This document shows positions 1-64,000 of a stretch of 64,000 nucleotides of DNA, piece after piece. A model generated the notes under the pieces. It had not been told where the DNA came from and made no database searches. It worked only from the letters and a program-made list of their open reading frames with translations. How positions within the stretch are numbered: the first letter of the stretch is position 1; the number at the start of each line of letters is the position of its first letter. The DNA is from Thermodesulfobacteriota bacterium. GTDB lineage: Bacteria > Desulfobacterota_D > UBA1144 > Nemesobacterales > UBA2774. Position numbers and translations under genes: made by a program. Location of the stretch: the NCBI GenBank assembly GCA_040754335.1, contig JBFMCV010000004.1:1-64000 (forward strand), in the 5' to 3' direction.

Positions 1-96
1 ATAGGAGCTGCAATGAGAAAACTGGTTCATATAATTTACGGCGTGCTTAAAAACAAGGTACCTTTCGATCCAAATTACTCTCTCAAATCCTCTTGA
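1..96 (+). mobile_element. C-terminal tail of an IS110-family transposase (truncated by window edge)
   Basis: Frame 1 is open from the first base and ends at TGA (94-96). The last residues read MRKLVHIIYGVLKNKVPFDP and then a short tail. The pattern 'RKLxHIxYGVLKxxxPFDP' is the usual C-terminus of IS110/IS1111 transposases, which carry a DEDD catalytic domain at the N-terminus and a Ser-containing C-terminal domain. Only the tail is in the window, so whether the element is intact cannot be seen. It sits at the outer edge of an AT-rich island. No terminal inverted repeats are expected for this family and none are seen. The call rests on motif recognition of about 30 residues. Confidence 0.6.
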
Positions 97-110
97 CTTC
101 CAAGACGGTA

Positions 111-126
111 TCTGAACTCGTTTCAG
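111..126. repeat. Inner hairpin module of a dispersed repeat (free copy)
   Basis: The sequence CTGAACTCGTTTCAG folds on itself (CTGAA pairs with TTCAG). The same short hairpin, with CCTGAACTTGATTCAGG, is found inside a larger hairpin at 18358-18375, and with CCCTGAACTTGTTTCAGGG at 18283-18301. Here it stands alone, 20 bp left of an outer module that lacks it. Confidence 0.55.
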
Positions 127-145
127 GATCTCATTTTTAAAATCC

Positions 146-170
146 GTAGGAGCGGCTTCCAGCCGCGATC
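146..170. repeat. REP-like palindromic repeat, short form
   Basis: GTAGGAGCGGCT is followed by TCC and AGCCGCGATC, so GCGGCT pairs with AGCCGC in a very short-loop hairpin. The reverse-complement version at 18341-18389 has the same arms, but the CCTGAA/TTCAGG inner hairpin is inserted in the loop. Dispersed intergenic palindromes of this kind are common in GC-rich Gram-negative genomes. Confidence 0.6.
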
Positions 171-254
171 CCTTTGAAGCCTGCCAATCCCGACACTAAT
201 CAAGGATATGACATTTTCTGTTTATTCTCCTCTCCCTGGAGGTGGGGGGATTAA

Positions 255-273
255 GGTGGGGGTGTACCTTAAT
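255..273. repeat. 19-nt dispersed repeat, exact copy at 18300-18318
   Basis: GGTGGGGGTGTACCTTAAT is present here and, without mismatch, at 18300-18318. In both places a C-run/G-run hairpin precedes it (CTCCCTGGAGG here, CCTCCTTGAGGGGGGAGG there). It therefore looks like one end of a composite intergenic repeat. Confidence 0.6.
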
Positions 274-548
274 TTAATAAATCAAACCATACTTGTTCGT
301 AGCGGGTTCAATCGAAGGGCGGAATCTTTTATGAAAATAATCTTCGCCGGGAACTTCGCATCTAGGCACGGATACTCACACTCCATGCTAGTAATAGAAA
401 TATTAACTGAATTAATGTTCATGTCAGGTGTTGTGAAATTGAAAAGTCTAAATTTTGCACGTTTGTTAGGCCTCTTCATATCAGGGCTTAAATTACTTTG
501 TATCTTTTCATTTATGATTAATATACCATTTCTAAAACTGAGTATAAT

Positions 549-1016
549 TCAACCCGTACAAACCTCTCCAGTTGTACCGTCAGGTCGTTTACACCAAGCT
601 CTACCACATACTCTATATGGAGTCTGCCCGGGCCACGGGAAATTGTTCTGTAACATTGTATTTGTTATGACACTAGACGAATTTCGGACAGTTTTTTGTG
701 TAGTACGATTACCATCATTCCAAAAACCTGACATCCAGGCTGTTATTTCACCAGCATTATAGGGATTCCCGCCCCCATCCTGTTGATCGGACAACCATGC
801 TTTACATTCTTGTTCTTGTTTATATGTATCCCACCACCTTCTTACTTGGCAATGTAGCCAAATAGTTTTTTCGGCGGTAGGATCGTAGAAAGGCATTCTA
901 TTTGTTATTATTTCTTCTCGAACAGGTTTTAAATGAACTCCCAACTTTTCTAGTTCTTTTTCAATGTTAAAATAACTTTCTGCTATTTGATCTAATGTTA
1001 GGGCTTTTTTCCTCAT
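549..1016 (-). CDS. Hypothetical protein (155 aa), AT-rich island gene
   Basis: The product is not recognised. The start is supported by a consensus ribosome binding site: reading the minus strand, AGGAGG sits 7 nt before ATG at 1016. The protein opens with a charged, probably helical segment (residues 1-35, rich in Lys/Glu/Leu). It continues into a Trp-rich middle with a WLHCQVRRWWDTY stretch, and ends in a Cys/Gly/Pro-rich tail (YRVCGRAWCKRPDG, final CTG). There is no signal peptide and no membrane segment. An unsupported plus-strand frame overlaps it. Its base composition matches the low-GC island, not the core genome, so horizontal acquisition is likely. It has no operon partner. Confidence 0.6.
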   Translation of the reverse strand: MRKKALTLDQIAESYFNIEKELEKLGVHLKPVREEIITNRMPFYDPTAEKTIWLHCQVRRWWDTYKQEQECKAWLSDQQDGGGNPYNAGEITAWMSGFWNDGNRTTQKTVRNSSSVITNTMLQNNFPWPGQTPYRVCGRAWCKRPDGTTGEVCTG

Positions 1017-1588
1017 AACAAGTCCTCCTATTCGTGTTTAATTTATAATACGTTTTATACAAAAAATAGATTTTGTAGTATGATCTTGTATATTTTAATT
1101 TCTTAAGATACTAACTTGGTTTAGAGAAATTGTCAAGATTTGAGGACGGTTCTATAATACGTCTATTGTAAATGAGAGTTCTACATAATAATCCAGCCGT
1201 GACAGGAAATTGTATAAGTGGAGGTACTTATAGATAACCTAGCAAATGTTTTTCCACTATGGGAGTGTATACGACAAAATCAACATGGCGGAATTCAGGC
1301 CAGGTTATTAAAATGCAGATGCTGTACTTTTAAATAATAACAAGGTGCTTTATCTGTAAATATAATGATAATCTTGTTCAAACCTTTAAGATTTTCATGC
1401 GAAATTGTCTAGCTAGCATTAGTGAGCAAAAAGATAGCTATAATACTATTGCAGACTGCTATCATTTTAACTTACACATAAACTGTCATATTTATTAGTT
1501 TCCTGTAAAATGGCAAAAAAGTTGATTTAGAATTATATAGTTGCTGGTTTAATTTTTTGTCCTAATATTCTAATATGCAGAGTCAATA
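1017..1588. other. AT-rich intergenic region without a recognisable gene
   Basis: About 570 bp of strongly AT-rich sequence lies between divergently transcribed island genes, so it should hold both promoters. I see no tRNA, no long inverted repeat, no CRISPR-like repeat and no convincing open frame. A candidate promoter-like AT block (TATAAT-like, near 1040-1075) lies upstream of the minus-strand gene, but spacing to a -35 box is poor and I do not call it. Confidence 0.5.
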
Positions 1589-2914
1589 ATGTGGACAAAA
1601 TCTGATGATAAATACATGCAAATGGCGATGATCCTTGCCAATGAATGTAAGTCGGAAATACGAGCCGACCCTGCTCCAAAGGTTGGAGTGATAATCGTGA
1701 AAAATGATGTGACATTAGCAGAGGCATACCGCGGACAAGATAGTACTGGAGACCATGCCGAATTCGTTGCATTACACATGCTAAATGAGAAGCAAAGGAG
1801 GGGTGCTACTCTATATACTACTCTGGAGCCATGTGTAGGCCCTCGGACAGAAGGTAAGAAACCTTGTGCTCAGTGGATTGTAGAACAGGGAATAATAAGG
1901 GTTGTTATTGGTACTCTAGATAGGAATCCATATGTGCTAGGAAAAGGTTGGTGTCATTTGATCGATAATAAAGTGGAAGTTGAATTTGCACCTTCCATAA
2001 TACAATTGGAAATTGAGAACAAAATTAATAGTGAGTACGTCAAGGCATACCGACGAAATTGGATCACCATTGCACCCAGACTCGATATGCAAGATTTTTT
2101 TAGCGCAACTGCACTTGCAATACGCATCGATAATCCAGCGGAACTAAGGGGAACTTTAAACGCTTTTCTTAGAGGCCCTAAAGCGACCAATGTCGGACTA
2201 ATACGTGATGTCCTTGGTTCGATATCTGGGCAAGCGGAAAGAAGTGATAAGCCACAAAAAGTCATAGACGAAGCAACACAAGTTTGGCTTGATGCCTTGG
2301 ATAGTAATCGAGAGGAAGCGGTTACGGCGGCAATATATCTTCGTGATATGATGATGTATTTTCGCCGATTCCCATCACAATTGACTAAAAGGCTAACTGC
2401 TCCGCGCCCACTAACGATGAGACTTATTTCTGCTCTCGCTCAACTTTCTTATGACCATAACACGCCGGTTCCGAGTGAAGATGCATGGCACGTTTTAACC
2501 GATCGTACCCAACCTTTGGCATTACGAATGATATCTGCTTGGATCATTGGCTTTAATCGTGGTTCTGCTGGTTCTGACCGGCATGGAGTATTCATAATCG
2601 GTACCAAGGTCCTATTAGGACTCACGGAAGAATTTGATAAACAACCACTCCCTCTCCAACAGGCTCTCTTCGAAGCCTTGGATATAATTCCACGTATTGG
2701 CGGGGGTGATACGGAGGTGCTTCGGGGTCTACGCAATATATTCGAAGGCGCTCAAGAAGAGGGGGCTTATAGACTGAAGATGCTCGCAGCACGTAGTTAT
2801 CTTGATCACTATCCTGTACTGAGGAAATCTTTGGGCAAATCAAATGAACAATATGCCCAATATGAAAAACGTGCAAGGAAGATAGTCGAAGAAGATAAGA
2901 TGCACGATGTGTAA
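1589..2914 (+). CDS. Cytidine/RibD-type deaminase domain fused to an unidentified helical C-terminal region
   Basis: Residues 1-130 are a zinc-dependent nucleoside-deaminase fold of the RibD/dCMP-deaminase type. They show the HAE motif at 56-58 (DHAEFVAL) and an EPC...KKPC motif at 80-93 giving the Zn ligands H56, C82 and C93 with catalytic E58. The spacing C-x10-C is longer than the C-x8-C usual in RibD. Residues 150-441 match nothing I recognise. They look all-helical and repeat-like (Leu/Ala/Arg-rich), ending in a charged helix. There is no RibD reductase half and no riboflavin gene nearby, so a vitamin role is unlikely. It sits alone in an AT-rich island near a DUF4238 gene and an IS fragment. 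By inference this is a nucleotide-targeting accessory, possibly defence, effector. No good Shine-Dalgarno precedes the ATG. Confidence 0.7.
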   Translation: MWTKSDDKYMQMAMILANECKSEIRADPAPKVGVIIVKNDVTLAEAYRGQDSTGDHAEFVALHMLNEKQRRGATLYTTLEPCVGPRTEGKKPCAQWIVEQGIIRVVIGTLDRNPYVLGKGWCHLIDNKVEVEFAPSIIQLEIENKINSEYVKAYRRNWITIAPRLDMQDFFSATALAIRIDNPAELRGTLNAFLRGPKATNVGLIRDVLGSISGQAERSDKPQKVIDEATQVWLDALDSNREEAVTAAIYLRDMMMYFRRFPSQLTKRLTAPRPLTMRLISALAQLSYDHNTPVPSEDAWHVLTDRTQPLALRMISAWIIGFNRGSAGSDRHGVFIIGTKVLLGLTEEFDKQPLPLQQALFEALDIIPRIGGGDTEVLRGLRNIFEGAQEEGAYRLKMLAARSYLDHYPVLRKSLGKSNEQYAQYEKRARKIVEEDKMHDV

Positions 2915-3404
2915 GAAATATACATAACTTGCTCTGAACTTTATTTGGCTGCGGAGCTTCCCTAACCTCAACAGAATTTTCAAAGACATACTGCTTATAG
3001 AAGCTGAACCATGTGAAGGTTTCAAATTCTTTACTTCACACCCCATGCGGATCATACTCCAATGGGCACCCCGCGCATAGCGGTTCCCTCTTCCTGCAGT
3101 GCTCCTTCCCGAGCTTCACGAGAAGCGCATGGTATTCGTTGAACATCCCCGCGTCTTCCGTCAACGAATCTGTAAACAACTCGTGGATTTCACAGTGAGT
3201 TGTTTCCTCGTTCTCGCCCCCTTAGTTCAAGTATGTTGAGCTTTATTGTTATGATATATTGTTGTTGGATACTGTTTTTTCTTGGATATCTGCGTCCGGC
3301 TCGTCCCTCTGGGGATGACGGAGGCGTCGTATGAAAGCGATGATCTAAGAGTTTCCATAGTGGTCTAATGGTGAGATAGTCAAAACTATAGGATTAATCT
3401 ATAT
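2915..3404. other. Intergenic region containing a displaced gene end
   Basis: This stretch contains the 157-bp glycosylase 3'-end remnant (3036-3192, separate entry). Segment 3193-3404 after it has no gene. A GTCCCTCTGGGGATGAC motif at about 3303-3320 can form a small hairpin. The left junction of the cassette carrying the DUF4238 gene would lie at 3192/3193. Confidence 0.5.
3036..3192 (-). pseudogene. Displaced 3' end of a DNA glycosylase gene (copy of 4411-4567)
   Basis: An ungapped alignment pairs 3036-3192 with 4411-4567 at 136 of 157 positions (about 87%). Both copies have the same orientation and the same stop codon. Read on the minus strand, the remnant stays open and encodes the last 51 residues of the glycosylase with only about four changes (Q to H, E to T, K to E, V to M), so most differences are silent. 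It has no start and is cut off abruptly at 3192. The silent divergence says the two ends separated in different lineages and were brought together later, not by a recent tandem duplication. The pair brackets the DUF4238 gene as direct repeats. Confidence 0.8.
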
Positions 3405-4373
3405 ATGAGCTCAAAACCAACCAAAAGAAGTCACTACTTACCACAGTCATATTTAAGGCCATTTTTGACCTATGATGTATTTTGGGTTTATTACAAAGGT
3501 AAAAATGAACCGATAGCTCAAACTCCTATAAACACTGGTGTCAAGAATAATATATATAATTTCAAAAAACCGGATGGATCAATTGATGATTCACTAGAAA
3601 AGGTGTTAAGTGGTATCGAGAATGATTACAAAATGATAAGCGATAAATTGCTACAGCCTAAATCTAGGCTAGATTCGTCTGATATTGAGAAGTTGGCAAT
3701 TTTCTTTTCCTTTATAGCTACGAGAGTTCCAAGAAGTATCGAGCTTTCAAGAGAAATATATAAGGAACTCGTAATTCACAGGCTTAAAAAACTCTCAAAG
3801 AAAAGAGAAGAAATCGAGAGAGCAATTGAACATCTCAAACTGATGGAAGATGATGTGATATTATCAGTTGATCAATTTGAAGAATTTTGTAAGGATCCGG
3901 AAAAGAATTACAGATTGTCAGTTAATAAGACGCTGGCAATGGCATCTAGCATAGAACTATCAAGGGATATCTACCTTCAATTGATGGATATGAATTGGTG
4001 TCTATGTAGGTCACAATCTGATATTTTGTATGTAACCTCTGATGCGCCTTTGGTACCTCTTGCTTCACGTTACGATGGTTTGCCCCAAATCGGAGTAGGT
4101 TATGGACTTAGAGATGTTGAAGTTACTATGCCAATATCACCAACTTTATGTATTCATATGAGTCGTAAGCCATTACAAAAATACAGAGCGGTAAACAAGG
4201 ATTTCGTCAAAGAGATTAATCGCCGGACATCTTGGAATGCCGAGAAAATGATTATTTCCTCAATAAGATCAAATAATGTCTATAAACTTAATTCTTGGGC
4301 ATCCAACTCATTAACCCAACCAAAAATCGACAGGAATTGGTTTAGGCATATGCTAGAATTTTCGGATGTGTGA
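3405..4373 (+). CDS. DUF4238 domain-containing protein
   Basis: The N-terminal KRSHYLPQSYLRPF motif (residues 7-20) and a central VTSDAPLVPL motif, followed by a segment resembling 'MPISPTLCI', are the hallmarks of the DUF4238 family. Its members are about 300 aa soluble proteins of unknown biochemistry, often found in variable, phage- or defence-rich regions. The 322-aa length fits. A charged helical stretch (about residues 125-150) lies in the middle. There is no signal peptide or transmembrane segment. The gene is alone, AT-rich, and bracketed by the 157-bp direct repeats of the neighbouring glycosylase 3' end, so it appears to be the only cargo of a roughly 1.4-kb inserted cassette. No ribosome binding site is evident upstream of the ATG. 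Confidence 0.8.
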   Translation: MSSKPTKRSHYLPQSYLRPFLTYDVFWVYYKGKNEPIAQTPINTGVKNNIYNFKKPDGSIDDSLEKVLSGIENDYKMISDKLLQPKSRLDSSDIEKLAIFFSFIATRVPRSIELSREIYKELVIHRLKKLSKKREEIERAIEHLKLMEDDVILSVDQFEEFCKDPEKNYRLSVNKTLAMASSIELSRDIYLQLMDMNWCLCRSQSDILYVTSDAPLVPLASRYDGLPQIGVGYGLRDVEVTMPISPTLCIHMSRKPLQKYRAVNKDFVKEINRRTSWNAEKMIISSIRSNNVYKLNSWASNSLTQPKIDRNWFRHMLEFSDV

Positions 4374-4410
4374 TAATACTTTCTCTCATTGCCGATTCAC
4401 TACACACTGT

Positions 4411-5067
4411 TCACACCCCATGCGGATCATACTCGAGCGGACACCCCGCGCAGAGCGGCTCCCTCTTCCTGCAGTGCTCCTTCCCCAGCTTCACCAAGAG
4501 CGCGTGGTATTCGTTGAACACCCCTGCGTCTTTCTCAAGCGAATCCGTAAACAGCTCCTGGATTTCATCGTACGAAGTCTCTACGGGCACGATCCCGTGC
4601 CTCGTGAGCACCCTCCACGTATACGCGTCCACGACGAATACAGGTATCGCCCCCGCATAGAGCAGTATGCTGTCCGCAGTCTCGGGCCCTATGCCTTTTA
4701 TCGAGAGGAGCTTTTCTCTGAGGATGGATTTATCGACGGCGAACATCTTGTCGAGACTGCCTGAGAATTCATTCACCAGCATCGATACGAAGTTCTTTAT
4801 CTTGACGGCTTTCTGGTTGTAGTATCCGGAAGGGCGAATGAGCCCGGCCAGTTGGTCCGTTTTAATCAGGCTCAGGTCCTCGACCGAGATCAGGTTCTCG
4901 CGTTTCAGGTTACCGATCGCCTTCTCCACGTTCTTCCACGAAGTGTTCTGGGTCAGTATGGCCCCGAGTATGCACTCGAGCGCACTCTCCCCGGGCCACC
5001 AGCCCTGCGGGCCGAATTTTCTGTGCAGCTCTTCGTAGAATTTCTTTATCCGTGCGCTCTTGGTCAT
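4411..5067 (-). CDS. HhH-GPD DNA glycosylase, MagIII/endonuclease III-like
   Basis: This is a base-excision DNA glycosylase of the HhH-GPD superfamily. Using the ATG at 5067 (218 aa), the helix-hairpin-helix reads IKGIGPETADSIL (residues 123-135) and the catalytic Asp is D147 in FVVDAYTWRVL. The Lys that gives endonuclease III its AP-lyase activity is replaced by Glu (E129), as in monofunctional enzymes such as 3-methyladenine glycosylase III, so alkylated-base removal is the best guess. The C-terminus has C-x6-C-x2-C but no fourth Cys, so a canonical 4Fe-4S cluster is doubtful. An in-frame ATG 51 bp upstream is possible but unlikely from alignment to the family. The last 157 bp have a diverged twin at 3036-3192. 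Confidence 0.85.
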   Translation of the reverse strand: MTKSARIKKFYEELHRKFGPQGWWPGESALECILGAILTQNTSWKNVEKAIGNLKRENLISVEDLSLIKTDQLAGLIRPSGYYNQKAVKIKNFVSMLVNEFSGSLDKMFAVDKSILREKLLSIKGIGPETADSILLYAGAIPVFVVDAYTWRVLTRHGIVPVETSYDEIQELFTDSLEKDAGVFNEYHALLVKLGKEHCRKREPLCAGCPLEYDPHGV

Positions 5068-5131
5068 TGTTTTTATCCGGGACAAACTATGCCGCAGTGA
5101 ATAATATACACCGGGCACATCTGGAAGCGGG

Positions 5132-5977
5132 CTACTTCGTGATCGGGTTGTTCGGCGCTTTCTGGGACTGCTCGTAATATGGCAGCGCTTCCGGCAGCCA
5201 TTTCTTGAGGTTGTTTATCCTGGTCCCGTATCCGGGATGCGTGGACAGGAATTCAGGGGGCTGCGGCTTCCCCTTAACGGCCGCGTCCATCCTTTCCCAG
5301 AACACTATCGCCTCTCTCGGGTCGTACCCGGCCTTGGCCATGTATATGAGCCCGATGTGATCGGCTTCGGCTTCCTGTGTCCTGCTGAAGGGCAGTATGC
5401 CTCCCACGGTCACCCCTATGCCGTAAGCCTGCATGATAGCCTCTGAAACCCAGGGGTCGCTCCCGCCGAGAGCCGCGCTCACTCCCACTGCACCTATCTG
5501 TGCGAGCACGTCCGTCGACACCCGCTCCCCTCCGTGGCGCGCCGCGACGTGCGCTACTTCATGGGCCATCACGGTCGCGAGGCCCGCGTCGTTCTGAGCC
5601 ACGGGGAGAATGCCCGTATACACCCCGACCTTCCCTCCCGGGAGCGCGAACGCGTTTATCTGCTCGTCGTCGTTAAGCACCTTGAAGTCCCAGTTGTACT
5701 GCGGAGTGTCGGCTACGGCCACGATTCTCATTCCTACGGTGGTCACGGCCTCGTTGTACTGCGCGTTTGTCGAGACCTGCTCTTCCTTGAGCACTTCCTG
5801 AAACGCCGCAACGCCCATCTGGTTCTCTTCCGACTGCGACAGGATGATGAATTGGGATCTGCCCGTTACGGGTGCTTTGTAGCAGGCGATAACGATCGCG
5901 CCCGATATGATCATGACGAGCACGATCAGAAGCGGCTTGATTAATCTCCACGCGGGTTTTCCGGGAATCGGTTTCAT
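5132..5977 (-). CDS. M48 family zinc metalloprotease, predicted lipoprotein
   Basis: This is an envelope zinc endopeptidase related to LoiP/YcaL/BepA-type M48 proteases that clear misfolded outer-membrane proteins. An N-terminal hydrophobic helix (about residues 13-31) ends in a lipobox-like VIAC, so the mature protein is probably acylated. The active site is HEVAH (about residue 139) with the third zinc ligand Glu in QEAEADHIG (about 202). It is 281 aa with no TPR or PDZ domain, which matches the compact LoiP class. The gene follows the aminotransferase on the same strand but is separated from it by a strong terminator hairpin, so it likely has its own promoter. Confidence 0.9.
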   Translation of the reverse strand: MKPIPGKPAWRLIKPLLIVLVMIISGAIVIACYKAPVTGRSQFIILSQSEENQMGVAAFQEVLKEEQVSTNAQYNEAVTTVGMRIVAVADTPQYNWDFKVLNDDEQINAFALPGGKVGVYTGILPVAQNDAGLATVMAHEVAHVAARHGGERVSTDVLAQIGAVGVSAALGGSDPWVSEAIMQAYGIGVTVGGILPFSRTQEAEADHIGLIYMAKAGYDPREAIVFWERMDAAVKGKPQPPEFLSTHPGYGTRINNLKKWLPEALPYYEQSQKAPNNPITK

Positions 5978-6042
5978 ATTATTTTAGTTTTATCGATTTG
6001 GGGACGATTTGCAATGCTGAATTATTATAAGCGTATAGCGGG

Positions 6043-6111
6043 AAAAAAAGAAGGCAGGCTTTTATCCCCCGTACCCGAATGTGTTGGAACGCCGGGGGAT
6101 AAAGGCCCGCC
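6043..6111 (-). terminator. Rho-independent terminator of the aminotransferase gene
   Basis: TTTATCCCCCG (6061-6071) pairs perfectly with CGGGGGATAAA (6093-6103). The stem extends through GGCAGGC/GCCCGCC with one mismatch to about 18 bp. Read on the minus strand, the stem is followed by CTTCTTTTTTTCCC, a T-run. It lies 17 bp past the aminotransferase stop and before the M48 gene. Confidence 0.85.
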
Positions 6112-6127
6112 CAAGTTTGATGCAGGT

Positions 6128-7312
6128 TTATGCGGTCTTTTTCAGGTCCGCTTTCTTCATCCTTCTTATGCCTTCGTCTATGTCCTCGTCCGAGCAGGCG
6201 TAGGTGACCCTCACGTAACCTTCGCCCTGGCTCCCGAACGCGGTTCCCGCGACTACGGCGACGCCTACCGTCTCGACGAGCCTGTCGGTGAATTCCTGCG
6301 AGGTCAGGCCCGTCCCGGTGATGTCCGGGAAGGCGTAGAACGCGCCGTCGGGCGTGTCGCACTGTATCCCGGGTATGGAGTTGAGCCCGGCGACCATCCG
6401 GTCCCTCTTCTTCTTGAGCAGCTCTCTCTTCTCGATAGTCCAGTCCTGGGGGCCCGCCATCGCGGCATAAGCGGCCTTCTGAATGAAAGCGGCCACGTTC
6501 GTAATCGAGTCCTGGAGGAATATCGAAAGCTTGTCGATGACAGGCACAGGCGCCACGGCCCAGCCTATCCTCCATCCGGTCATGGCGTACGTCTTGGAGA
6601 AAGTGTCTATAACGATCGTCCTTTCCTCCATTCCTGGGACTGCGGATATCGTCTTGTGCGGCTTGTCGTAAGTCACATGAGAGAATATCTCGTCCGATAT
6701 GACCATCAGATTCGGGAATTTAAAGCAAAGCTCGGCAATTTCTTCGGGGTTCTCTACGAGGTGTCCGTTCGGTCTCTGCGGGGTATTGATGATGAGGAGT
6801 TTCGTCTTCGGCGTTATCATGCTTTCGAGCTTTTCCAGGTCGAACTGCCAGTCGGGCTTCGTAAGCGGCGTATGGTTGATCTTAGCCCTTACGTACTTCG
6901 CCCATACCTCGTCAGGCGGATAACCCGGATTAGGGAAAATCACCTCGTCCCCCTCTTCGAGGAACGTGAGTAGAGACATGGTCAGGGCGTGCTTGGCGCC
7001 TGCGGTCACGATCACTTCCTCGGGCTTGGTCTTTCTCCCCTCCCTCGTCATCTCGGCGGCTATGGCTTCCCTGAGCTCGGGCAGTCCCGGACCCGGATCG
7101 TACCTGACGTAACCGTCCTTGAGCGCCTGCACGGTAGCTTCCAGAACGTGATCCGGCGTGTAGAAATCAGGACCCTGATAGTCTCCTTTCTCGAAATGGA
7201 TTATCTTCTGCCCGGTCTTTTTCTCCAGCTCCCGGGCTACCCGCATGCTGGCCCATTGCTTCGGGGGAACGAAATGGCTGATCTTGGAACTGAATGGATA
7301 TGAGACTGCCAT
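6128..7312 (-). CDS. Class I/II PLP-dependent aminotransferase
   Basis: This is a fold-type I aminotransferase of the aspartate/alanine aminotransferase superfamily (394 aa, normal length). The PLP lysine lies in the motif DTFSKTYAMTGWRIGW (about residue 240), with the upstream NPGYPP and NTPQRPNG cofactor-pocket motifs in order and the substrate-carboxylate Arg expected near VRVTYACSDE at the C-terminus. Exact substrates cannot be read from sequence; this subgroup includes aspartate, valine-pyruvate and LL-DAP enzymes. The start is supported by AAGGAGG 9 nt before ATG. It is immediately downstream of the TetR gene on the same strand (41-bp gap), so the two are probably one transcript. Confidence 0.9.
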   Translation of the reverse strand: MAVSYPFSSKISHFVPPKQWASMRVARELEKKTGQKIIHFEKGDYQGPDFYTPDHVLEATVQALKDGYVRYDPGPGLPELREAIAAEMTREGRKTKPEEVIVTAGAKHALTMSLLTFLEEGDEVIFPNPGYPPDEVWAKYVRAKINHTPLTKPDWQFDLEKLESMITPKTKLLIINTPQRPNGHLVENPEEIAELCFKFPNLMVISDEIFSHVTYDKPHKTISAVPGMEERTIVIDTFSKTYAMTGWRIGWAVAPVPVIDKLSIFLQDSITNVAAFIQKAAYAAMAGPQDWTIEKRELLKKKRDRMVAGLNSIPGIQCDTPDGAFYAFPDITGTGLTSQEFTDRLVETVGVAVVAGTAFGSQGEGYVRVTYACSDEDIDEGIRRMKKADLKKTA

Positions 7313-7353
7313 TTGTAATACCTCCTTGTTGATGAATGATTTGTGAATACCTG

Positions 7354-8010
7354 CTACTGCATCCTCGCGGCTTCGGCCTTTTCGTAACCGGGGGCCAGGA
7401 TTCCCTCGGAAATCATAGAAAAAACCTCTTCCGCGATACTTTCCGCGCTTTTTTCACTTTTGTAGTAAAACATTACCGACCTCACGAGCCCGAATATTAT
7501 GAGGGCCGTAAGCTCGGTGTTCGAAGGCCTGAAAGACCCTTCGTTTATCCCTTTCTCGAGTATCTTCTGATAGAGCTTTATTCTTCTGAGCCTCCAGTGC
7601 TCGGTAAACTCGTAGTGCTCCCTTATGAGGTGCGTTTCGTCCCTGCTGAGGATCCTCAGCACGTCCAGGTTCTGCAGGTAGAACTTGAATATAAGTCCGA
7701 GGAGCTTCTTGAGCTTCACAGGCGCGGGGTCGCTCTTGGCCGTTTCCTTCTCCAGTATCGACTCGATCTCCTCGTACGTTTCTTCCATTATTTCGAGATA
7801 GAGCTTTTCCTTGGAATCGAAGTAGAGGTATATGGTCCCCTTGGCGACGCCCACTTTCTCAGCAATGTCGTCCATGGTCACGTCGTGGTAGCTCTTCTTT
7901 GAGAAGAGGTTGGCCGCGGCCCTTATTATCTCCTCTTTCCGGCCTGTCTGCCTCACCTGCCTTGACTGCGCTCGCGCGTGTTCTTTAATCGATTTATGCG
8001 GTTTCGCCAT
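7354..8010 (-). CDS. TetR/AcrR family transcriptional regulator
   Basis: The N-terminal HTH covers about residues 24-70 (IIRAAANLF...VTMDDIAEKVGVAKGTIYLYF), a textbook TetR DNA-binding domain. The helical ligand-binding domain runs to residue 218. A basic tail of about 20 residues precedes the HTH. A perfect 14-bp palindrome lies 24 bp upstream of the start codon, suggesting autorepression, with the co-directional aminotransferase downstream as the likely co-regulated gene. The ligand is unknown. Confidence 0.92.
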   Translation of the reverse strand: MAKPHKSIKEHARAQSRQVRQTGRKEEIIRAAANLFSKKSYHDVTMDDIAEKVGVAKGTIYLYFDSKEKLYLEIMEETYEEIESILEKETAKSDPAPVKLKKLLGLIFKFYLQNLDVLRILSRDETHLIREHYEFTEHWRLRRIKLYQKILEKGINEGSFRPSNTELTALIIFGLVRSVMFYYKSEKSAESIAEEVFSMISEGILAPGYEKAEAARMQ

Positions 8011-8033
8011 TTTTACCCGTCACCCCGTGCTGA

Positions 8034-8047
8034 ACTGACTAGTCAGT
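8034..8047. promoter_or_regulatory. Palindromic operator, probably for the adjacent TetR regulator
   Basis: ACTGACTAGTCAGT is a perfect 14-bp palindrome located 24 bp upstream of the TetR start codon. TGACT/AGTCA half-sites are typical for TetR/AcrR regulators. An AT-rich promoter-like block follows it on the right (8048-8080). Binding by this protein is inferred from position. Confidence 0.6.
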
Positions 8048-8301
8048 CATCAGATATTAGTATATCTAAAAATTTTTGTCAAGTGGTTTTTTACGGGGGT
8101 TCGGGTCCCTCCATGCCGGTCTGCAAATTTGCGATTCCGGCGTACTTCCGGTGAGCTTCCGGACTCCTTCCGGGCCCCTCCGGCCGGTCCCGGTCCCGGG
8201 TTTATCGGTTTACTGCATCCCATTACGGGCGGACAATTAATCTTGGATTTTTGATATTCGTGATGATAGAATTATCACTCAAAAAAAGAACGGAGGATTT
8301 C

Positions 8302-8886
8302 ATGAGGGCTTCGAATTTGCTTTTGGTTCTGCTGTTCGCTTTTGGTTTAATCTGTGCCGGCTGCGAAAAATCCGAAGATAAATCCGATACCGGAACCGGA
8401 ACTGCCGCGACCGGGCAGGCGGAGAGCGCGGGGGAAAAGGTCGAGGAGGCGGTTGAAGGGGTTGTGGAAAAGAGCGAAGAAATGCACGAGGCCCAGGTGG
8501 CGGAGCTCAGCAAAAAATCCCCCGGAGAGATAGCGACCGAGCTATGGACCCTTATTAATACGGAACAGTATCAGCAGTGGAAAGTGATGCCGGGCCCTAG
8601 CTCCTTCTACAAAAAAGACGACGATAAAAAGAAAACGTCCGTGAAGACATATGTTAATACCATAGCCTACGAGGCTATGGAGGAAAAAAACAAATCCCTT
8701 CCTCCGGGCTCGATCATGGTCAAGGAAAGGTATGACGACCAGGATCAGCTTCAAACGATTTCAGCGACGATAAACCTGGGCGGGAACGATCCCAAGGACA
8801 TAAACTGGTTCTGGGCTCAATACTCCCCCGACGGAAAGGTGTTGAAATCCGGCCATACGGGGCCGGGCGTGAAATCGGCTCAATAA
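8302..8886 (+). CDS. Predicted lipoprotein of unknown function
   Basis: GGAGG lies 5 nt upstream of the ATG at 8302, which outranks an in-frame upstream ATG. The 194-aa product begins MRASNLLLVLLFAFGLICAG and then Cys, a lipoprotein signal peptide with the acylated Cys near residue 21. A short Glu/Gly-rich linker and a coiled-coil-like stretch (EKVEEAVEGVVEKSEEM) follow, then a small C-terminal domain with 'WTLINTEQYQQWKVMPG' and a 'KTYVNTIAYEAM' segment. That domain resembles periplasmic cytochrome P460-like modules seen in other bacteria, but without a CxxCH haem site, so I do not assign it. It is monocistronic. Confidence 0.75.
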   Translation: MRASNLLLVLLFAFGLICAGCEKSEDKSDTGTGTAATGQAESAGEKVEEAVEGVVEKSEEMHEAQVAELSKKSPGEIATELWTLINTEQYQQWKVMPGPSSFYKKDDDKKKTSVKTYVNTIAYEAMEEKNKSLPPGSIMVKERYDDQDQLQTISATINLGGNDPKDINWFWAQYSPDGKVLKSGHTGPGVKSAQ

Positions 8887-9234
8887 CAATCAGAGCGTTT
8901 CTTTATTCGGGTAATTCCGCGCCGTTCGTATTCTTTAATTCCTTCCCCCTAAAAAGACGGTTCTGAGTGTGCGTAAGAACCGGTCGGACGTGCAACGAAG
9001 CTTATGTAGACAATTAACTTCAGCCTCAATGCCGCTTAAACCAAATTAGGCAAGGATGGGGGTGTCAACCTTTTATTCGGGCGGTTATTATCGTTTCATC
9101 AGATGGTCTCTGCATTCGGGGGTGGAGATTTTGTACCGTAGCCCTTCAGAATCCGGTCATTCCCTTCAGGTATACTAAGAGTCTCGCGGGCCTGCCTTTA
9201 GCTACATTCCGGGTCCGACGTATGACCTTGATTG
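8887..9234. other. Intergenic region, no recognisable element
   Basis: Only a weak imperfect hairpin is visible (CGGTTCT 8958-8964 with AGAACCG 8976-8982), and no T-run follows it. A GGATGGGGGTGTCAACC string near 9054 loosely resembles the dispersed GGTGGGGGTGTACC repeat. No gene, tRNA or riboswitch is seen. Confidence 0.45.
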
Positions 9235-10950
9235 ATGAAAAAGAAGACCCTTTTTTCTCTGCTCCTTAAATATAAATATTCTTTTCTAGCGGGTCTCCTG
9301 GCGCTCTCCCTGGTAGATATCTGCCAGCTTTCCATACCATTGATCATCGAAAGAGTAGTCGACGCACTCACCCTCGAGGGCGCGGGAGTGAGCGATATCT
9401 CGAAATACGGCCTTTTCATGCTCTCGGTGGCTGTCGCGATGTCCGTATTCAGGTTCTTCTGGAGGTATTTCATAATGGGGGCCGCCCGCAGGATCGAGCA
9501 GTCTCTCAGGAACGAGTTCTTCTCGCACCTCCAGAGCCTCCACTTCGATTTCTTCTCGCGGAGGAAGGTCGGGGACCTGATGGCGCATACCGTAAACGAC
9601 ATAGAGACCCTCAAGTTCGCATGCGGCTTGGGAGTGCTCATAGCATACGACGGCGTTTTCCTCCTCATTTTTATCTTCGGCGCGATGCTCTACATATCTC
9701 CGCAGCTCACACTGTACGCGTTCCTGCCTTTCCCTATATTGGGCTTCCTGATCCTGAAATTCGGAAGAATGATAGAAGAGAGGTTCCAGAAGGTGCAGGA
9801 CTCGTTCTCCGAGCTTACGGAGAGCGCGAGGGCCTCGATATCCGGGATCAAAGTCGTGAAGGCGTTCGTGCGCGAGCGCGAAGAGGTAAAGGACTTCGAG
9901 TCCTCGAGCGGGGCTTATCTCGAAAAGAACCTCCGCCTTATCAAGATCTGGGGCGTATATCAGCCGCTCATAACCTATCTCGCAGCCGTGGCGACCGTGA
10001 TTTTTCTATGGCTCGGGGGCATAGACACGATAACGATGAACATCACCCTCGGGGATTTCGCAGCGGCGCTCCTCTACCTGACCATGCTCGCATGGCCGAT
10101 GATGGCCATGGGCTGGGCTGTCGATATAATCAAGAGGGGAAATGCTTCCCTCAACAGGATTAACGACATACTGCTCGTCGGGCCGCAGCCCCCGTCCGAA
10201 CACGGCGCGGTAGATATGAATATCGAGGGCTCGATCGAGCTTAAAGACCTGAGCTTTTCATATAACGGCAAAAGGGCGCTTAAGGACGTGACGCTCAAGA
10301 TACCGGCGGGCAAGGCTGTAGGGTTCACCGGGGCCACCGGCTCCGGCAAGAGCACGCTCTTTCATCTCCTCACAAGAGTGGAGGAGCCGCCGGAAAACAC
10401 GATGTTCGTCGACGGCGTCGACGTCAGGAAGATAAATAGGGATTCACTAAGGGAGGGGATAGTCTATGTCCCGCAGGAGACGACTGTATTCAGCGGCACT
10501 GTGCGGGACAACATCTCTTTCATGAATCCGGCGCTCACTGATTCCGACATCGAGAATGCGGCCAGGATCGCCGAGATATACGACGAGATTCAGGACTTCC
10601 CCGGCGGGTTCGATGCGCGAGTGGGCGAGAGGGGGCTCAGTCTTTCCGGCGGTCAGAGGCAGAGGATCGCGCTCGCGAGAGCAGTACTGCTGAAGCCCAG
10701 GGTGCTGATATTGGACGACGTGTTCTCCTCGCTCGATCTCAAGACAGAGAGTATGGTGCTCAGGAATCTGAGGAGGGAGATGAAGGGGAGGACGCTGCTC
10801 GCCATATCGAGCAGGGTGCCGTCTATAAGCGGCTTCGATGCGATAGCCGTGTTCGACAACGGTAAGTTAGTCGAGTACGGGACCCACAGCGAGCTCATGT
10901 CCAGAAACGGTATATACGCCGGTCTCTATAAAATCCAGACTTTCGAATAG
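9235..10950 (+). CDS. ABC exporter half-transporter with degenerate nucleotide site (MdlA/TM287-like)
   Basis: This is a type IV ABC exporter half. A six-helix transmembrane domain occupies about residues 1-310 and an ATPase domain about 320-571. The Walker A motif GATGSGKS is near residue 365 and the canonical signature LSGGQRQRIALARA near 468. The Walker B ends LILDD, so the catalytic Glu is Asp. The switch histidine is replaced by Ser (AISSRVPSIS, near 524). These are the marks of the inactive-site partner in heterodimeric exporters. The complementary partner appears to be the exporter at 44306-46372, with canonical DE and His but an altered signature. Such pairs are usually adjacent; here they are 33 kb apart. 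ATG at 9235 is preferred over TTG at 9232, and no clear ribosome binding site is seen. Confidence 0.88.
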   Translation: MKKKTLFSLLLKYKYSFLAGLLALSLVDICQLSIPLIIERVVDALTLEGAGVSDISKYGLFMLSVAVAMSVFRFFWRYFIMGAARRIEQSLRNEFFSHLQSLHFDFFSRRKVGDLMAHTVNDIETLKFACGLGVLIAYDGVFLLIFIFGAMLYISPQLTLYAFLPFPILGFLILKFGRMIEERFQKVQDSFSELTESARASISGIKVVKAFVREREEVKDFESSSGAYLEKNLRLIKIWGVYQPLITYLAAVATVIFLWLGGIDTITMNITLGDFAAALLYLTMLAWPMMAMGWAVDIIKRGNASLNRINDILLVGPQPPSEHGAVDMNIEGSIELKDLSFSYNGKRALKDVTLKIPAGKAVGFTGATGSGKSTLFHLLTRVEEPPENTMFVDGVDVRKINRDSLREGIVYVPQETTVFSGTVRDNISFMNPALTDSDIENAARIAEIYDEIQDFPGGFDARVGERGLSLSGGQRQRIALARAVLLKPRVLILDDVFSSLDLKTESMVLRNLRREMKGRTLLAISSRVPSISGFDAIAVFDNGKLVEYGTHSELMSRNGIYAGLYKIQTFE

Positions 10951-10961
10951 AAGTATAACTT

Positions 10962-11687
10962 TCAGGCGCCTATCTTATCCGCGAGGTCGAGAAAATCACT
11001 GGCAATAACGTCAAACGGCAGACCTTCAGCGTCTTCGGTCCTGCCTGAAGGACCGAACTCGAGCGGTCTTGCGACGAACGCAGTTTTAAAGCCCACAGAC
11101 CGCGCCGCCAGTAGATCGTCCGTGTGCGCGGCGACCATCATGACGTTCCGGGGATCGAGCCCGAGGAGCCCGGCCGCGGTAATATAGACTTCGCTATCGG
11201 GCTTGTAATGCTTCGACAGCTCCGAGGATAGAACACAGTCCCAGCTTATACCCGCGCGCTTCGCCATTTCGACGAGGAGGGAGACATTGCCGTTTGATAG
11301 CGTGGCGGCAATGAACCGTTTCCGTATACGCTCGATGCCCTCTACGGAATCGGGCCACGGATCGAGCCTGTGCCACGCACTGTTGAGGTTATCTTTCTCG
11401 TCTTCCGAGAGCCCTTCTATGCCGTAGCCGATGAGCAGCCTGTCGAGCACCATCCTGTGGAGCTTATCGATGCTCATCCACGGAAGCTCGCCGGTTCTGA
11501 CCATGTTCATTGCCGGTGCGTATCCGCCGCGCCACGCATCCGCGAACTTCTCCCAGTCGGCTTCTATGCCTTTTGTCTTGCCGAGGGCGCCGCATTCCCG
11601 GATTATCGAAGACCTCCAGTCGACGACGGTGCCGAAAACGTCGAATGTCAACGCCTTAACCCCGGATATGTTCTCGCTCGCGCTCAT
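10962..11687 (-). CDS. HAD-superfamily hydrolase, haloacid dehalogenase type II-like
   Basis: The nucleophile motif is LTFDVFGTVVDW (residues about 12-23 from the ATG at 11687). Motif II is the Ser in ATLSNGN, motif III the Lys in LSKHYKPDSEVY, and motif IV resembles MMVAAHTDDLLAA. That set, with the alpha-helical cap, is the type II haloacid dehalogenase family, which cleaves 2-haloacids by an Asp nucleophile; many members are general phosphatases. The longer frame upstream would overlap the preceding thioesterase gene, so the internal ATG (25 bp after that gene) is chosen. It is convergent with the ABC exporter gene. Confidence 0.87.
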   Translation of the reverse strand: MSASENISGVKALTFDVFGTVVDWRSSIIRECGALGKTKGIEADWEKFADAWRGGYAPAMNMVRTGELPWMSIDKLHRMVLDRLLIGYGIEGLSEDEKDNLNSAWHRLDPWPDSVEGIERIRKRFIAATLSNGNVSLLVEMAKRAGISWDCVLSSELSKHYKPDSEVYITAAGLLGLDPRNVMMVAAHTDDLLAARSVGFKTAFVARPLEFGPSGRTEDAEGLPFDVIASDFLDLADKIGA

Positions 11688-11712
11688 TGGACGGGAATCC
11701 TTCGTCTCTCCG

Positions 11713-12135
11713 CTATTGCGGCTTCGCCTTCTTTTCGACCCTGGCAATAAATCTTTCGGCGTCGACTATAAACCTCTGGTGCGTGCCCTCGGTTATCACG
11801 TCTATGCCGTCGTGGGCGACGATCGAAAACGTGAGCTTCCTGCCGTCGACTTCCGTGAGCTCCCCCTTCACGTTCACCGTCAGCCCGGGCGGCGTCGCCG
11901 CGGTGTGGTTGAGCTTTACGTCTATTCCGACCGACTGCTCCCTCGGCCAGTCTATATGGTCGTTCACGAACCTGACGCACGCCCATTCTATAAGCCCTAT
12001 CATGAACCCTGTGGAAAAGACCTTGGGCATCATCTGGAATTCCTCGGACTCGGGATATATATAGGGGACGGTTTTCGATTCCGGTATCGTGAAGTCGAAC
12101 TCGAATCTCATTCCGGGCTTCAGCGTATCGCTCAT
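11713..12135 (-). CDS. Hot-dog thioesterase, FlK-like
   Basis: This is a 140-aa single hot-dog domain. The arrangement FSTGFMIGLIEWAC followed by LNHTAATPPG places Thr, Glu and His as in the catalytic triad of fluoroacetyl-CoA thioesterase FlK and its broad family. The residues TPPG before the VNVKGELTEVDGRKLTF strand are typical. The likely reaction is acyl-CoA hydrolysis in the cytosol, but the substrate is not fixed by sequence; fluoroacetyl-CoA is only the family's name-giver. It is the first gene of a two-gene unit with the HAD hydrolase (25-bp gap). Confidence 0.82.
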   Translation of the reverse strand: MSDTLKPGMRFEFDFTIPESKTVPYIYPESEEFQMMPKVFSTGFMIGLIEWACVRFVNDHIDWPREQSVGIDVKLNHTAATPPGLTVNVKGELTEVDGRKLTFSIVAHDGIDVITEGTHQRFIVDAERFIARVEKKAKPQ

Positions 12136-12298
12136 TTACAAGTCTCCTGTCGCATTCTTGTGTTTAGTCCGGGCTGACCCCTCGCCGCCATAAAGTTCAA
12201 TGCCTCGGCCCGGTTTTTTTCTATTATAGCCCAGAAGCGTCGATAAACAATTGACAGACGCGTTTAAAAATGAAATCAATTCGATAATCCGGGCATTA

Positions 12299-12313
12299 TA
12301 TTTAGGTATACTG
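12299..12313. promoter_or_regulatory. Possible half-site of the TTTAGGT operator upstream of the PspC gene
   Basis: TATTTAGGTATACTG starts 42 bp before the PspC-like ATG. Its left half is identical to the TATTTAGGT arm of the palindrome at 41561-41579, and TTTAGGTAT matches the MarR promoter site at 42236-42250 read on the minus strand. Only one half is conserved, so regulon membership is tentative. TATACT within it could also be a -10 box. Confidence 0.3.
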
Positions 12314-12340
12314 CTTTATAACTGAATGCGGGGGTGAAAC

Positions 12341-12544
12341 ATGGCTGAAAACATGAAGAGACTTTACCGTTCCAGGACGGACAGGATGATAGCCGGCATA
12401 TGCGGCGGGCTGGGCGAGATGTTTTCCATCGATCCGACGCTGATCAGGCTCATTTTCGCTCTAGTTGCGCTCTTTACGGTCGGCACCGCCGCGCTAGTTT
12501 ACATACTGGGCTGGATAATTATTCCCGAAGCCCCGGTGGAGTAA
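12341..12544 (+). CDS. PspC-domain small membrane protein
   Basis: This is a 67-aa stand-alone PspC domain. The motif LYRSRTDRMIAGICGGLGE (residues 8-26) precedes a single C-terminal hydrophobic segment (about 38-60) ending IIIPEAP. In E. coli PspC is an inner-membrane partner of the phage-shock response; short versions like this are widespread and of unknown specific role. GGGGGTG precedes the ATG by about 5 nt. It is monocistronic, with a possible TTTAGGT-type regulatory half-site upstream. Confidence 0.9.
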   Translation: MAENMKRLYRSRTDRMIAGICGGLGEMFSIDPTLIRLIFALVALFTVGTAALVYILGWIIIPEAPVE

Positions 12545-12668
12545 GTCTCTTCGCAGGGCCCGGTCGATTGTCCTTGTGAAAATTCAAGTCTGAAAGGGGA
12601 AGGTAGGACTTCACGCCGGTTTTCAGCTTCTGTTCTTATCGGGACCGTCCCGTCGGGGGTGTATTTTG

Positions 12669-13445
12669 ATGTATATAGGCGTCGCTGAAAAGGCCGCGAG
12701 AGAAGCGGGAGATATATTAAAAGCCAATCTTGGCAAAGTTAAGGATATTACGTTCAAAGGCAAGAACAGCCTCGTGACCGAAGTCGACACGCTGTCCGAA
12801 GAGACCATCGTCGAGTGCATAAAACGGAGCTTCCCCTCCCACGACATATTCGCCGAGGAGTCGGGCAGGCGCTCGACGGGCTCTGACCATGTCTGGATCA
12901 TAGACCCGCTCGACGGCACGACGAATTACGCTCACGGTTATCCCTTCTTTTCCGTATCGATAGCCCTAGAGGTCGGGGGCGCGGTGAAGGCGGGCGTCGT
13001 TTACGACCCAGTAAAGGACGAGATGTTTTCCGCGGAGCTGGGGGGCGGGGCATTCATGAACGGGGAAGAGATACGTGTATCCGGCTCGACCCGCCTCGAC
13101 GAGAGTCACCTCGTCACGGGCTTTGTCCATGACGATCCGGAAATGGTCGTGAAGAACCTCGGGCATTTCAGCGACTTCGTCTGGAGGGCAAGAGCGGTGA
13201 GGCGAGACGGCTCGGCGGCGCTAGACCTTTGCTACGTCGCGTGCGGCAGGTTCGACGGATTCTGGGAGCTCGGCCTCAACCCTTGGGATACGGCGGCCGG
13301 GGTCCTGATCGTGGAGGAGGCCGGAGGACTTGTGACAAACTTCACCGGGGACGAATACAGTATTTACGTCAAGGAAATACTGGCGTCCAATAGGGGTATC
13401 CACTCTGAAATGATCGAAGTCCTGTCCCTCGGCACACCGAAATAA
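12669..13445 (+). CDS. suhB: Inositol monophosphatase family protein (SuhB-like)
   Basis: This is a Mg2+-dependent phosphatase of the IMPase/FBPase fold, about 258 aa. The metal-binding set appears in order: EESG near residue 62 (IFAEESGR), DPLDGTTNYAHG near residue 79, and the C-terminal WELGLNPWDTAAG with the third metal Asp. Substrates in bacteria include inositol-1-phosphate and related sugar phosphates; SuhB also takes part in rRNA antitermination in some proteobacteria. ATG 12669 is preferred over the adjacent TTG, with GGGGTG about 8 nt upstream. A terminator hairpin follows at 13486. Confidence 0.9.
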   Translation: MYIGVAEKAAREAGDILKANLGKVKDITFKGKNSLVTEVDTLSEETIVECIKRSFPSHDIFAEESGRRSTGSDHVWIIDPLDGTTNYAHGYPFFSVSIALEVGGAVKAGVVYDPVKDEMFSAELGGGAFMNGEEIRVSGSTRLDESHLVTGFVHDDPEMVVKNLGHFSDFVWRARAVRRDGSAALDLCYVACGRFDGFWELGLNPWDTAAGVLIVEEAGGLVTNFTGDEYSIYVKEILASNRGIHSEMIEVLSLGTPK

Positions 13446-13485
13446 AGAGCTCCTTCTTAATGATCTGTGCCCGTTGGGTAAAAAT

Positions 13486-13522
13486 AAGGGTGAATCCTGA
13501 ATTTCTTCAAAGATTCACCCTT
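13486..13522 (+). terminator. Terminator-like hairpin after the IMPase gene
   Basis: AAGGGTGAATC (13486-13496) and GATTCACCCTT (13512-13522) form a perfect 11-bp stem with a 15-nt loop, 40 bp past the stop codon. The downstream run is only TTTAG, so termination strength is uncertain. Confidence 0.65.
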
Positions 13523-13891
13523 TAGAGGATGGGGAATATGTTATGGCCGCGTTTGATAAACTATATGGACTGCTTACTACCCTTTGCCATTAACTTCATA
13601 AATACTCACTGATTCTATTATGCAATGTGTGTGCCAAATGCCCCAAAATTGTGCAGCATCTTGGTATTATTACATAATTTTCATTATTCAGTTGTCAAGA
13701 GTTATTCCTCCACCTTAAATCTGACAAATAATTTGTCATTCTTTGACAAAAGTTGTCAAAAGTCTGCGTGACGGATTCTGATAAAGTGTGACAATTGAAG
13801 GCAGCCGCGCCCGAATTACATAAGGCGCTTTTGCTCAAAGATTATTATAATATTCCAATTATAATCCTGTATCGAGTTCGGGGGGTACTGC
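13523..13891. other. AT-rich regulatory intergenic region upstream of the DUF3298-like gene
   Basis: There is no gene here. Besides the two tandem palindromes (13722-13760), further TTGTCA or TGACAA half-sites occur at 13692-13697 and 13789-13794. The AT-rich stretch 13840-13866 contains two TATAAT strings (13846-13851, 13860-13865), either of which could be a -10 box. No matching -35 box is clear. Confidence 0.5.
13722..13760. promoter_or_regulatory. Two tandem perfect palindromes (TGACAA...TTGTCA), probable operator
   Basis: TGACAAATAATTTGTCA (13722-13738, 1-nt centre) and TTTGACAAAAGTTGTCAAA (13742-13760, 3-nt centre) are both perfect palindromes with the same TTGTCA half-site. Their centres are 21 bp apart, two helical turns, so two dimers would bind the same DNA face. 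They lie 132 bp upstream of the gene at 13892. The cognate regulator is not identifiable from sequence. Confidence 0.65.
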
Positions 13892-14941
13892 ATGGCTCAA
13901 ATTACACTAAAAAACGCCTTATTATTGATGATTATTGCTATATTTTGTAATGGATCGGAATGGTTATACGCACAGCCCCAGCATGATACAGGAAAAGAAG
14001 CCCGTTATTACTATGTCGGCACGGTCGGTGACGACCTCTCTGTCCAGATGGAGCTGGTCATCGATTCGGGCGACGTCACGGGCTCGTATATGTATGACAA
14101 GGTCGGCGTACCCATCTCTCTTTCGGGAGAGATGGACCACGGATCTTCGGTTTTGACCCTGACCGAGCAGGACGACAAGGGACTGAAAACCGGGACGTTC
14201 AGGGGCAGCGTCAAAAGCGAAGGGAAGAGCTTCGGGAAGTTCATAGAAGGCCGATGGTCCAAGGCAAACGGGCTCACTACTCTCCCCTTTAAGCTCACGA
14301 AGGTAGCCGACTTCGTCACGACCGGCGTCAATGTAAAGGAAAAATACGAGGCAACCTATATGTACCCCTCGTTCATAACGGACACAAGAGCTAATCGTGA
14401 GATAAATGAAAGGCTCGAAAAGGAAGCGGCATCGGAGAAGAAAAAGTTCACAGCCGAGGCGGCGGAATTTTTCAGCGCTCAGGAATCTGCAGGGGAATGG
14501 CAGGAGGACTACAGCTACACCATTGAATATTACTCTCCGGAACTGATAAGTCTCTCGGGAGAGGTATTCTCCTACACGGGCGGCGCACACGGCAATACTT
14601 TCTACATGTCTTCCAACTACTGGATCAAAGACGGCAAGGCGCTTCTCGTCGGCTTGCCCGACCTCTTTACCCCGAAATCGGATTATATGAAAGTCCTCTC
14701 CGATTACTGCATCAGAGACTTGAGAAGACAGCAGGCGGGGTGGGTATTGAACGGAGAGCTTAAGGAGCTTAAAGCCGACGACCTGAGCGCGTTCGTTATA
14801 TCGCCGAGGGGCATAACATTCGCTTTCGCTCCCTATGCGGTCGGCCCGTACGTCGAAGGGTCGTATTTCGTTACGGTCGGCTACGGGGAGATTAAAGGAG
14901 TCGCCAAAACGGATGGTCCCTTGAGGCAATTCTTAAAATGA
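13892..14941 (+). CDS. Secreted DUF3298-like protein (RsiV-type C-terminal domain)
   Basis: This is an exported protein of 349 aa. A signal peptide occupies residues 1-29 (hydrophobic core ALLLMIIAIFC, cleavage after LYA). A beta-rich N-terminal region (about 35-140) follows. The C-terminal half contains YTGGAHGN and ITFAFAPYAVGPYVEGSY, hallmarks of the DUF4163/DUF3298 module found in the extracytoplasmic part of the anti-sigma factor RsiV, where it binds lysozyme, and in many stand-alone periplasmic proteins. There is no transmembrane anchor or sigma-binding domain here, so it is not an RsiV itself. The gene overlaps the following membrane-protein gene by 4 bp (ATGA), so the two are co-translated. 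The upstream tandem palindromes suggest tight regulation. Confidence 0.8.
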   Translation: MAQITLKNALLLMIIAIFCNGSEWLYAQPQHDTGKEARYYYVGTVGDDLSVQMELVIDSGDVTGSYMYDKVGVPISLSGEMDHGSSVLTLTEQDDKGLKTGTFRGSVKSEGKSFGKFIEGRWSKANGLTTLPFKLTKVADFVTTGVNVKEKYEATYMYPSFITDTRANREINERLEKEAASEKKKFTAEAAEFFSAQESAGEWQEDYSYTIEYYSPELISLSGEVFSYTGGAHGNTFYMSSNYWIKDGKALLVGLPDLFTPKSDYMKVLSDYCIRDLRRQQAGWVLNGELKELKADDLSAFVISPRGITFAFAPYAVGPYVEGSYFVTVGYGEIKGVAKTDGPLRQFLK

Positions 14942-15504
14942 ACCAGCAATTAACCCGGCTTATCCGCGCCCGGGCCCTGACGGAGCGCATCGTGTGGGCG
15001 ATTATCACGGGCTCGGTGGTGTTTTATTTCTTCATAGCATACGTTCTTGTGGGCAGTGGTCCCGGCGCGGCTGTTAACGTGGTGAGAGGTGCTGAGCCTC
15101 TCTTTTACGCGGCGGGCGCAGCCGTCGCCATATTCTCTGTCTATTATCGCCGACGCTCGTTTTCGCCTGAGCGTATGAGCGCGATTCTGAGCAAGTTCGA
15201 TAGCGGAGCGGTTCCGGGCGAAACGCCGACGCGGCGCACCGGTTCGGACGTTATCGATGACATGAGCGCGTTTAACGATTCCGAGAAAAGGGCAATATTC
15301 CTCATGAACGAGTTGCAGAAGGCGTCGATAATTAACCTGATACTGAACGAGCTCGTGATAATAATAGGCTTCGTGCTCTCATTCCTGAGCGGAGATTTCA
15401 TGAAGATCATACCTTTCGGGTCAGTGTCTCTCGTCTTGTGTTTCTGGATGTTTCCGAGGCCCGAATCGGTCATCGAGAAGTCCCGAAAATTATTTCCGGG
15501 ATAA
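14938..15504 (+). CDS. Integral membrane protein of unknown function
   Basis: This is a 188-aa protein with four predicted hydrophobic segments: about residues 18-40, 54-68, 132-152 and 158-173. A polar loop (72-125) lies between the two pairs. No family motif is recognised. Its start overlaps the stop of the secreted DUF3298-like gene (ATGA), indicating translational coupling and a shared function in the envelope. Confidence 0.75.
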   Translation: MNQQLTRLIRARALTERIVWAIITGSVVFYFFIAYVLVGSGPGAAVNVVRGAEPLFYAAGAAVAIFSVYYRRRSFSPERMSAILSKFDSGAVPGETPTRRTGSDVIDDMSAFNDSEKRAIFLMNELQKASIINLILNELVIIIGFVLSFLSGDFMKIIPFGSVSLVLCFWMFPRPESVIEKSRKLFPG

Positions 15505-15589
15505 ACGCCCGGGGATTTTACGTTAAAATTATCACAGACCGTAGTTTCTGTTGCGATAAAATCATTCGTTCGTTATGGAGATTCTCATG

Positions 15590-17251
15590 ACTGATTCCGG
15601 TAATTCACATACTGATGTGTTGGTGGTAGGGGCCGGCCCCACGGGGCTCACGATGGCTTGCGAGCTCGCGAGGCACGGGATCACGCCCAGGATAATCGAC
15701 AAGGCGCCCGCGCCTTCGGATAAGTCGAAGGCTTTCGGTATCCACGCGCGGACTCTCGAGGTGTTCGAGACGATGGGTATTGTGGATACGGTGCTCGGAC
15801 GGGGGAATATCTGTAACGGGTTCGATATGTACGATCACGGAAAACCTCTCGCAAGCGTCGTATTCGACAGCCTTCCGACGAAATATCCCTATTTCCTGAT
15901 TATTGCACAGAGCGACACGGAGAAGATACTGAACGCGCATCTCGAGTCCTACGGGATAGAGGTCGAGCGCGAGAAAGAGCTAGTCGGCATCGAGCATACA
16001 CAGGATTCCGTCTCGGCCCGGTTGAGGTTGAAGGACGGCGCCGAGGAGCTCATCGATTGTACTTATATAGCCGGTTGCGACGGGGCCCACAGCACTGCGC
16101 GCCATGTCCTCGGCTTCGAGTTCAAAGGGGCTCCTTATCCGAATTACTGGCTCCTCGCCGACTGCGACCTCGACTGGAGGTACCCGCTCCACCATATGTC
16201 GGTCTTCATTCATCCCCTGGGCGTGACTGCGTATTTCCCTCTATACAGCGACAGAGGACGACTGATGTTCGAGCTCCCCGACGCTCCCGTTGACGAGGAG
16301 ATGGCCGAGCCCGCGATCGAAGACGTTAGAAGACTCATGGACGAGAGGGAGATCGATTACAGGAGCGTCCGAAACCCGAACTGGCTCGCGTATTTCAAGC
16401 TCCACCACCGGATGGTCGATAAGTACGGTGAGGGCCGGGTGTTCCTCTCCGGCGACGCAGCCCATATACACAGCCCTATGGGCGGCCAGGGCATGAATAC
16501 GGGTATACAGGACGCGTGCAACCTCGCATGGAAGCTCGCGCTCGTGCTCAAGGGCAGGTCGCCCGAGAGCCTTCTCGACAGCTACAATGCCGAGAGACAC
16601 CGCGTGGGCAAGGGCGTAGTAAGCTTGACGGACATGGCTACCAAGATGGTAGGGATCCATAACCCTGTACTAGCAGCCATTCGGAACAAGCTCGTCGGCA
16701 CCTTATCGAAATTAGACCCGGTTCAGGAAAAGCTGCTGACGACTCTCTCTCAGATAGAGATCAACTACAGGGAGAGCCCGATCGTCGGTGAGAGGTGGTA
16801 TCAGCCTGATGCAATCGAGGGATACCACAACTACAGGCGCGACCTCGAAGCCGGGGAGAGGGTGAAGGATTATGCTCTAACAAGCCTCGACGGAAAAACG
16901 AGTTTGCGGCTTTACGGTCTCCTCAGGGATACAAGGCACAAACTTCTGCTGTTCTCAGGCGCCCTGCCCGAGGGTATGGAATTCGATGAATTGAGAAAAA
17001 TACATAACACCATAGGATCCGAGTACAAAGACCTGATCGACGTTCATTTGATTGCGGGTACTCATGACCTCCCGTCCGGTTTCGAAAAGATGAAGTCGGT
17101 ATGGAGCGATAAGGACTTGGGGATGCACCGGGACTTCGGCGCCGCGAAATCGAGCCTGTATCTCATACGCCCGGACGGCTACATAGGCTTCAGGAACGAG
17201 CCCGCGAGCCTGAGCGACCTGCTCGAATACCTCCCGGTAATATTTTTATGA
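15590..17251 (+). CDS. FAD-dependent aromatic-ring monooxygenase (PheA/TfdB/MhpA class)
   Basis: This is a class A flavoprotein hydroxylase, about 553 aa. The Rossmann motif VVGAGPTGLTMACELARHG lies near residue 10. The second FAD motif is GDAAHIHSPMGGQGMNTGIQ (about residue 291). A C-terminal thioredoxin-fold-like domain follows (from about residue 420). Family members hydroxylate phenols or other aromatics using NAD(P)H and O2; the substrate is not readable here. ATG 15590 is chosen because ATGGAG ends 7 nt before it, whereas the ATG at 15575 lacks a site. Neighbours give no pathway context. Confidence 0.88.
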   Translation, partial: TDSGNSHTDVLVVGAGPTGLTMACELARHGITPRIIDKAPAPSDKSKAFGIHARTLEVFETMGIVDTVLGRGNICNGFDMYDHGKPLASVVFDSLPTKYPYFLIIAQSDTEKILNAHLESYGIEVEREKELVGIEHTQDSVSARLRLKDGAEELIDCTYIAGCDGAHSTARHVLGFEFKGAPYPNYWLLADCDLDWRYPLHHMSVFIHPLGVTAYFPLYSDRGRLMFELPDAPVDEEMAEPAIEDVRRLMDEREIDYRSVRNPNWLAYFKLHHRMVDKYGEGRVFLSGDAAHIHSPMGGQGMNTGIQDACNLAWKLALVLKGRSPESLLDSYNAERHRVGKGVVSLTDMATKMVGIHNPVLAAIRNKLVGTLSKLDPVQEKLLTTLSQIEINYRESPIVGERWYQPDAIEGYHNYRRDLEAGERVKDYALTSLDGKTSLRLYGLLRDTRHKLLLFSGALPEGMEFDELRKIHNTIGSEYKDLIDVHLIAGTHDLPSGFEKMKSVWSDKDLGMHRDFGAAKSSLYLIRPDGYIGFRNEPASLSDLLEYLPVIFL

Positions 17252-17306
17252 TCTACGCCGTTGCTCTCTGATATAATTACCGGTAACGGAAGATCAGGTT
17301 CGAACC

Positions 17307-18059
17307 ATGCCTGAATACAGGGCGTATTTTCATTTCTATCGCGAGCTCCGCGATTTCTTCGCCGACCCCGGCGCCGCTATATCTGTAAAATACGATTTCG
17401 ACGGAAAGCCGTCCGTCAAAGACGCGATAGAGGCGATAGGCGTGCCCCATACCGAAGTGGATTCGATAGTCGTGAACGGAGACCCGGCAGGCTTCGGTTA
17501 TCATCTCGGGGACGGGGACGCAGTGTCCGTCTATCCTGCGTCATTAAGCCCCGAGATTCCGGCGAAGGTCCCGCTCCGGGGCGAGCCGCGTCCGTCGTTC
17601 GTCGTGGACGTGAATCTCGGCAAGCTCGCGCGTCTCCTGAGGATGCTCGGCTTCGATGCAGCGTACAGGAACAACTACACCGACCACGAAATCGCGGGGC
17701 TCGCCGGGAGAGAGGGCCGCACTGTGCTTACGCGCGACAGGAGGCTCCTCAGGTTCAGGGTAATCGAGCACGGCTACTGGCTCAGGTCGGACGACCCACG
17801 CATGCAGGTTAAGGAGGTAATCAGGAGGTTCGGCCTCGATCCCGTTATCAAGCCCTTTAACAGATGCCTCGAATGTAACGGCGTCATCGTGCCCACCGAG
17901 AAGGAGCAGGTCCTCGAGATGCTCGAGCCAAAGACAAAACTTTATTACGACGAATTCTACGTATGCTCCGATTGCGGGAAGATTTACTGGAAAGGCTCTC
18001 ACTACGAGCACATGAACGCGGTACTGGAGGACATCAGGCGTTCGTATACAGGTTTTTAA
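17307..18059 (+). CDS. Ubiquitin-like fold plus Mut7-C PIN-type RNase domain protein
   Basis: The product is 250 aa. Residues 1-85 form a ThiS/MoaD-like beta-grasp (Ub-Mut7C) domain: YRELRDFF, then DAIEAIGVPHTEVDSIVVNG. Residues 92-240 are the Mut7-C domain, a PIN-fold nuclease with Asp residues in FVVDVNLGKLARLLRMLG and LTRDRRLL, and a zinc ribbon (CLECNG ... CSDCGK). Eukaryotic Mut7 homologues are 3' exonucleases; bacterial members are probable RNases with unknown targets. It is monocistronic. There is no C-terminal Gly-Gly on the beta-grasp, so conjugation is not implied. Confidence 0.88.
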   Translation: MPEYRAYFHFYRELRDFFADPGAAISVKYDFDGKPSVKDAIEAIGVPHTEVDSIVVNGDPAGFGYHLGDGDAVSVYPASLSPEIPAKVPLRGEPRPSFVVDVNLGKLARLLRMLGFDAAYRNNYTDHEIAGLAGREGRTVLTRDRRLLRFRVIEHGYWLRSDDPRMQVKEVIRRFGLDPVIKPFNRCLECNGVIVPTEKEQVLEMLEPKTKLYYDEFYVCSDCGKIYWKGSHYEHMNAVLEDIRRSYTGF

Positions 18060-18385
18060 CTCCGCCCCTCGTGTCTTGTTGCTTATTGCGGCTTCTCTTC
18101 CGCTCCGGCCGGTATCGTGTGAACATCCCCAGGCATATGATCTCTCCTTTCCTCGCCCTGTCAACTAATATATCCCGCCCATTCGTCCTGATTGTCCGGC
18201 GAAACTTTACCCAGGTCGGGAGCTTGTCAAAAGAGATTAAATTTATTTCCCTCCTCCTTGAGGGGGGAGGGTTCGGAGCCTGCCCTGAACTTGTTTCAGG
18301 GTGGGGGTGTACCTTAATATTCCAGTCATTCTATATGAATCGATCGCGGCTGGCCTGTCCTGAACTTGATTCAGGAAAGCCGCTC
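18060..18385. other. Intergenic region with composite repeats between convergent genes
   Basis: There is no gene here. The region contains a C/G-run hairpin (about 18250-18270), the CCCTGAACTTGTTTCAGGG hairpin (18283-18301), the 19-nt GGTGGGGGTGTACCTTAAT repeat (18300-18318) and a REP-like nested palindrome (18341-18389). All have relatives in the first 300 bp of the window. Confidence 0.6.
18249..18318. repeat. Composite dispersed repeat (C/G hairpin + CTGAA hairpin + 19-nt tail)
   Basis: CCCTCCTCCTTGAGGGGGG folds as a hairpin. It is followed by CCCTGAACTTGTTTCAGGG (second hairpin) and then the 19-nt string GGTGGGGGTGTACCTTAAT, which is also at 255-273. The order is the same as in the left-end copy, except that the CTGAA hairpin there sits further upstream. 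Confidence 0.55.
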
Positions 18386-18390
18386 CTACG
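18341..18390. repeat. REP-like nested palindrome overlapping the folK stop codon
   Basis: GCGGCT (about 18346-18351) pairs with AGCCGC (18378-18383). The loop holds CCTGAA...TTCAGG as an inner hairpin. The right flank CTCCTAC is the reverse complement of GTAGGAG, which in the left-end copy also precedes GCGGCT. Its TAG is used as the stop codon of the folK gene on the minus strand (18386-18388). Confidence 0.65.
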
Positions 18391-18781
18391 GTTTCAAGCC
18401 CATCTCCGGCAATAGCTCCTTTATCGACCTCCTCAGGAACTCCCTCTCGTACACCTCCCCGTCGACGACCTCCCCGTTCCAGACTAGTATGTCGAGGTCT
18501 ATCGCCCTCGGGCCGTGCTTATTGTCCGTTTTCACCCTCCCGAGCTCCGTTTCCAGAATCTTCAGCCGCGATTTCAGGCTGTCGGCGTCAAGCTCCGTCT
18601 CTATAAGGATCGCCCCGTTCAAGAACCTGTCCTGGTCCTCGAACCCGACGGGATCCGTCTCGACGAACGATGAGGACTTTATCAGCTTAAACTCGCCTGC
18701 TATCGCGTCTTTGGCTTTGCGGATGTTCTCTTGGGGATTTATGTTGGAGCCGAGTCCTATCACTGCCCTGTTCAAGTTCAT
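18386..18781 (-). CDS. folK: 2-amino-4-hydroxy-6-hydroxymethyldihydropteridine pyrophosphokinase
   Basis: HPPK transfers pyrophosphate from ATP to 6-hydroxymethyl-dihydropterin in folate synthesis. IGLGSNINPQENI opens the protein, SSFVETDPVGFEDQDRFLNG is the pterin/loop motif, and GPRAIDLDILVWNGE is the signature with the two Mg-binding Asp. At 131 aa it is shorter than E. coli FolK (159 aa); the C-terminus after EFLRRSIKELLPEMG stops inside a REP-like repeat, so the last strand may have been trimmed or replaced by repeat insertion. It is the third gene of an operon with folB and a FolM-like reductase. Confidence 0.92.
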   Translation of the reverse strand: MNLNRAVIGLGSNINPQENIRKAKDAIAGEFKLIKSSSFVETDPVGFEDQDRFLNGAILIETELDADSLKSRLKILETELGRVKTDNKHGPRAIDLDILVWNGEVVDGEVYEREFLRRSIKELLPEMGLKP

Positions 18782-18799
18782 GTCGAAACCACCGGAGTC

Positions 18800-19147
18800 T
18801 TATCTCGATTCCGAGTGCGTTACGGAGACCGAATCGGCGAACCGCAGCGCGCCCGGCTTATCCACCTTCGCGGTCGCCCTTCTCACCCTCCCGTCCTCGA
18901 GGATTATTTTCACCACGTTCCCTGCGATCCTTTCTATTAGGTTGAATTCTCCGTCCTCAATTTCGGAGATAATCTTTTTCGTCATGGACTTGTAGTCGAC
19001 CGTAAAGGAAATATCGTCCTTTTCCATGGCCTCTCTGCCGTCAAATTCGATCTCTATGTTTATGACTACTTCCTGCTTTACCTTCTTCTCCCACTCGAAG
19101 ACGCCGACGACAGTCCTCAGTCTCAGGTTCTCTATCTTTATAATCAC
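18800..19147 (-). CDS. folB: Dihydroneopterin aldolase
   Basis: This 115-aa protein of the tunnelling fold produces 6-hydroxymethyl-dihydropterin and glycolaldehyde from dihydroneopterin. It starts IKIENLRLRTVVGVFEWEK, the typical 'I-x-GV-x-x-WE' opening. FTVDYKSMTKKI supplies the conserved Tyr region, NLIERIAGNV the pterin-anchoring Glu, and KVDKPGALRFADSV the conserved Lys-Pro motif. It lies 18 bp upstream of folK and 12 bp downstream of the reductase gene. Confidence 0.93.
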   Translation of the reverse strand: MIIKIENLRLRTVVGVFEWEKKVKQEVVINIEIEFDGREAMEKDDISFTVDYKSMTKKIISEIEDGEFNLIERIAGNVVKIILEDGRVRRATAKVDKPGALRFADSVSVTHSESR

Positions 19148-19159
19148 TCTGCTCTCTCC

Positions 19160-19873
19160 TCAGCCGAGGTGCTGCCCGCCGTCTACAAACAGGCACTCTC
19201 CGGTCACGTAGTCGTTTTCGAGTATATATTTTAATGCCGTTATGACGTGGCCGGGATGTCCCGGCTTTCCCAATGGCGTATCCTTCGATATCTTCTTCAG
19301 ATATTTCTGATCCTTTTCCGGAGGAGGGAGTATCGGCCCCGGACAGATTCCGTTGACGCGTATCTTTGGCCCGAGAGCTTTAGCGGCCATGAGGGTGAAA
19401 TCCCTGAGCGCTCTCTTGCTAAGGTTGTAAACGAAGTGGCCGGATTCGATCCGGGAGACCCTCGTATCGAGCATGTTCACGATCAGCTGCGCGCTTTTTC
19501 TTCTGCCGAATTCCTGTGACAGGAAGAAGGGCGCTTTGAAGTTGAGGGTGAATTCCCTGTCGAACGATTCCTCCGTGACTTCCATAAATTTTATGTCTTC
19601 GAATAAGGAGGCGTTGTTTATGAGAATTGAGCAGTATGGAAAGGCCCGGAATACCTGTTCGATGAGGGTCTTCGTGTTTCTGATATTGGAGAGGTCTGCT
19701 TTGAATATCTCGCACTTTCTTCCGAGTGCTTTTATCTCATCCGCCGTTTTTCTGATTCCATTCACCGAAGTGTTGTAGTGCAGGGCGACGTCGTACCCCA
19801 TGTCGGCAAGGGCAATCGCCATTTCCCTGCCCAGCCGCTTCCCCGCTCCTGTTATAAAAGCAGCTTTTTTCAT
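19160..19873 (-). CDS. SDR family pteridine reductase / FolM-like dihydromonapterin reductase
   Basis: This is a 237-aa short-chain reductase. ITGAGKRLGREMA at the N-terminus is the TGxxxRxG form specific to pteridine reductases (PTR1/FolM) that use NADPH. NNAS and VYNLSKRALRDF (YxxxK-like, Y near 158, K near 162) complete the active site, and GICPGPILPP is the typical post-catalytic loop. Because it heads an operon with folB and folK, reduction of dihydropterins or dihydrofolate is the most likely role, possibly compensating for a missing FolA. No folP or folA is in the window. Confidence 0.87.
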   Translation of the reverse strand: MKKAAFITGAGKRLGREMAIALADMGYDVALHYNTSVNGIRKTADEIKALGRKCEIFKADLSNIRNTKTLIEQVFRAFPYCSILINNASLFEDIKFMEVTEESFDREFTLNFKAPFFLSQEFGRRKSAQLIVNMLDTRVSRIESGHFVYNLSKRALRDFTLMAAKALGPKIRVNGICPGPILPPPEKDQKYLKKISKDTPLGKPGHPGHVITALKYILENDYVTGECLFVDGGQHLG

Positions 19874-20120
19874 TATTGTTTATGCTACGTCCTTATCTGA
19901 GCTCCGATTTTAGACACCGAGATTATAGCACAACGGGCGCTAGCGGATAAGCCGCCCGTGATGCGATGGAATAGCGATTCGGGTTGCTGCTTGCCTGTTC
20001 CGAGCGCAGGGGCCGTCTCTCCCTTGAGGACTGCATTTAATTATCGAGCAATGTTTCATATCCAGCACCGAATTGGTGTAGAATTAATCCGGTTGCGACA
20101 ATCTCCGTAAAGGCGGACGC

Positions 20121-20891
20121 ATGGCTAAAAAACCCGTAAAATCGAGCCCGCCTGTCCTCGGCATAGATATAGGAGGGACAGGGATCAAATCGGCCCCCGT
20201 CGACATCGACAAAGGCGTGCTGCTTGCGGAAAGATACAGGGTAGACACCCCTCATCCGGCGACTCCAAAGAGCATGCTCGAAGCCATAGGGGGCATAATC
20301 TCTCACTGGAACTGGAAGGGACCTCTCGGGTGCGGTTTTCCCGGCGTTATGAAGAGCGGGGAAGTCTATACGGCTGCGAACCTGTCGAAGAAATGGATCG
20401 GGGTCAATATCAGGGACGAGATCGAGAAGATATCGCCGCTTAAGGCCGTAGTGATAAACGACGCGGATTCGGCGGGCCTCGCCGAGATGAAGTTCGGCGC
20501 GGGGGAGAAATATAACCGGCACGGCGGCGGGGTCGTCCTCATGGTCACGCTCGGGACGGGCGTAGGCACCGCGCTCTTCGTCGACGGCCACCTGGTGCGT
20601 AACACGGAGCTGGGACACATAGAAATAGACGGCGAGGACGCGGAAAAACGCACGGCGGAGATTCACAGGGAGATCGAGGGCCTCAGCTGGAAGAAATGGG
20701 GTAAGAGGGTGAACGATTATTTACAGCACATCGAAAAGCTCCTGTCTCCCGACCTTATCATTATCGGGGGCGGGGTTAGCAAAAAGTCGGATAAGTTTTT
20801 CCCGTATATAAAGGTCAGAGCTCCGATCGTGCCCGCGAAAATGCTTAACGACGCCGGTATCGTCGGGGCCGCGCTCGCTTCCGAGCTTTAA
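20121..20891 (+). CDS. ppgK: Polyphosphate glucokinase
   Basis: This is a ROK-type kinase that makes glucose 6-phosphate from glucose with polyphosphate or ATP as donor. LGIDIGGTGIKSAPVD (residues 13-28) is the phosphate-binding motif. CGFPGVMKSGEVY, KKWIGVNI, VINDADSAGLAE and VTLGTGVGTALFVDG with NTELGH follow in the order of the PpgK family. The 256 aa length fits. It lies upstream of the transketolase operon (about 300-bp gap) and would feed glucose into the same sugar-phosphate network. Confidence 0.92.
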   Translation: MAKKPVKSSPPVLGIDIGGTGIKSAPVDIDKGVLLAERYRVDTPHPATPKSMLEAIGGIISHWNWKGPLGCGFPGVMKSGEVYTAANLSKKWIGVNIRDEIEKISPLKAVVINDADSAGLAEMKFGAGEKYNRHGGGVVLMVTLGTGVGTALFVDGHLVRNTELGHIEIDGEDAEKRTAEIHREIEGLSWKKWGKRVNDYLQHIEKLLSPDLIIIGGGVSKKSDKFFPYIKVRAPIVPAKMLNDAGIVGAALASEL

Positions 20892-21188
20892 AAACGGGGC
20901 TTTTCTTGCATTCTGGGGTTCGTTGTGTGATAATGGCATTGGTCGCAGCCTATATTTCCTAAATTTGTGACTCCGCGTTTCCGAGGTAGCAATTTGTTTC
21001 GCAGGGAAGCTCAAAGGCGCATATCGAAATGGATTTGTGAAGCCGTCCCTCAAATCATGCGTTCCTTCCGCGCAGGTATAATTGCAGATACGGCGACAAC
21101 GGCGCGGACCGAGTCACTTTTCAGTTTTTATAGGTCTTAATACTATATTCATAATAATACTCAAAATTAATGGATGAGGAGAAGCGAT

Positions 21189-23249
21189 ATGGAGTCGAAA
21201 CCCAAAATGAGCAGAGACAAGCTGGAGCAGCTCATAATAAACACGATAAGGACGCTTTCTATGGACGCTGTTCAGAAAGCGAATTCCGGTCATCCGGGTA
21301 CGCCGATGGCTCTCGCTCCGGTAGCTTTCACGATCTGGGATAAATTCATGAAGTTCAATCCCAGGAACCCCGACTGGCCCGACCGCGACAGGTTCGTGCT
21401 TTCAAACGGCCACGCGTCGATGCTCCTCTACAGCCTGCTTCACCTGACCGGTTATAACGTTTCTCTCCACGATATAAAAACATTCAGGCAGCTCCACAGC
21501 AAATGCGCGGGCCACCCCGAATACGGCCTCGCGCCCGGGGTAGAGACCACGACGGGGCCGCTCGGCCAGGGGGTCGCTACGTCTGTCGGCATGGCGATCG
21601 CCGAAAAATGGCTCGCTTCTTATTTCAACAGGCCCGGTCACGAGATCATCAACTACAACATCTATGCGATATGCGGCGACGGCTGCATGATGGAAGGCAT
21701 ATCGGGCGAGGCGGCCTCGCTCGCCGGACACCTGGGACTCAACAACCTCATCTGGTTCTACGACAACAACCACATAACCATAGAAGGACACACCGCTCTC
21801 GCTTTCAGCGAGGACGTGGCCGCCCGGTTCATGGGATACAACTGGCACGTGCAGCGCGTTGGGGACGCTAACGACCTCGAGATGCTCGCTGAAGCGATAG
21901 AGAGGGCGTTCAAGGAGAACGAGCAGCCGTCCCTCATCATAGTCGACAGCCACATCGGATACGGGAGTCCGAACAAGCAGGACACGTCAGCGGCTCACGG
22001 GGAGCCGCTAGGCGACGAGGAGATACGGAAGACCAAGATAAATTACGGCTGGGACCCCGACAAAAAGTTCTACATCCCTGACGAGGTAAAGGAATACAGG
22101 GAAACCGTAATAAGGAAAGGCGCCGTATTCGAGGACGAATGGAATAAGAAATTCAGCTCGTACGAGCGCGAATATCCCGAACTGGCGAAACAGTTCCGCG
22201 AGCTTCAGGACAGAGAAATGCCAAAAGGGTGGGAGAAATGCCTCCCGGCGTTCCCTCCAAATCCCAAGGGGCCCGCTACACGCTCTGCAAACAGCAAGAT
22301 ACTGAATGCCATAGTTCCGGTGTACCCGTTCCTCTTGGGAGGAGCTGCAGACGTCGGCTCTTCCACAAAAACCTACATAGAAAATGCGAACAGCTTCGAG
22401 AAGGGCATCTATGACGGCAGGAACTTCCATTTCGGCATTAGAGAGAACGCAATGGGAGCCGTCGCGAACGGCATGGCGCTCAGCAGGCTGAGGCCTTACA
22501 CTGCCACCTATTTCGTGTTTTCCGACTACATGAGGGCTACTATCAGGCTCGCGAGCCTGATGCAGATTCCCGTGACTTTCATATTCACTCACGACAGCAT
22601 CGGTCTCGGCGAGGACGGCCCTACGCACCAGCCCGTCGAGCACCTCGCGTCCTTGAGGGCAATGCCCAACCTCGCCGTCGTAAGGCCAGCAGACGCCAAC
22701 GAATTGAGCGTGCTGTGGAAATATATAATGGGTTCGAAAGACCACCCTGTAGCCCTGATACTGACGAGACAGGACGTCCCCACTTTTGACAGGAGCCTTT
22801 ACGCCCCGGCCGAAGGAGCTCTCAAGGGCGCGTATATTCTCGCAGACAGCAAGCCCGGGCCGGACGTCATACTGATAGGCACCGGCTCCGAGGTCCAGCT
22901 ATGCCTCGGCGCATACGAGATACTTAAAAAGCAGGGGATCAAGGCGCGCGTGGTCAGCATGCCCTCGTGGTCTCTCTTCGAGATGCAGACCGCGGATTAC
23001 AAGGAAGAAATCCTCCCCTCGTCCGTAAAGGCCAGGGTGTCCGTGGAGATGGGCTCCACGTTCGGCTGGTGCAAGTATGCGGGGTCGGGTGATGAGAGCG
23101 GCTTTATCGGTATAAACACGTTCGGCGAGTCGGCTCCCATAGCGGACCTCCTTCCTGAGTTCGGCTTCACCGTCGACCATGTCGTTGCGAAAGCGAAAGA
23201 GGTCCTTAAGTCGAACGGCAAGAAAGTTAAAAAACCGTCAAAGAAATGA
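21189..23249 (+). CDS. tkt: Transketolase
   Basis: This TPP-dependent enzyme transfers two-carbon units between pentose, triose, tetrose and hexose phosphates. KANSGHPGTPMALAPVAF is the N-terminal substrate motif, GDGCMMEGISGEAASLAGHL the TPP/Mg motif, and DSIGLGEDGPTHQPVEHL the pyrimidine-domain catalytic motif. The 686-aa length is standard. ATG at 21189 is preferred: GGATGAGGAG lies just upstream of it, whereas the ATG at 21174 lies inside that site. It is the first gene of the sugar-phosphate run. The 297 bp upstream hold no other gene. Confidence 0.96.
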   Translation: MESKPKMSRDKLEQLIINTIRTLSMDAVQKANSGHPGTPMALAPVAFTIWDKFMKFNPRNPDWPDRDRFVLSNGHASMLLYSLLHLTGYNVSLHDIKTFRQLHSKCAGHPEYGLAPGVETTTGPLGQGVATSVGMAIAEKWLASYFNRPGHEIINYNIYAICGDGCMMEGISGEAASLAGHLGLNNLIWFYDNNHITIEGHTALAFSEDVAARFMGYNWHVQRVGDANDLEMLAEAIERAFKENEQPSLIIVDSHIGYGSPNKQDTSAAHGEPLGDEEIRKTKINYGWDPDKKFYIPDEVKEYRETVIRKGAVFEDEWNKKFSSYEREYPELAKQFRELQDREMPKGWEKCLPAFPPNPKGPATRSANSKILNAIVPVYPFLLGGAADVGSSTKTYIENANSFEKGIYDGRNFHFGIRENAMGAVANGMALSRLRPYTATYFVFSDYMRATIRLASLMQIPVTFIFTHDSIGLGEDGPTHQPVEHLASLRAMPNLAVVRPADANELSVLWKYIMGSKDHPVALILTRQDVPTFDRSLYAPAEGALKGAYILADSKPGPDVILIGTGSEVQLCLGAYEILKKQGIKARVVSMPSWSLFEMQTADYKEEILPSSVKARVSVEMGSTFGWCKYAGSGDESGFIGINTFGESAPIADLLPEFGFTVDHVVAKAKEVLKSNGKKVKKPSKK

Positions 23250-23319
23250 TGTAGATTTAAGACTTGTTGTCACGCTCCGTTTTTATAGAACAAATAAATT
23301 CGTGAACGGGAGAAAGACG

Positions 23320-26145
23320 ATGTCCAGAATAACGGATTTATCCAGACTCGGCCAGTCGATCTGGTACGACTATATCAGGAGGTCTTTCATAACCTCGGGA
23401 GAGCTCAAAGCCCTTATAGACGAAGGCTTGAGGGGTGAGACCTCGAACCCTTCCATACTCGAAAAAGCCATTGCCGGAAGCTCGGACTATGACGAGGAGC
23501 TCAAAGCCCTGGTCGAGCAGAACAAATCCGTGAACGAGATATACGAAGCGCTCGCATTAAAGGACATTGCGATGGCAGCCGACCTCTTCAGGCCGCTCTA
23601 CGACAAGACGGACGCGGGCGACGGGTTTATAAGCCTCGAGGTCAGCCCCACCCTGGCTAACGACACGAACGGCACTATACGGGAAGCGAGGAGATACTTC
23701 GTCACTCTCGGGCGCCCGAACGTCATGATCAAGGTCCCCGCCACCAAGGCGGGCATCCCCGCAATCACTGAGCTCATCGGCGCGGGCGTCAACGTGAACG
23801 TGACGCTCATGTTCAGCGTCGAGCAGTATAAGGCCGTGGCCGAGGCGTATATCAGGGGACTCGAAAAGCTGGCCGCCGAAGGCCCGTCTATATTCAAGGG
23901 GCACAGGGTGGACAGGGTCGCTTCTGTCGCGTCGTTCTTCGTAAGCAGGGTGGACACCGCCGTAGACCCGGAGCTCGAGAAGATCGGGAACACTGCGCTA
24001 CAGGGCAGGATCGCGATAGCGAATGCGAAGCTCGCGTACGACGAATTCAGGAAAACTTTTAGAGGCAAGCGCTGGAAGAAGCTGGCCGATGCGGGCGCGA
24101 GGGTGCAGAGGTGCCTCTGGGCGAGCACGAGCACCAAGAACCCCGCGTATTCCGATACGCTCTACGTCGACGAGCTTATAGGGCCCGATACCGTAAATAC
24201 GGTCCCTCCGGCTACCTACAAGAACTTCAGGGACCACGGGAAGGCCGCCCTCACGCTGACGAGAGGCGTGAGGGAGGCGGAGCAGGACATAGCGAAGCTC
24301 GGGAAGCTCGGAATAGATTTGAAGAAAGTGACTAACAAGCTTCTGAGAGACGGCGTTCAGCAGTTTGCCGATTCCTTCACGACTCTGATGGCGAGCATAG
24401 AGCAGAAAAAGGAGCAGATACAGTCCGAGAAAAAACCCTACTCCGCGTCCCTCGGCAAATATCAGGCCGCGGTCGATAAATCGCTCGAAGCAATGCGTGA
24501 CAACAACATCATACAGAAGATATGGAATTTCGATTACATGGTTTGGGAGGACGACCCGGCGGAGATAAGCAACCGTCTCGGCTGGCTCCACATACCGGAA
24601 GTTATGGTCGATGCGCTTCCGGGGATAAGAAAAGTCGTAAATGAGGTAAAGGCAGACGGCTATAAGAACGTGCTGCTCCTCGGTATGGGCGGCTCGAGCC
24701 TTGCCCCTCTCGTCATTCGCGAGACGTTCGGCGTCAAAAAAGGCTATCTCGACGTCGCCGTTCTCGACAGCACCGATCCCGGTGCCGTCCTCGAGCAGCG
24801 TAACCGCCTCGACATGTCGAAGACTCTCTTCATCGTATCCACGAAGTCGGGAGGCACTGCGGAGACACTCTCCTTCATGAAATACTTTTACAACGAGGTC
24901 TTGAAAGAGGTCGGGAAGAAAGATGCGGGAAGGCATTTCATCGCCATCACGGACCCGGGGAGCGGGCTCCAGAAGATGGCGGCTGAGCTCAAGTTCAGAA
25001 AGACGTTCCTGAATGATCCCAACATCGGCGGACGGTACTCGGCACTTTCTTTCGTCGGCATACCGCCTGCGGCTTTCCAGGGCGTCGACCTCGACACTCT
25101 CCTCGCACGGGCGATCACGATGCTCCACAACTGCGAGAGCTGCAACTGTGCCGTGGACGGGGATAACTCGGGCGCGTGGCTTGGCGCGATACTGGGGGAG
25201 CTCGCCAAGGCCGGTCACGACAAGGTCACGCTCGTCGCCTCACCGCCCATAGAGAGCTTCGGCTCATGGGTCGAGCAGCTCATAGCCGAGAGCACGGGCA
25301 AGGACGGGAAGGGAATACTCCCCGTCGACAGGGAGCCTCTCGCCCAGCCCGAATTCTATGCGAACGACAGGCTCTTCGTCTATCTCCGCCTGAATAGTGA
25401 CAGTACCTACGACAGGCAGGTAAACGCCCTCGAGAAAGCGGGCTATCCGGTCGTGCGTATCAATCTCAGGGACATCTACGACCTGGGAGGCGAGTTCTTC
25501 AGGTGGGAGATGGCAATCGCCGTAGCCGGCATGATCATAGGCATTCATCCTTTCAACCAGCCGAACGTGGAGGCCGCCAAGGTCCTCGCGCGCAAGATGA
25601 TAGCGGAGTATCAGAAAAAGGGTAAGCTGCCGGTACTGAAACCGACCCTCAGCGAATCCGGAATAACCGTCTACTCCGATTTCAAAGCCCCCGGTTTGGA
25701 GCAGGCGCTTAAAAAATTTCTTTCGTTCGCCAGGCCCGGCAGGGACGAATCGAAGGGGAGGAGCTACGTCGCGCTCCAGGCCTATGTCAAGCCCTCGGAC
25801 GAGACTTACAACGCCCTCCAGAAGCTCAGGGCGAAGATAGAGAAGCAATACCGTCTGGCCACGACCGTGGGGTTCGGGCCTCGGTTCCTCCACTCTACCG
25901 GACAGCTCCATAAGGGAGACGCCGGACACGGTCTCTTCATCCAGTTCACGTCAGATAAGCCCGAGGACGCCCCCATACCGGACGAGGCGGGCAAGAAAGC
26001 CTCTTCGATAAGCTTCGGCGTGTTCGTAAACGCCGAGGCTCTCGGCGACCGCCAGGCGCTCCTCGACAGGAAGCGCAAGGTCATAACGTTCCACCTCGGC
26101 GAAAACGTCGTAAGCGGTATTAACAGGCTTGCGAAAATACTATAA
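23320..26145 (+). CDS. tal-pgi: Bifunctional transaldolase / glucose-6-phosphate isomerase
   Basis: This is a natural fusion, 941 aa from ATG 23320 (GGGAG about 6 nt upstream; the longer frame runs into the tkt gene). Residues 1-about 375 are transaldolase: GQSIWYDYIRRS, GETSNPSILEKAI, the Schiff-base Lys in NVMIKVPATKAGI, and WASTSTKNPAYSD. Residues about 390-941 are phosphoglucose isomerase: LLLGMGGSSLAPLV, VSTKSGGTAETLSF and WVEQLIAESTGKDGKG. Tal-Pgi fusions are known in several bacteria and link the non-oxidative pentose phosphate pathway to fructose-6-P recycling. It lies 70 bp after tkt. Confidence 0.95.
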   Translation: MSRITDLSRLGQSIWYDYIRRSFITSGELKALIDEGLRGETSNPSILEKAIAGSSDYDEELKALVEQNKSVNEIYEALALKDIAMAADLFRPLYDKTDAGDGFISLEVSPTLANDTNGTIREARRYFVTLGRPNVMIKVPATKAGIPAITELIGAGVNVNVTLMFSVEQYKAVAEAYIRGLEKLAAEGPSIFKGHRVDRVASVASFFVSRVDTAVDPELEKIGNTALQGRIAIANAKLAYDEFRKTFRGKRWKKLADAGARVQRCLWASTSTKNPAYSDTLYVDELIGPDTVNTVPPATYKNFRDHGKAALTLTRGVREAEQDIAKLGKLGIDLKKVTNKLLRDGVQQFADSFTTLMASIEQKKEQIQSEKKPYSASLGKYQAAVDKSLEAMRDNNIIQKIWNFDYMVWEDDPAEISNRLGWLHIPEVMVDALPGIRKVVNEVKADGYKNVLLLGMGGSSLAPLVIRETFGVKKGYLDVAVLDSTDPGAVLEQRNRLDMSKTLFIVSTKSGGTAETLSFMKYFYNEVLKEVGKKDAGRHFIAITDPGSGLQKMAAELKFRKTFLNDPNIGGRYSALSFVGIPPAAFQGVDLDTLLARAITMLHNCESCNCAVDGDNSGAWLGAILGELAKAGHDKVTLVASPPIESFGSWVEQLIAESTGKDGKGILPVDREPLAQPEFYANDRLFVYLRLNSDSTYDRQVNALEKAGYPVVRINLRDIYDLGGEFFRWEMAIAVAGMIIGIHPFNQPNVEAAKVLARKMIAEYQKKGKLPVLKPTLSESGITVYSDFKAPGLEQALKKFLSFARPGRDESKGRSYVALQAYVKPSDETYNALQKLRAKIEKQYRLATTVGFGPRFLHSTGQLHKGDAGHGLFIQFTSDKPEDAPIPDEAGKKASSISFGVFVNAEALGDRQALLDRKRKVITFHLGENVVSGINRLAKIL

Positions 26146-26154
26146 GAGGGCAAA

Positions 26155-26910
26155 GTGATAAAGGCGCTCATTTTTGATCTCGACGGCACGCTGGTGCAGA
26201 CTGAGGCACTAAAGGCGGAGTCATACGCCATGGCCGCGGTCGAGCTCGATAAATCTCTTACCGAAGACGAGGTCATAGACGCTTTCAAGGACTATGTCGG
26301 CCTTACCCGCAAGGAGGTTGCGTCGGGTCTGATCAAGAGGTTTAATCTCGAGGACGCGGCTAAGGCGAGGATGAAGGAATTCCACGTCCGAACTCCCTGG
26401 CAGGCCTATGTCGATATCAGGCTCGGGACCTATTTCAAGATGATCTCCGATCCGAAAGTATTGAAAGCGCACCTCTGCCCCTACAACTTGGGTCTCCTCA
26501 AATGGGCCCGCGGCGAGGGTTATCCGACGGGCCTCGGTACGATGTCCCATAGGGAAGAAGCCGACCGCGTGCTGGACGTCCTCGGCATAAGGCCGGAGTT
26601 CGATTTCATAGCCACCATTCAGGACGTCGAGCACGGGAAGCCCGATCCCGAGATATATAACCTTCTGGCCGATGAGCTCAAGGTCCCCCATGCGGACTGC
26701 CTCGTCGTCGAGGACTCCGCGTCCGGAGTAGAGGCGGCGCTGGCCGCGGGCATGAACTGCATCGCGGTAACGACCGATTTCACGAGGGAGGGGGTCCACA
26801 AGATTCCCCCCGCCGGAAACCTCCGCGTTGTGGATACGCCTCCCGCGCTCCTCGATACCGCGAAGGGATTTATCAGCGAGCTTAACTCTCGGAAGGAGAA
26901 AACAGGATGA
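26155..26910 (+). CDS. HAD-superfamily phosphatase / phosphomutase-like protein
   Basis: This is a 251-aa HAD hydrolase of the phosphoglycolate-phosphatase/beta-phosphoglucomutase class. LIFDLDGTLVQTEALKAE (nucleophile Asp near residue 8) is followed by a C1 helical cap, then LGTMSHREEA, HGKPDPEIYN (Lys) and VVEDSASGVEAALAAGM. A GTG start is used 9 bp after the tal-pgi stop, with GGG 5 nt upstream. Its stop overlaps rpiA (ATGA). Placement inside the pentose phosphate operon suggests a sugar-phosphate substrate, such as a repair or salvage reaction, but this is inference. Confidence 0.88.
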   Translation: MIKALIFDLDGTLVQTEALKAESYAMAAVELDKSLTEDEVIDAFKDYVGLTRKEVASGLIKRFNLEDAAKARMKEFHVRTPWQAYVDIRLGTYFKMISDPKVLKAHLCPYNLGLLKWARGEGYPTGLGTMSHREEADRVLDVLGIRPEFDFIATIQDVEHGKPDPEIYNLLADELKVPHADCLVVEDSASGVEAALAAGMNCIAVTTDFTREGVHKIPPAGNLRVVDTPPALLDTAKGFISELNSRKEKTG

Positions 26911-27632
26911 GCGGTTCTCCCTCCCCAGATCAGAATATGCTCCAGGAGAGGCTCAAGAAAGAAGCCGGCATTAGCTCCGTGGATCTGGTGCGTCCGGGGA
27001 TGGTCCTCGGCCTCGGCACCGGCAGCACCGCGAAGTACGCACTCGAAGAGATAGCCCGGAGACTCGGAGACGGGCGGCTCAAGGACATCGCGGGCATACC
27101 GAGCTCGCTCGAAACTGAAAAAAAAGCAAGAGAGCTCGGCATACCGGTGATCTCGTTCGACGATAAGCAGGAGATAGACCTGACCATAGACGGAGCAGAC
27201 GAGGTCGACCCCGGGCTCAACCTCATCAAAGGCGGCGGCGGGGCGCTCTTGAGAGAAAAGGTTCTCGCGCAGTCGAGCAGGCGTAACGTCATGATCGTCG
27301 ACGAGAGCAAGCTTTCGCCGATGCTCGGCACACGCTGCCCGGTGCCTGTCGAAGTCATACCCTTCGCGTGGAAGCCCGTGGCGAATTTTCTAATGTCCCT
27401 CGGCGCCGAGCCCGTTTTACGTATGAAAGAAGACGGATCGCCCTACACCACTGACCAGAATAACTATATAATTGACGGTAGATTCGGTCCGATTCCCGAC
27501 ATCGAGAGCCTGGCTCAGAAGCTCGGCCAGCGGGCGGGGATAGCGGGATACGGCCTGTTCATAGGCACTGCAAGCGAGGTCATAGTCGCGACAACACACG
27601 GCATACGCTATCAGAAGCGGAAGGATTCATAA
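26907..27632 (+). CDS. rpiA: Ribose-5-phosphate isomerase A
   Basis: RpiA interconverts ribose 5-phosphate and ribulose 5-phosphate. MVLGLGTGSTAKYAL is the phosphate loop, IPSSLETEKKA the second, and DLTIDGADEVDPGLNLIKGG with GALLREKV carries the catalytic Asp, Glu and Lys. The 241 aa are normal apart from a slightly extended N-terminus. The start codon overlaps the stop of the HAD gene (ATGA), so the two are translationally coupled. Confidence 0.95.
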   Translation: MSGSPSPDQNMLQERLKKEAGISSVDLVRPGMVLGLGTGSTAKYALEEIARRLGDGRLKDIAGIPSSLETEKKARELGIPVISFDDKQEIDLTIDGADEVDPGLNLIKGGGGALLREKVLAQSSRRNVMIVDESKLSPMLGTRCPVPVEVIPFAWKPVANFLMSLGAEPVLRMKEDGSPYTTDQNNYIIDGRFGPIPDIESLAQKLGQRAGIAGYGLFIGTASEVIVATTHGIRYQKRKDS

Positions 27633-27663
27633 CAATAGACTCGTAAGGACGTACGCGAATACC

Positions 27664-28320
27664 ATGGTGATGATCGAACCTTCAATACTATCTGCGGACT
27701 TTACCAGGCTCGGGGAGGCGGTCAAAGCGGCGGAGGAAGCGGGAGTTGCCTGGATACAGATAGACGTGATGGACGGGCGCTTCGTACCCAACATCAACTT
27801 CGGGCCCGGCGTGGTGGCCGCCATAAGGCCGCTTACGAAATTAAAGCTCGACGTCCACCTCATGATAGTCGAGCCCGAGAAATATATAAATATATTCGCC
27901 GAATCGGGAGCCGACCGCATCATAGTCCATCAGGAGGTCTGCTACCACCTCCACCGCGTGCTCGAGTCCATCAGGGAGCTCGGCGTGCAGTCGGGCGTGA
28001 CCCTTAACCCCGCCACACCTGCCTCCTCTATAAGCGAAGTTCTGGAGCTCGCCGACTTCGTCCAGGTGATGGGAGTCAATCCTGGTTTCGGCGGGCAGAG
28101 GTTCATATGGAGCCAGTTAGGCAAGATTCGCGAGATAAAAGAGATGCTCGGCAGGAAGGGGCTCGACGTCCCTATAGGCCTCGACGGCGGAATAGACGTC
28201 GAGACGGCTCCCGAGGCGGTGCGGGCCGGTGCTGCTGTCCTTGTCGCGGGATCGAGCGTTTATAACGACAAAGGCACGGTGCGGGATAACGTAAAAGCTC
28301 TGCTCGACAGTGTACGGTGA
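27664..28320 (+). CDS. rpe: Ribulose-phosphate 3-epimerase
   Basis: This (beta/alpha)8 metalloenzyme interconverts ribulose 5-phosphate and xylulose 5-phosphate. IEPSILSADFTRLGE, IQIDVMDGRFVPNINFG, VHLMIVEPEKY (metal His), VMGVNPGFGGQRFI and IGLDGGIDVETAP are present in family order. It is 218 aa, of normal length, 31 bp after rpiA in the same transcript. Confidence 0.95.
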   Translation: MVMIEPSILSADFTRLGEAVKAAEEAGVAWIQIDVMDGRFVPNINFGPGVVAAIRPLTKLKLDVHLMIVEPEKYINIFAESGADRIIVHQEVCYHLHRVLESIRELGVQSGVTLNPATPASSISEVLELADFVQVMGVNPGFGGQRFIWSQLGKIREIKEMLGRKGLDVPIGLDGGIDVETAPEAVRAGAAVLVAGSSVYNDKGTVRDNVKALLDSVR

Positions 28321-28399
28321 GACCCTCCGGCGTTGTGATTCGAGCGGAGGGATTATAATTGTGGATGACGAATACAAATAAGACCGAGAGGTAAGCAAG

Positions 28400-29938
28400 A
28401 TGGCACAGGAAAACGGCTGTATAATCGCGATCTTCGGGGCTTCCGGGGATTTGACCAAGCGTAAGCTCATGCCCGCACTCTATGCGTTATTCAGGCAGAA
28501 GCTCCTCCCCGAGAATTTCGCCATACTCGGCACGAGCAGGTCTCCGTTCACGGACGACGCATACAGGAAAAAAATAATCGAGGACGTCGTCACGTACGCG
28601 GGCATCAAAAAATCCGAGCAGAAACAGCTGGAGCCGTTCTCGAAGCACGTCTATTACCTCGCCATGGACGCGACTGACGTAAACCACTATGACGACCTCA
28701 GGGAAAAACTGTCAAAGATAGACGAAGCCGAGAAAACGGGCGGCAATTATATTTTCTATCTGTCCACGTCTCCGAGCCTCTACACCTCTATCGCAAAGAA
28801 CCTCGGGAAGAAAGGGCTCCAGAAAGAGGGGAAAGGCTCGTCGTGGCGGCGGATAATCGTGGAAAAGCCTTTCGGCAGGGACCTTGCTTCCGCCGAGGCG
28901 CTCAACCACGACCTCCAGAGGATCTTCAAGGAAGGACAGATATACAGGATAGACCATTATCTCGGCAAGGAGACCGTGCAGGACATATTCGCTCTCAGGT
29001 TCTCAAACGGCATCTTCGAGCCCCTCTGGAACAGGAACTACGTGAGCCGCGTCGAGATCACTGCGGCCGAAACGATAGGCGTCGAAGAGCGGGGCGGATA
29101 CTACGACCACTACGGCGCGCTCCGGGACATGATACAGAACCATCTCCTGCAAGTGCTCGGCACGGTCACCATAGAGCCCCCTTCGTTCTTCGACGCGATA
29201 GACGTCCGCAATGAGTCTATCAAGATATTCCAGTCTCTCAGGCCCATAAAGCCCGAGGACGTGGACAAGTACGCGGTAAGGGGCCAGTACACGGAGTCCG
29301 TGATCGACGGTAAGAAAATAGCCGGATACAGGCAGGAAAAGGACGTAGCCCACGATTCGATGACCGAGACTTTCGTCGCGCTCAAGCTCTACATAGACAA
29401 CTGGAGGTGGGGCGGTGTGCCGTTTTACCTCCGCACAGGGAAATGCCTGCCCGCCCGCGTGAGCGAGGTCGTTATAGAATTCAAGAAGACCCCCCATCAC
29501 CTCTTCACCCAGGAAGAGCTGTGCTCGGCGAAGCCCAACCAGCTCATCATACGCATACAACCCGACGAAGGGATTCTGCTCCGGTTCGGCATGAAGAAGC
29601 CGGGGGCGGGATTCGACATTGAAGAGGTCGGGATGGACTTCCACTATTCCGAGCTTGCGGATGCATACATACCCGAAGCTTACGAGCGGCTCATACTCGA
29701 CTGCATCATGGGCGACGCGACGCACTACGCGCGCGCTGACGCCGTGGAGGCGTGCTGGAAGTTTGTCGATCCCATACTTAAGGCATGGGAGGACGACCCC
29801 GAAATAAAGCTCTTCGGCTACCCCGCCGGCACCTGGGGTCCACCCGAAGCGAGGCACCTCTTCGATGCTCCTGATGAGGACTGGAGGTATCCGACCGACC
29901 ATCTGACGACCGACGGGGATTTTTACGAGCTCAAATAA
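28400..29938 (+). CDS. zwf: Glucose-6-phosphate 1-dehydrogenase
   Basis: This is the first enzyme of the oxidative pentose phosphate branch, oxidising G6P to 6-phosphogluconolactone and yielding NADPH. The coenzyme fold reads IFGASGDLTKRKLMPALYAL near residue 10, and the active-site motif is RIDHYLGKETVQ (about residue 175). It is 512 aa, of normal length. It follows rpe (79-bp gap) and precedes pgl (43-bp gap). The partner gnd (6-phosphogluconate dehydrogenase) is not in the window. Confidence 0.96.
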   Translation: MAQENGCIIAIFGASGDLTKRKLMPALYALFRQKLLPENFAILGTSRSPFTDDAYRKKIIEDVVTYAGIKKSEQKQLEPFSKHVYYLAMDATDVNHYDDLREKLSKIDEAEKTGGNYIFYLSTSPSLYTSIAKNLGKKGLQKEGKGSSWRRIIVEKPFGRDLASAEALNHDLQRIFKEGQIYRIDHYLGKETVQDIFALRFSNGIFEPLWNRNYVSRVEITAAETIGVEERGGYYDHYGALRDMIQNHLLQVLGTVTIEPPSFFDAIDVRNESIKIFQSLRPIKPEDVDKYAVRGQYTESVIDGKKIAGYRQEKDVAHDSMTETFVALKLYIDNWRWGGVPFYLRTGKCLPARVSEVVIEFKKTPHHLFTQEELCSAKPNQLIIRIQPDEGILLRFGMKKPGAGFDIEEVGMDFHYSELADAYIPEAYERLILDCIMGDATHYARADAVEACWKFVDPILKAWEDDPEIKLFGYPAGTWGPPEARHLFDAPDEDWRYPTDHLTTDGDFYELK

Positions 29939-29981
29939 CCTGTGTATGAATTTTTCATGATTGTGAAAAGCAGGAGATGGA

Positions 29982-30716
29982 ATGAAAAAGGAAATTTACC
30001 TCTTCGACGATATTACGGCACTGGCGAAGCGCCTCGCTGAGGATTTCAAGACGGCTCTCGCTGCGAAGGCGGCTTCGGGAGAGTCCCTGATCGTGGCGCT
30101 CTCCGGAGGGCACACGCCCAGGGCCTTTTTCGAGGTGCTGGCCGCGCCTCCTTACGGCGACGGCCTCCCCTGGGATAAGGTCGTTCTCTTCTGGGGAGAC
30201 GAGCGCTGCGTCCCGCCGGATAACGACGAGAGCAACTTCAAGATGACCTACCTCTCGCTCTTGTCACATATCAAGATCCCCGGGAACAATATCCACCGCG
30301 TGTTGGGTGAAAACCCTCCCGATGAAGAAGCCGTTCGTTACGCGGAAGAGATAAAGAAGAACGTCCCCGCGGGCGTGAGCGGTTTTCCCTCTTTCGACTG
30401 GATATTCCTCGGCATGGGAGAAGACGGGCACACGGCTTCGTTATTCCCCGGAGCCCCGACTTTAAATGAGAAAGAGAAGATTTGCGTGGTCGCAACTCAT
30501 CCTCAGACCGGGCAGAAGAGGGTGAGCGTCACGTTTCCTGTCCTCGACGCCGGAAAGAGGGTTTCGTTCCTCGTCGCGGGGGAGGGAAAAGAGGCCGTGC
30601 TCAGGGAGATTCTGGAAAACCCCGGGCAGAGACTGCCTTACCCGGCTTCCATTGTGAGCCCTACTGACGGCGTCCTCGAATGGTACGTGGACAGGGCCGC
30701 CGCCCCCTGGCTCTAG
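29982..30716 (+). CDS. pgl: 6-phosphogluconolactonase
   Basis: This SugarP-isomerase-fold lactonase hydrolyses 6-phosphogluconolactone. VALSGGHTPRAFFEVLA and FWGDERCVPPDNDESN are diagnostic, and FLGMGEDGHTASLFPG is the third motif. It is 244 aa, of normal length, and is the last gene of the plus-strand sugar-phosphate run. It ends 25 bp before the convergent deoxyhypusine-synthase-like gene. Confidence 0.94.
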   Translation: MKKEIYLFDDITALAKRLAEDFKTALAAKAASGESLIVALSGGHTPRAFFEVLAAPPYGDGLPWDKVVLFWGDERCVPPDNDESNFKMTYLSLLSHIKIPGNNIHRVLGENPPDEEAVRYAEEIKKNVPAGVSGFPSFDWIFLGMGEDGHTASLFPGAPTLNEKEKICVVATHPQTGQKRVSVTFPVLDAGKRVSFLVAGEGKEAVLREILENPGQRLPYPASIVSPTDGVLEWYVDRAAAPWL

Positions 30717-30741
30717 TCAAGCCGCGGACACTCTCTGACAA

Positions 30742-31770
30742 TCAAAACATTTTGCTGAAATTTCTGGGCTTCCTCTGTTTCCATTTCCCGGTCTGATAGG
30801 CGTTCGCCACTATTAACGGGACGACAGTCGTAGCCTCGGCATAGACCATCTGCTCGTAGACTGTGCTGACCTTTCCCCAGGACGAAGCTTCCTTAAGCGT
30901 GGACGAGCTGCAAGCGCCGTCCCTCACGTCGGCTACGGTGATCTGAACGGCATATTTATGCACCGGCACGTCGAAGCCCAGCACCTCGGCCGCGACGACT
31001 GTGTCCTGCGCGAAGTTCTTGGGCACGCCTCCCCCCACCATGAAGAGGCCGCTCTCCTTGGAAGAGATCTTTATTTTCGTAAGCTCGAGGAAGTCCTTCG
31101 CGCTGTCTATCGACACGTGGGAGTCGGGGTTATTCCACTGGTGGAACACGAGACCGAACCCTGCGGACGAGTCCGTGAAGGCGGGGCAGAATATCGGCAC
31201 GTTGTGCTCGTAGGCCGCCTGCACGAGGGAGTTCTTCTTCTTTGCGTGCTTCGTGAGCCATTTTCCCATCTCGCGTATAAATTCCCTGGAAGAGTACGGG
31301 CGGTGTTCGAGAGAGTCTGCAATCTGGGCGACAGTCCTGTCGCATGCCTGGAGCTCGTCTTCGTCAATGAACGTGTCATAGATGCGGTCGATGTAGAGCG
31401 ACCTCAGCATGCCGTCGTCTATGAAAGGCGTTCCGGCGTAGTGGCTGAAGCCGAGGGCCTCGAAAAAGTCCATGTCAACGATGGAAGCGCCCGTTGCTAC
31501 TATTACGTCCACCATGTTGTGCTTCACCATGTCGACGTATACCTGCATGCATCCGCCCGCCGAGGTCGAGCCCGCAAGCGTGAGCCACACGGAGGCGTTC
31601 TTGTCGGCGAGGTTCATGTTGAATATGTCCGCCGCCCTTGCGGCGTCTCTCGAAGAGAAAGACATGCCCCTGTACGCGTCGATTATCTGCTTGCCGTCGA
31701 TCTTCTTTATATCGACGTGCTTGATCGTCTGTTTTAAAAGCTCTTTCTTCGTGGTCTTTGTCTTGGCCAT
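30742..31770 (-). CDS. Deoxyhypusine synthase family protein, probable homospermidine-forming enzyme
   Basis: This is a 342-aa homologue of eukaryotic/archaeal deoxyhypusine synthase. SAGGCMQVYVDMVKHNMVD and IVATGASIVDMDFFEA cover the NAD-binding core. SSWGKVST retains the catalytic Lys that forms the aminobutyl imine (equivalent to human K329), and VPLIVANAY follows. Bacteria lack eIF5A, and bacterial members are thought to transfer the aminobutyl group to small amines, typically making homospermidine from putrescine. The neighbours support this: agmatine deiminase and N-carbamoylputrescine amidase, same strand, 178 bp upstream. The exact acceptor (putrescine or another diamine) is inference. 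Confidence 0.88.
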   Translation of the reverse strand: MAKTKTTKKELLKQTIKHVDIKKIDGKQIIDAYRGMSFSSRDAARAADIFNMNLADKNASVWLTLAGSTSAGGCMQVYVDMVKHNMVDVIVATGASIVDMDFFEALGFSHYAGTPFIDDGMLRSLYIDRIYDTFIDEDELQACDRTVAQIADSLEHRPYSSREFIREMGKWLTKHAKKKNSLVQAAYEHNVPIFCPAFTDSSAGFGLVFHQWNNPDSHVSIDSAKDFLELTKIKISSKESGLFMVGGGVPKNFAQDTVVAAEVLGFDVPVHKYAVQITVADVRDGACSSSTLKEASSWGKVSTVYEQMVYAEATTVVPLIVANAYQTGKWKQRKPRNFSKMF

Positions 31771-31948
31771 TTGCCGTTTCTCCTTTACCTTCCCGAATAG
31801 AGATATGTATCCCTCTATATATGCACCTGCGGGGGATTGTCAAGCACCCGGGATGGAATTATTATTTTTTTTCTGCGGAAAATACTTTTCTTCTTCCGAC
31901 TTGATTGACCCGCAAATATATTATAGCCGTATATATCCTTGTCAAAGC

Positions 31949-32980
31949 TCACGCCGGCTGCTGCTGTGTAATGCAGTGTATAGCGCCGCCTCCGTAAATA
32001 ATATCGCTGCAGTCTATGCCTACGACTTCGCGTCTGGGGAAGCATCCCCGGAGTATTTCGAGCGCCTTGCGGTCGTTCCCGTCGTTGAACACCGGGGCGA
32101 GTACTACCGTGTTGCCGATATAGAAGTTCGTGTATGAAACGGGCGCCTTGCTCCCGTCCTCGTAACGCACGTGGGGCATGGGGAGCCTGATCACCTCAAA
32201 CGGCCTGCCGTCCGTATCCGCAGCCTCAGTCAGAGTCTTGTGATTTGACTGAAGCGCCTGGAAATTCTCATCGTCCGGGTCGTCTTCGAATGCGCAGACT
32301 ATCCTGCCCGGTGCGACGAAGCGGGCGATCTCGTCTATGTGCCCGTCCGTGTGGTCATTCACGAGCCCCTTTCCGAGCCATATCGTTTTCCTTACGCCGA
32401 GGTAGTCTCCCAGGCACTTTTCAATATCGGCCCTGGTCTTCACCGGGTTCCTGTTCTCGTTGAGGAGGCACTCCTCCGTCGTGAGACACACTCCCAGGCC
32501 GTTTACGTCTATAGCGCCCCCTTCGACGATAATCTCAGCCTCTTCGACCGGCAGTTTTTTCCATCCGCCTATTTTTTCCGGTATAGCTGCGTCCTTAAGC
32601 AGCTCCGGAAACTTGTTTCCCCACGCATTGAAGAGCCATTTCGTTATAACGGTATTCCCGGAGCCGTTTTTAACGAATATCGGCCCCGTGTCCCTCAGCC
32701 AGACGTCGGCGTAATCGGTGACGTGGAAATTTATTTTCGTCATATCGATGTCCGCCGATTTAAGCATTCCCTGCGCCCTCTCTTTCATCTCCTCGTCCAG
32801 CACCAGAAGTTCCGCAGGCTCGCTCTCGTGCAGGGCGCTCAGTATCTTTACGAACGCGGCCTCCGCTTTCTCCACCCTGTCCGGGAACGTGATCTCGTCG
32901 TAGGGCCAGGCGAGCCATACGGCCGAGTGCGGCTCCCATTCCGCGGGCATTCTGTATGAGGGCTTCTTCTTGTCGTTCAT
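31949..32980 (-). CDS. aguA: Agmatine deiminase
   Basis: This penta-domain guanidine-modifying enzyme hydrolyses agmatine to N-carbamoylputrescine and ammonia. MPAEWEPHSAVWLAWPYD opens the protein, WLRDTGPIFV carries the substrate Asp/Arg set, NDHTDGHIDEIARFV the catalytic His region, and YGGGAIHCITQQ the nucleophilic Cys at the C-terminus. It is 343 aa, of normal length. It follows aguB with a 10-bp gap, forming the pair that replaces agmatinase. Confidence 0.95.
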   Translation of the reverse strand: MNDKKKPSYRMPAEWEPHSAVWLAWPYDEITFPDRVEKAEAAFVKILSALHESEPAELLVLDEEMKERAQGMLKSADIDMTKINFHVTDYADVWLRDTGPIFVKNGSGNTVITKWLFNAWGNKFPELLKDAAIPEKIGGWKKLPVEEAEIIVEGGAIDVNGLGVCLTTEECLLNENRNPVKTRADIEKCLGDYLGVRKTIWLGKGLVNDHTDGHIDEIARFVAPGRIVCAFEDDPDDENFQALQSNHKTLTEAADTDGRPFEVIRLPMPHVRYEDGSKAPVSYTNFYIGNTVVLAPVFNDGNDRKALEILRGCFPRREVVGIDCSDIIYGGGAIHCITQQQPA

Positions 32981-32990
32981 GAGCGGCTGA

Positions 32991-33911
32991 CTATTTCTGA
33001 CGGAGCGCCTTCTTCATGTCTTTGTAGTGCTCTACGTCTTTTAATTTCTTGGATTTCTTTACCAGCTTGCCGGAGACAAGCCCCTTGTATGTATCCGGCC
33101 TCCGGTTGCGGAGGAACCCCCACCCCTCTGAGTAAAATTCATTCCGCTCGAGGTCGAGCTCCACGATCACCGTTTCCTCTTTCGTCGCCGAAGCGCGCTT
33201 GAGCACCTTCCCGAACGGGTCGCATACGAACGACTGCCCCCAGAATACCATCCTGCCTTCGCGTCCGACGCGGTTCACTGCAGCGACATAGACGCTGTTC
33301 GAGATCGCGTGTCCCCTCTGCACGGTCTCCCAGGCGTCGTGCCAGTTCCCCTCGGCGTCGTAGCCGGTGATGTTCCCTATGGCCGTCGGATAGAAAATTA
33401 TCTCGGCCCCTTTAAGGCGCGCCATGCGGGCCGCCTCGGGGAACCACTGGTCGTAGCATATGAGCACAGCGAACTTTACGCCGCCCGACTTGAATACCTT
33501 GTACCCCGCCCGGCCCTCTTCGAAATATTCCTTTTCGTAAAACCCCGGGTCCTGCGGTATGTGGACCTTGTTATACCGGCCTTGAAGCTTCCCGTCTTTC
33601 CCTATCACGACGGCCGTATTGAAATATTCCCCGCCCCTTTTCTCGTAAAATGGCACGACGAGCGTAACGCCGGATCTCCCGGCGGCTTTCCTCATCTCGC
33701 TCACCGTATATCCCGCGGCGCTTTCCGCGTAGTCGTCCTTCTTCTTCTTTTCCCACTGCGGGAAATAAGGCGTCTGGAAGAGCTCCTGAAGCGCAATGAT
33801 CTCGGCTCCCTTACCGGCGGCTTCGCCTATCCTGTCGATCGTCCTTGCGACATTCGACCGGACGTCTTCCGAGACCTTGCTCTGTATGAGGGCAATCGTC
33901 ACTTTTTTCAT
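32991..33911 (-). CDS. aguB: N-carbamoylputrescine amidase
   Basis: This nitrilase-superfamily amidohydrolase turns N-carbamoylputrescine into putrescine, CO2 and ammonia. The catalytic triad appears as Glu in IALQELFQTPYF, Lys in GRYNKVHIPQDPGF and Cys in FAVLICYDQWFPEAAR. The 306 aa, including the GWGFLRNRRPDTY tail, match the family. It is the first gene of the polyamine operon (aguB, aguA, then the deoxyhypusine-synthase-like gene), all on the minus strand. Confidence 0.95.
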   Translation of the reverse strand: MKKVTIALIQSKVSEDVRSNVARTIDRIGEAAGKGAEIIALQELFQTPYFPQWEKKKKDDYAESAAGYTVSEMRKAAGRSGVTLVVPFYEKRGGEYFNTAVVIGKDGKLQGRYNKVHIPQDPGFYEKEYFEEGRAGYKVFKSGGVKFAVLICYDQWFPEAARMARLKGAEIIFYPTAIGNITGYDAEGNWHDAWETVQRGHAISNSVYVAAVNRVGREGRMVFWGQSFVCDPFGKVLKRASATKEETVIVELDLERNEFYSEGWGFLRNRRPDTYKGLVSGKLVKKSKKLKDVEHYKDMKKALRQK

Positions 33912-33989
33912 AGGATTAATTCTACAGTTTACTCTGGATATAGGAAATAAAAACCGGCTTAATACGGCGTTAACAATCGGGTATAGACC

Positions 33990-35312
33990 TCATTCAAGCC
34001 ATATATAACGTGCTATAAACAGCACGGCGAAGAGGTATAGGAGCCAGTGCACGCTTTTCCCTTTCCCGCTCACCAGCTTTAACAGCACGTACGAGATAAC
34101 GCCGAACGATATACCCTCCGTTATGCTGAACGCGAGCGGCATCATGACAAGAGTGAGGAATGCCGGTATCGATTCCGTGTAGTCGTCCCAATCCACGTTC
34201 ACGATGTTTTTGAACATCATTGCGCCCACGATTATCAGCGCCGGGGCGATTACGGGATAGAGCGTCGCGTTGCCGGTCACGTATCCGGCCCCTATCATGT
34301 GCACGAGAGGGCTGAAGAATATGGCGAGCAGGAAGAGTATCGCCACTACGATACCGGTGAGCCCTGTCCTCCCTCCTGCCGATATGCCCGACGCGCTTTC
34401 GATGTAGCTAGTGACGGTCGATGTTCCCAGCACCGCGCCTCCGCACGTGGCTACCGCGTCCGAGAGCAAGGCTTGTCTCGCCCTCGGGAGATTCCCCTCC
34501 TTCATGAGCCCTCCCTGCTGGCTCACACCTATGAGCGTCCCTATCGTATCGAAGAGGTCGAGGAAGAGGAATACAAATATCACCGTGATGAGGTGAGGGT
34601 CCTTGAATACGTTCGGTATTTCGAGCTTGAGGAGTGTGGGAGCGATTGACGGAGGCGCCGAAATGACGCCCTTGAATTCGACTATGCCCGTAAGGAACCC
34701 CGCCGCCGCTGTGACCAATATGCCTATGAGTATGGCCCCCCTTATTTTGAGCACGAAGAGGACCGCCATGACGACGAGCCCCAATATCGCAATAAGGGTA
34801 GGTTTCGACGTTAGGTCGCCGAGTGTCACGTAGGTAACGGCGTGCCCCGTTACGATCCCCGACCATTCGAGCCCTACCAAGGCGATGAGAAGCCCTATCC
34901 CGACGGGTATGCCGTTCTTGAGGCATCCCGGCAGCACGTTCATCAGGGTCTCCCTGAGCCCTACGGTGGAGAGCAAGATGAAGACGAGGCCGGCGACGAA
35001 GACGGCCCCGAGGGCTTCCTGCCAGGAGTAGCCGAGCGTGAGCACTACAATGTACGTGAAGTAGAAGTTGTGTCCCATCGCGGGAGCGAGTGCGATAGGG
35101 TAGTTCGCGAGGAGCGCCATGAGCACCGTGCCTAGCGCGCTCGAGACGCACGTAGCCACCATTACCGCCCCCGGGTCCATCCCTGCTGCGCCCATGACAG
35201 CCGGCTGGACGAATATGATGTACGACATGGTCATGAACGTCGTGAGGCCGGCTACCAGCTCGCGGCTGGGGTTCGTATTCTGCTCTTTCAGGGCGAATAA
35301 TCTTTCGAGCAT
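33990..35312 (-). CDS. NCS2/AzgA family purine permease
   Basis: This inner-membrane proton-coupled purine transporter (adenine/hypoxanthine/guanine group, like AdeP/PurP/PbuG) has 440 aa and about 12-14 hydrophobic segments. ELVAGLTTFMTMSYIIFVQP is the diagnostic AzgA N-terminus, ALAPAMGHNFYFTY a first substrate-channel motif, LFDTIGTLIGVSQQ a second, and GTSTVTSYIESASGI a third. 'MGHNFYFTY' replaces the more usual 'MGLNAFFAY', a small departure at the substrate site that may affect specificity. It lies upstream of the polyamine genes on the same strand (78 bp), but a shared function is not obvious. Confidence 0.9.
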   Translation of the reverse strand: MLERLFALKEQNTNPSRELVAGLTTFMTMSYIIFVQPAVMGAAGMDPGAVMVATCVSSALGTVLMALLANYPIALAPAMGHNFYFTYIVVLTLGYSWQEALGAVFVAGLVFILLSTVGLRETLMNVLPGCLKNGIPVGIGLLIALVGLEWSGIVTGHAVTYVTLGDLTSKPTLIAILGLVVMAVLFVLKIRGAILIGILVTAAAGFLTGIVEFKGVISAPPSIAPTLLKLEIPNVFKDPHLITVIFVFLFLDLFDTIGTLIGVSQQGGLMKEGNLPRARQALLSDAVATCGGAVLGTSTVTSYIESASGISAGGRTGLTGIVVAILFLLAIFFSPLVHMIGAGYVTGNATLYPVIAPALIIVGAMMFKNIVNVDWDDYTESIPAFLTLVMMPLAFSITEGISFGVISYVLLKLVSGKGKSVHWLLYLFAVLFIARYIWLE

Positions 35313-35466
35313 GCGGGCAGACGCGCGTTATTAAAATTTTAGTTGTCATTATCACACGATGACGAGTATTATGTCAATCAAGGATAAAGGGAGGAAGGGC
35401 TTTAACCGGTCCCGGCTCTTACGGATAAATTCTTCTCGATGAACAAGGTTCTGCTGCGCTCGGATC

Positions 35467-36213
35467 ATGCCTGAATATATAGAAATTCTCATCCTCTTCG
35501 GTGTGGGGCTCCTCGCGGGCGTAATCAACGTTATGGCCGGCGGCGGCTCCAGCCTTACGCTGCCCGCCCTTATATTCATCGGTCTCGACAGCGCTGCCGC
35601 GAACGGGACTAACCGAATAGGTATCTTGCTCCAGGGCATTTTCGCCACGCTCTCATACCGGAAGGAAAATATTTCGGAGATAGAGAAGAGCGTGAAGCTC
35701 TCCCTGCTCACGCTTCCGGGAGCCGTGCTCGGCGCGCTGCTCGCCCTAAAGATAAGCAACGAGTGGTTCGACAGGATACTCGGCATCGTCATGATAGGCG
35801 TTATCGTTTCCATGCTCCTGCCACAGTCCGGGCTGGAAATTTCAGCCGGTAGAGAAAGAAAATCATGGCTCATATACCCGGCTATGTTCGCAATAGGCTT
35901 ATACGGAGGGTTCATACAGGTCGGGGTCGGGTTTCTGATAATGGCCGCGCTATATCACCTGTTGAGGATCGACCTCATCCGCGTGAATATGCACAAGGTT
36001 TTCATAACTATGTTGTACACGGTGCCCGCTTTATTGATCTTCGTATGGTCGGGTAATGTGGACTGGCTCCTCGGGCTCTCTCTCGCGGCCGGGAACGCAA
36101 TAGGCGGCTGGTGGGCGGTGCGCTTCTCAATCAAGGGCGGCGAGAGGGTTATACGCTACGTCATGGTGCTCGCTATCTTCATCATAGCGCTCAAGTTGCT
36201 CGGGATTATCTAG
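35467..36213 (+). CDS. TSUP/TauE-SafE family membrane transporter
   Basis: This is a 248-aa membrane protein with eight hydrophobic segments in two repeats. The first opens ILFGVGLLAGVINVMAGGGSS and the second GLYGGFIQVGVGFLIMAALYH, the paired motifs of the sulphite/sulphonate-type TSUP exporters. The transported anion is unknown. It is followed 18 bp later by a small kinase-like gene on the same strand. Confidence 0.88.
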   Translation: MPEYIEILILFGVGLLAGVINVMAGGGSSLTLPALIFIGLDSAAANGTNRIGILLQGIFATLSYRKENISEIEKSVKLSLLTLPGAVLGALLALKISNEWFDRILGIVMIGVIVSMLLPQSGLEISAGRERKSWLIYPAMFAIGLYGGFIQVGVGFLIMAALYHLLRIDLIRVNMHKVFITMLYTVPALLIFVWSGNVDWLLGLSLAAGNAIGGWWAVRFSIKGGERVIRYVMVLAIFIIALKLLGII

Positions 36214-36231
36214 GGATATATAGTTTCAATT

Positions 36232-36828
36232 ATGGAATTAGGAGAGCTTGCCGCCGAGGTTCGCTCGCGTGCGAAGACCTTCCCCTATATAATAGCCGTC
36301 GACGGGACCATAGGGAGCGGGAAGAGCTACATCGGCGGGGAATTGGTGAAAGCACTTTCTCTGGGTGCGCTTCTCATCTCGATGGACTTATTTGTCCGTA
36401 TACCCAGGTCTGAATGGGACAGGAAAATTGAGGAAGGAAACATACGCCTCCGCGACTGGTACGATATTGGGAAAGCGCGGGATATTCTCCTCGCTATAAA
36501 ATCCGATCGAGGCCTCGATTGCAGGGACCTGTACGATGTTGAAACGGGGACCATGCGCGGGTGCATTTCGATCGATCCCGGAATGTACAAGTATTTCATT
36601 ATCGAAGGGCTCTTCTCTATGGACGATGAGCTCGACGGGCTCGTTGATCTGGGGATTTTCGTGGATACGCCCCGGGACGTTGCGCTTGCGAGAGCCGAAT
36701 CGAGGGACGAATCGAAGCGCCACCTCGACCCTCACGGCTGGCTCGAGAAGAAAGAGATATTCTACGACGGTTACCTCCCCTACATCGAAGGGCACAGGAA
36801 AAAAGCCGGTATCGTTATCGGTGATTGA
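36232..36828 (+). CDS. Uridine-kinase-like P-loop kinase
   Basis: This is a 198-aa P-loop protein. IAVDGTIGSGKSYIGGELVK (residues 21-40) is a Walker A variant (GTIGSGKS). LISMDLFVRIPRSEW resembles the substrate Asp/Tyr-bearing loop of uridine kinase/phosphoribulokinase-type enzymes, and FIIEGLFSMDDEL matches their 'VIVEGIF' strand. LARAESRDESKR is the lid with Arg residues. The substrate is not known; uridine/cytidine or pantothenate-like molecules are possible. It is probably co-transcribed with the TSUP gene. Confidence 0.8.
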   Translation: MELGELAAEVRSRAKTFPYIIAVDGTIGSGKSYIGGELVKALSLGALLISMDLFVRIPRSEWDRKIEEGNIRLRDWYDIGKARDILLAIKSDRGLDCRDLYDVETGTMRGCISIDPGMYKYFIIEGLFSMDDELDGLVDLGIFVDTPRDVALARAESRDESKRHLDPHGWLEKKEIFYDGYLPYIEGHRKKAGIVIGD

Positions 36829-36835
36829 TTGCTGT

Positions 36836-37621
36836 TCACGCTTTGAAGTCGGGCTCGTCTTTCCCCAGATAGACCGACATGGCCCCGCCCTCGACGAATA
36901 TGGTTTGCCCGGTTATATATGAGGCCTCGTCCGTCGCGAACATCACCGCGGGCGGCACCATGTCTTCCGGTTTTCCTCTCCGTCCCTCGGGGATTCCCTT
37001 CGTCATGTATTCGTCGTATTCCGGGTTCTTGGACGCCGAGAGCGGCGTTATCGTCGATCCCGGGCCTATGCAGTTCACGGTGATGTTGTAATGGGCGAGG
37101 TCTACGGCCATCACCCTGGTCATGTTTATCATCGCCGCTTTCGCCGCATGGTAGGCGACAGAGACTGGGTGCATGTCCATTGCTCCCGCGACCGAGCCGA
37201 TGTTGATTATCCTGCCCGGAGTACCCTGCTTGATTACCTGCCTTGCGAAGCTCTGGGACAGAAAAAAGGCGCTCTTCAGATTTATGTCCATCATCTTGTC
37301 CCAGCCCTCGGGCGTCACGTCGAAGATGGTCTCGCGCCTTGCGTATCCTGCGTCGTTCACCAGTATATCGACCTTGCCGAAAGTATTTATCGTCTTGTCC
37401 AGCAGTTCCTGATGCTTGCCGAGATCGGAGACGTCGAGAGTGTAATACATGGCCTGGCCGCCAAGGCTCTCGATTTCCCTTACCACCTCCAGGCACGGGT
37501 CCTCATGCAGGGCCGCTATCGCGACTTTAGCTCCTTCCCCGACGTATCCGAGCGCGATCGCCTTCCCGATGCCGGAAGACCCTCCCGTTATTATCGCTAC
37601 TTTGTCTTTTAATCTCATCAT
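36836..37621 (-). CDS. SDR family oxidoreductase
   Basis: This is a classical short-chain dehydrogenase, 261 aa. IITGGSSGIGKAIALGY (TGxxxGxG) binds the nucleotide and VNDAG replaces the usual NNAG. Ser in NIGSVAGA and YHAAKAAM supply the Ser-Tyr-Lys triad, and IGPGST is the post-triad loop. Cofactor preference and substrate are not readable; family annotations include 3-oxoacyl-ACP reductase and sugar dehydrogenases. GAGGG sits 4 nt before the first of two tandem ATGs. It is convergent with the kinase gene (7-bp gap). Confidence 0.88.
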   Translation of the reverse strand: MMRLKDKVAIITGGSSGIGKAIALGYVGEGAKVAIAALHEDPCLEVVREIESLGGQAMYYTLDVSDLGKHQELLDKTINTFGKVDILVNDAGYARRETIFDVTPEGWDKMMDINLKSAFFLSQSFARQVIKQGTPGRIINIGSVAGAMDMHPVSVAYHAAKAAMINMTRVMAVDLAHYNITVNCIGPGSTITPLSASKNPEYDEYMTKGIPEGRRGKPEDMVPPAVMFATDEASYITGQTIFVEGGAMSVYLGKDEPDFKA

Positions 37622-37819
37622 GATACCCTCTTTCGGTGATTTGTCCGGGGAATGCCGGTAATCTTACAGTCGGATCCGGGATACCCCTTATCTCTATGAA
37701 ATCCAAAGGGACAAATTTAATAAATTGATACTACAATTGTCTATAAAATGGAAGACCGGGCTGCGAGTGAGATAATCAGTTAAGCATGTGCCCTGTAGCA
37801 TCCGGCAGGAGGATAAGAG

Positions 37820-38647
37820 ATGAAAGCTGAACATTTCAAGCTGCTCGGACGCGAAATTTTTATCAGGTACAGGATAAGCGGGGGCAAAAACACTCCGGTA
37901 TTATTCATACACGGCATTGGTGAGTCCGGGAGGTGTTTCTTTGACGCCTTCGACCTGCCGAAGAAATACGATATTATAGTCCCCGATCTCCTCGGTTTCG
38001 GTAAAAGTGAAAAAGTTAAGGACAGTCCCGATTATTCATTCTCGTCCCAGGTGAAAATTCTCAGGGAGATCATGGGCCTCTTCGATCTCAAGGATATAGC
38101 CCTTGTCGGCCATTCTTACGGCGGAGTGCTCGGGACTTTATTGTGCGGGGACGATGATGAAGGCAGTATCAAAAAATTCGTGAACATCGAAGGGTGCATA
38201 ACGCGGGACACACTGGTCTTGTCGACGAGTGCCGCGAATGCGTTTGAGGATTGTAAGGGCAATGTGTCGGAATTCGGCAAATGGCTCCGTGAAGGAGGTT
38301 TCAGGAAGAGTGTTCTCGAGGATAACGAGAGCCCTTCGACCATAAAGTATTTCGATTCCGTAATAGAGTGCGACCCCGAGGCATTCGCCCAAACGGCGGT
38401 TGAATTTATAAAGAGGACAGAGGGCGAGGACGAGCAGGGCAATAATGAGCTTTCACTCGCGTATAAAGGGCTCCGATTGCCCAGAATCTACTGCGCGGGA
38501 GCGAGGCCGGTCATGGATTCGACCAAGAGTTTTTTATCCCGAAATAATCTTGAATGGAGGGGGTTTAACGTCATCTCCCACTGGGTGATGCTCGACGCGA
38601 AAGAAGAATTTTACGCCTTCCTGGAAGGCTATATCGAATCTTGGTGA
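37820..38647 (+). CDS. Alpha/beta hydrolase fold protein
   Basis: This is a 275-aa cytosolic hydrolase. FIHGIGESGRCF is the oxyanion-hole HG motif, DIIVPDLLGFGKSEK follows, and the nucleophile elbow is GHSYGG (about residue 99). The catalytic His lies in ISHWVMLDAKEEFYAF near the C-terminus. The substrate is unknown. GGAGGATAAGAG precedes the ATG. It is monocistronic. Confidence 0.88.
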   Translation: MKAEHFKLLGREIFIRYRISGGKNTPVLFIHGIGESGRCFFDAFDLPKKYDIIVPDLLGFGKSEKVKDSPDYSFSSQVKILREIMGLFDLKDIALVGHSYGGVLGTLLCGDDDEGSIKKFVNIEGCITRDTLVLSTSAANAFEDCKGNVSEFGKWLREGGFRKSVLEDNESPSTIKYFDSVIECDPEAFAQTAVEFIKRTEGEDEQGNNELSLAYKGLRLPRIYCAGARPVMDSTKSFLSRNNLEWRGFNVISHWVMLDAKEEFYAFLEGYIESW

Positions 38648-38786
38648 GCGATAATTGTGTAGTGATAGCGTTGTGTTAGAGAGACACGAGTAGCTTGAAA
38701 ACTCTTATGGAAGTCATAGAAGATACGCCTCTTTTACTGTAAAGAACCCGACTCATCGAGTATTATTAATGTGGGAGTAGATACAT

Positions 38787-39737
38787 ATGCGTGTCATTGT
38801 AGCCAAGCCTAGGGGCTTTTGCGCCGGGGTCGACCGCGCTATAGAGATAGTCGAGCGCGCTCTCGAGATGTACGGTCCTCCCATATACGTCCGTCATGCG
38901 ATCGTCCATAACAAACGCGTGGTTGAGTCCCTCAAGAACAAGGGAGTCAGGTTCGTCGAGGAGCTCTCCGAGATCGACCGGAAAGGGGCGAAGGTGATAT
39001 TCAGCGCCCACGGCATAAGCCCCGCGGTACGCGATGAAGCTGAGAGGATGGGCCTCGAAGTTGTAGACGCGGTCTGTCCCCTCGTGACGAAGGTGCACAA
39101 CGAAGTCAGGCATTACGCCGACCTCGGGTACACGATTATCCTCATCGGCCACAGGAACCACGTGGAGGTCATAGGGACGAGCGGCGAGGCTCCCGACAGG
39201 GTAGTGGTCGTGGAGTCGGTCGCGGAGGCCGATGTAGTAACGGTCGAAGACCCCGAGAGGGTCGCCTACGTCACGCAGACCACTCTCAGCGTAGACGACA
39301 CGAAAGAAATCCTCGAAGTCTTAAAGAGAAGGTTCCCTAAAATAATGAGCCCGTCCAAGCTCGATATATGCTACGCCACCCAGAACAGGCAGGACGCTGT
39401 CAAGGCGCTCGCGGCGCAGGCGGATATTATTTTCATCATGGGCTCGCCCGAAAGCTCCAATTCGAACCGCCTCGTCGAGGTTGCGAAGTCGAGCGGCGTG
39501 AAGGACGCCTATCTCATCGAAGGCGCGGACAATCTGAGAAAAGAGATGTTCCGCAAAGGCCTCGTCGTAGGCCTCAGCTCGGGCGCATCGACGCCCGAGA
39601 CCGTAGTGCTGGAGGTGATCTTGCGCTTGAGGGAATTCGGGGCCGATGAAGTAGAGGAGCTCGACGGCAAGGAAGAGCACACGAGGTTCCCTTTCCCGGA
39701 TACGATACAGTTCAAAACGGCGTCCGAGTCAATGTAG
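38787..39737 (+). CDS. ispH: 4-hydroxy-3-methylbut-2-enyl diphosphate reductase
   Basis: IspH (LytB) catalyses the last step of the MEP isoprenoid pathway, giving IPP and DMAPP. AKPRGFCAGVDRAI places cluster ligand C12. The other two are in DAVCPLVTKVHNEV (about 96) and DICYATQNRQDAV (about 195), the latter followed by the SSNSNRL substrate motif. The proton-donor Glu region EVEDPERVAYVTQTTLS is also clear. It is 316 aa, of normal length. GGGAG lies about 9 nt before the ATG. Confidence 0.96.
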   Translation: MRVIVAKPRGFCAGVDRAIEIVERALEMYGPPIYVRHAIVHNKRVVESLKNKGVRFVEELSEIDRKGAKVIFSAHGISPAVRDEAERMGLEVVDAVCPLVTKVHNEVRHYADLGYTIILIGHRNHVEVIGTSGEAPDRVVVVESVAEADVVTVEDPERVAYVTQTTLSVDDTKEILEVLKRRFPKIMSPSKLDICYATQNRQDAVKALAAQADIIFIMGSPESSNSNRLVEVAKSSGVKDAYLIEGADNLRKEMFRKGLVVGLSSGASTPETVVLEVILRLREFGADEVEELDGKEEHTRFPFPDTIQFKTASESM

Positions 39738-39808
39738 CAGGTCTCGGGTCGCGTTCATACGTGGCGGGTTTAATTCCTGTCGTCCCGGTTCCTCACTGAA
39801 AATTATTT

Positions 39809-40318
39809 TCAGCCGCATTCGATCTCCGTAAGGAGTCCTGTTTCTATATCGTACATAAATCCTGTGACTAGAACTTCGGGAGGCGTCAGGGGGTGGGCCC
39901 TCAACCTCTTCACATCGTCCCTTACGCTTTCTATCCTGTCCCCTATGGTAAGCCAGTTTATGTAATCGCCTTCGCCCGATTCGAACGATGCATTCGCTAT
40001 GCCCGCCATCTTTTCGTTGGTGAGGCCCTCGATCCCGCAGCCCGTGTGGTGAATGACGAGCCATTCGTTAGTACCCACGAGCCTGTTGGATATTATGAGC
40101 GACCTGACCGCATCGTCGCTGGCTCTCCCCCCTGCGTTTCTGATTATGTGCGCGTCCCCGGGTTTGAGGCCTGCCAGCCGCATGGGCTCAATGCGCGCGT
40201 CCATGCACGTCAGTATGGCGATTTTCCTCGACGGTACGATTCCAAGCTTTCCCTTCTCGCCGAATTCCCTTGCGTATTCCCTGTTGGCGCTCAGTATCCG
40301 CTTTATGTTCTCGCTCAT
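39809..40318 (-). CDS. Beta-class carbonic anhydrase
   Basis: This is a 169-aa zinc enzyme hydrating CO2. The metal ligands are C38 in LTCMDARIEP (with D40 and R42 as the catalytic dyad), H91 and C94 in VIHHTGCGI. The short form without the N-terminal arm resembles the type II beta-CAs of mycobacteria and archaea. It lies 80 bp downstream of the sigma-factor gene on the same strand, so it may be co-transcribed with it. An imperfect hairpin sits in the gap (GTTACCGGA/TCCGGTTAC). Confidence 0.93.
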   Translation of the reverse strand: MSENIKRILSANREYAREFGEKGKLGIVPSRKIAILTCMDARIEPMRLAGLKPGDAHIIRNAGGRASDDAVRSLIISNRLVGTNEWLVIHHTGCGIEGLTNEKMAGIANASFESGEGDYINWLTIGDRIESVRDDVKRLRAHPLTPPEVLVTGFMYDIETGLLTEIECG

Positions 40319-40398
40319 GGCACCTCCTTGGCGTTACCGGAAATCGCGGGTCTCCGGTTACAATATCTGAATTTAACGGTGTGTTTAAAACGGGGTGT

Positions 40399-41517
40399 TT
40401 AATTCAGGAATTCCCTGAGAACACTGCTTCGCTCGGAGGCGGCCAGTTTGCTTAGGGCGTCCTTTTCGATCTGCCTTATCCTTTCCCTGCTGAGGCCGTA
40501 TTTGTCCGCGATCTGCTCGAGCTTGTGGTCGTTTTCATAATCGATGCCGAACCTCATCATTAGCACGTCCCGCTCCCTATCGGACAATAATTCGAGCGAG
40601 TCCCTTATCTCCTCGTTGATCGACCGGAGGGTCAGATAATATTCCGGTCTCTTCGCACTGGGGTCGGACGTGATATCGAGGTATGATTTCGAGTCCTCGG
40701 TCCCCGGAAGGAGCTCGAGCGGTACGACCAGGTCGTTCCCCCTGAGTATAGTGCTTACGGCGTCGAGCGGGATGTTCGTTTCACTAGCGATCTGCTCGGG
40801 CATCGCGTTCTTGTCCGTATTGTGCTCGAGCTTCGCTTTTGCCCTGAATACCTTGGCTGCGAGCTCCTGGAGATATACCGGGATGAGTATTATATGCGTC
40901 TGCTCCATTACGGCTCTCGACAGAGCCTGGTGTATCCACCACGAGGCGTAAGTCGAGAACTTGAACCCCTTCGTATGGTCGAATTTCGTTACCGCTTTCA
41001 TGAGCCCGATGTTCCCTTCCTGGATCAGGTCCGTGAGAGGCAGCCCCCTCCCTGTGTACTTGTTCGCGAGCTCGATAACCAGCCTGAGGTTCGATTTGAC
41101 GAACTTCTCCTGGAACTGTCTTGACTTTTCGCTGTACGACCTCGAGAGCGCGTCGAGAATATATTCAGCCCTGCGCGGGATACCTTTCCCCGGCTTCGTC
41201 TTGTTATTGATGCGTCTCGTGATTTTCCTGGCCCCGGTTTCGCAGAGCTTTATCTTCGCCGCTAGCACTGCCTCGTCGCGCTTGGAGAGGAGCTTCTCAT
41301 CGTTAAGCTCTCTAAAATAAGCGTAGAGGAGCCTGTAATTAGGATCCGTGATGTCTCTCCCGTTCTTGAAAAATCTGCTCCCCGGCTCTTCTTCCTCTTC
41401 CGGCTCCTCGTCTTCATAGCCGGAACCGTACGCGTCGTCCGAAACGCCGCCCGTATCGAAGTCCTCTGCGCCGAGTTCGCTTTCGTCATTTGTATATTCG
41501 AGCTGCTTTAGCTTCAT
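40399..41517 (-). CDS. Sigma-70 family RNA polymerase sigma factor (group 2-like)
   Basis: This is a 372-aa sigma factor. An acidic, poorly conserved N-terminus (residues 10-50, Glu/Asp run) is followed by region 1.2 (YAYFRELNDEKLLSKRDE), regions 2.1-2.4 (LRLVIELANKYTGRGLPLTD; GNIGLMKAVTKFDHTKGFKF; FSTYASWWIHQALSRAV), region 3 and region 4 (LSDRERDVLMMRFG; IADKYGLSRERIRQIEKDAL). It lacks the large region 1.1 and the non-conserved insert of a housekeeping RpoD. The 2.3/2.4 stretch differs from the usual 'TYATWWIRQAITR', so it is probably an alternative sigma. A perfect TTTAGGT-type palindrome lies 44-62 bp upstream of its start codon, between it and the MarR gene. Confidence 0.9.
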   Translation of the reverse strand: MKLKQLEYTNDESELGAEDFDTGGVSDDAYGSGYEDEEPEEEEEPGSRFFKNGRDITDPNYRLLYAYFRELNDEKLLSKRDEAVLAAKIKLCETGARKITRRINNKTKPGKGIPRRAEYILDALSRSYSEKSRQFQEKFVKSNLRLVIELANKYTGRGLPLTDLIQEGNIGLMKAVTKFDHTKGFKFSTYASWWIHQALSRAVMEQTHIILIPVYLQELAAKVFRAKAKLEHNTDKNAMPEQIASETNIPLDAVSTILRGNDLVVPLELLPGTEDSKSYLDITSDPSAKRPEYYLTLRSINEEIRDSLELLSDRERDVLMMRFGIDYENDHKLEQIADKYGLSRERIRQIEKDALSKLAASERSSVLREFLN

Positions 41518-41560
41518 CGAGGTTACGTTTCCTGAGCAAAAGAATGCTTAGCGTTACTAA

Positions 41561-41579
41561 TATTTAGGTCACCTAAATA
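41561..41579. promoter_or_regulatory. Perfect palindrome TATTTAGGT-C-ACCTAAATA, operator for the sigma-factor gene
   Basis: The 19-bp sequence is two 9-bp arms around one base, 44 bp upstream of the sigma-factor start and just past the MarR stop. A related site (TTTAGGTATGCTAAA on the minus strand) is in the MarR promoter at 42236-42250, so the MarR product is the obvious candidate binder. Confidence 0.7.
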
Positions 41580-41603
41580 ATAATACTAAAAAAATTTAGA
41601 ATA

Positions 41604-42221
41604 TCAATTGAGAGTTTTTTTGAAGTGAGGACATTCCTTACAGATTTCCTCTTCACCCAGGAGTATGTGAAGGTTTTCACAATAGTGGGGCTTTAGCTCT
41701 CCTAAGTGACTGTTTCGTTTGAAAAAACAGCATTCTGTGCAAATATCGCCCGAAAAAATAAGTCCCCTTTCCATGAGTTTCTCGGAGATTTTGAGCAAGA
41801 GCTGCTCCAATATCTTCTGCTCTTCAGGGTCGAAATCCCTGACGATTTCTTCGATCTCGTACCCGATATCTTCTATATCGCCTACGACCCTCTCGCCCTC
41901 GGGCGTGAGCGATATGTGAACCCTCCTCCTGTCTTCGGGGTCCCTCGACCTCAATATGAGTTTTTTCCTTTCAAGGGAATCGATTACGCCGCTCGCGGTT
42001 GCGGGGGTGCAGGTCAGGTACCTCGCAATGTTCCCTATCGTTATGGCGTCTTTTCTCGTGTAGTTTATGAAGAGGAGGGATTTGACCTGAGCCGGCGTAA
42101 GGTGCTCGAGCCTGCTCTTGTCCCAGAACAGATTCTTCACCGCCTGCCCTATGTGGAATAAGGTTCTTGTTATCTGCCCGCCTATATTTTTCTGTCTGTA
42201 AACAGGATCGAAAATAGACAT
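41604..42221 (-). CDS. MarR family regulator with Cys-rich C-terminal extension
   Basis: This is a 205-aa winged-helix regulator. The MarR core spans residues 20-150: LTPAQVKSLLFI, then TIGNIARYLTCTPATASGVI recognition helix, then SRDPEDRRRVHISLTPEG wing. The C-terminal 45 residues form an unusual Cys-rich tail, CTECCFF ... HYC ... CKECPHF, six Cys in CxxCC/CxxC patterns that could bind a metal or an iron-sulphur cluster. Typical MarR proteins are about 140-150 aa, so the tail is extra. It is the first gene of a same-strand pair with the sigma factor. Palindromic operators precede both genes, suggesting auto- and sigma-factor control by redox or metal state. Confidence 0.9.
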   Translation of the reverse strand: MSIFDPVYRQKNIGGQITRTLFHIGQAVKNLFWDKSRLEHLTPAQVKSLLFINYTRKDAITIGNIARYLTCTPATASGVIDSLERKKLILRSRDPEDRRRVHISLTPEGERVVGDIEDIGYEIEEIVRDFDPEEQKILEQLLLKISEKLMERGLIFSGDICTECCFFKRNSHLGELKPHYCENLHILLGEEEICKECPHFKKTLN

Positions 42222-42235
42222 AAGCTCGCCTTACG

Positions 42236-42250
42236 TTTAGCATACCTAAA
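42236..42250. promoter_or_regulatory. Imperfect TTTAGGT palindrome upstream of the MarR gene
   Basis: Minus strand TTTAGGTATGCTAAA lies 15 bp before the MarR start codon. It matches the perfect operator at 41561-41579 in 12 of the 15 core positions. A site this close to the start suits autorepression. Confidence 0.55.
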
Positions 42251-42318
42251 TATTTACAAAATTCACGAAGGCGGATAGAGGCGAGAGCCGGGGTTATGGA
42301 TACGATGCCGCGGGCTAT

Positions 42319-43083
42319 CTATAAAATGACCCGCACCTCTGACAGGATTCTTTTCGCCCTCTCGTAGGACTCGATAGTCCCAATGTCGATCGCTTCCCCC
42401 TCCGTCCGTATCGCATAGACCTTGTCATGCAGAGCAAGATAGGAGATGAAGTATCCGATTTCGTCTTTTGCGCCCTCCGACGACAGGTATGCATGGATAA
42501 GATCGAGCGCTTCCGGCTTAAGAAAGTAGAGAGCAGGACAGGCGAGGTCCGAGGGCGGGTCCTCCGGCTTTTCATGGAACGCGAGAACGCGGCCGTCTTC
42601 GTCTATTTCGAGCACCCCGGTTTTTCTCAGCCTTTGCCTCTCTTCGGTCGGCAGTGCAAGAACATAGCTTCTATCGCCGCTCAGGAATTTCTCCCAGAAG
42701 GGTTCGAGCGGGAAGCGGAAGATGTTGTCTCCGGCAGCGACGACGGTTCCCTTGCTCCATGTGATATGACGCACGGCATATCCGAGGTCCCCGGCCGCGC
42801 CCAGCCTGTCTTCCGCGCGCCTTATTCCGTCGTTAAGGATATAGAGGCTTATTCCCCGCTCCGTGATCTCTCCGTTTTTCTCTTCGCCCCACGCGAGAAA
42901 CCGCCCGAAGAAGCGGTCGTTCGTCACTACGGTGATGGAATCCAGTCCTCTGAAACCGAGTATCTGTCCTATAAGGTGGTCAATGACGGGCTCTCCGGCG
43001 ATATCGAGGAGTGCTTTCGGGAGTTCTTTCGTGAGCGGGTGCATCCTCGTCGCGAATCCCGCGCAAAGGAGAATCGCATTCAT
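42319..43083 (-). CDS. Sugar-1-phosphate nucleotidyltransferase
   Basis: This is a 254-aa nucleotidyltransferase. ILLCAGFATRMHPLTKELPK is the GxxTRxxPxTxxxPK activation motif. VAAGDNIF supplies a metal Asp, FHEKPEDPPSD the sugar-phosphate Lys/Pro motif, and IDIGTIESYERAK the C-terminal motif. Family members join glucose-1-P, mannose-1-P or uronic-acid-1-P to NTPs. The gene overlaps the galacturonokinase-like gene by 4 bp (ATGA), so the sugar-1-phosphate made by that kinase is the likely substrate. Confidence 0.88.
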   Translation of the reverse strand: MNAILLCAGFATRMHPLTKELPKALLDIAGEPVIDHLIGQILGFRGLDSITVVTNDRFFGRFLAWGEEKNGEITERGISLYILNDGIRRAEDRLGAAGDLGYAVRHITWSKGTVVAAGDNIFRFPLEPFWEKFLSGDRSYVLALPTEERQRLRKTGVLEIDEDGRVLAFHEKPEDPPSDLACPALYFLKPEALDLIHAYLSSEGAKDEIGYFISYLALHDKVYAIRTEGEAIDIGTIESYERAKRILSEVRVIL

Positions 43084-44279
43084 ATGAGCCTTATCCCGTC
43101 GTCGGATTCGGCGAAGTATGCGGCTGCATCCTTACCCGTTTCGGGATGTTGCTTTATATATCGTTCCACGATAGCGGCGGCCGAATCGTTCGGGAAGTCT
43201 TTACTCACGAACGCGGTTACGGAGCCGCCGTATCCCCCTCCGTTGAGCCTGCTCCCGAAAACGCCGTCCGTAGAGCTTACGATCTCCTGGAGCGATACGA
43301 GCTCGGGGCTGCCTGCTTCGTAATTTACGAACGAGCTCTCGCAGGATTCGTTCATTAGCCGCCCGAACGCCTTCATGTCTCCCCTGTTCCAGGCGGCGAT
43401 TCCCATCGTCACGCGCTCCGATTCGGAAAAGAAGTGCTCCGCCCTCCTCCTGAGCTCCTCCGGGAGTTTCTGCGATTTTTCACGGAACACGGTCTCGGGA
43501 ATATAAGAGAGAGTCTTCGCCGACCGGAGCCCCCCCATGATCCCGAGAAGGCCGGCCGCCTTTCTGCATTCGTCGACCCGTGTATTGAACCCCGATGAAG
43601 TGAGCTCGCGCGGGATGCCGGAGTATACGATCAGTATCTTAAAGCTGTCCCAGTTATGCGGTCTCGGATAGGCCGCCGTATGTCCCGTAACCGTATCGAT
43701 GTAGAGGAGGCTGTCTTTTTTCCCGTAGACGATCGACGACTGGTCGAGTATGCCGTTTGATAGCTTTAGGTAGTCGTTCTCGATCCTGCTGTCTAGCTCT
43801 ACATACTCCCCTGGCCCGAGCTCGAGGCCGTTAACATGGGCGAGCGCTTTAAGATATGCGAGTCCCGAAGAGGCGGACGAGCTGAGCCCGGCCGCGGGGA
43901 GCGTACCCGAAAGCGCGCCCGTGAACCCCCTCTCGATACACTTGTACTCGCGGAGCGCTTTCGCCGCCCCCATAGCGTATCTCCCCCAGTCGTCCCTGCC
44001 GGGGGCTTTTATGTTGTCGATGCCGAACTCGGTTACCCCCGGGTAATTCATGCTGTAAAGCCGCACTCTCTTCTCGTCGTTCGGTATGAAAGCGAGCACG
44101 CTCCTTGCATTTATCGTCATGCCGAGGACGGGTCCCCCCTGGTGGTCGATGTGAGCGCCCAGCGGGGAAATGCGGTAGGGGGAAACGACTGTATTCAAAT
44201 GAGATTCGCTGAAGCTCTCTCTTCTTTTTAAATATGATGCGGCTTCTTCCGATTGTCTTTCGAGGGTAATGAATTCCAT
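43080..44279 (-). CDS. GHMP kinase resembling galacturonokinase
   Basis: This is a GHMP sugar kinase. VVSPYRISPLGAHIDHQGG matches the plant galacturonokinase N-terminus, where galactokinases have 'GEHTDYNDG'. SGTLPAAGLSSSASSGLAYL is the ATP loop, NGILDQSSIVYGKKD the catalytic Asp region, and GSRLNGGGYGGSVTAFV the C-terminal motif. The 'PLGAHIDHQGG' and 'GILDQS' signatures separate it from galactokinase. Predicted reaction: D-galacturonate (or a related sugar) plus ATP to the 1-phosphate. ATG 44279 is chosen because a GGAG lies 10 nt upstream; a TTG at 44309 overlapping the ABC gene stop is possible. It lies between the exporter and the nucleotidyltransferase genes. Confidence 0.82.
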   Translation of the reverse strand: MEFITLERQSEEAASYLKRRESFSESHLNTVVSPYRISPLGAHIDHQGGPVLGMTINARSVLAFIPNDEKRVRLYSMNYPGVTEFGIDNIKAPGRDDWGRYAMGAAKALREYKCIERGFTGALSGTLPAAGLSSSASSGLAYLKALAHVNGLELGPGEYVELDSRIENDYLKLSNGILDQSSIVYGKKDSLLYIDTVTGHTAAYPRPHNWDSFKILIVYSGIPRELTSSGFNTRVDECRKAAGLLGIMGGLRSAKTLSYIPETVFREKSQKLPEELRRRAEHFFSESERVTMGIAAWNRGDMKAFGRLMNESCESSFVNYEAGSPELVSLQEIVSSTDGVFGSRLNGGGYGGSVTAFVSKDFPNDSAAAIVERYIKQHPETGKDAAAYFAESDDGIRLI

Positions 44280-44305
44280 AGCGCATAAGCTCCGCTCAAG
44301 GGCGG

Positions 44306-46372
44306 TCAATCCGTCAGAAGTGAAAAACGGTGTAGCTCGTTCTGAAGCTTGTAGAGGTTATAATATATCCCCTTTCTTTCCAGCAGGCCCGCATGCGTGC
44401 CGATCTCCGAGATCTCGCCCTTGTGTATGACCATGATCCTGTCCGCGTGCCTTACATTGGATAACCTGTGCGCGATTATGAGCGTCGTATGGTCACGGCC
44501 TTCGTTCCTGAGCTCCTTCTGTATGTTCCTCTCGATCCGTGCGTCTATGTTCGAGGTCGCCTCGTCGAGTATCAGGAACCCGGCGTTTTTCGAGAACGCC
44601 TGACCGAGCGAGACCAGCTGCTTTTCGCCCGATGAGATCGCGCCACCGTTCGCCGTTATCCGGTCTATCGTTATCGCCTTCGTGAATTCGTCGGCCTCCG
44701 TATCGGATATATTCTTCCCGAATAGAAAGAGGTCCTGAAACACTGCGGATATATTTCGTCTCAGGAACTCCGGGCTCAGTTCCCTTATGTCCCTTCCGTC
44801 GAAGAGTATACGACCCCTGTCCGCGTCGTAGAATCTCAATATCAGATTGACTATGGTCGTCTTGCCCGACCCTGTAAGCCCGACGAGCGCAACGGTCTCT
44901 CCCGGCTCTATCGTGAACGATACGTCCTTAAGCACCCAGTCTCTGCCGTTGTATGAGAACCAGACGTTCCTGAATTCGAGCTCTCCCCTTACCGGCACGT
45001 CCCTTATTCCCTCTTTTTGCTCCGGTTTGACGTTTACGAGGTCGTACAGGTTTTCGCTCGCGGCCGTTGCGGACTGGAATATGTTATACCTTTCCGCGAG
45101 CTCCATGATGGGGCGGAAGAGCATTCTCACGTAGTACAGGTATGCGAGCAGCGCTCCCAGGGTGAGCTCGAGCTTGAGCACGCCGAGCCCCCCGTACCAG
45201 AGTATGAAAGCGACCGTGAACACGCTCATGAACTCGATAAAGGGCCTGAAGGTCGCGTATACCCACAGCTGGTCCATGTTCGCCTTGAAGTTTTCCCTGT
45301 TGGTCTCTTTGAATTTCTCGAAATTCTCCATTTCCCTGTTGTAGAGCTTTATCAGCACGATCCCTCTCACGCTCTCCTGTACGAAAGCGTTCAGCTTCGC
45401 GATCGACCTCCTCACGTCCCTGTAGACGGTCTTGAGCCTCATCCTGAAGAGCCCCGCGAAGAACATCATTATCAGCGTAAAGAACGCGACGAAGAGGGTG
45501 AGCTCCCAGTTCATGTGGAACATGATTATGATGACGCCCGCGACGACCAGGACGTCCTTGATGAACTGCACGGCTACAGACGTGTACATTTCGTTTATCG
45601 CGTTCACGTCGTTAGTGACCCTGGTCGTGAGCCTGCCGACGGGATTCTTGTCGAAGAACGTCTGCGGGAGGCTGAGTATGTGGGAGAATACGTCGGTCCT
45701 CATCCTGTGCATTATCTTGTGCCCGGAATAATTGAGGAGGTAGGTGAAGAGCGAGCTCAGGATGAAAATCCCGGTAAGACAGGCGAACACGACAGCCGAG
45801 AGCGAGATGACCTCCTTTATAGCATCGCCTCTCAGCAGGAGCAGGTCGTCCCTCCCGAGCTCCTTTAGCGAGGTGTAGCTTATATAATCGACTCCGCCCG
45901 CGTGTTCGAAGAGCGCGCTCCTCTCTTTTATGATTTCATTTGCGCGCGCGAGCTTCTCTTTGTCGAATCGGGCGGGGTCTACGACTAGGTATCTCTCTTC
46001 GGACACCGTCCCGAGCTTTTCGAGGTCGGTCCTGTCGGCGTTATCGAGCCCGGACATGTCTATGAGGTATGAATGTCCACCGAGCGGGATCATGAGAGAG
46101 GGGTATCTTTCCCTGACGGATATTTCGAACTCCCTGTTCCTCTCGCTGTCTTCGAAGAGCGCGACGCCCCAGGACGGGTAGATGTATTTATCGACTGCGA
46201 TCTTCGTTATGTAAGGGACTGCGAGCTCGAGCAGCGCGGTCAGTATCATGAGCGCGAGAGCGGCTGCCATCAAAACCCTGTGGGGTCCGGTGAAGCCGTA
46301 AAGCCACCTGATAATGCCGAGGTCGTCTGTCCGCCTCCCTCTTCTTGATTCCTCGGTTTCCGTCACTGCCAA
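44306..46372 (-). CDS. ABC exporter half-transporter with extra loop domain (MdlB/TM288-like)
   Basis: This is a 688-aa exporter. After TM1 (about residues 30-55) an insertion of about 110 residues precedes TM2 (about residue 185), probably an extracytoplasmic domain. The ATPase domain has Walker A GLTGSGKT near 500, Walker B LILDEATSNID near 600 and switch His IIAHRLSNV near 635, all canonical. The signature is altered, ISSGEKQL in place of LSGGQ. In heterodimeric exporters one half has an altered signature and the other an altered Walker B/His; the half at 9235-10950 is exactly the complementary type. It is co-operonic with the sugar kinase and nucleotidyltransferase. Confidence 0.9.
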   Translation of the reverse strand: MAVTETEESRRGRRTDDLGIIRWLYGFTGPHRVLMAAALALMILTALLELAVPYITKIAVDKYIYPSWGVALFEDSERNREFEISVRERYPSLMIPLGGHSYLIDMSGLDNADRTDLEKLGTVSEERYLVVDPARFDKEKLARANEIIKERSALFEHAGGVDYISYTSLKELGRDDLLLLRGDAIKEVISLSAVVFACLTGIFILSSLFTYLLNYSGHKIMHRMRTDVFSHILSLPQTFFDKNPVGRLTTRVTNDVNAINEMYTSVAVQFIKDVLVVAGVIIIMFHMNWELTLFVAFFTLIMMFFAGLFRMRLKTVYRDVRRSIAKLNAFVQESVRGIVLIKLYNREMENFEKFKETNRENFKANMDQLWVYATFRPFIEFMSVFTVAFILWYGGLGVLKLELTLGALLAYLYYVRMLFRPIMELAERYNIFQSATAASENLYDLVNVKPEQKEGIRDVPVRGELEFRNVWFSYNGRDWVLKDVSFTIEPGETVALVGLTGSGKTTIVNLILRFYDADRGRILFDGRDIRELSPEFLRRNISAVFQDLFLFGKNISDTEADEFTKAITIDRITANGGAISSGEKQLVSLGQAFSKNAGFLILDEATSNIDARIERNIQKELRNEGRDHTTLIIAHRLSNVRHADRIMVIHKGEISEIGTHAGLLERKGIYYNLYKLQNELHRFSLLTD

Positions 46373-46594
46373 CGCGGTTCCTCCCCGGATGAGCGCTTAT
46401 ACTCTGATATGCGTTATAGTTTAACAGGCTGTCCTGCTGGTTCGGGATTCGAGCGGTCTTCCTTCTTCCCCTTTGTAAAGGAAACTCATCTTCAGTAGTA
46501 TAATTCTATTCGCTTGCAGCGGAAAATCAAAGCTGTCTGGCAGTATAGCTGATTGCAGTCGGAGATTATCTTATCGATTACGACGGAGGCATTT

Positions 46595-46897
46595 ATGATC
46601 AAGCACATAGTGATGTGGAGGCTCAAGGATTCAGCCGCCGGGGCTTCCAAGGAGGAGAATGCGAGGAAGCTTAAAGAATCGCTCGAGGCGCTTGACGGCG
46701 TCATAGACGAGATCATGGCGATAGAGGTCGGTATAAATTTCAATGCCTCACCTGCTGCTTTCGACGTCGTTCTGTACTCCGAGTTCGAGGACAGGGAAGG
46801 GCTCGAGGCTTATCAGAACCATCCTGAGCATCTCAAGATCGTGGATTTTGTGGGTGAGATACGCTCCGACAGGGCGGTCGTCGATTATGAGTACTGA
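46595..46897 (+). CDS. Dabb (stress-responsive A/B-barrel) domain protein
   Basis: This is a 100-aa single-domain ferredoxin-like dimer. It starts IKHIVMWRLKD and has LEALDGVIDEIMAIEVGIN, FDVVLYSEFEDREGLEAYQN, and HPEHLKIVDFV, the Dabb hallmarks. The function in bacteria is undefined. CGGAGGCATTT before the ATG at 46595 decides the start, since a longer frame exists upstream. It is convergent with the TsaD gene (12-bp gap). Confidence 0.9.
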   Translation: MIKHIVMWRLKDSAAGASKEENARKLKESLEALDGVIDEIMAIEVGINFNASPAAFDVVLYSEFEDREGLEAYQNHPEHLKIVDFVGEIRSDRAVVDYEY

Positions 46898-46909
46898 TTC
46901 CTGGAAGGC

Positions 46910-47953
46910 TTACAGTCCTGAAACCATACCCCTCCCTCTTATATACCTGGGCCTGGAGGTCGAATAGGGGTTAATGTTGAGGCCCGAGGTTTCCCCACGC
47001 CTTAGCCTGGCCGCGCCGAGCGCGCCTATCATTGCGGCGTTGTCGGTGCAGTATGCGGGAGACGGTATGCGGAGAGTGATCCCTTCCTCCCCGAACCTCT
47101 CTTCAGCGAGCGTCCTCAGTCGTGAATTACAGGCCACCCCGCCGGCCATAACGACGGATCCGACGCCCGATCCTTTGGCTGCGAGCAGCGTTTTCTCGGT
47201 CAGTGTCTCGGCTATCGCTTCCTGGTAGCATGCGCATATATCCCTCAACTGCTGATCGTCCGGGTCGGGGTTTCTCCTCATGTGATACACGAGAGAGGTC
47301 TTGAGACCGCTGAAGCTGAAGTCGAACGACGTCGAGCTCTTGAAGGGTCTCGGAAAACGTATCGTCTCGGGGTCTCCTTCCCTCGCGAGCCTGTCTATCG
47401 CGACCCCTCCCGGGTATTCGAGCCCGAGCACTTTGGCAGCCTTGTCGAACGCTTCCCCCGCCGCGTCGTCCCTCGTTTTTCCGATGAGCTCGAATTCCGT
47501 CGGATCCTTTACGAGGTAGAGGCTCGTATGCCCGCCTGAGACGACAAGGCCTACGAACGGGAACTCCACGTCGTGCTCGAGATGCACGGCGGAGAGGTGC
47601 GCCTCGAGGTGGTTCACGCCTATGAGGGGGACGCCGAGTCCGTATGCGAACGCCTTCGCAGTCGAAAGCCCCACCATGAGGGAGCCTATGAGACCGGGCC
47701 CGTTCGTAACGGCTACGCCTTCGATCTCTTCCCTTTCCTTGCCTGCAGCGTCGAGCGCCTTTTCGATGACTGCGAGGATAAGCTCTACGTGTTTTCTCGA
47801 TGCGATTTCCGGCACTACGCCGCCGTATTCCTTATGAATATCGACCTGGGATGCGACTACGTTCGAAAGCACTCTCTTCCCGCCCTCGATAACGGCTGCT
47901 GCCGTCTCGTCGCAGGAGGTCTCTATGCCGAGGATCAAATTGTACATGACCAT
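46910..47953 (-). CDS. tsaD: tRNA N6-threonylcarbamoyladenosine transferase
   Basis: TsaD completes t6A37 formation on ANN-decoding tRNAs with TsaB/E/C. ILGIETSCDETAAAVI is the N-terminal ASKHA motif, GVNHLEAHLSAVHLE carries the HxExH metal site, VSGGHTSLYLV the phosphate loop, and VVMAGGVACNSRLR the C-terminal motif. The frame extends 27 bp upstream; the internal ATG at 47953 (or 47947) gives the standard N-terminus of about 347 aa. No clear ribosome binding site is seen. Confidence 0.95.
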   Translation of the reverse strand: MVMYNLILGIETSCDETAAAVIEGGKRVLSNVVASQVDIHKEYGGVVPEIASRKHVELILAVIEKALDAAGKEREEIEGVAVTNGPGLIGSLMVGLSTAKAFAYGLGVPLIGVNHLEAHLSAVHLEHDVEFPFVGLVVSGGHTSLYLVKDPTEFELIGKTRDDAAGEAFDKAAKVLGLEYPGGVAIDRLAREGDPETIRFPRPFKSSTSFDFSFSGLKTSLVYHMRRNPDPDDQQLRDICACYQEAIAETLTEKTLLAAKGSGVGSVVMAGGVACNSRLRTLAEERFGEEGITLRIPSPAYCTDNAAMIGALGAARLRRGETSGLNINPYSTSRPRYIRGRGMVSGL

Positions 47954-48073
47954 TAGTTTACAGGACACCCGGACGTTCACAAATTCCGGCTTTCATTGCG
48001 CTTTTCCGCCGTTACTTTTATACTATATTTCAACGGTCTGGCTCTGTCGCTTTGCGTTTTTACATCGAATTAA

Positions 48074-49984
<1,911 letters not shown>

Positions 49985-50098
49985 TGTCCTGTCCCGGATG
50001 GGCAGCGGATAAACGTTGCGTCCCGCATCCCGCTGTCACCCTCCGCTAAGTCGCCCCCTAAAACTCGCCGGGCCCATCCATAGAACCGTTAGGCCGAA

Positions 50099-51730
50099 TC
50101 ACCTGAAAAAAGGGAAAAAAGGACTGGAACCGCCTCCGGTCGAGCCTCCCGAGCTTCGTTTTATCGACTGTTTTACACGGTTTGAAATCTTGCAGTTCCC
50201 TGAGCTCTCCACCCTGGACTGCAGGTAAAGCGTCCTTCCTCCGAGGCTTCTCGACAAGCTGACGTTGATAGTGGCTTTCCCTGTCGAATCGGCTGTAGCC
50301 GTGCCGAGTGATGACGGCCGTCTGAGGTCGAGCGATTTCCCGCTGCAGACACCCGATGTGATCCTTGTCCTGCCGGTGGACGTCGAATAGTAGAAGGTCA
50401 CGCGAGATCCCCGCTGTGCGCCGGTCACGGTCAATGTGTTTCTGACGCCGGCGGTGCCGGGATTCAAAGTGGAAAGGGTCGGGTTCGCCGATGGGGGAGG
50501 AGTGGGTGCGGGGGGCGCAACTGGAGTCGGTACTGGTGTCGGGACAGGCGTGGGCTGGGGCAGCGAGCTCTTGTCCACGATCTTGAATATCTCCCCGTCC
50601 CTGTCGACTATATAAATCTCCCCTTTATCGTCCTCGCCGAAAGACGAGATGTTGTTGATGGTTTCCCCGGTGATCGGCTTGAGCTCTGCAGTACGGTCCG
50701 TGAACTGCGTGACTGTGTTCCCGCTCCTGACGAACGACCATATCTTGCCGGTGCAGAAATCGCCGAAGAAATAGGTTCCGTCGAGCTCCGGTATCGCGGC
50801 TCCCCTGTACACATAGCCTCCGGTCACGGAGCAGTTTCCTCCTGAATGCGTGTAATCGTGGAGTGGAATTGTGAGCTCAGGCGAGTTACAGGTGCATCCC
50901 GAGAGTCCCGTGCACTCCTTGCCTTCCATGCAGCGCCAGCCGTAATTCTCACCGCCCAGGCTGTTCCCCGGCTGGAAGCTTATCTCCTCCCTCGACCCCT
51001 GTCCGACGTCCCCTATATACAGGTCGCCGTTTAACCGGTCGAAGCTGTACCTCCAGGGGTTCCTGAAACCCACGGCCCATATAGTGTCGAGGAAATTGGG
51101 TATGCCGCTGAAAGGGTTGTTCGCCGCGGCCGAGAACGTAGTCCCGTTTCCGACATCGATCCGGAGCATCTTCCCGAGCTCGGTCGTCCCGTCCTGCGCC
51201 CTGTTGCCGGGGTCGAAAGAATCCCCGCCGTCTCCGAGGCCGATGTAGAGGTGATCGTCGTTCGGGCTGAACGCGAGCATTCCTCCGTTGTGGTTCGAGA
51301 AGGGCTGCGCGACCGTCATCATGATCAGCTCGCTGCCGGGGTCCGCCACGTCCGGGTTGGCCGAGACCTTGTATCGGGCGATGACCGTGTTTCCGGAATT
51401 GTCCGTGTAGTTGACGTAGAAATAACCGTTACTCGCGTAGTTCGGGTGAAAGGCGAGTCCGAGCAGGCCCCTTTCACCGCCGCTCCCCACTTTGGGATCA
51501 ATATTTAAAAAGGGGGTGGCGAGTACTGCGCCGTTCTTGATTATCTTGATCGTGGCCGTTCCCTGCTCGACTATGAAGAGACGGCTCGAATCCCCGGCAG
51601 GGGTTGTCAGGTAAAGGGGCTGCGAGAAGCCCCCCGCTACTTTGACCGTGGTGAGCTCCGCACCCGGTGAGGCATAAGCGGGTAATATCGCCAGTACGGA
51701 GATGATAAGGAATTTCAGATACGCGCTCAT
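50099..51730 (-). CDS. Secreted PQQ-dependent sugar dehydrogenase-like beta-propeller protein
   Basis: This is a secreted protein, 543 aa from ATG 51730 (GGGGG 8 nt upstream). A signal peptide covers residues 1-20 (AILPAYA cleavage). A glucose/sorbosone dehydrogenase six-bladed propeller spans about 25-375: ERGLLGLAFHPNY, NHNGGMLAFSPND, GFRNPWRYSFD, GEIYIVDRDGEIFKI. A Pro-Thr repeat linker (PTPVPTPVPTPV, about 378-400) leads to a C-terminal Ig-like/beta domain ending in a Gly-Ser-rich FFPFFR tail. Activity with PQQ is family inference; no PQQ synthesis gene is in the window. A c-di-GMP class I riboswitch sits in its leader. Confidence 0.88.
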   Translation of the reverse strand: MSAYLKFLIISVLAILPAYASPGAELTTVKVAGGFSQPLYLTTPAGDSSRLFIVEQGTATIKIIKNGAVLATPFLNIDPKVGSGGERGLLGLAFHPNYASNGYFYVNYTDNSGNTVIARYKVSANPDVADPGSELIMMTVAQPFSNHNGGMLAFSPNDDHLYIGLGDGGDSFDPGNRAQDGTTELGKMLRIDVGNGTTFSAAANNPFSGIPNFLDTIWAVGFRNPWRYSFDRLNGDLYIGDVGQGSREEISFQPGNSLGGENYGWRCMEGKECTGLSGCTCNSPELTIPLHDYTHSGGNCSVTGGYVYRGAAIPELDGTYFFGDFCTGKIWSFVRSGNTVTQFTDRTAELKPITGETINNISSFGEDDKGEIYIVDRDGEIFKIVDKSSLPQPTPVPTPVPTPVAPPAPTPPPSANPTLSTLNPGTAGVRNTLTVTGAQRGSRVTFYYSTSTGRTRITSGVCSGKSLDLRRPSSLGTATADSTGKATINVSLSRSLGGRTLYLQSRVESSGNCKISNRVKQSIKRSSGGSTGGGSSPFFPFFR

Positions 51731-52087
51731 GACATATACCCCCATGTGCCAGTCCCTTTATCCGTGGGCAAACAGGAGCTGCGGCGTATCCGCAGATTCG
51801 TCCACACTTCGGTAACCAGTCTACCCTAGGCGCTTTCAGGCCCTTAGGTCTTGGGTTTTGCGTCCCACCTTTTCAGATGGTTTGCCGTTTCGGATTAGGA
51901 CATTGTTTTGTATATGCAAATAATAACATCACTATATATTGCAATCAACAAAAATTTATGAAGAGATCCGGCACCATTCGGCCGGTTTGCCCTTGCGGAA
52001 TATTCGGTCATATTGTTATATGCCGTACCAATGGAAGGGCCGGATAACGGGCCGGTCCGATTGATAAAATAACAGGGAGGGATGCCG
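51731..52087. other. Divergent leader region with riboswitch on the minus strand
   Basis: This stretch between the PQQ-type dehydrogenase and the reductase gene carries the c-di-GMP riboswitch (51800-51892) with a hairpin CTGCGG...CCGCAG (51779-51795) downstream that may be the expression platform. The right part (51893-52081) is AT-rich and must hold the reductase promoter; nothing else is recognisable. Confidence 0.6.
51800..51892 (-). promoter_or_regulatory. Cyclic di-GMP-I (GEMM) riboswitch
   Basis: Read on the minus strand the leader shows, in order, GGCAAACC (from 51886), AUCUGAAAAGGUGGGACGCA with the GAAA-type tetraloop stem and the conserved GGGACGCAAA, GACCUAAGGG, the paired GCCUGAAAGCGC-type second helix, GGGUAGACUGGUUACCGA ending near 51809. 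Each element matches the class I c-di-GMP (Vc2-type) consensus in sequence and order, including the tetraloop-receptor pieces. It lies 70-160 nt upstream of the secreted sugar dehydrogenase start. A short hairpin (51779-51795) downstream could be the switch's expression platform; whether c-di-GMP turns the gene on or off cannot be read here. Confidence 0.93.
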
Positions 52088-53089
52088 ATGGGCGTGAGGA
52101 AGTTCAAAGCGCTTGTAGTCGAAGAAACCGGGAAGGATAAATTCCAGAGGTCGATCAAGGAGAGGTCTACGGATGAGCTGCCGACGGGAGATGTGCTCGT
52201 CCGCGTTCACTACTCTTCGCTCAACTATAAAGACGCACTCTCAGCGACCGGCAACAGGGGCGTAACGAAAAATTACCCCCATACGCCCGGCATAGACGCC
52301 GGAGGCGTCGTTGTGGAGAGCGGCTCGGGTGACTTCAAACCGGGGGAAGAGGTCCTGGTCACGGGCTACGACCTCGGAGCAAACACTCCGGGCGGCTACG
52401 GGGAGTACATACGCGTGCCCGCGGGCTGGGCGGTTAAGCTCCCGAGCGGGCTTTCGCTCAGGGAGAGCATGATTTACGGTACGGCGGGGTTTACCGCGGC
52501 TCTCTCCGTTTATAAGCTAGAGGAGTACGGAGTGGCCCCCGGAACGGGGGAAGTCCTCGTTACGGGAGCAACAGGAGGCGTCGGAAGCATAGCGTCGGGT
52601 ATCCTCGCGAAGGCTGGTTACGACGTGGTCGCTTCAACCGGGAAGACGGACCTGAAGCAAATGCTTCTCGATCTCGGCGTAAAAGAGGTGATAAGCAGGG
52701 AGGATGCGAGGGATATGTCCGGACGCCCCCTTCTCAAGGCGAGGTGGGCGGGGGCGGTGGATACGGTCGGCGGAGATACCCTCGCTACCGCGATAAAATC
52801 CGCGAAGCAGCACGGAGTAGTCACGTGCTGCGGCAACGTGGCCTCTGCTGACCTGCCCATAAACGTTTATCCGTTCATATTGAGAGGTGTTGCTCTCGTA
52901 GGCATAGATTCCGCGTACTGCCCGATGGACATTAGAAAAAAAGTCTGGGCCAAGATAGCCGGCGAATGGAAGATCGGGAAGCTCGATACCATTACGACTG
53001 AAATTACGCTCGCCGATCTCGATAAATATATCGAGCTTATACTGAGGGGCGGGCAGGCGGGGAGGGTCGTCGTCGGTCTGGCCGGTTAG
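52088..53089 (+). CDS. YhdH/YhfP family acryloyl-CoA reductase-like quinone oxidoreductase
   Basis: This is an MDR-superfamily NADPH reductase of 333 aa, no zinc ligands. FKALVVEETGKDKF opens, VRVHYSSLNYKDALSATGN, YPHTPGIDAGGVVVESG, GAT GGVGSIAS nucleotide loop (VLVTGATGGVGS) and YCPMDIRKKVWAKIAGEW are AcuI/YhdH features. AcuI reduces acryloyl-CoA to propionyl-CoA; other members act on enones. GGGAGG is 7 nt before ATG 52088, which decides the start over the ATG 6 bp upstream. Confidence 0.92.
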   Translation: MGVRKFKALVVEETGKDKFQRSIKERSTDELPTGDVLVRVHYSSLNYKDALSATGNRGVTKNYPHTPGIDAGGVVVESGSGDFKPGEEVLVTGYDLGANTPGGYGEYIRVPAGWAVKLPSGLSLRESMIYGTAGFTAALSVYKLEEYGVAPGTGEVLVTGATGGVGSIASGILAKAGYDVVASTGKTDLKQMLLDLGVKEVISREDARDMSGRPLLKARWAGAVDTVGGDTLATAIKSAKQHGVVTCCGNVASADLPINVYPFILRGVALVGIDSAYCPMDIRKKVWAKIAGEWKIGKLDTITTEITLADLDKYIELILRGGQAGRVVVGLAG

Positions 53090-53440
53090 GGGACGGAGGA
53101 ACAAATTTTCATTCGGATTTAAGCACGTGCCTTCCGGCATTAGGGATGCCCGGCTCCGGGAAGATGCCATGTTCAATTTTTAGAATACGCTGCTTAACTT
53201 TTAGGCATTGTAATTCATTTCACAATACGTAACCCACTCTGATCATTCGATCATGCTTAAATTTGCAGCTGGTATGTTGTTTGCAACCGATAATATAATA
53301 GGCTGGAGGTTCCGCAATAAACATGAATGGTTGCATCCTGATATTCCCGGATTCGCCTTTTATGCCTGTGGGAGCCGATGTTTCCCCTAATCAGGATATT
53401 GAAATTATGTGCTCGACCGTCACACAAAGGAGGAATTACA
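53090..53440. other. Leader of amtB
   Basis: There is no gene here. The stretch holds a sigma-54-like promoter (53269-53286) and, further upstream, a GCACGTGC palindrome near 53124 that could be an activator site. About 145 nt of untranslated leader would separate the predicted start of transcription from the ATG. Confidence 0.5.
53269..53286 (+). promoter_or_regulatory. Sigma-54-type promoter for amtB
   Basis: CTGGTATGTTGTTTGCAA has the -24 GG and -12 GC elements of the YTGGCACG-N4-TTGC consensus exactly 10 bp apart (TGG at 53270-53272, TTGCA at 53281-53285). A nitrogen-regulated ammonium transporter is a classical RpoN/NtrC target, which supports the call. The -24 box is TGGTAT in place of TGGCAC. 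Confidence 0.5.
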
Positions 53441-54826
53441 ATGAGAAAGATTATTCTTAGGAATTCGTCTTTGCTTCTCCCTGTTATCGTGTTTTTGTTG
53501 TGTTTGTCGGACCCGGGTTTATCACTGGCTCAGGAAGGGCCTGCGATCGACACCGGCGATACGGCCTGGATGCTTACATCCTCGCTGCTGGTATTGATGA
53601 TGACGATTCCCGGGCTGTTTCTGTTCTACGGCGGCTTGGTGCGATCCAAGAACGCCCTCGGGACATTCATGCACAGCTTCTTCATCACCGCGCTTGTGTC
53701 CATACAGTGGGTGGTCATCGGATATACGCTGGCGTTCGGTCCCGATATATCGCATTTTATCGGCGGGCTCGATTTCCTGGGGTTGAAGGGTGTTGGGGCC
53801 GCGCCGTCAGACGTGTGGGCCACGACCATCCCGCATAACCTTTTCATGGTTTATCAGCTTACATTTGCCGTTATAACAGTTGCTCTTATCACGGGCTCCT
53901 TCGCCGAGCGCGCGAAATTCAGCACGTTTATCGTCTTCGTCCTCCTGTGGACGACTATCATATACGACCCGCTCGCCCACTGGGTTTGGGGGGGCGGCTG
54001 GATAGGGGCCATGGGCGCTCTCGATTTCGCGGGCGGAACCGTAGTGCATATCAGCTCGGGTGCTGCGGCCCTTGCGGCGGCCATAATGTTCGGAAAGAGG
54101 ATCGGATACGGACGGGAGCCTATGGCGCCTCATTTCCTGCCGTACAGCGTGATCGGCGCCTCCCTTCTCTGGGTAGGCTGGTTCGGGTTCAACGCCGGAA
54201 GCGCCGTCGCTGCAAACGGTCTCGCCAGCACGGCGTTTGTTACGACCAATACTGCGACCGCGGCAGCGGTACTCGGCTGGGTGTTCGTCGAATGGATAGT
54301 CAGGGGCAAGCCCACAGTGCTCGGCGCTGCCTCAGGAGCGGTTGCGGGACTCGTAGCTATAACGCCTGCCGCCGGATTCGTGACACCGATGGCTGCGATA
54401 CTAATCGGGCTAGGCGGCGGTATCTTCTGCTTCTTTGCGGTTAACCTGAAGCCGAAGTTCGGTTACGACGATTCCCTCGACGTAGTCGGCGTGCACGGCG
54501 TAGGCGGGACCTGGGGTGCATTGGCGACCGGACTCTTCGCCACTACAGCCGTTAATTCCGCCGGGCGCGACGGCCTTTTTTACGGCAACCCGGAGCAATT
54601 GTGGATACAGCTTATCGGCGTCGTAGCCACATGGGTGTTCTCGTTCGTGGGGACTATGATTATTCTGGCTGTGCTCAAGGCTGTAATGGGACTGAGAGTG
54701 TCGTCCGAGAAGGAAGCCGGGGGGCTCGACCTCGGCGAGCACGGAGAGGAAGCCTATTCCGGATTTCAAATGGCTCACGGGTATGGCATCCCCGAGCACG
54801 GTGCAAGGCTCACTGACGAGGAATAA
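53441..54826 (+). CDS. amtB: Ammonium transporter
   Basis: This is an inner-membrane ammonium channel, 461 aa from ATG 53441 (GGAGG 9 nt upstream). A signal peptide ends SLAQ. Eleven TM segments follow, with TAWMLTSSLLVLMMTIPGLF and FLFYGGLVRSKN near the entry. The twin pore His are in DFAGGTVVHISSGAAALA and VVGVHGVGGTWGAL. No glnK gene lies beside it, so its PII partner must be encoded elsewhere, while GlnD (60836) is in this window. A terminator hairpin follows the stop. Confidence 0.96.
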   Translation: MRKIILRNSSLLLPVIVFLLCLSDPGLSLAQEGPAIDTGDTAWMLTSSLLVLMMTIPGLFLFYGGLVRSKNALGTFMHSFFITALVSIQWVVIGYTLAFGPDISHFIGGLDFLGLKGVGAAPSDVWATTIPHNLFMVYQLTFAVITVALITGSFAERAKFSTFIVFVLLWTTIIYDPLAHWVWGGGWIGAMGALDFAGGTVVHISSGAAALAAAIMFGKRIGYGREPMAPHFLPYSVIGASLLWVGWFGFNAGSAVAANGLASTAFVTTNTATAAAVLGWVFVEWIVRGKPTVLGAASGAVAGLVAITPAAGFVTPMAAILIGLGGGIFCFFAVNLKPKFGYDDSLDVVGVHGVGGTWGALATGLFATTAVNSAGRDGLFYGNPEQLWIQLIGVVATWVFSFVGTMIILAVLKAVMGLRVSSEKEAGGLDLGEHGEEAYSGFQMAHGYGIPEHGARLTDEE

Positions 54827-54843
54827 TATTAGATGATAACATG

Positions 54844-54871
54844 AGCGGCGGGATCCCTCGGTCCCGCCGCT
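54844..54871 (+). terminator. Terminator hairpin after amtB
   Basis: AGCGGCGGGA (54844-54853) and TCCCGCCGCT (54862-54871) form a perfect GC-rich 10-bp stem with an 8-nt loop, 18 bp past the stop codon. The following AATTTAAG is a weak T-stretch. Confidence 0.7.
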
Positions 54872-55021
54872 AATTTAAGAAAGACCTCAACCGAAGTCGA
54901 CCCTCCGCGACTGCCGTTATCTTTCGAAACGAGCCTACTGACCTGTGAGAGGCAGTATATATGCCGGGGCGGAGACCCCTCCGGCCTTGAATAATTGACC
55001 GCGAGCGCATAAATTCTAGTT

Positions 55022-55447
55022 ATGATGCGGATCACGCCAAGCGTATACCTTGACGAGAGTGAAATTTCGTTCGGTTTCGTCCGCTCTTCGGGCCCCGGCG
55101 GGCAGAACGTGAACAAGGTCTCGACGGCGGTCGAGCTCAGGTTCGATGCGGCCAATTCCCGGAGCCTCCCCGAGGAGGTCAGGGAGCGGCTGATAAAGAT
55201 AGCGGGCAGAAAAGTAACGAGAGAGGGTATTCTCATAATCGAAGCGCGGAGGTTCAGGACGCAGGATAAAAACCGCACAGATGCGGTTGAGCGTCTTGCC
55301 GGCCTGATACGGAAAGCCGCAGCCGAGCCGAGAAAGAGGCGCAAGACAAGACCCACACTTCAATCCAGGGAAGAGAGAATGAAACGAAAAAAGCTCCGCG
55401 GTCAGGTGAAGAAATTAAGAAAACCTGTAATCTCCGTTGCGGACTGA
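55022..55447 (+). CDS. arfB: Peptidyl-tRNA hydrolase ArfB (ribosome rescue factor)
   Basis: ArfB/YaeJ rescues stalled ribosomes lacking a stop codon. The catalytic GGQ is in SSGPGGQNVNKVSTAVELRF (residues 22-41), and the basic C-terminal tail (RKRRKTRPT...RMKRKKLRGQVKKL) is the mRNA-channel sensor typical of the family. It is 141 aa, of normal length. It is monocistronic. Confidence 0.93.
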   Translation: MMRITPSVYLDESEISFGFVRSSGPGGQNVNKVSTAVELRFDAANSRSLPEEVRERLIKIAGRKVTREGILIIEARRFRTQDKNRTDAVERLAGLIRKAAAEPRKRRKTRPTLQSREERMKRKKLRGQVKKLRKPVISVAD

Positions 55448-55617
55448 TTTTTTCCCGCGTGATAAATAATCACGTATTTTACTAAAAAGATTGAATTCGT
55501 TATGCCGCCGGCAATGTCGGCGTGAAGTACATCGGGAATAATAAATCTGCGGCTGAGACCCGTGAGATTTGCCTAGGCTCATAATCCCGTTACAATAAAC
55601 GCTGAATAAGATTCGAT

Positions 55618-55839
55618 ATGGACTCCGAAAATACTGATCAGAAGAAATGCAGGTGCGGTTATACGAGGAGCCACCCGTGGATTGTGCCCAAGCCGAGCTA
55701 TACGCTATGGGGATGGATACTTGTCGGGTTCGGCATAAGCCATCCCCCGGTCGCGGTAAGTTTCGAGTGCGACAAGTGCGGCGAGGTGTTCGAGAGGATT
55801 ACCGACCGCGAATCGCTGAAACAACACATATACCGTTAA
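55618..55839 (+). CDS. Small zinc-ribbon-like conserved protein
   Basis: This is a 73-aa protein with KCRCGYTRSHPWIVP near the start and ECDKCGEVFERITDRE at the end: a CxC plus CxxC set, possibly one zinc site. A hydrophobic patch (YTLWGWILVGFGI) lies between. There is no ribosome binding site I would trust, and no family name is recognised. The Cys pattern and the residue usage argue for a real gene. Confidence 0.55.
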   Translation: MDSENTDQKKCRCGYTRSHPWIVPKPSYTLWGWILVGFGISHPPVAVSFECDKCGEVFERITDRESLKQHIYR

Positions 55840-55940
55840 ATACCGCTCAGGGTCGACGAGCGTGATATATATCCGCGCCTCGATAATCGTCCGGGGGGGG
55901 TCCGTTTCAGACAGCCGGGTTAATAACCGGGCGGCCTTAT

Positions 55941-56873
55941 ATGATTAGACGGTCCACTGGCCTGTTTATACGCCTTAATCACACTCTCGTAATAATTGCT
56001 GCGCTCGCTGCGTCCGCGGCGCTCCTCCCTTCATGCGATTCTGCGTGCGTTACGGTTCCTCAGGCCGAGCTTGAGAAGATCGGTGCGCTTATTTTCAGGA
56101 ACGAGTGCGGGGGGAAGGTGGAGAACCTCACGGCCTGGAACGACGGCGAAGAATTCGCTTCGCTCGGCATAGGACATTTTCTCTGGTATCCGGAGGGGAA
56201 AGAGTACCCCTTCCACGAATCGTTCCCTGTTCTTTTTGAATTTCTGCAATCCAAAGGCGTCCGTGCTCCCGGATGGATGAACGAGCTCCCTTCCTTCGAT
56301 CTGCCGTGGAGCTCACGGAGCGAGTTTTACGGTGACTTCGATTCCGAGCGCATGGTCTCTCTCAGGAAATTCATGCTGGACACCGTCCCGCTTCAGACCC
56401 TCTTCATTGCGGAGCGGATGGAACAGAGCCTGCCGAAGATGCTTGAAGCGGCCCCTCCGGGATCGAGGCACAATATAAGGAAGCAGTTCTACCGTGTGGC
56501 CGGCTCTCCTATGGGTTTCTACGTGCTCGTTGATTACGTGAATTTCAAGGGGGAAGGCACGTCGCTCAAGGAAAGATACAACGGGGAAGGATGGGGGTTG
56601 CTCCAGGTGCTTGAAAATATGGACGGGGACGGGGCGGGACCCGAAGCCCTCCGTGAGTTCTCCCGGTCGGCCGAGGCGGTTCTCGAGAGGCGGGTGCGGA
56701 ATTCGCCCCCTCTGAGGAATGAGAAAAAATTCCTCCCGGGATGGATGAACAGGCTCAAGACATACGGGCCCGAAAATATGGAATCGTATACGGCAGTGAG
56801 CGGGAATAAGAAGGAATCACCCGTCGAAATCATATTGGCTGTGTACAGAAAGCTTGCTTGCGGAATGATGTAG
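55941..56873 (+). CDS. Predicted lipoprotein of unknown function
   Basis: The product is 310 aa. A signal peptide with the lipobox-like LLPSC (about residue 32) follows a hydrophobic stretch, ALAASAA. The mature region contains ALIFRNECGGKVENLTAWND and FASLGIGHFLWYPEGKEYPF, a conserved pattern I do not link to a defined enzyme. Its E...G...GIGHFLW layout hints at a lysozyme-like muramidase fold, but this is a guess. The C-terminal half is helical. It lies alone upstream of the RuvX gene. Confidence 0.7.
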   Translation: MIRRSTGLFIRLNHTLVIIAALAASAALLPSCDSACVTVPQAELEKIGALIFRNECGGKVENLTAWNDGEEFASLGIGHFLWYPEGKEYPFHESFPVLFEFLQSKGVRAPGWMNELPSFDLPWSSRSEFYGDFDSERMVSLRKFMLDTVPLQTLFIAERMEQSLPKMLEAAPPGSRHNIRKQFYRVAGSPMGFYVLVDYVNFKGEGTSLKERYNGEGWGLLQVLENMDGDGAGPEALREFSRSAEAVLERRVRNSPPLRNEKKFLPGWMNRLKTYGPENMESYTAVSGNKKESPVEIILAVYRKLACGMM

Positions 56874-56997
56874 TACCGCTGACGTCGGGCGGCGCTCTCT
56901 TTTATTTGCGGATCAAACCATACATAATAATCTGGCTTCATCATTATGCGGCAGCGGTTTCGCTATATTGGCAATTTTAATGATACGCGGACGGTCA

Positions 56998-57429
56998 ATG
57001 CGGATATTAGCCCTAGACGTAGGTACCAAGACAATAGGCGTCGCCGTAAGCGACGAGCTCGGGATTACGGCGAACGGGGTCGCTACGTTACGCAGAAAGG
57101 ATATCGAGCACGATATGGCGGAGCTCGGCAGGATCATCGAGCGGTATTCTCCTTCGGAGCTCCTCGTAGGCGTCCCTTACAGGAGCGACGGCAGCGTGGG
57201 TAAAAGGGGGGAGGAGATAATGAGGTTCGCCGGGATATTAAAGGACGCCTTCAACATCCCCGTCACTTACTGGGACGAGAGTTTTTCAACAGCCGACGCC
57301 GAGCGTTTTCTCATAGGCGCTGACGTAGGGCGGAAGAAGAGAAAGAAGGTGATAGACAAAATGGCCGCCGTATATATACTAGCCGAGTACCTCGAATCGA
57401 AGAGGTCTCAGAAGAAGGGGGATCAATGA
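56998..57429 (+). CDS. ruvX: Holliday junction resolvase-like protein / pre-16S rRNA nuclease
   Basis: This is the YqgF/RuvX RNase H-fold protein, 143 aa from ATG 56998. MRILALDVGTKTIGVAVSDE starts the fold with the catalytic Asp, ERYSPSELLVGVPYRSDGS and TYWDESFSTADAERFL follow, and KKVIDKMAAVYILAEYLE ends it (third acidic residue). It completes 16S rRNA 5'-end maturation in E. coli. The upstream frame extension has no family support. It is followed 3 bp later by a hydrolase gene. Confidence 0.92.
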   Translation: MRILALDVGTKTIGVAVSDELGITANGVATLRRKDIEHDMAELGRIIERYSPSELLVGVPYRSDGSVGKRGEEIMRFAGILKDAFNIPVTYWDESFSTADAERFLIGADVGRKKRKKVIDKMAAVYILAEYLESKRSQKKGDQ

Positions 57430-57432
57430 ACG

Positions 57433-58224
57433 ATGCCGTATGCTCTGGCTAACGGTATGAACATATATTACGAGGTACACGGGGAAGGGTATCCTGTCGT
57501 GCTCATCGGGGGCCTCGGCAGCCAGGTCGAGAGCTGGGCGACGCAGGTGCCTATATATTCGAAACACTTCAAGGTGGTCGTGTTCGATAACAGGGGCGCC
57601 GGCAGGTCTCAGAAGCCCGAGGCGGGTTATACGACCGAAGACATGGCCGACGACGCCGCTCAGCTTATGGATGCGCTCGGCATAGAGACCGCGCACATCG
57701 TAGGAAAATCCATGGGTGGAATGATAGGCCAGTGGCTCGCTATAAAGTATCCCGAAAAGGTCGGTAAGCTGGTCATGGGCTGCTCCTCCGCTTCGAGAGA
57801 CGAAGTCGGGAACCTTATATTGAGGATGGGCAGGGAGATCGCGTCCAAGGTCGGGATGAAGGCCGTATGGATCATGGCCCTCTATCTCGGCTACACGCGT
57901 GAATACATAGAGAAGAACATAGGCTCGCTCGGCGGCGTAGTCGACGCCATAGCCGAGAACCCGGATGCGCTGAAGGGATATATCGGTCAGAGTTACGCCG
58001 TGGAAGGGCACGATACGACCGACTTACTTCACAAGATAAAAGCCCCGACGCTGGTAATGATGGGGGAGTCTGACATGACCACTTCGCCCAAGCGCACGAG
58101 GGAGCTTGCCGCGCTCATCAGGGGGTCGAAATTAAAAGGGTTTGAAGGGGTCGGCCACGGTTTCTGGAGGGAGAGACAGGAAGAGGCCGACAGTCTCGTC
58201 CTCGGGTTTCTGCTCGACGAGTAG
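57433..58224 (+). CDS. Alpha/beta hydrolase fold protein
   Basis: The product is 263 aa. VVLIGGLGSQVESWATQ is the oxyanion region, VFDNRGAGRSQKPEAG the next motif, and the nucleophile elbow is GKSMGGMIG (about residue 93), where Lys replaces the more common His. The catalytic His is in EGVGHGFWRERQEEA. The 3-bp gap to ruvX implies one transcript. The substrate is unknown. Confidence 0.88.
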   Translation: MPYALANGMNIYYEVHGEGYPVVLIGGLGSQVESWATQVPIYSKHFKVVVFDNRGAGRSQKPEAGYTTEDMADDAAQLMDALGIETAHIVGKSMGGMIGQWLAIKYPEKVGKLVMGCSSASRDEVGNLILRMGREIASKVGMKAVWIMALYLGYTREYIEKNIGSLGGVVDAIAENPDALKGYIGQSYAVEGHDTTDLLHKIKAPTLVMMGESDMTTSPKRTRELAALIRGSKLKGFEGVGHGFWRERQEEADSLVLGFLLDE

Positions 58225-58226
58225 CC

Positions 58227-58928
58227 TCAGTTGAGGTTCCTCTTGTCGATTATCCCGTTTCTTCTTCTAGATGTCACTGAAATTATATCGAGCCTCGTCT
58301 GCAGGTCTTTAATGATTACCTCGGCTCTCTTCCTTACGTCGGGCTCCTCGAGGAGCGACTGCTTGTCGAAGACGTTCGGGAAGATGAGCGTCGCGAGCGC
58401 GTCCGTCAGGCTTTCGAGAGGGAGCCTCGTGTTGATGTTTATCCTGTGGGCCTTCTGCTTCTCGCCGAGTCCGAAATTCCATCTTGTTATCAGCTCTTCG
58501 ATTTTGCTTCTGTACGTTTCTTCGCGTGCGCAGAGCATGTTCTCGACTATCTCGACCCGGGCGGTCCTGTAGGGTATCTCTTTCGTTATCTCGAGGATCT
58601 TCACCCTCTTCAGCCCGTAGAGGACTATGTTGATCCTGCCGTCCTTGAAGGTCTCCGAGCTTACTATCCTCCCCATCCCCACGACGTCGAACACCTCCGG
58701 ATTGCCGTAGTAGTTCGACTCCCATCCGGGCTTAAGTAACGCCATACCTATGATCCTTTCCGACCGGCTCACGTCATGTACCATCTGCTTGTATCTGGGC
58801 TCGAATACGTGTAGGGGAAGGAGGGTATTGGGGAAGAATACGACCGTCGACAACGGGAAGAGCGGTATCGTTCCCGAAAATTCCGTGAGGTTGCATACGT
58901 CTTTAAGGTCGAGTGAGGACAGGTCCAT
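58227..58928 (-). CDS. Lon N-terminal (PUA-like) substrate-binding domain protein
   Basis: This is a 233-aa protein made only of the N-terminal domain of Lon protease: GTIPLFPLSTVVFFPNTLLPLHVFEPRYKQM, YTYG-like VVGMGRIVSSE, and GRINIVLYGLKRVKI. No ATPase or protease domain follows, as in the stand-alone YcaL/LonN family (LON-domain PUA-like). Function is unassigned. It is convergent with the hydrolase gene (2-bp gap) and divergent from thioredoxin. Confidence 0.9.
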   Translation of the reverse strand: MDLSSLDLKDVCNLTEFSGTIPLFPLSTVVFFPNTLLPLHVFEPRYKQMVHDVSRSERIIGMALLKPGWESNYYGNPEVFDVVGMGRIVSSETFKDGRINIVLYGLKRVKILEITKEIPYRTARVEIVENMLCAREETYRSKIEELITRWNFGLGEKQKAHRININTRLPLESLTDALATLIFPNVFDKQSLLEEPDVRKRAEVIIKDLQTRLDIISVTSRRRNGIIDKRNLN

Positions 58929-59118
58929 AACACTAAATTCCGGGCATGGAATAAACGCCTTTTATTTAGTATAGCATATGCGTCCCGGTTTTATTCGGCG
59001 CACTCTCTTCCGGCCCGGGGCCCCGTTTTGTGGGCACGGTTTTCAGGGAGCCGAATCTTTTTTACGGTAAGCTTATCTAATATGGTGTTATGTTTACATT
59101 TTGACAGGAGGCTCGAAT

Positions 59119-59442
59119 ATGGGAAAAACGGTGCATATTACAGATGACAATTTCGAGGAAGAGGTGCTTAAATCTGAGCTGCCGGTTCTCGTCGATTTCT
59201 GGGCCGAGTGGTGCGGTCCGTGCCGCGCAATCGCGCCGACCCTAGAAGAGATCGCGGCCGACTACGAGGGCCGGGTGAAAATCGCCAAGCTCAACGTCGA
59301 CGAGAATCCCAAACAGGCTCACGCCTTCGGGATAAGGGCCATCCCCACCATGATAATTTTCAAGGAAGGGAGCCCCGCTGAGAGGCTTATGGGGGCCCTC
59401 CCCAAAAAGCACATCACCGACGTGATCGAGAGCGCGCTTTAG
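59119..59442 (+). CDS. trxA: Thioredoxin
   Basis: This is a 107-aa protein-disulphide reductase. VDFWAEWCGPCRAIAPTLEE has the CGPC active site and the buried Asp region, and IRAIPTMIIFKEG holds the cis-Pro. An AGGAGG ribosome binding site 8 nt upstream fixes ATG 59119 (a TTG further up is excluded). It is monocistronic. Confidence 0.95.
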   Translation: MGKTVHITDDNFEEEVLKSELPVLVDFWAEWCGPCRAIAPTLEEIAADYEGRVKIAKLNVDENPKQAHAFGIRAIPTMIIFKEGSPAERLMGALPKKHITDVIESAL

Positions 59443-59570
59443 CTGGCCCCCCTCCGGGTCCCGCCCGTCCGTAACCCGCGGTGCGTATATCTACATATAT
59501 AATGACAATCGCAAGATGATCCGTCTCTTCCCGGTTTGAACCGCCCCGGCCGGTCGGTTAGAATTTCAGC

Positions 59571-60137
59571 GTGGCGAAGAAGAGGATAACCAAGGTCTAC
59601 ACAAAAACAGGCGATGATGGGCTTACATCGCTCGTGGGCGGTATGAGAGTGAGCAAGGCTTCCCCGAGGGTGGACGCCTACGGGGACGTGGACGAGCTCA
59701 ATGCGGCGCTCGGGCTTGCCCGTACCGTCGTGCTCAACAAGAGGCTCGGCGGTATTCTCGAAACCCTTCAGAAGGACCTCTTTATCGTGGGCGCCGATCT
59801 CGCAAGTCCTCCCGGCCTCGACGTTCCGAGGATAAACGATGACAGGATATCGGCGCTCGAGTCTGCGATAGACGAGCTGTTGTCGGGCCTCGAGCCGCTT
59901 AAGGAATTCATACTTCCGGGCGGGAAGCCCGGCGGCGCGCACCTCCATTTCGCGAGGACCGTGGCGAGGAGGGCCGAAAGGAAGGTCGCCAGACTTATTG
60001 AGGAGGAAGGGGCCGAGGCGGGGAAGAATGTCCTCATTTATCTGAACAGGTTATCTGACCTGCTTTTCGTTATGGCTAGGATAGAGAACAGGGAGAACGA
60101 GTTCAGCGAAACGTACGCAGAGTTCGGGAGAAAATGA
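59571..60137 (+). CDS. Cob(I)alamin adenosyltransferase, PduO type
   Basis: ATP:cob(I)alamin adenosyltransferase of 188 aa. ITKVYTKTGDDGLTSLVGG is the N-terminal P-loop-like ATP motif, VDAYGDVDELNAALGLA the conserved D/E set, and FARTVARRAERKVARL the R...R...E signature of the PduO family; LNRLSDLLFVMAR closes it. A GTG start (59571) is used without a clear ribosome binding site. It overlaps the methyltransferase gene by 4 bp (ATGA). It implies adenosylcobalamin use, though no B12-dependent gene or cobalamin riboswitch is visible here. Confidence 0.93.
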   Translation: MAKKRITKVYTKTGDDGLTSLVGGMRVSKASPRVDAYGDVDELNAALGLARTVVLNKRLGGILETLQKDLFIVGADLASPPGLDVPRINDDRISALESAIDELLSGLEPLKEFILPGGKPGGAHLHFARTVARRAERKVARLIEEEGAEAGKNVLIYLNRLSDLLFVMARIENRENEFSETYAEFGRK

Positions 60138-60787
60138 AACGGGCATCGGATAGGGATTCATACATAGTCAACCCTGAAATAGAAGCATACATCGAGTCCC
60201 TGACGCCCGCCGGGGATAAGGTTCTGGAAGAGATGGAGGAGCGTGCGAGGCTGAGCGAATTCCCCATAGTCGGGCCTCTCGTCGGCAGGCTCCTCTTCCA
60301 GCTCGCGGTTATGATAAATGCGAAAAGAGTGCTCGAGCTCGGCTCGGGTTTCGGTTATTCGGCTTACTGGTTCGCGAAAGCCGTGGGCGAAGGCGGGTCG
60401 GTCGTATATACTGATATGTCGGTTGAGAACGCTCGCGCGGCCGATGACTTCTTCGCAAGGGCCGGCTTGAGACACAGGCTTGATATACGGACGGGTGACG
60501 CGGTCAGGATACTCGATGAATCAAAGGGCGAGTTCGACATTATATTCAACGATATAGACAAGGAGTATTATCCGCTTGTCGTTGACACCGCATATGAAAA
60601 ATTACGGAAGGGCGGTATTTTCATAACCGACAACGTGCTCTGGTCGGGGAGGGTGTTATCTGGTGACAGCTCCCCCGGTACGGAAGGCGTTAGGGAATTT
60701 ACACGGCTCCTCCTGTCCAAGACCGGTTTCTTCACCGCGATTATTCCGCTCAGGGACGGTATTTCCGTCAGCTTGAAAACGCAGTGA
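60134..60787 (+). CDS. O-methyltransferase family 3 protein
   Basis: This SAM-dependent methyltransferase is 217 aa. RVLELGSGFGYSAYWFAKAV is motif I (SAM loop), NDIDKEYYPLVVDTAYEKL the metal/catalytic Asp region and FITDNVLWSGRVLSGD motif after it, all in the catechol/caffeoyl-CoA O-methyltransferase-like (PF01596) family. The substrate is unknown. It is co-translated with the PduO gene. Confidence 0.88.
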   Translation: MKRASDRDSYIVNPEIEAYIESLTPAGDKVLEEMEERARLSEFPIVGPLVGRLLFQLAVMINAKRVLELGSGFGYSAYWFAKAVGEGGSVVYTDMSVENARAADDFFARAGLRHRLDIRTGDAVRILDESKGEFDIIFNDIDKEYYPLVVDTAYEKLRKGGIFITDNVLWSGRVLSGDSSPGTEGVREFTRLLLSKTGFFTAIIPLRDGISVSLKTQ

Positions 60788-60835
60788 TACCGGGATACTT
60801 AAATATAGGTGTAATATAACGATAGAGGTAACGGC

Positions 60836-63484
60836 ATGAGCAAAGCTGCAGACATAGTTATGGGAAAGAGCGCTCTCGTGAGGACGCTCAAGGACAGGCT
60901 CGCCAGGAAGAACATGGAGCTCATGGCGTACCATGAGCAGAAGGCGAAGCACAACAAGGCCCTGTCCGGGAGCATGCTTGCGAAAAAGAGATCGGATATC
61001 GTGGACAAGCTGATAAAACAGGCGCTTTCCGAGCTGGGGTTCAACGATTTCAGGAACGTCTGCGTCGCGGCGCTCGGAGGTTACGGCAGGAACGAGCTCT
61101 GTCCGTATTCCGACGTGGACATCATGTTCCTCTATAAGCCGCGCAACAAGACTCTCGCGAAAGAGGCCACGGAGAAGCTCCTGTACCTCCTCTGGGACCT
61201 GGGTATCGAGGTAGGCCATTCGGTGAGGACGATCGACGAGTGCATAGAGCTCTCCCAGGAAGACGATACTACTATACTTACGTCGCTCCTCGACAGCAGG
61301 TTCGTATGCGGCGACGAGCAGCTCTACATGGACCTGGATAAAAAACTCTACTGTCAGCTCCTCCCCACGATCTCGCATAAGTTTATCCAGAGCAAGATCA
61401 GGGAGAACGAGCAGAGGATAAACAGGTTCGGACGGTCGGTGTATCTCCTCGAGCCCAACGTGAAAGAAGGCGAAGGCGGTCTCCGGGATATTCATTACGC
61501 CCTCTGGATCGCTCAGGCAAAGTTCAAGGTCAAGAATTTTTCCGACCTTCTTCCCAAGGGGATACTGATGGAGAACGAGATCAGGATATTCGAGAAGAGC
61601 CTGAATTTTCTCCTCCTCATCAGGTCCGAGCTCCATTACCTCGCCGGCAGGAGGGAAGACAGGCTCGGCTTCGAATTTCAGGAAAAGGTCGCCAGGTTCC
61701 TGGGCTTCAAGGACGGCGAGCTCCCGGCTGTAGAGAGGTTCATGAGGATATACTACCTACGCGGGAACGAGCTCAGGGAGCAGTCGAAGAGGCTCATAGA
61801 AAAATGCATCATGGGGCATAAGTCCGGTCTCAGGAGCGCGAAAACGGTCGCTCTCGATAACGGCTTTATCATACAGGGCGGAATGCTTTCGGCATCCAAC
61901 ATCAACATTTTCAAGGACAACCCGGCTAACCTGATGAGGGCATTCGAGTATGCCGACAAGTATCAGGTTAAGCTCAGCAATTATCTGCTCGACCTCATAA
62001 GGGAGAACGTGAGCGTCACCAGCATGGACGAGAGCGTGAGGGCCAACCCCGAGTTAAACGCTTCGTTCCTGAGGCTCCTCAAGAAGGGTAAGAACGTCGC
62101 CGATACGCTTTTTGAAATGAACAGGCTCCGTTTTCTGGGCTATTATATCCCGGAGTTCGGAAAGATAGTATGCATGGTCCAGCACGACGCCTACCATGTC
62201 TACACCGTCGATGTCCACTCCATATTCATGGTGAGGGAGATCGAGAACCTGCTCAACTATAAATACGAGAAAGAGCACCCCCTCCTCACGAAAACAGCCG
62301 AATCATTATTGAGCAGACACGTGCTCTACCTCGCGTGCCTCTTTCACGACATGGGCAAGGGGGAAGGGAAGGACCACGCGGAGAAAGGGGCGGCGATGAT
62401 TCCCAAGATCGCGAAAAGGATGGGGCTTAATGCGACCGAGACCGAGCAGCTCGAGTTCCTCGTCAAAAACCACCTTTTGATGTCTCACTTCTCGCAGAGG
62501 AGGGACATACACGACTACAGCCTCATAGTGAGGTTCGCGAAGGCCGTGAAAACGCTCGAAACCCTCTCTCTCATCTATCTGCTGACGTTCGCCGATATAA
62601 AGTCGGTCGGCCCCGACGTGTGGACTAACTGGAAGGGGATGCTGCTTAAGGAGCTTTTCATCAGGACCGCAAAGGTCCTCGAAAGAGGAGACTTCAAAGG
62701 GGAAGACCCGCTCGCGAGGCAGAAGAGGGTGATCGACGAGGTCGTGAGGATTCTCGGCAGCAAGGTATCGAGGAAGAGCGTAAAGGCTATACTCGAGACC
62801 ATGCCCGAATCCTATTTCCTCGGATTCTCAGCGAGGAAGATCGCCTACCACGTCGGCCTCATCGAGAAATCGAGGGACGCGGTGGGGATGGACGTGCTTT
62901 TTTACCCTCACGAGGAGTACAACGAATTTACCTTCTGGGGATTCGACGAGCCCGGGATTTTCTCCAAGCTCTGCGGGGTCATCAGGGCGACGGGACTTAA
63001 CGTGCTCGGAGCGCGCATAACGACGAGGAAGGACGGCAGGATTCTCGACGTCTTCTACGTGAACAAGCTCGGCCAGTCCGTGAAAGAAGGGGAGGAGGTA
63101 TGGGACAAGCTGAGGGATAATCTGGATCAGGTGCTCACCGGGAAGACGGACGTCGAGGTGCTCGTCGCCAGAAGGAGACAGGAGAAGCCCCTTTACAGCA
63201 AGGCGATACCGCAGTATCCGACGAGGGTCATGATCGACAACGAATCTTCCGACGCCGCTACCGTAATAGACGTGATTACGTACGACAGGGCGGGGCTCCT
63301 CTACGATATAACGAAGACTATAAAGAACCTCGGCCTCTCGATCGAATACGCGAAGATCTCGACCAAGGTCGATCAGGTGGTCGACGCTTTTTACGTGGTC
63401 GATTTGAATCACAAGAAAATTACCGATCCGGACAGGATAGAAGAAATAAAAACCGCTTTGCTGGAATCGATGACTTCCGGGTAA
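60836..63484 (+). CDS. glnD: Bifunctional uridylyltransferase/uridylyl-removing enzyme
   Basis: GlnD senses glutamine and modifies PII proteins. The nucleotidyltransferase domain (residues 30-330) has LGGYGRNELCPYSDVDIMFL with the GG...DxD catalytic set. The HD domain at about 480-600 shows LFHDMGKGEGKDHAEKG (H-D plus metal ligands). Two C-terminal ACT domains begin at about 720 and 810 (GIFSKLCGVIRATGLNV; DRAGLLYDITKTIKNLGLS). The 882 aa are normal. With AmtB in the same window it argues for Ntr-type nitrogen control, supporting the sigma-54 call at amtB. Confidence 0.95.
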   Translation: MSKAADIVMGKSALVRTLKDRLARKNMELMAYHEQKAKHNKALSGSMLAKKRSDIVDKLIKQALSELGFNDFRNVCVAALGGYGRNELCPYSDVDIMFLYKPRNKTLAKEATEKLLYLLWDLGIEVGHSVRTIDECIELSQEDDTTILTSLLDSRFVCGDEQLYMDLDKKLYCQLLPTISHKFIQSKIRENEQRINRFGRSVYLLEPNVKEGEGGLRDIHYALWIAQAKFKVKNFSDLLPKGILMENEIRIFEKSLNFLLLIRSELHYLAGRREDRLGFEFQEKVARFLGFKDGELPAVERFMRIYYLRGNELREQSKRLIEKCIMGHKSGLRSAKTVALDNGFIIQGGMLSASNINIFKDNPANLMRAFEYADKYQVKLSNYLLDLIRENVSVTSMDESVRANPELNASFLRLLKKGKNVADTLFEMNRLRFLGYYIPEFGKIVCMVQHDAYHVYTVDVHSIFMVREIENLLNYKYEKEHPLLTKTAESLLSRHVLYLACLFHDMGKGEGKDHAEKGAAMIPKIAKRMGLNATETEQLEFLVKNHLLMSHFSQRRDIHDYSLIVRFAKAVKTLETLSLIYLLTFADIKSVGPDVWTNWKGMLLKELFIRTAKVLERGDFKGEDPLARQKRVIDEVVRILGSKVSRKSVKAILETMPESYFLGFSARKIAYHVGLIEKSRDAVGMDVLFYPHEEYNEFTFWGFDEPGIFSKLCGVIRATGLNVLGARITTRKDGRILDVFYVNKLGQSVKEGEEVWDKLRDNLDQVLTGKTDVEVLVARRRQEKPLYSKAIPQYPTRVMIDNESSDAATVIDVITYDRAGLLYDITKTIKNLGLSIEYAKISTKVDQVVDAFYVVDLNHKKITDPDRIEEIKTALLESMTSG

Positions 63485-63526
63485 GGGTCTGTTCATATAT
63501 CATTTCAGAAGAAACAAGGGCCGGAT

Positions 63527-64000
63527 ATGAGCATATCTCGAGCGGACGCTCAGGACATAAGGGAGATACATTCGGATTTTCTCGTAATAGGGAGCGGTCT
63601 CGCGGGCCTGTATGCTGCCCTTTACGCTTCCGGCTTCGGGAGCGTCACCCTCCTCACGAAATCGACGGTCGAGGAGAGTAATTCCTACTGGGCCCAGGGG
63701 GGGATAGCGGCCGTGGTCGATCCCGAAGATTCGACGTGGTTCCATATAGAAGACACGCTCAGGGCCGGCAGGGGGCTGAACGACACGGACGCCGTCACGG
63801 TTCTGGTTAATGAGGGCAAGGACCGCGTGACAGACCTCATGAAGCTCGGTATGAAGTTCGATACGGGAGAGAAAGGGCTCGAGCTCGGGCTCGAGGGCGG
63901 GCATACCAGAAGGCGCGTGCTCCACGCGGGCGGCAGCTCGACCGGTCGGGAGATGGTCAAATTCCTGATCGCCGCGGTCGAGAGCAACAAATCCATAAGA
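63527..64000 (+). CDS. nadB: L-aspartate oxidase (N-terminal part, cut by window edge)
   Basis: NadB oxidises L-aspartate to iminoaspartate in NAD synthesis. DFLVIGSGLAGLYAALYA is the FAD-binding Rossmann motif near residue 18, SNSYWAQGGIAAVV the FAD/substrate motif, and GGHTRRRVLHAGGSSTG the catalytic Arg-bearing region. The gene starts with ATG at 63527 (GGGCC upstream) and runs off the right edge after 158 codons, so the C-terminal two-thirds is not visible. Distinction from succinate dehydrogenase flavoprotein rests on the 'HTRRRVLHAGG' pattern. Confidence 0.9.
   Translation, partial: MSISRADAQDIREIHSDFLVIGSGLAGLYAALYASGFGSVTLLTKSTVEESNSYWAQGGIAAVVDPEDSTWFHIEDTLRAGRGLNDTDAVTVLVNEGKDRVTDLMKLGMKFDTGEKGLELGLEGGHTRRRVLHAGGSSTGREMVKFLIAAVESNKSIR

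Follow-up and report, generated by a model that had tools for sequence, protein, structure and literature searches.

A c-di-GMP-I riboswitch upstream of a gene for an exported propeller protein in Dadabacteria

Results

The window, the whole 64,000-nucleotide stretch of DNA analysed here, carries on its minus strand a gene for a propeller protein that has no adjacent same-strand partner and is preceded by a leader with a riboswitch aptamer (Table 1). The earlier note had the limits of this gene right. The longest open frame begins upstream, at an in-frame ATG at 51745 which was seen in the window's genome only; unlike this ATG, the start at 51730 and the G-rich Shine-Dalgarno (SD) stretch before it are conserved in the orthologs. 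The hydrophobic N-terminus was read by eye as a signal peptide, and it is followed by the propeller, a Pro-Thr-rich linker and a C-terminal β-rich domain. The AlphaFold2 model of the protein has a mean pLDDT of 86. The description of an exported, Pro-Thr-linked propeller encoded behind a riboswitch leader is supported.

Table 1. Features of the propeller gene and its leader, in window positions.
Feature	Position	Strand	Basis
Promoter-like TTGATT-17-TATTAT, TG before second hexamer	51920..51948	-	Consensus scan
GUCC, 5' strand of extended P1 (P0)	51898..51901	-	Invariant in six orthologs
c-di-GMP-I (GEMM-I) riboswitch aptamer	51808..51896	-	RF01051; conservation before orthologs
GGAC, 3' strand of extended P1 (P0)	51800..51803	-	Pairs with GUCC in all six
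Predicted swing strand UUUGCC..CGGAU..GGGAC (putative anti-aptamer)	51752..51772	-	Six-ortholog pairing and folding
G-rich Shine-Dalgarno stretch	51739..51743	-	8 nt before start; 7–9 nt in six orthologs
Exported GSDH-fold (HHIP-like) propeller gene, 543 aa	50099..51730	-	PF07995, E 7e-40; orthologs
Six-bladed propeller domain, residues 26–387	50570..51655	-	AlphaFold2 blocks mostly 85–97 pLDDT; Foldseek
Pro-Thr-rich linker, residues 389–413	50492..50566	-	Sequence; low pLDDT at 399–413
C-terminal β-rich domain, residues 414–530	50141..50491	-	tblastn matches in L207, L195

The RF01051 covariance model, run over the whole 64 kb window, matched the leader along its full length (model positions 1–87) with 69.5 bits and an E value of 1.5e-11, against a gathering score of 35 bits, and this was the only Rfam match in the window. 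The assignment to the c-di-GMP-I class made in the earlier note is thereby confirmed; the position it gave, 51800–51892, differs by a few bases from the limits set by the model. The aptamer lies 77 nt upstream of the gene start, and all the conserved motifs that had been listed for it were found in the same order. A GAAA tetraloop closes P2, and the six orthologs all have it. Its receptor departs on the 3' side from the consensus UAUGG, reading UAGGG in the window and UAAGG or a more divergent sequence in the orthologs. The nucleotides of the binding pocket, as read from the alignment, are present: G20, the A that follows GC in the GACGCAAA segment, and the C of ACCGAA. A candidate second aptamer copy at ∼51960–52000 (GGGCAAACC) gave no RF01051 match even with permissive filters and was rejected.

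Upstream of the aptamer, the promoter-like site lies in a region that appears conserved in the orthologs by eye; the consensus scan returned two sites on both strands against 0.9 expected by chance. Further upstream, ∼98–110 nt from the aptamer, window positions 51990–52012 hold a dyad around GAATATTC (GACCGAATATTCCGC) that all six orthologous leaders keep with small variants; the G005 copy is perfectly palindromic (TTACCGAATATTCGGTAA). The dyad may serve as an operator for the divergently oriented alcohol-dehydrogenase gene at 52082.

The close relatives of the window protein that carry names are Candidatus Dadabacteria MAGs. Orthologs share 80–84% identity in three genomes of the same genus and 67–69% in two further genera, and comparison of their leaders bore out the aptamer, which precedes the orthologous gene in all six genomes from the three genera (the window's, G001, G002, G003, G005 and G006) at 72–80 nt from the start codon. 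In a fourth genus (g2), the G012 ortholog (68% identity) retains the gene order thiC, propeller gene, alcohol-dehydrogenase gene, and its leader is short, with an ordinary GGAGG site and nothing recognisable of the aptamer. Members of g2 have almost no c-di-GMP-I switches and mostly a single GGDEF domain; G012 itself has five GGDEF matches, one of which is a short fragment. Outside the lineage, an association of switch and propeller was sought and rejected: no c-di-GMP-I match was found at any of 77 more distant protein relatives in the genome collection, mostly Planctomycetota, among which loci truncated ahead of the gene carry less information. Presence before six of six orthologs and absence from G012 and the 77 relatives indicate that the association is lineage-specific, having been either gained in, or lost within, this family of Dadabacteria. 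The element is very probably a functional c-di-GMP-I riboswitch acting in cis on the single exported propeller gene.

The earlier note regarded the product as a PQQ-type sugar dehydrogenase, an identity that is doubtful. Among solved structures, the Hedgehog-interacting protein (HHIP) is nearest by both sequence and fold, followed by PQQ sugar dehydrogenases; in the Foldseek comparison, PQQ enzymes, E. coli Asd among them, gave a target TM of about 0.81–0.84. Aligned with E. coli YliI, the protein keeps His147 and Arg223-Asn224, and non-matching residues stand opposite ALKDK and RIRD in an alignment at 20% identity. The Lys and Arg-x-Arg of these segments we take to be PQQ contacts, with residue roles from soluble glucose dehydrogenase. 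No PQQ-synthesis gene was recognised in the window's own genome: PqqE had sub-cut-off matches only, as in all control genomes, and PqqC had no match in a search in which no positive control rang. That the protein is an active PQQ-dependent aldose dehydrogenase, oxidising extracellular sugars under c-di-GMP control, is the less probable reading; the GSDH family match, the retained catalytic His and Arg-Asn pair and the resemblance to the Asd fold speak for it, and the changed contact positions, the closer HHIP structures and the PqqE and PqqC results speak against it. Also in its favour, PQQ is in some cases acquired from other producers by the cells that use it. On balance we lean slightly towards a non-enzymatic propeller, that is, a binding or matrix protein, a role at least as likely as that of an enzyme. 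As a separate observation, yliI of E. coli K-12 (L166), a member of the GSDH family, adjoins the biofilm regulator gene bssR and lies near the c-di-GMP genes pdeI and dgcI; this proximity is possibly a coincidence.

Between the aptamer and the start codon lies a predicted swing strand, whose sequence would allow it to base-pair with the aptamer's 5' strand (GUCCU..UCCG..GGCAAA); its GCCCAC part is also able to pair with the SD. The swing-strand pairing is retained in 89.5% of cells across the six leaders, a figure that does not exceed 58% once the partner is slid out of register. The duplex energy is significant against shuffled sequences in the window leader only (p 0.018; threshold p<0.05). 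Covariation was set aside as proof of the strand, the signal being not significant in six leaders that are too few and too similar. By nearest-neighbour energies, a model that excludes tertiary contacts and ligand, the anti-aptamer fold is favoured over the aptamer by 0.8–10.3 kcal/mol in the unliganded RNA. In the models of the aptamer state the SD is paired in all six leaders, with a partner that differs between orthologs, and in those of the anti-aptamer state it is comparatively open. With RNAs that stop at the start codon, opening the SD costs more in the aptamer-locked than in the free state in every one of the six leaders; once the RNA is extended by 18 or 36 coding nucleotides, this difference shrinks or reverses in some of them.

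These models suggest the following course. When no ligand is present, the strand at 51772–51752 would pair with the 5' side of the aptamer and leave the SD comparatively open; with c-di-GMP bound, the aptamer and the extended P1 would form, the swing strand would be released and the SD would become paired, so that the propeller gene would be turned down. Control may be exerted at the level of translation, which we hold with less certainty than c-di-GMP as the ligand, and the modelled SD pairing in the aptamer state favours an OFF switch; repression by c-di-GMP is, on these models, the somewhat likelier sign.

Precedent permits either sign. The best-known GEMM-I switch, Vc2 of Vibrio cholerae, has been described as turning translation OFF (PMC9262584), and other c-di-GMP-I switches that precede exported adhesins are ON switches, such as Bc2 before the gene for a collagen adhesion protein of Bacillus thuringiensis (PMC4933901). 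The opposite arrangement here, an ON switch in which c-di-GMP frees translation (or transcription) of the propeller gene and the product simply serves biofilm formation or attachment, in line with the assumption of the earlier note, has the example of Bc2 on its side, and the sister switches described below precede pilus and polysaccharide genes. Such genes are usually raised by c-di-GMP. We nevertheless consider an ON switch the less probable arrangement, given the SD that is paired in the modelled aptamer state of six leaders and comparatively open in the anti-aptamer state, and the precedent of Vc2.

Control by termination was also weighed and rejected. Several described GEMM-I switches act in this way, and a terminator scan picked up a hairpin (CTGCGGATACGCCGCAG) at 51795–51779 with a T-containing tail. 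An aptamer-controlled attenuator is nonetheless improbable, as the scan gave two sites against a chance expectation of 0.7, the T run is short and broken, and the hairpin stem is lost in G002, G005 and G006.

The 3.26 Mb genome contains nine c-di-GMP-I switches, eight besides that of the window. The diguanylate cyclases looked for elsewhere in it are represented by six GGDEF domains, and the four for which the motif was read all have the canonical GHxxGD. A search for EAL domains, positive in control genomes, gave none in this genome. Nucleotide 20 of the aptamer selects the ligand, G for c-di-GMP and A for cGAMP, and the Hypr enzymes that make cGAMP have a Ser where canonical GGDEF domains have an Asp (PMC6456294). 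With position 20 assigned by comparison with the published G20/A20 work, a simple pattern found G in 49 of 54 aptamers of the family, and the remaining five show the same GGC by eye. The G at the ligand-selecting nucleotide, here and in the relatives, points to c-di-GMP and not cGAMP, and together with the canonical GGDEF enzymes it suggests that c-di-GMP is the ligand. That the aptamer is instead a cGAMP sensor of the GEMM-Ib type, for which Geobacter offers examples with the same fold and similar targets (pilM, exported proteins), is very improbable, since the A at position 20 that marks GEMM-Ib is a G in the window and in every readable family aptamer, A20G alone converts a cGAMP switch to a c-di-GMP switch (PMC6456294), and the GGDEF domains read carry the canonical Asp rather than the Hypr Ser.

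The sister switches in the genome and its family precede pilM/N/O (L014), a PilZ-aminotransferase-acetyltransferase fusion (L010), a LuxR-type regulator (L013) and a TPR protein (L016). In G001, G005 and G009 a polysaccharide-export operon, named by eye, stands behind a switch. Other targets in the family are exported proteins with a DNRLRE-like N-terminal region and a Pro-Thr linker, to which a beta-helix-like region is added in the G006 and G007 members (domains by eye). The G007 member of this group (L195), itself riboswitch-controlled, has by tblastn the C-terminal domain of the window protein as well. The recurring domain and the sister targets support a common exported-protein programme, and they do not give the sign of control. 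The best explanation of these findings is that the propeller gene belongs to a nine-switch c-di-GMP regulon of the Dadabacteria family.

Three further observations concern these loci. A subtilase-like exported protein of the same genome (L207 1384–1701, G000:C3) carries the same C-terminal domain and a Pro-rich linker as the window protein does, and no c-di-GMP-I match was found at its locus. L012 (G000:C2:219466-219551) and L013 (G000:C8:53167-53252) have nearly identical c-di-GMP-I leaders, and the genes that follow are unrelated to each other, a 145-aa ORF with no Pfam match and the LuxR-type regulator, respectively, as if the leader had been copied. The aptamer of L017 (G000:C5:32878-32964) scores just 42.5 bits, with GGGAAGAAAA replacing GGGACGCAAA, and its counterparts in G001–G003 carry the consensus; L017 is perhaps a decaying switch.

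Discussion

The propeller gene is a new target for a known riboswitch class; its direction of control, its enzyme activity and its role in attachment are matters that we infer. Nothing relevant on a c-di-GMP riboswitch with a glucose/sorbosone dehydrogenase, or on such a riboswitch in Dadabacteria, was found in the literature searched. The element resembles Vc2 and RF01051 in its aptamer fold, binding-pocket nucleotides and position in the leader, and presumably also in P1-based switching to an alternative pairing, and it differs in its target gene, in an extended P1 of four invariant pairs and in the receptor variant. The Geobacter GEMM-Ib switches share the fold and likewise stand before pilM and exported-protein genes, with A20 where the element here has G20 alongside canonical GGDEF enzymes. 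As with Bc2, one c-di-GMP-I switch serves one exported surface protein, but Bc2 acts on transcription, as an ON switch that has a terminator, and no convincing terminator is present here. With the PF07995 proteins (E. coli Asd and YliI, soluble glucose dehydrogenase and human HHIP) the product shares the six-bladed propeller and, as in the enzymes, the His and Arg-Asn; in contrast to the enzymes it is closer to HHIP, has changed PQQ-contact positions and bears an extra linker and C-terminal domain. The name sugar dehydrogenase should therefore be used with caution when members of this GSDH subgroup are annotated.

The earlier note tied the protein to a biofilm or attachment programme. A surface-life programme is plausible from the pilMNO, PilZ, polysaccharide-export and exported modular targets, and the propeller protein itself may have a role in attachment. 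The switch-less ortholog in otherwise syntenic surroundings in one genus provides a natural comparison.

For the biology of this uncultured lineage, the locus provides a direct, testable cis link from c-di-GMP to one exported propeller protein, and together the nine switches mark out a c-di-GMP regulon of small size, with pili, PilZ, polysaccharide export and exported proteins. A more specific proposal, which we regard as speculative and rather unlikely, is a Dadabacteria-specific regulon of riboswitch-controlled exported modular proteins with a common C-terminal domain, among them an HHIP-like non-enzymatic propeller made at low c-di-GMP. If true, a catalytic fold would have become a matrix or binding protein under the control of a signal.
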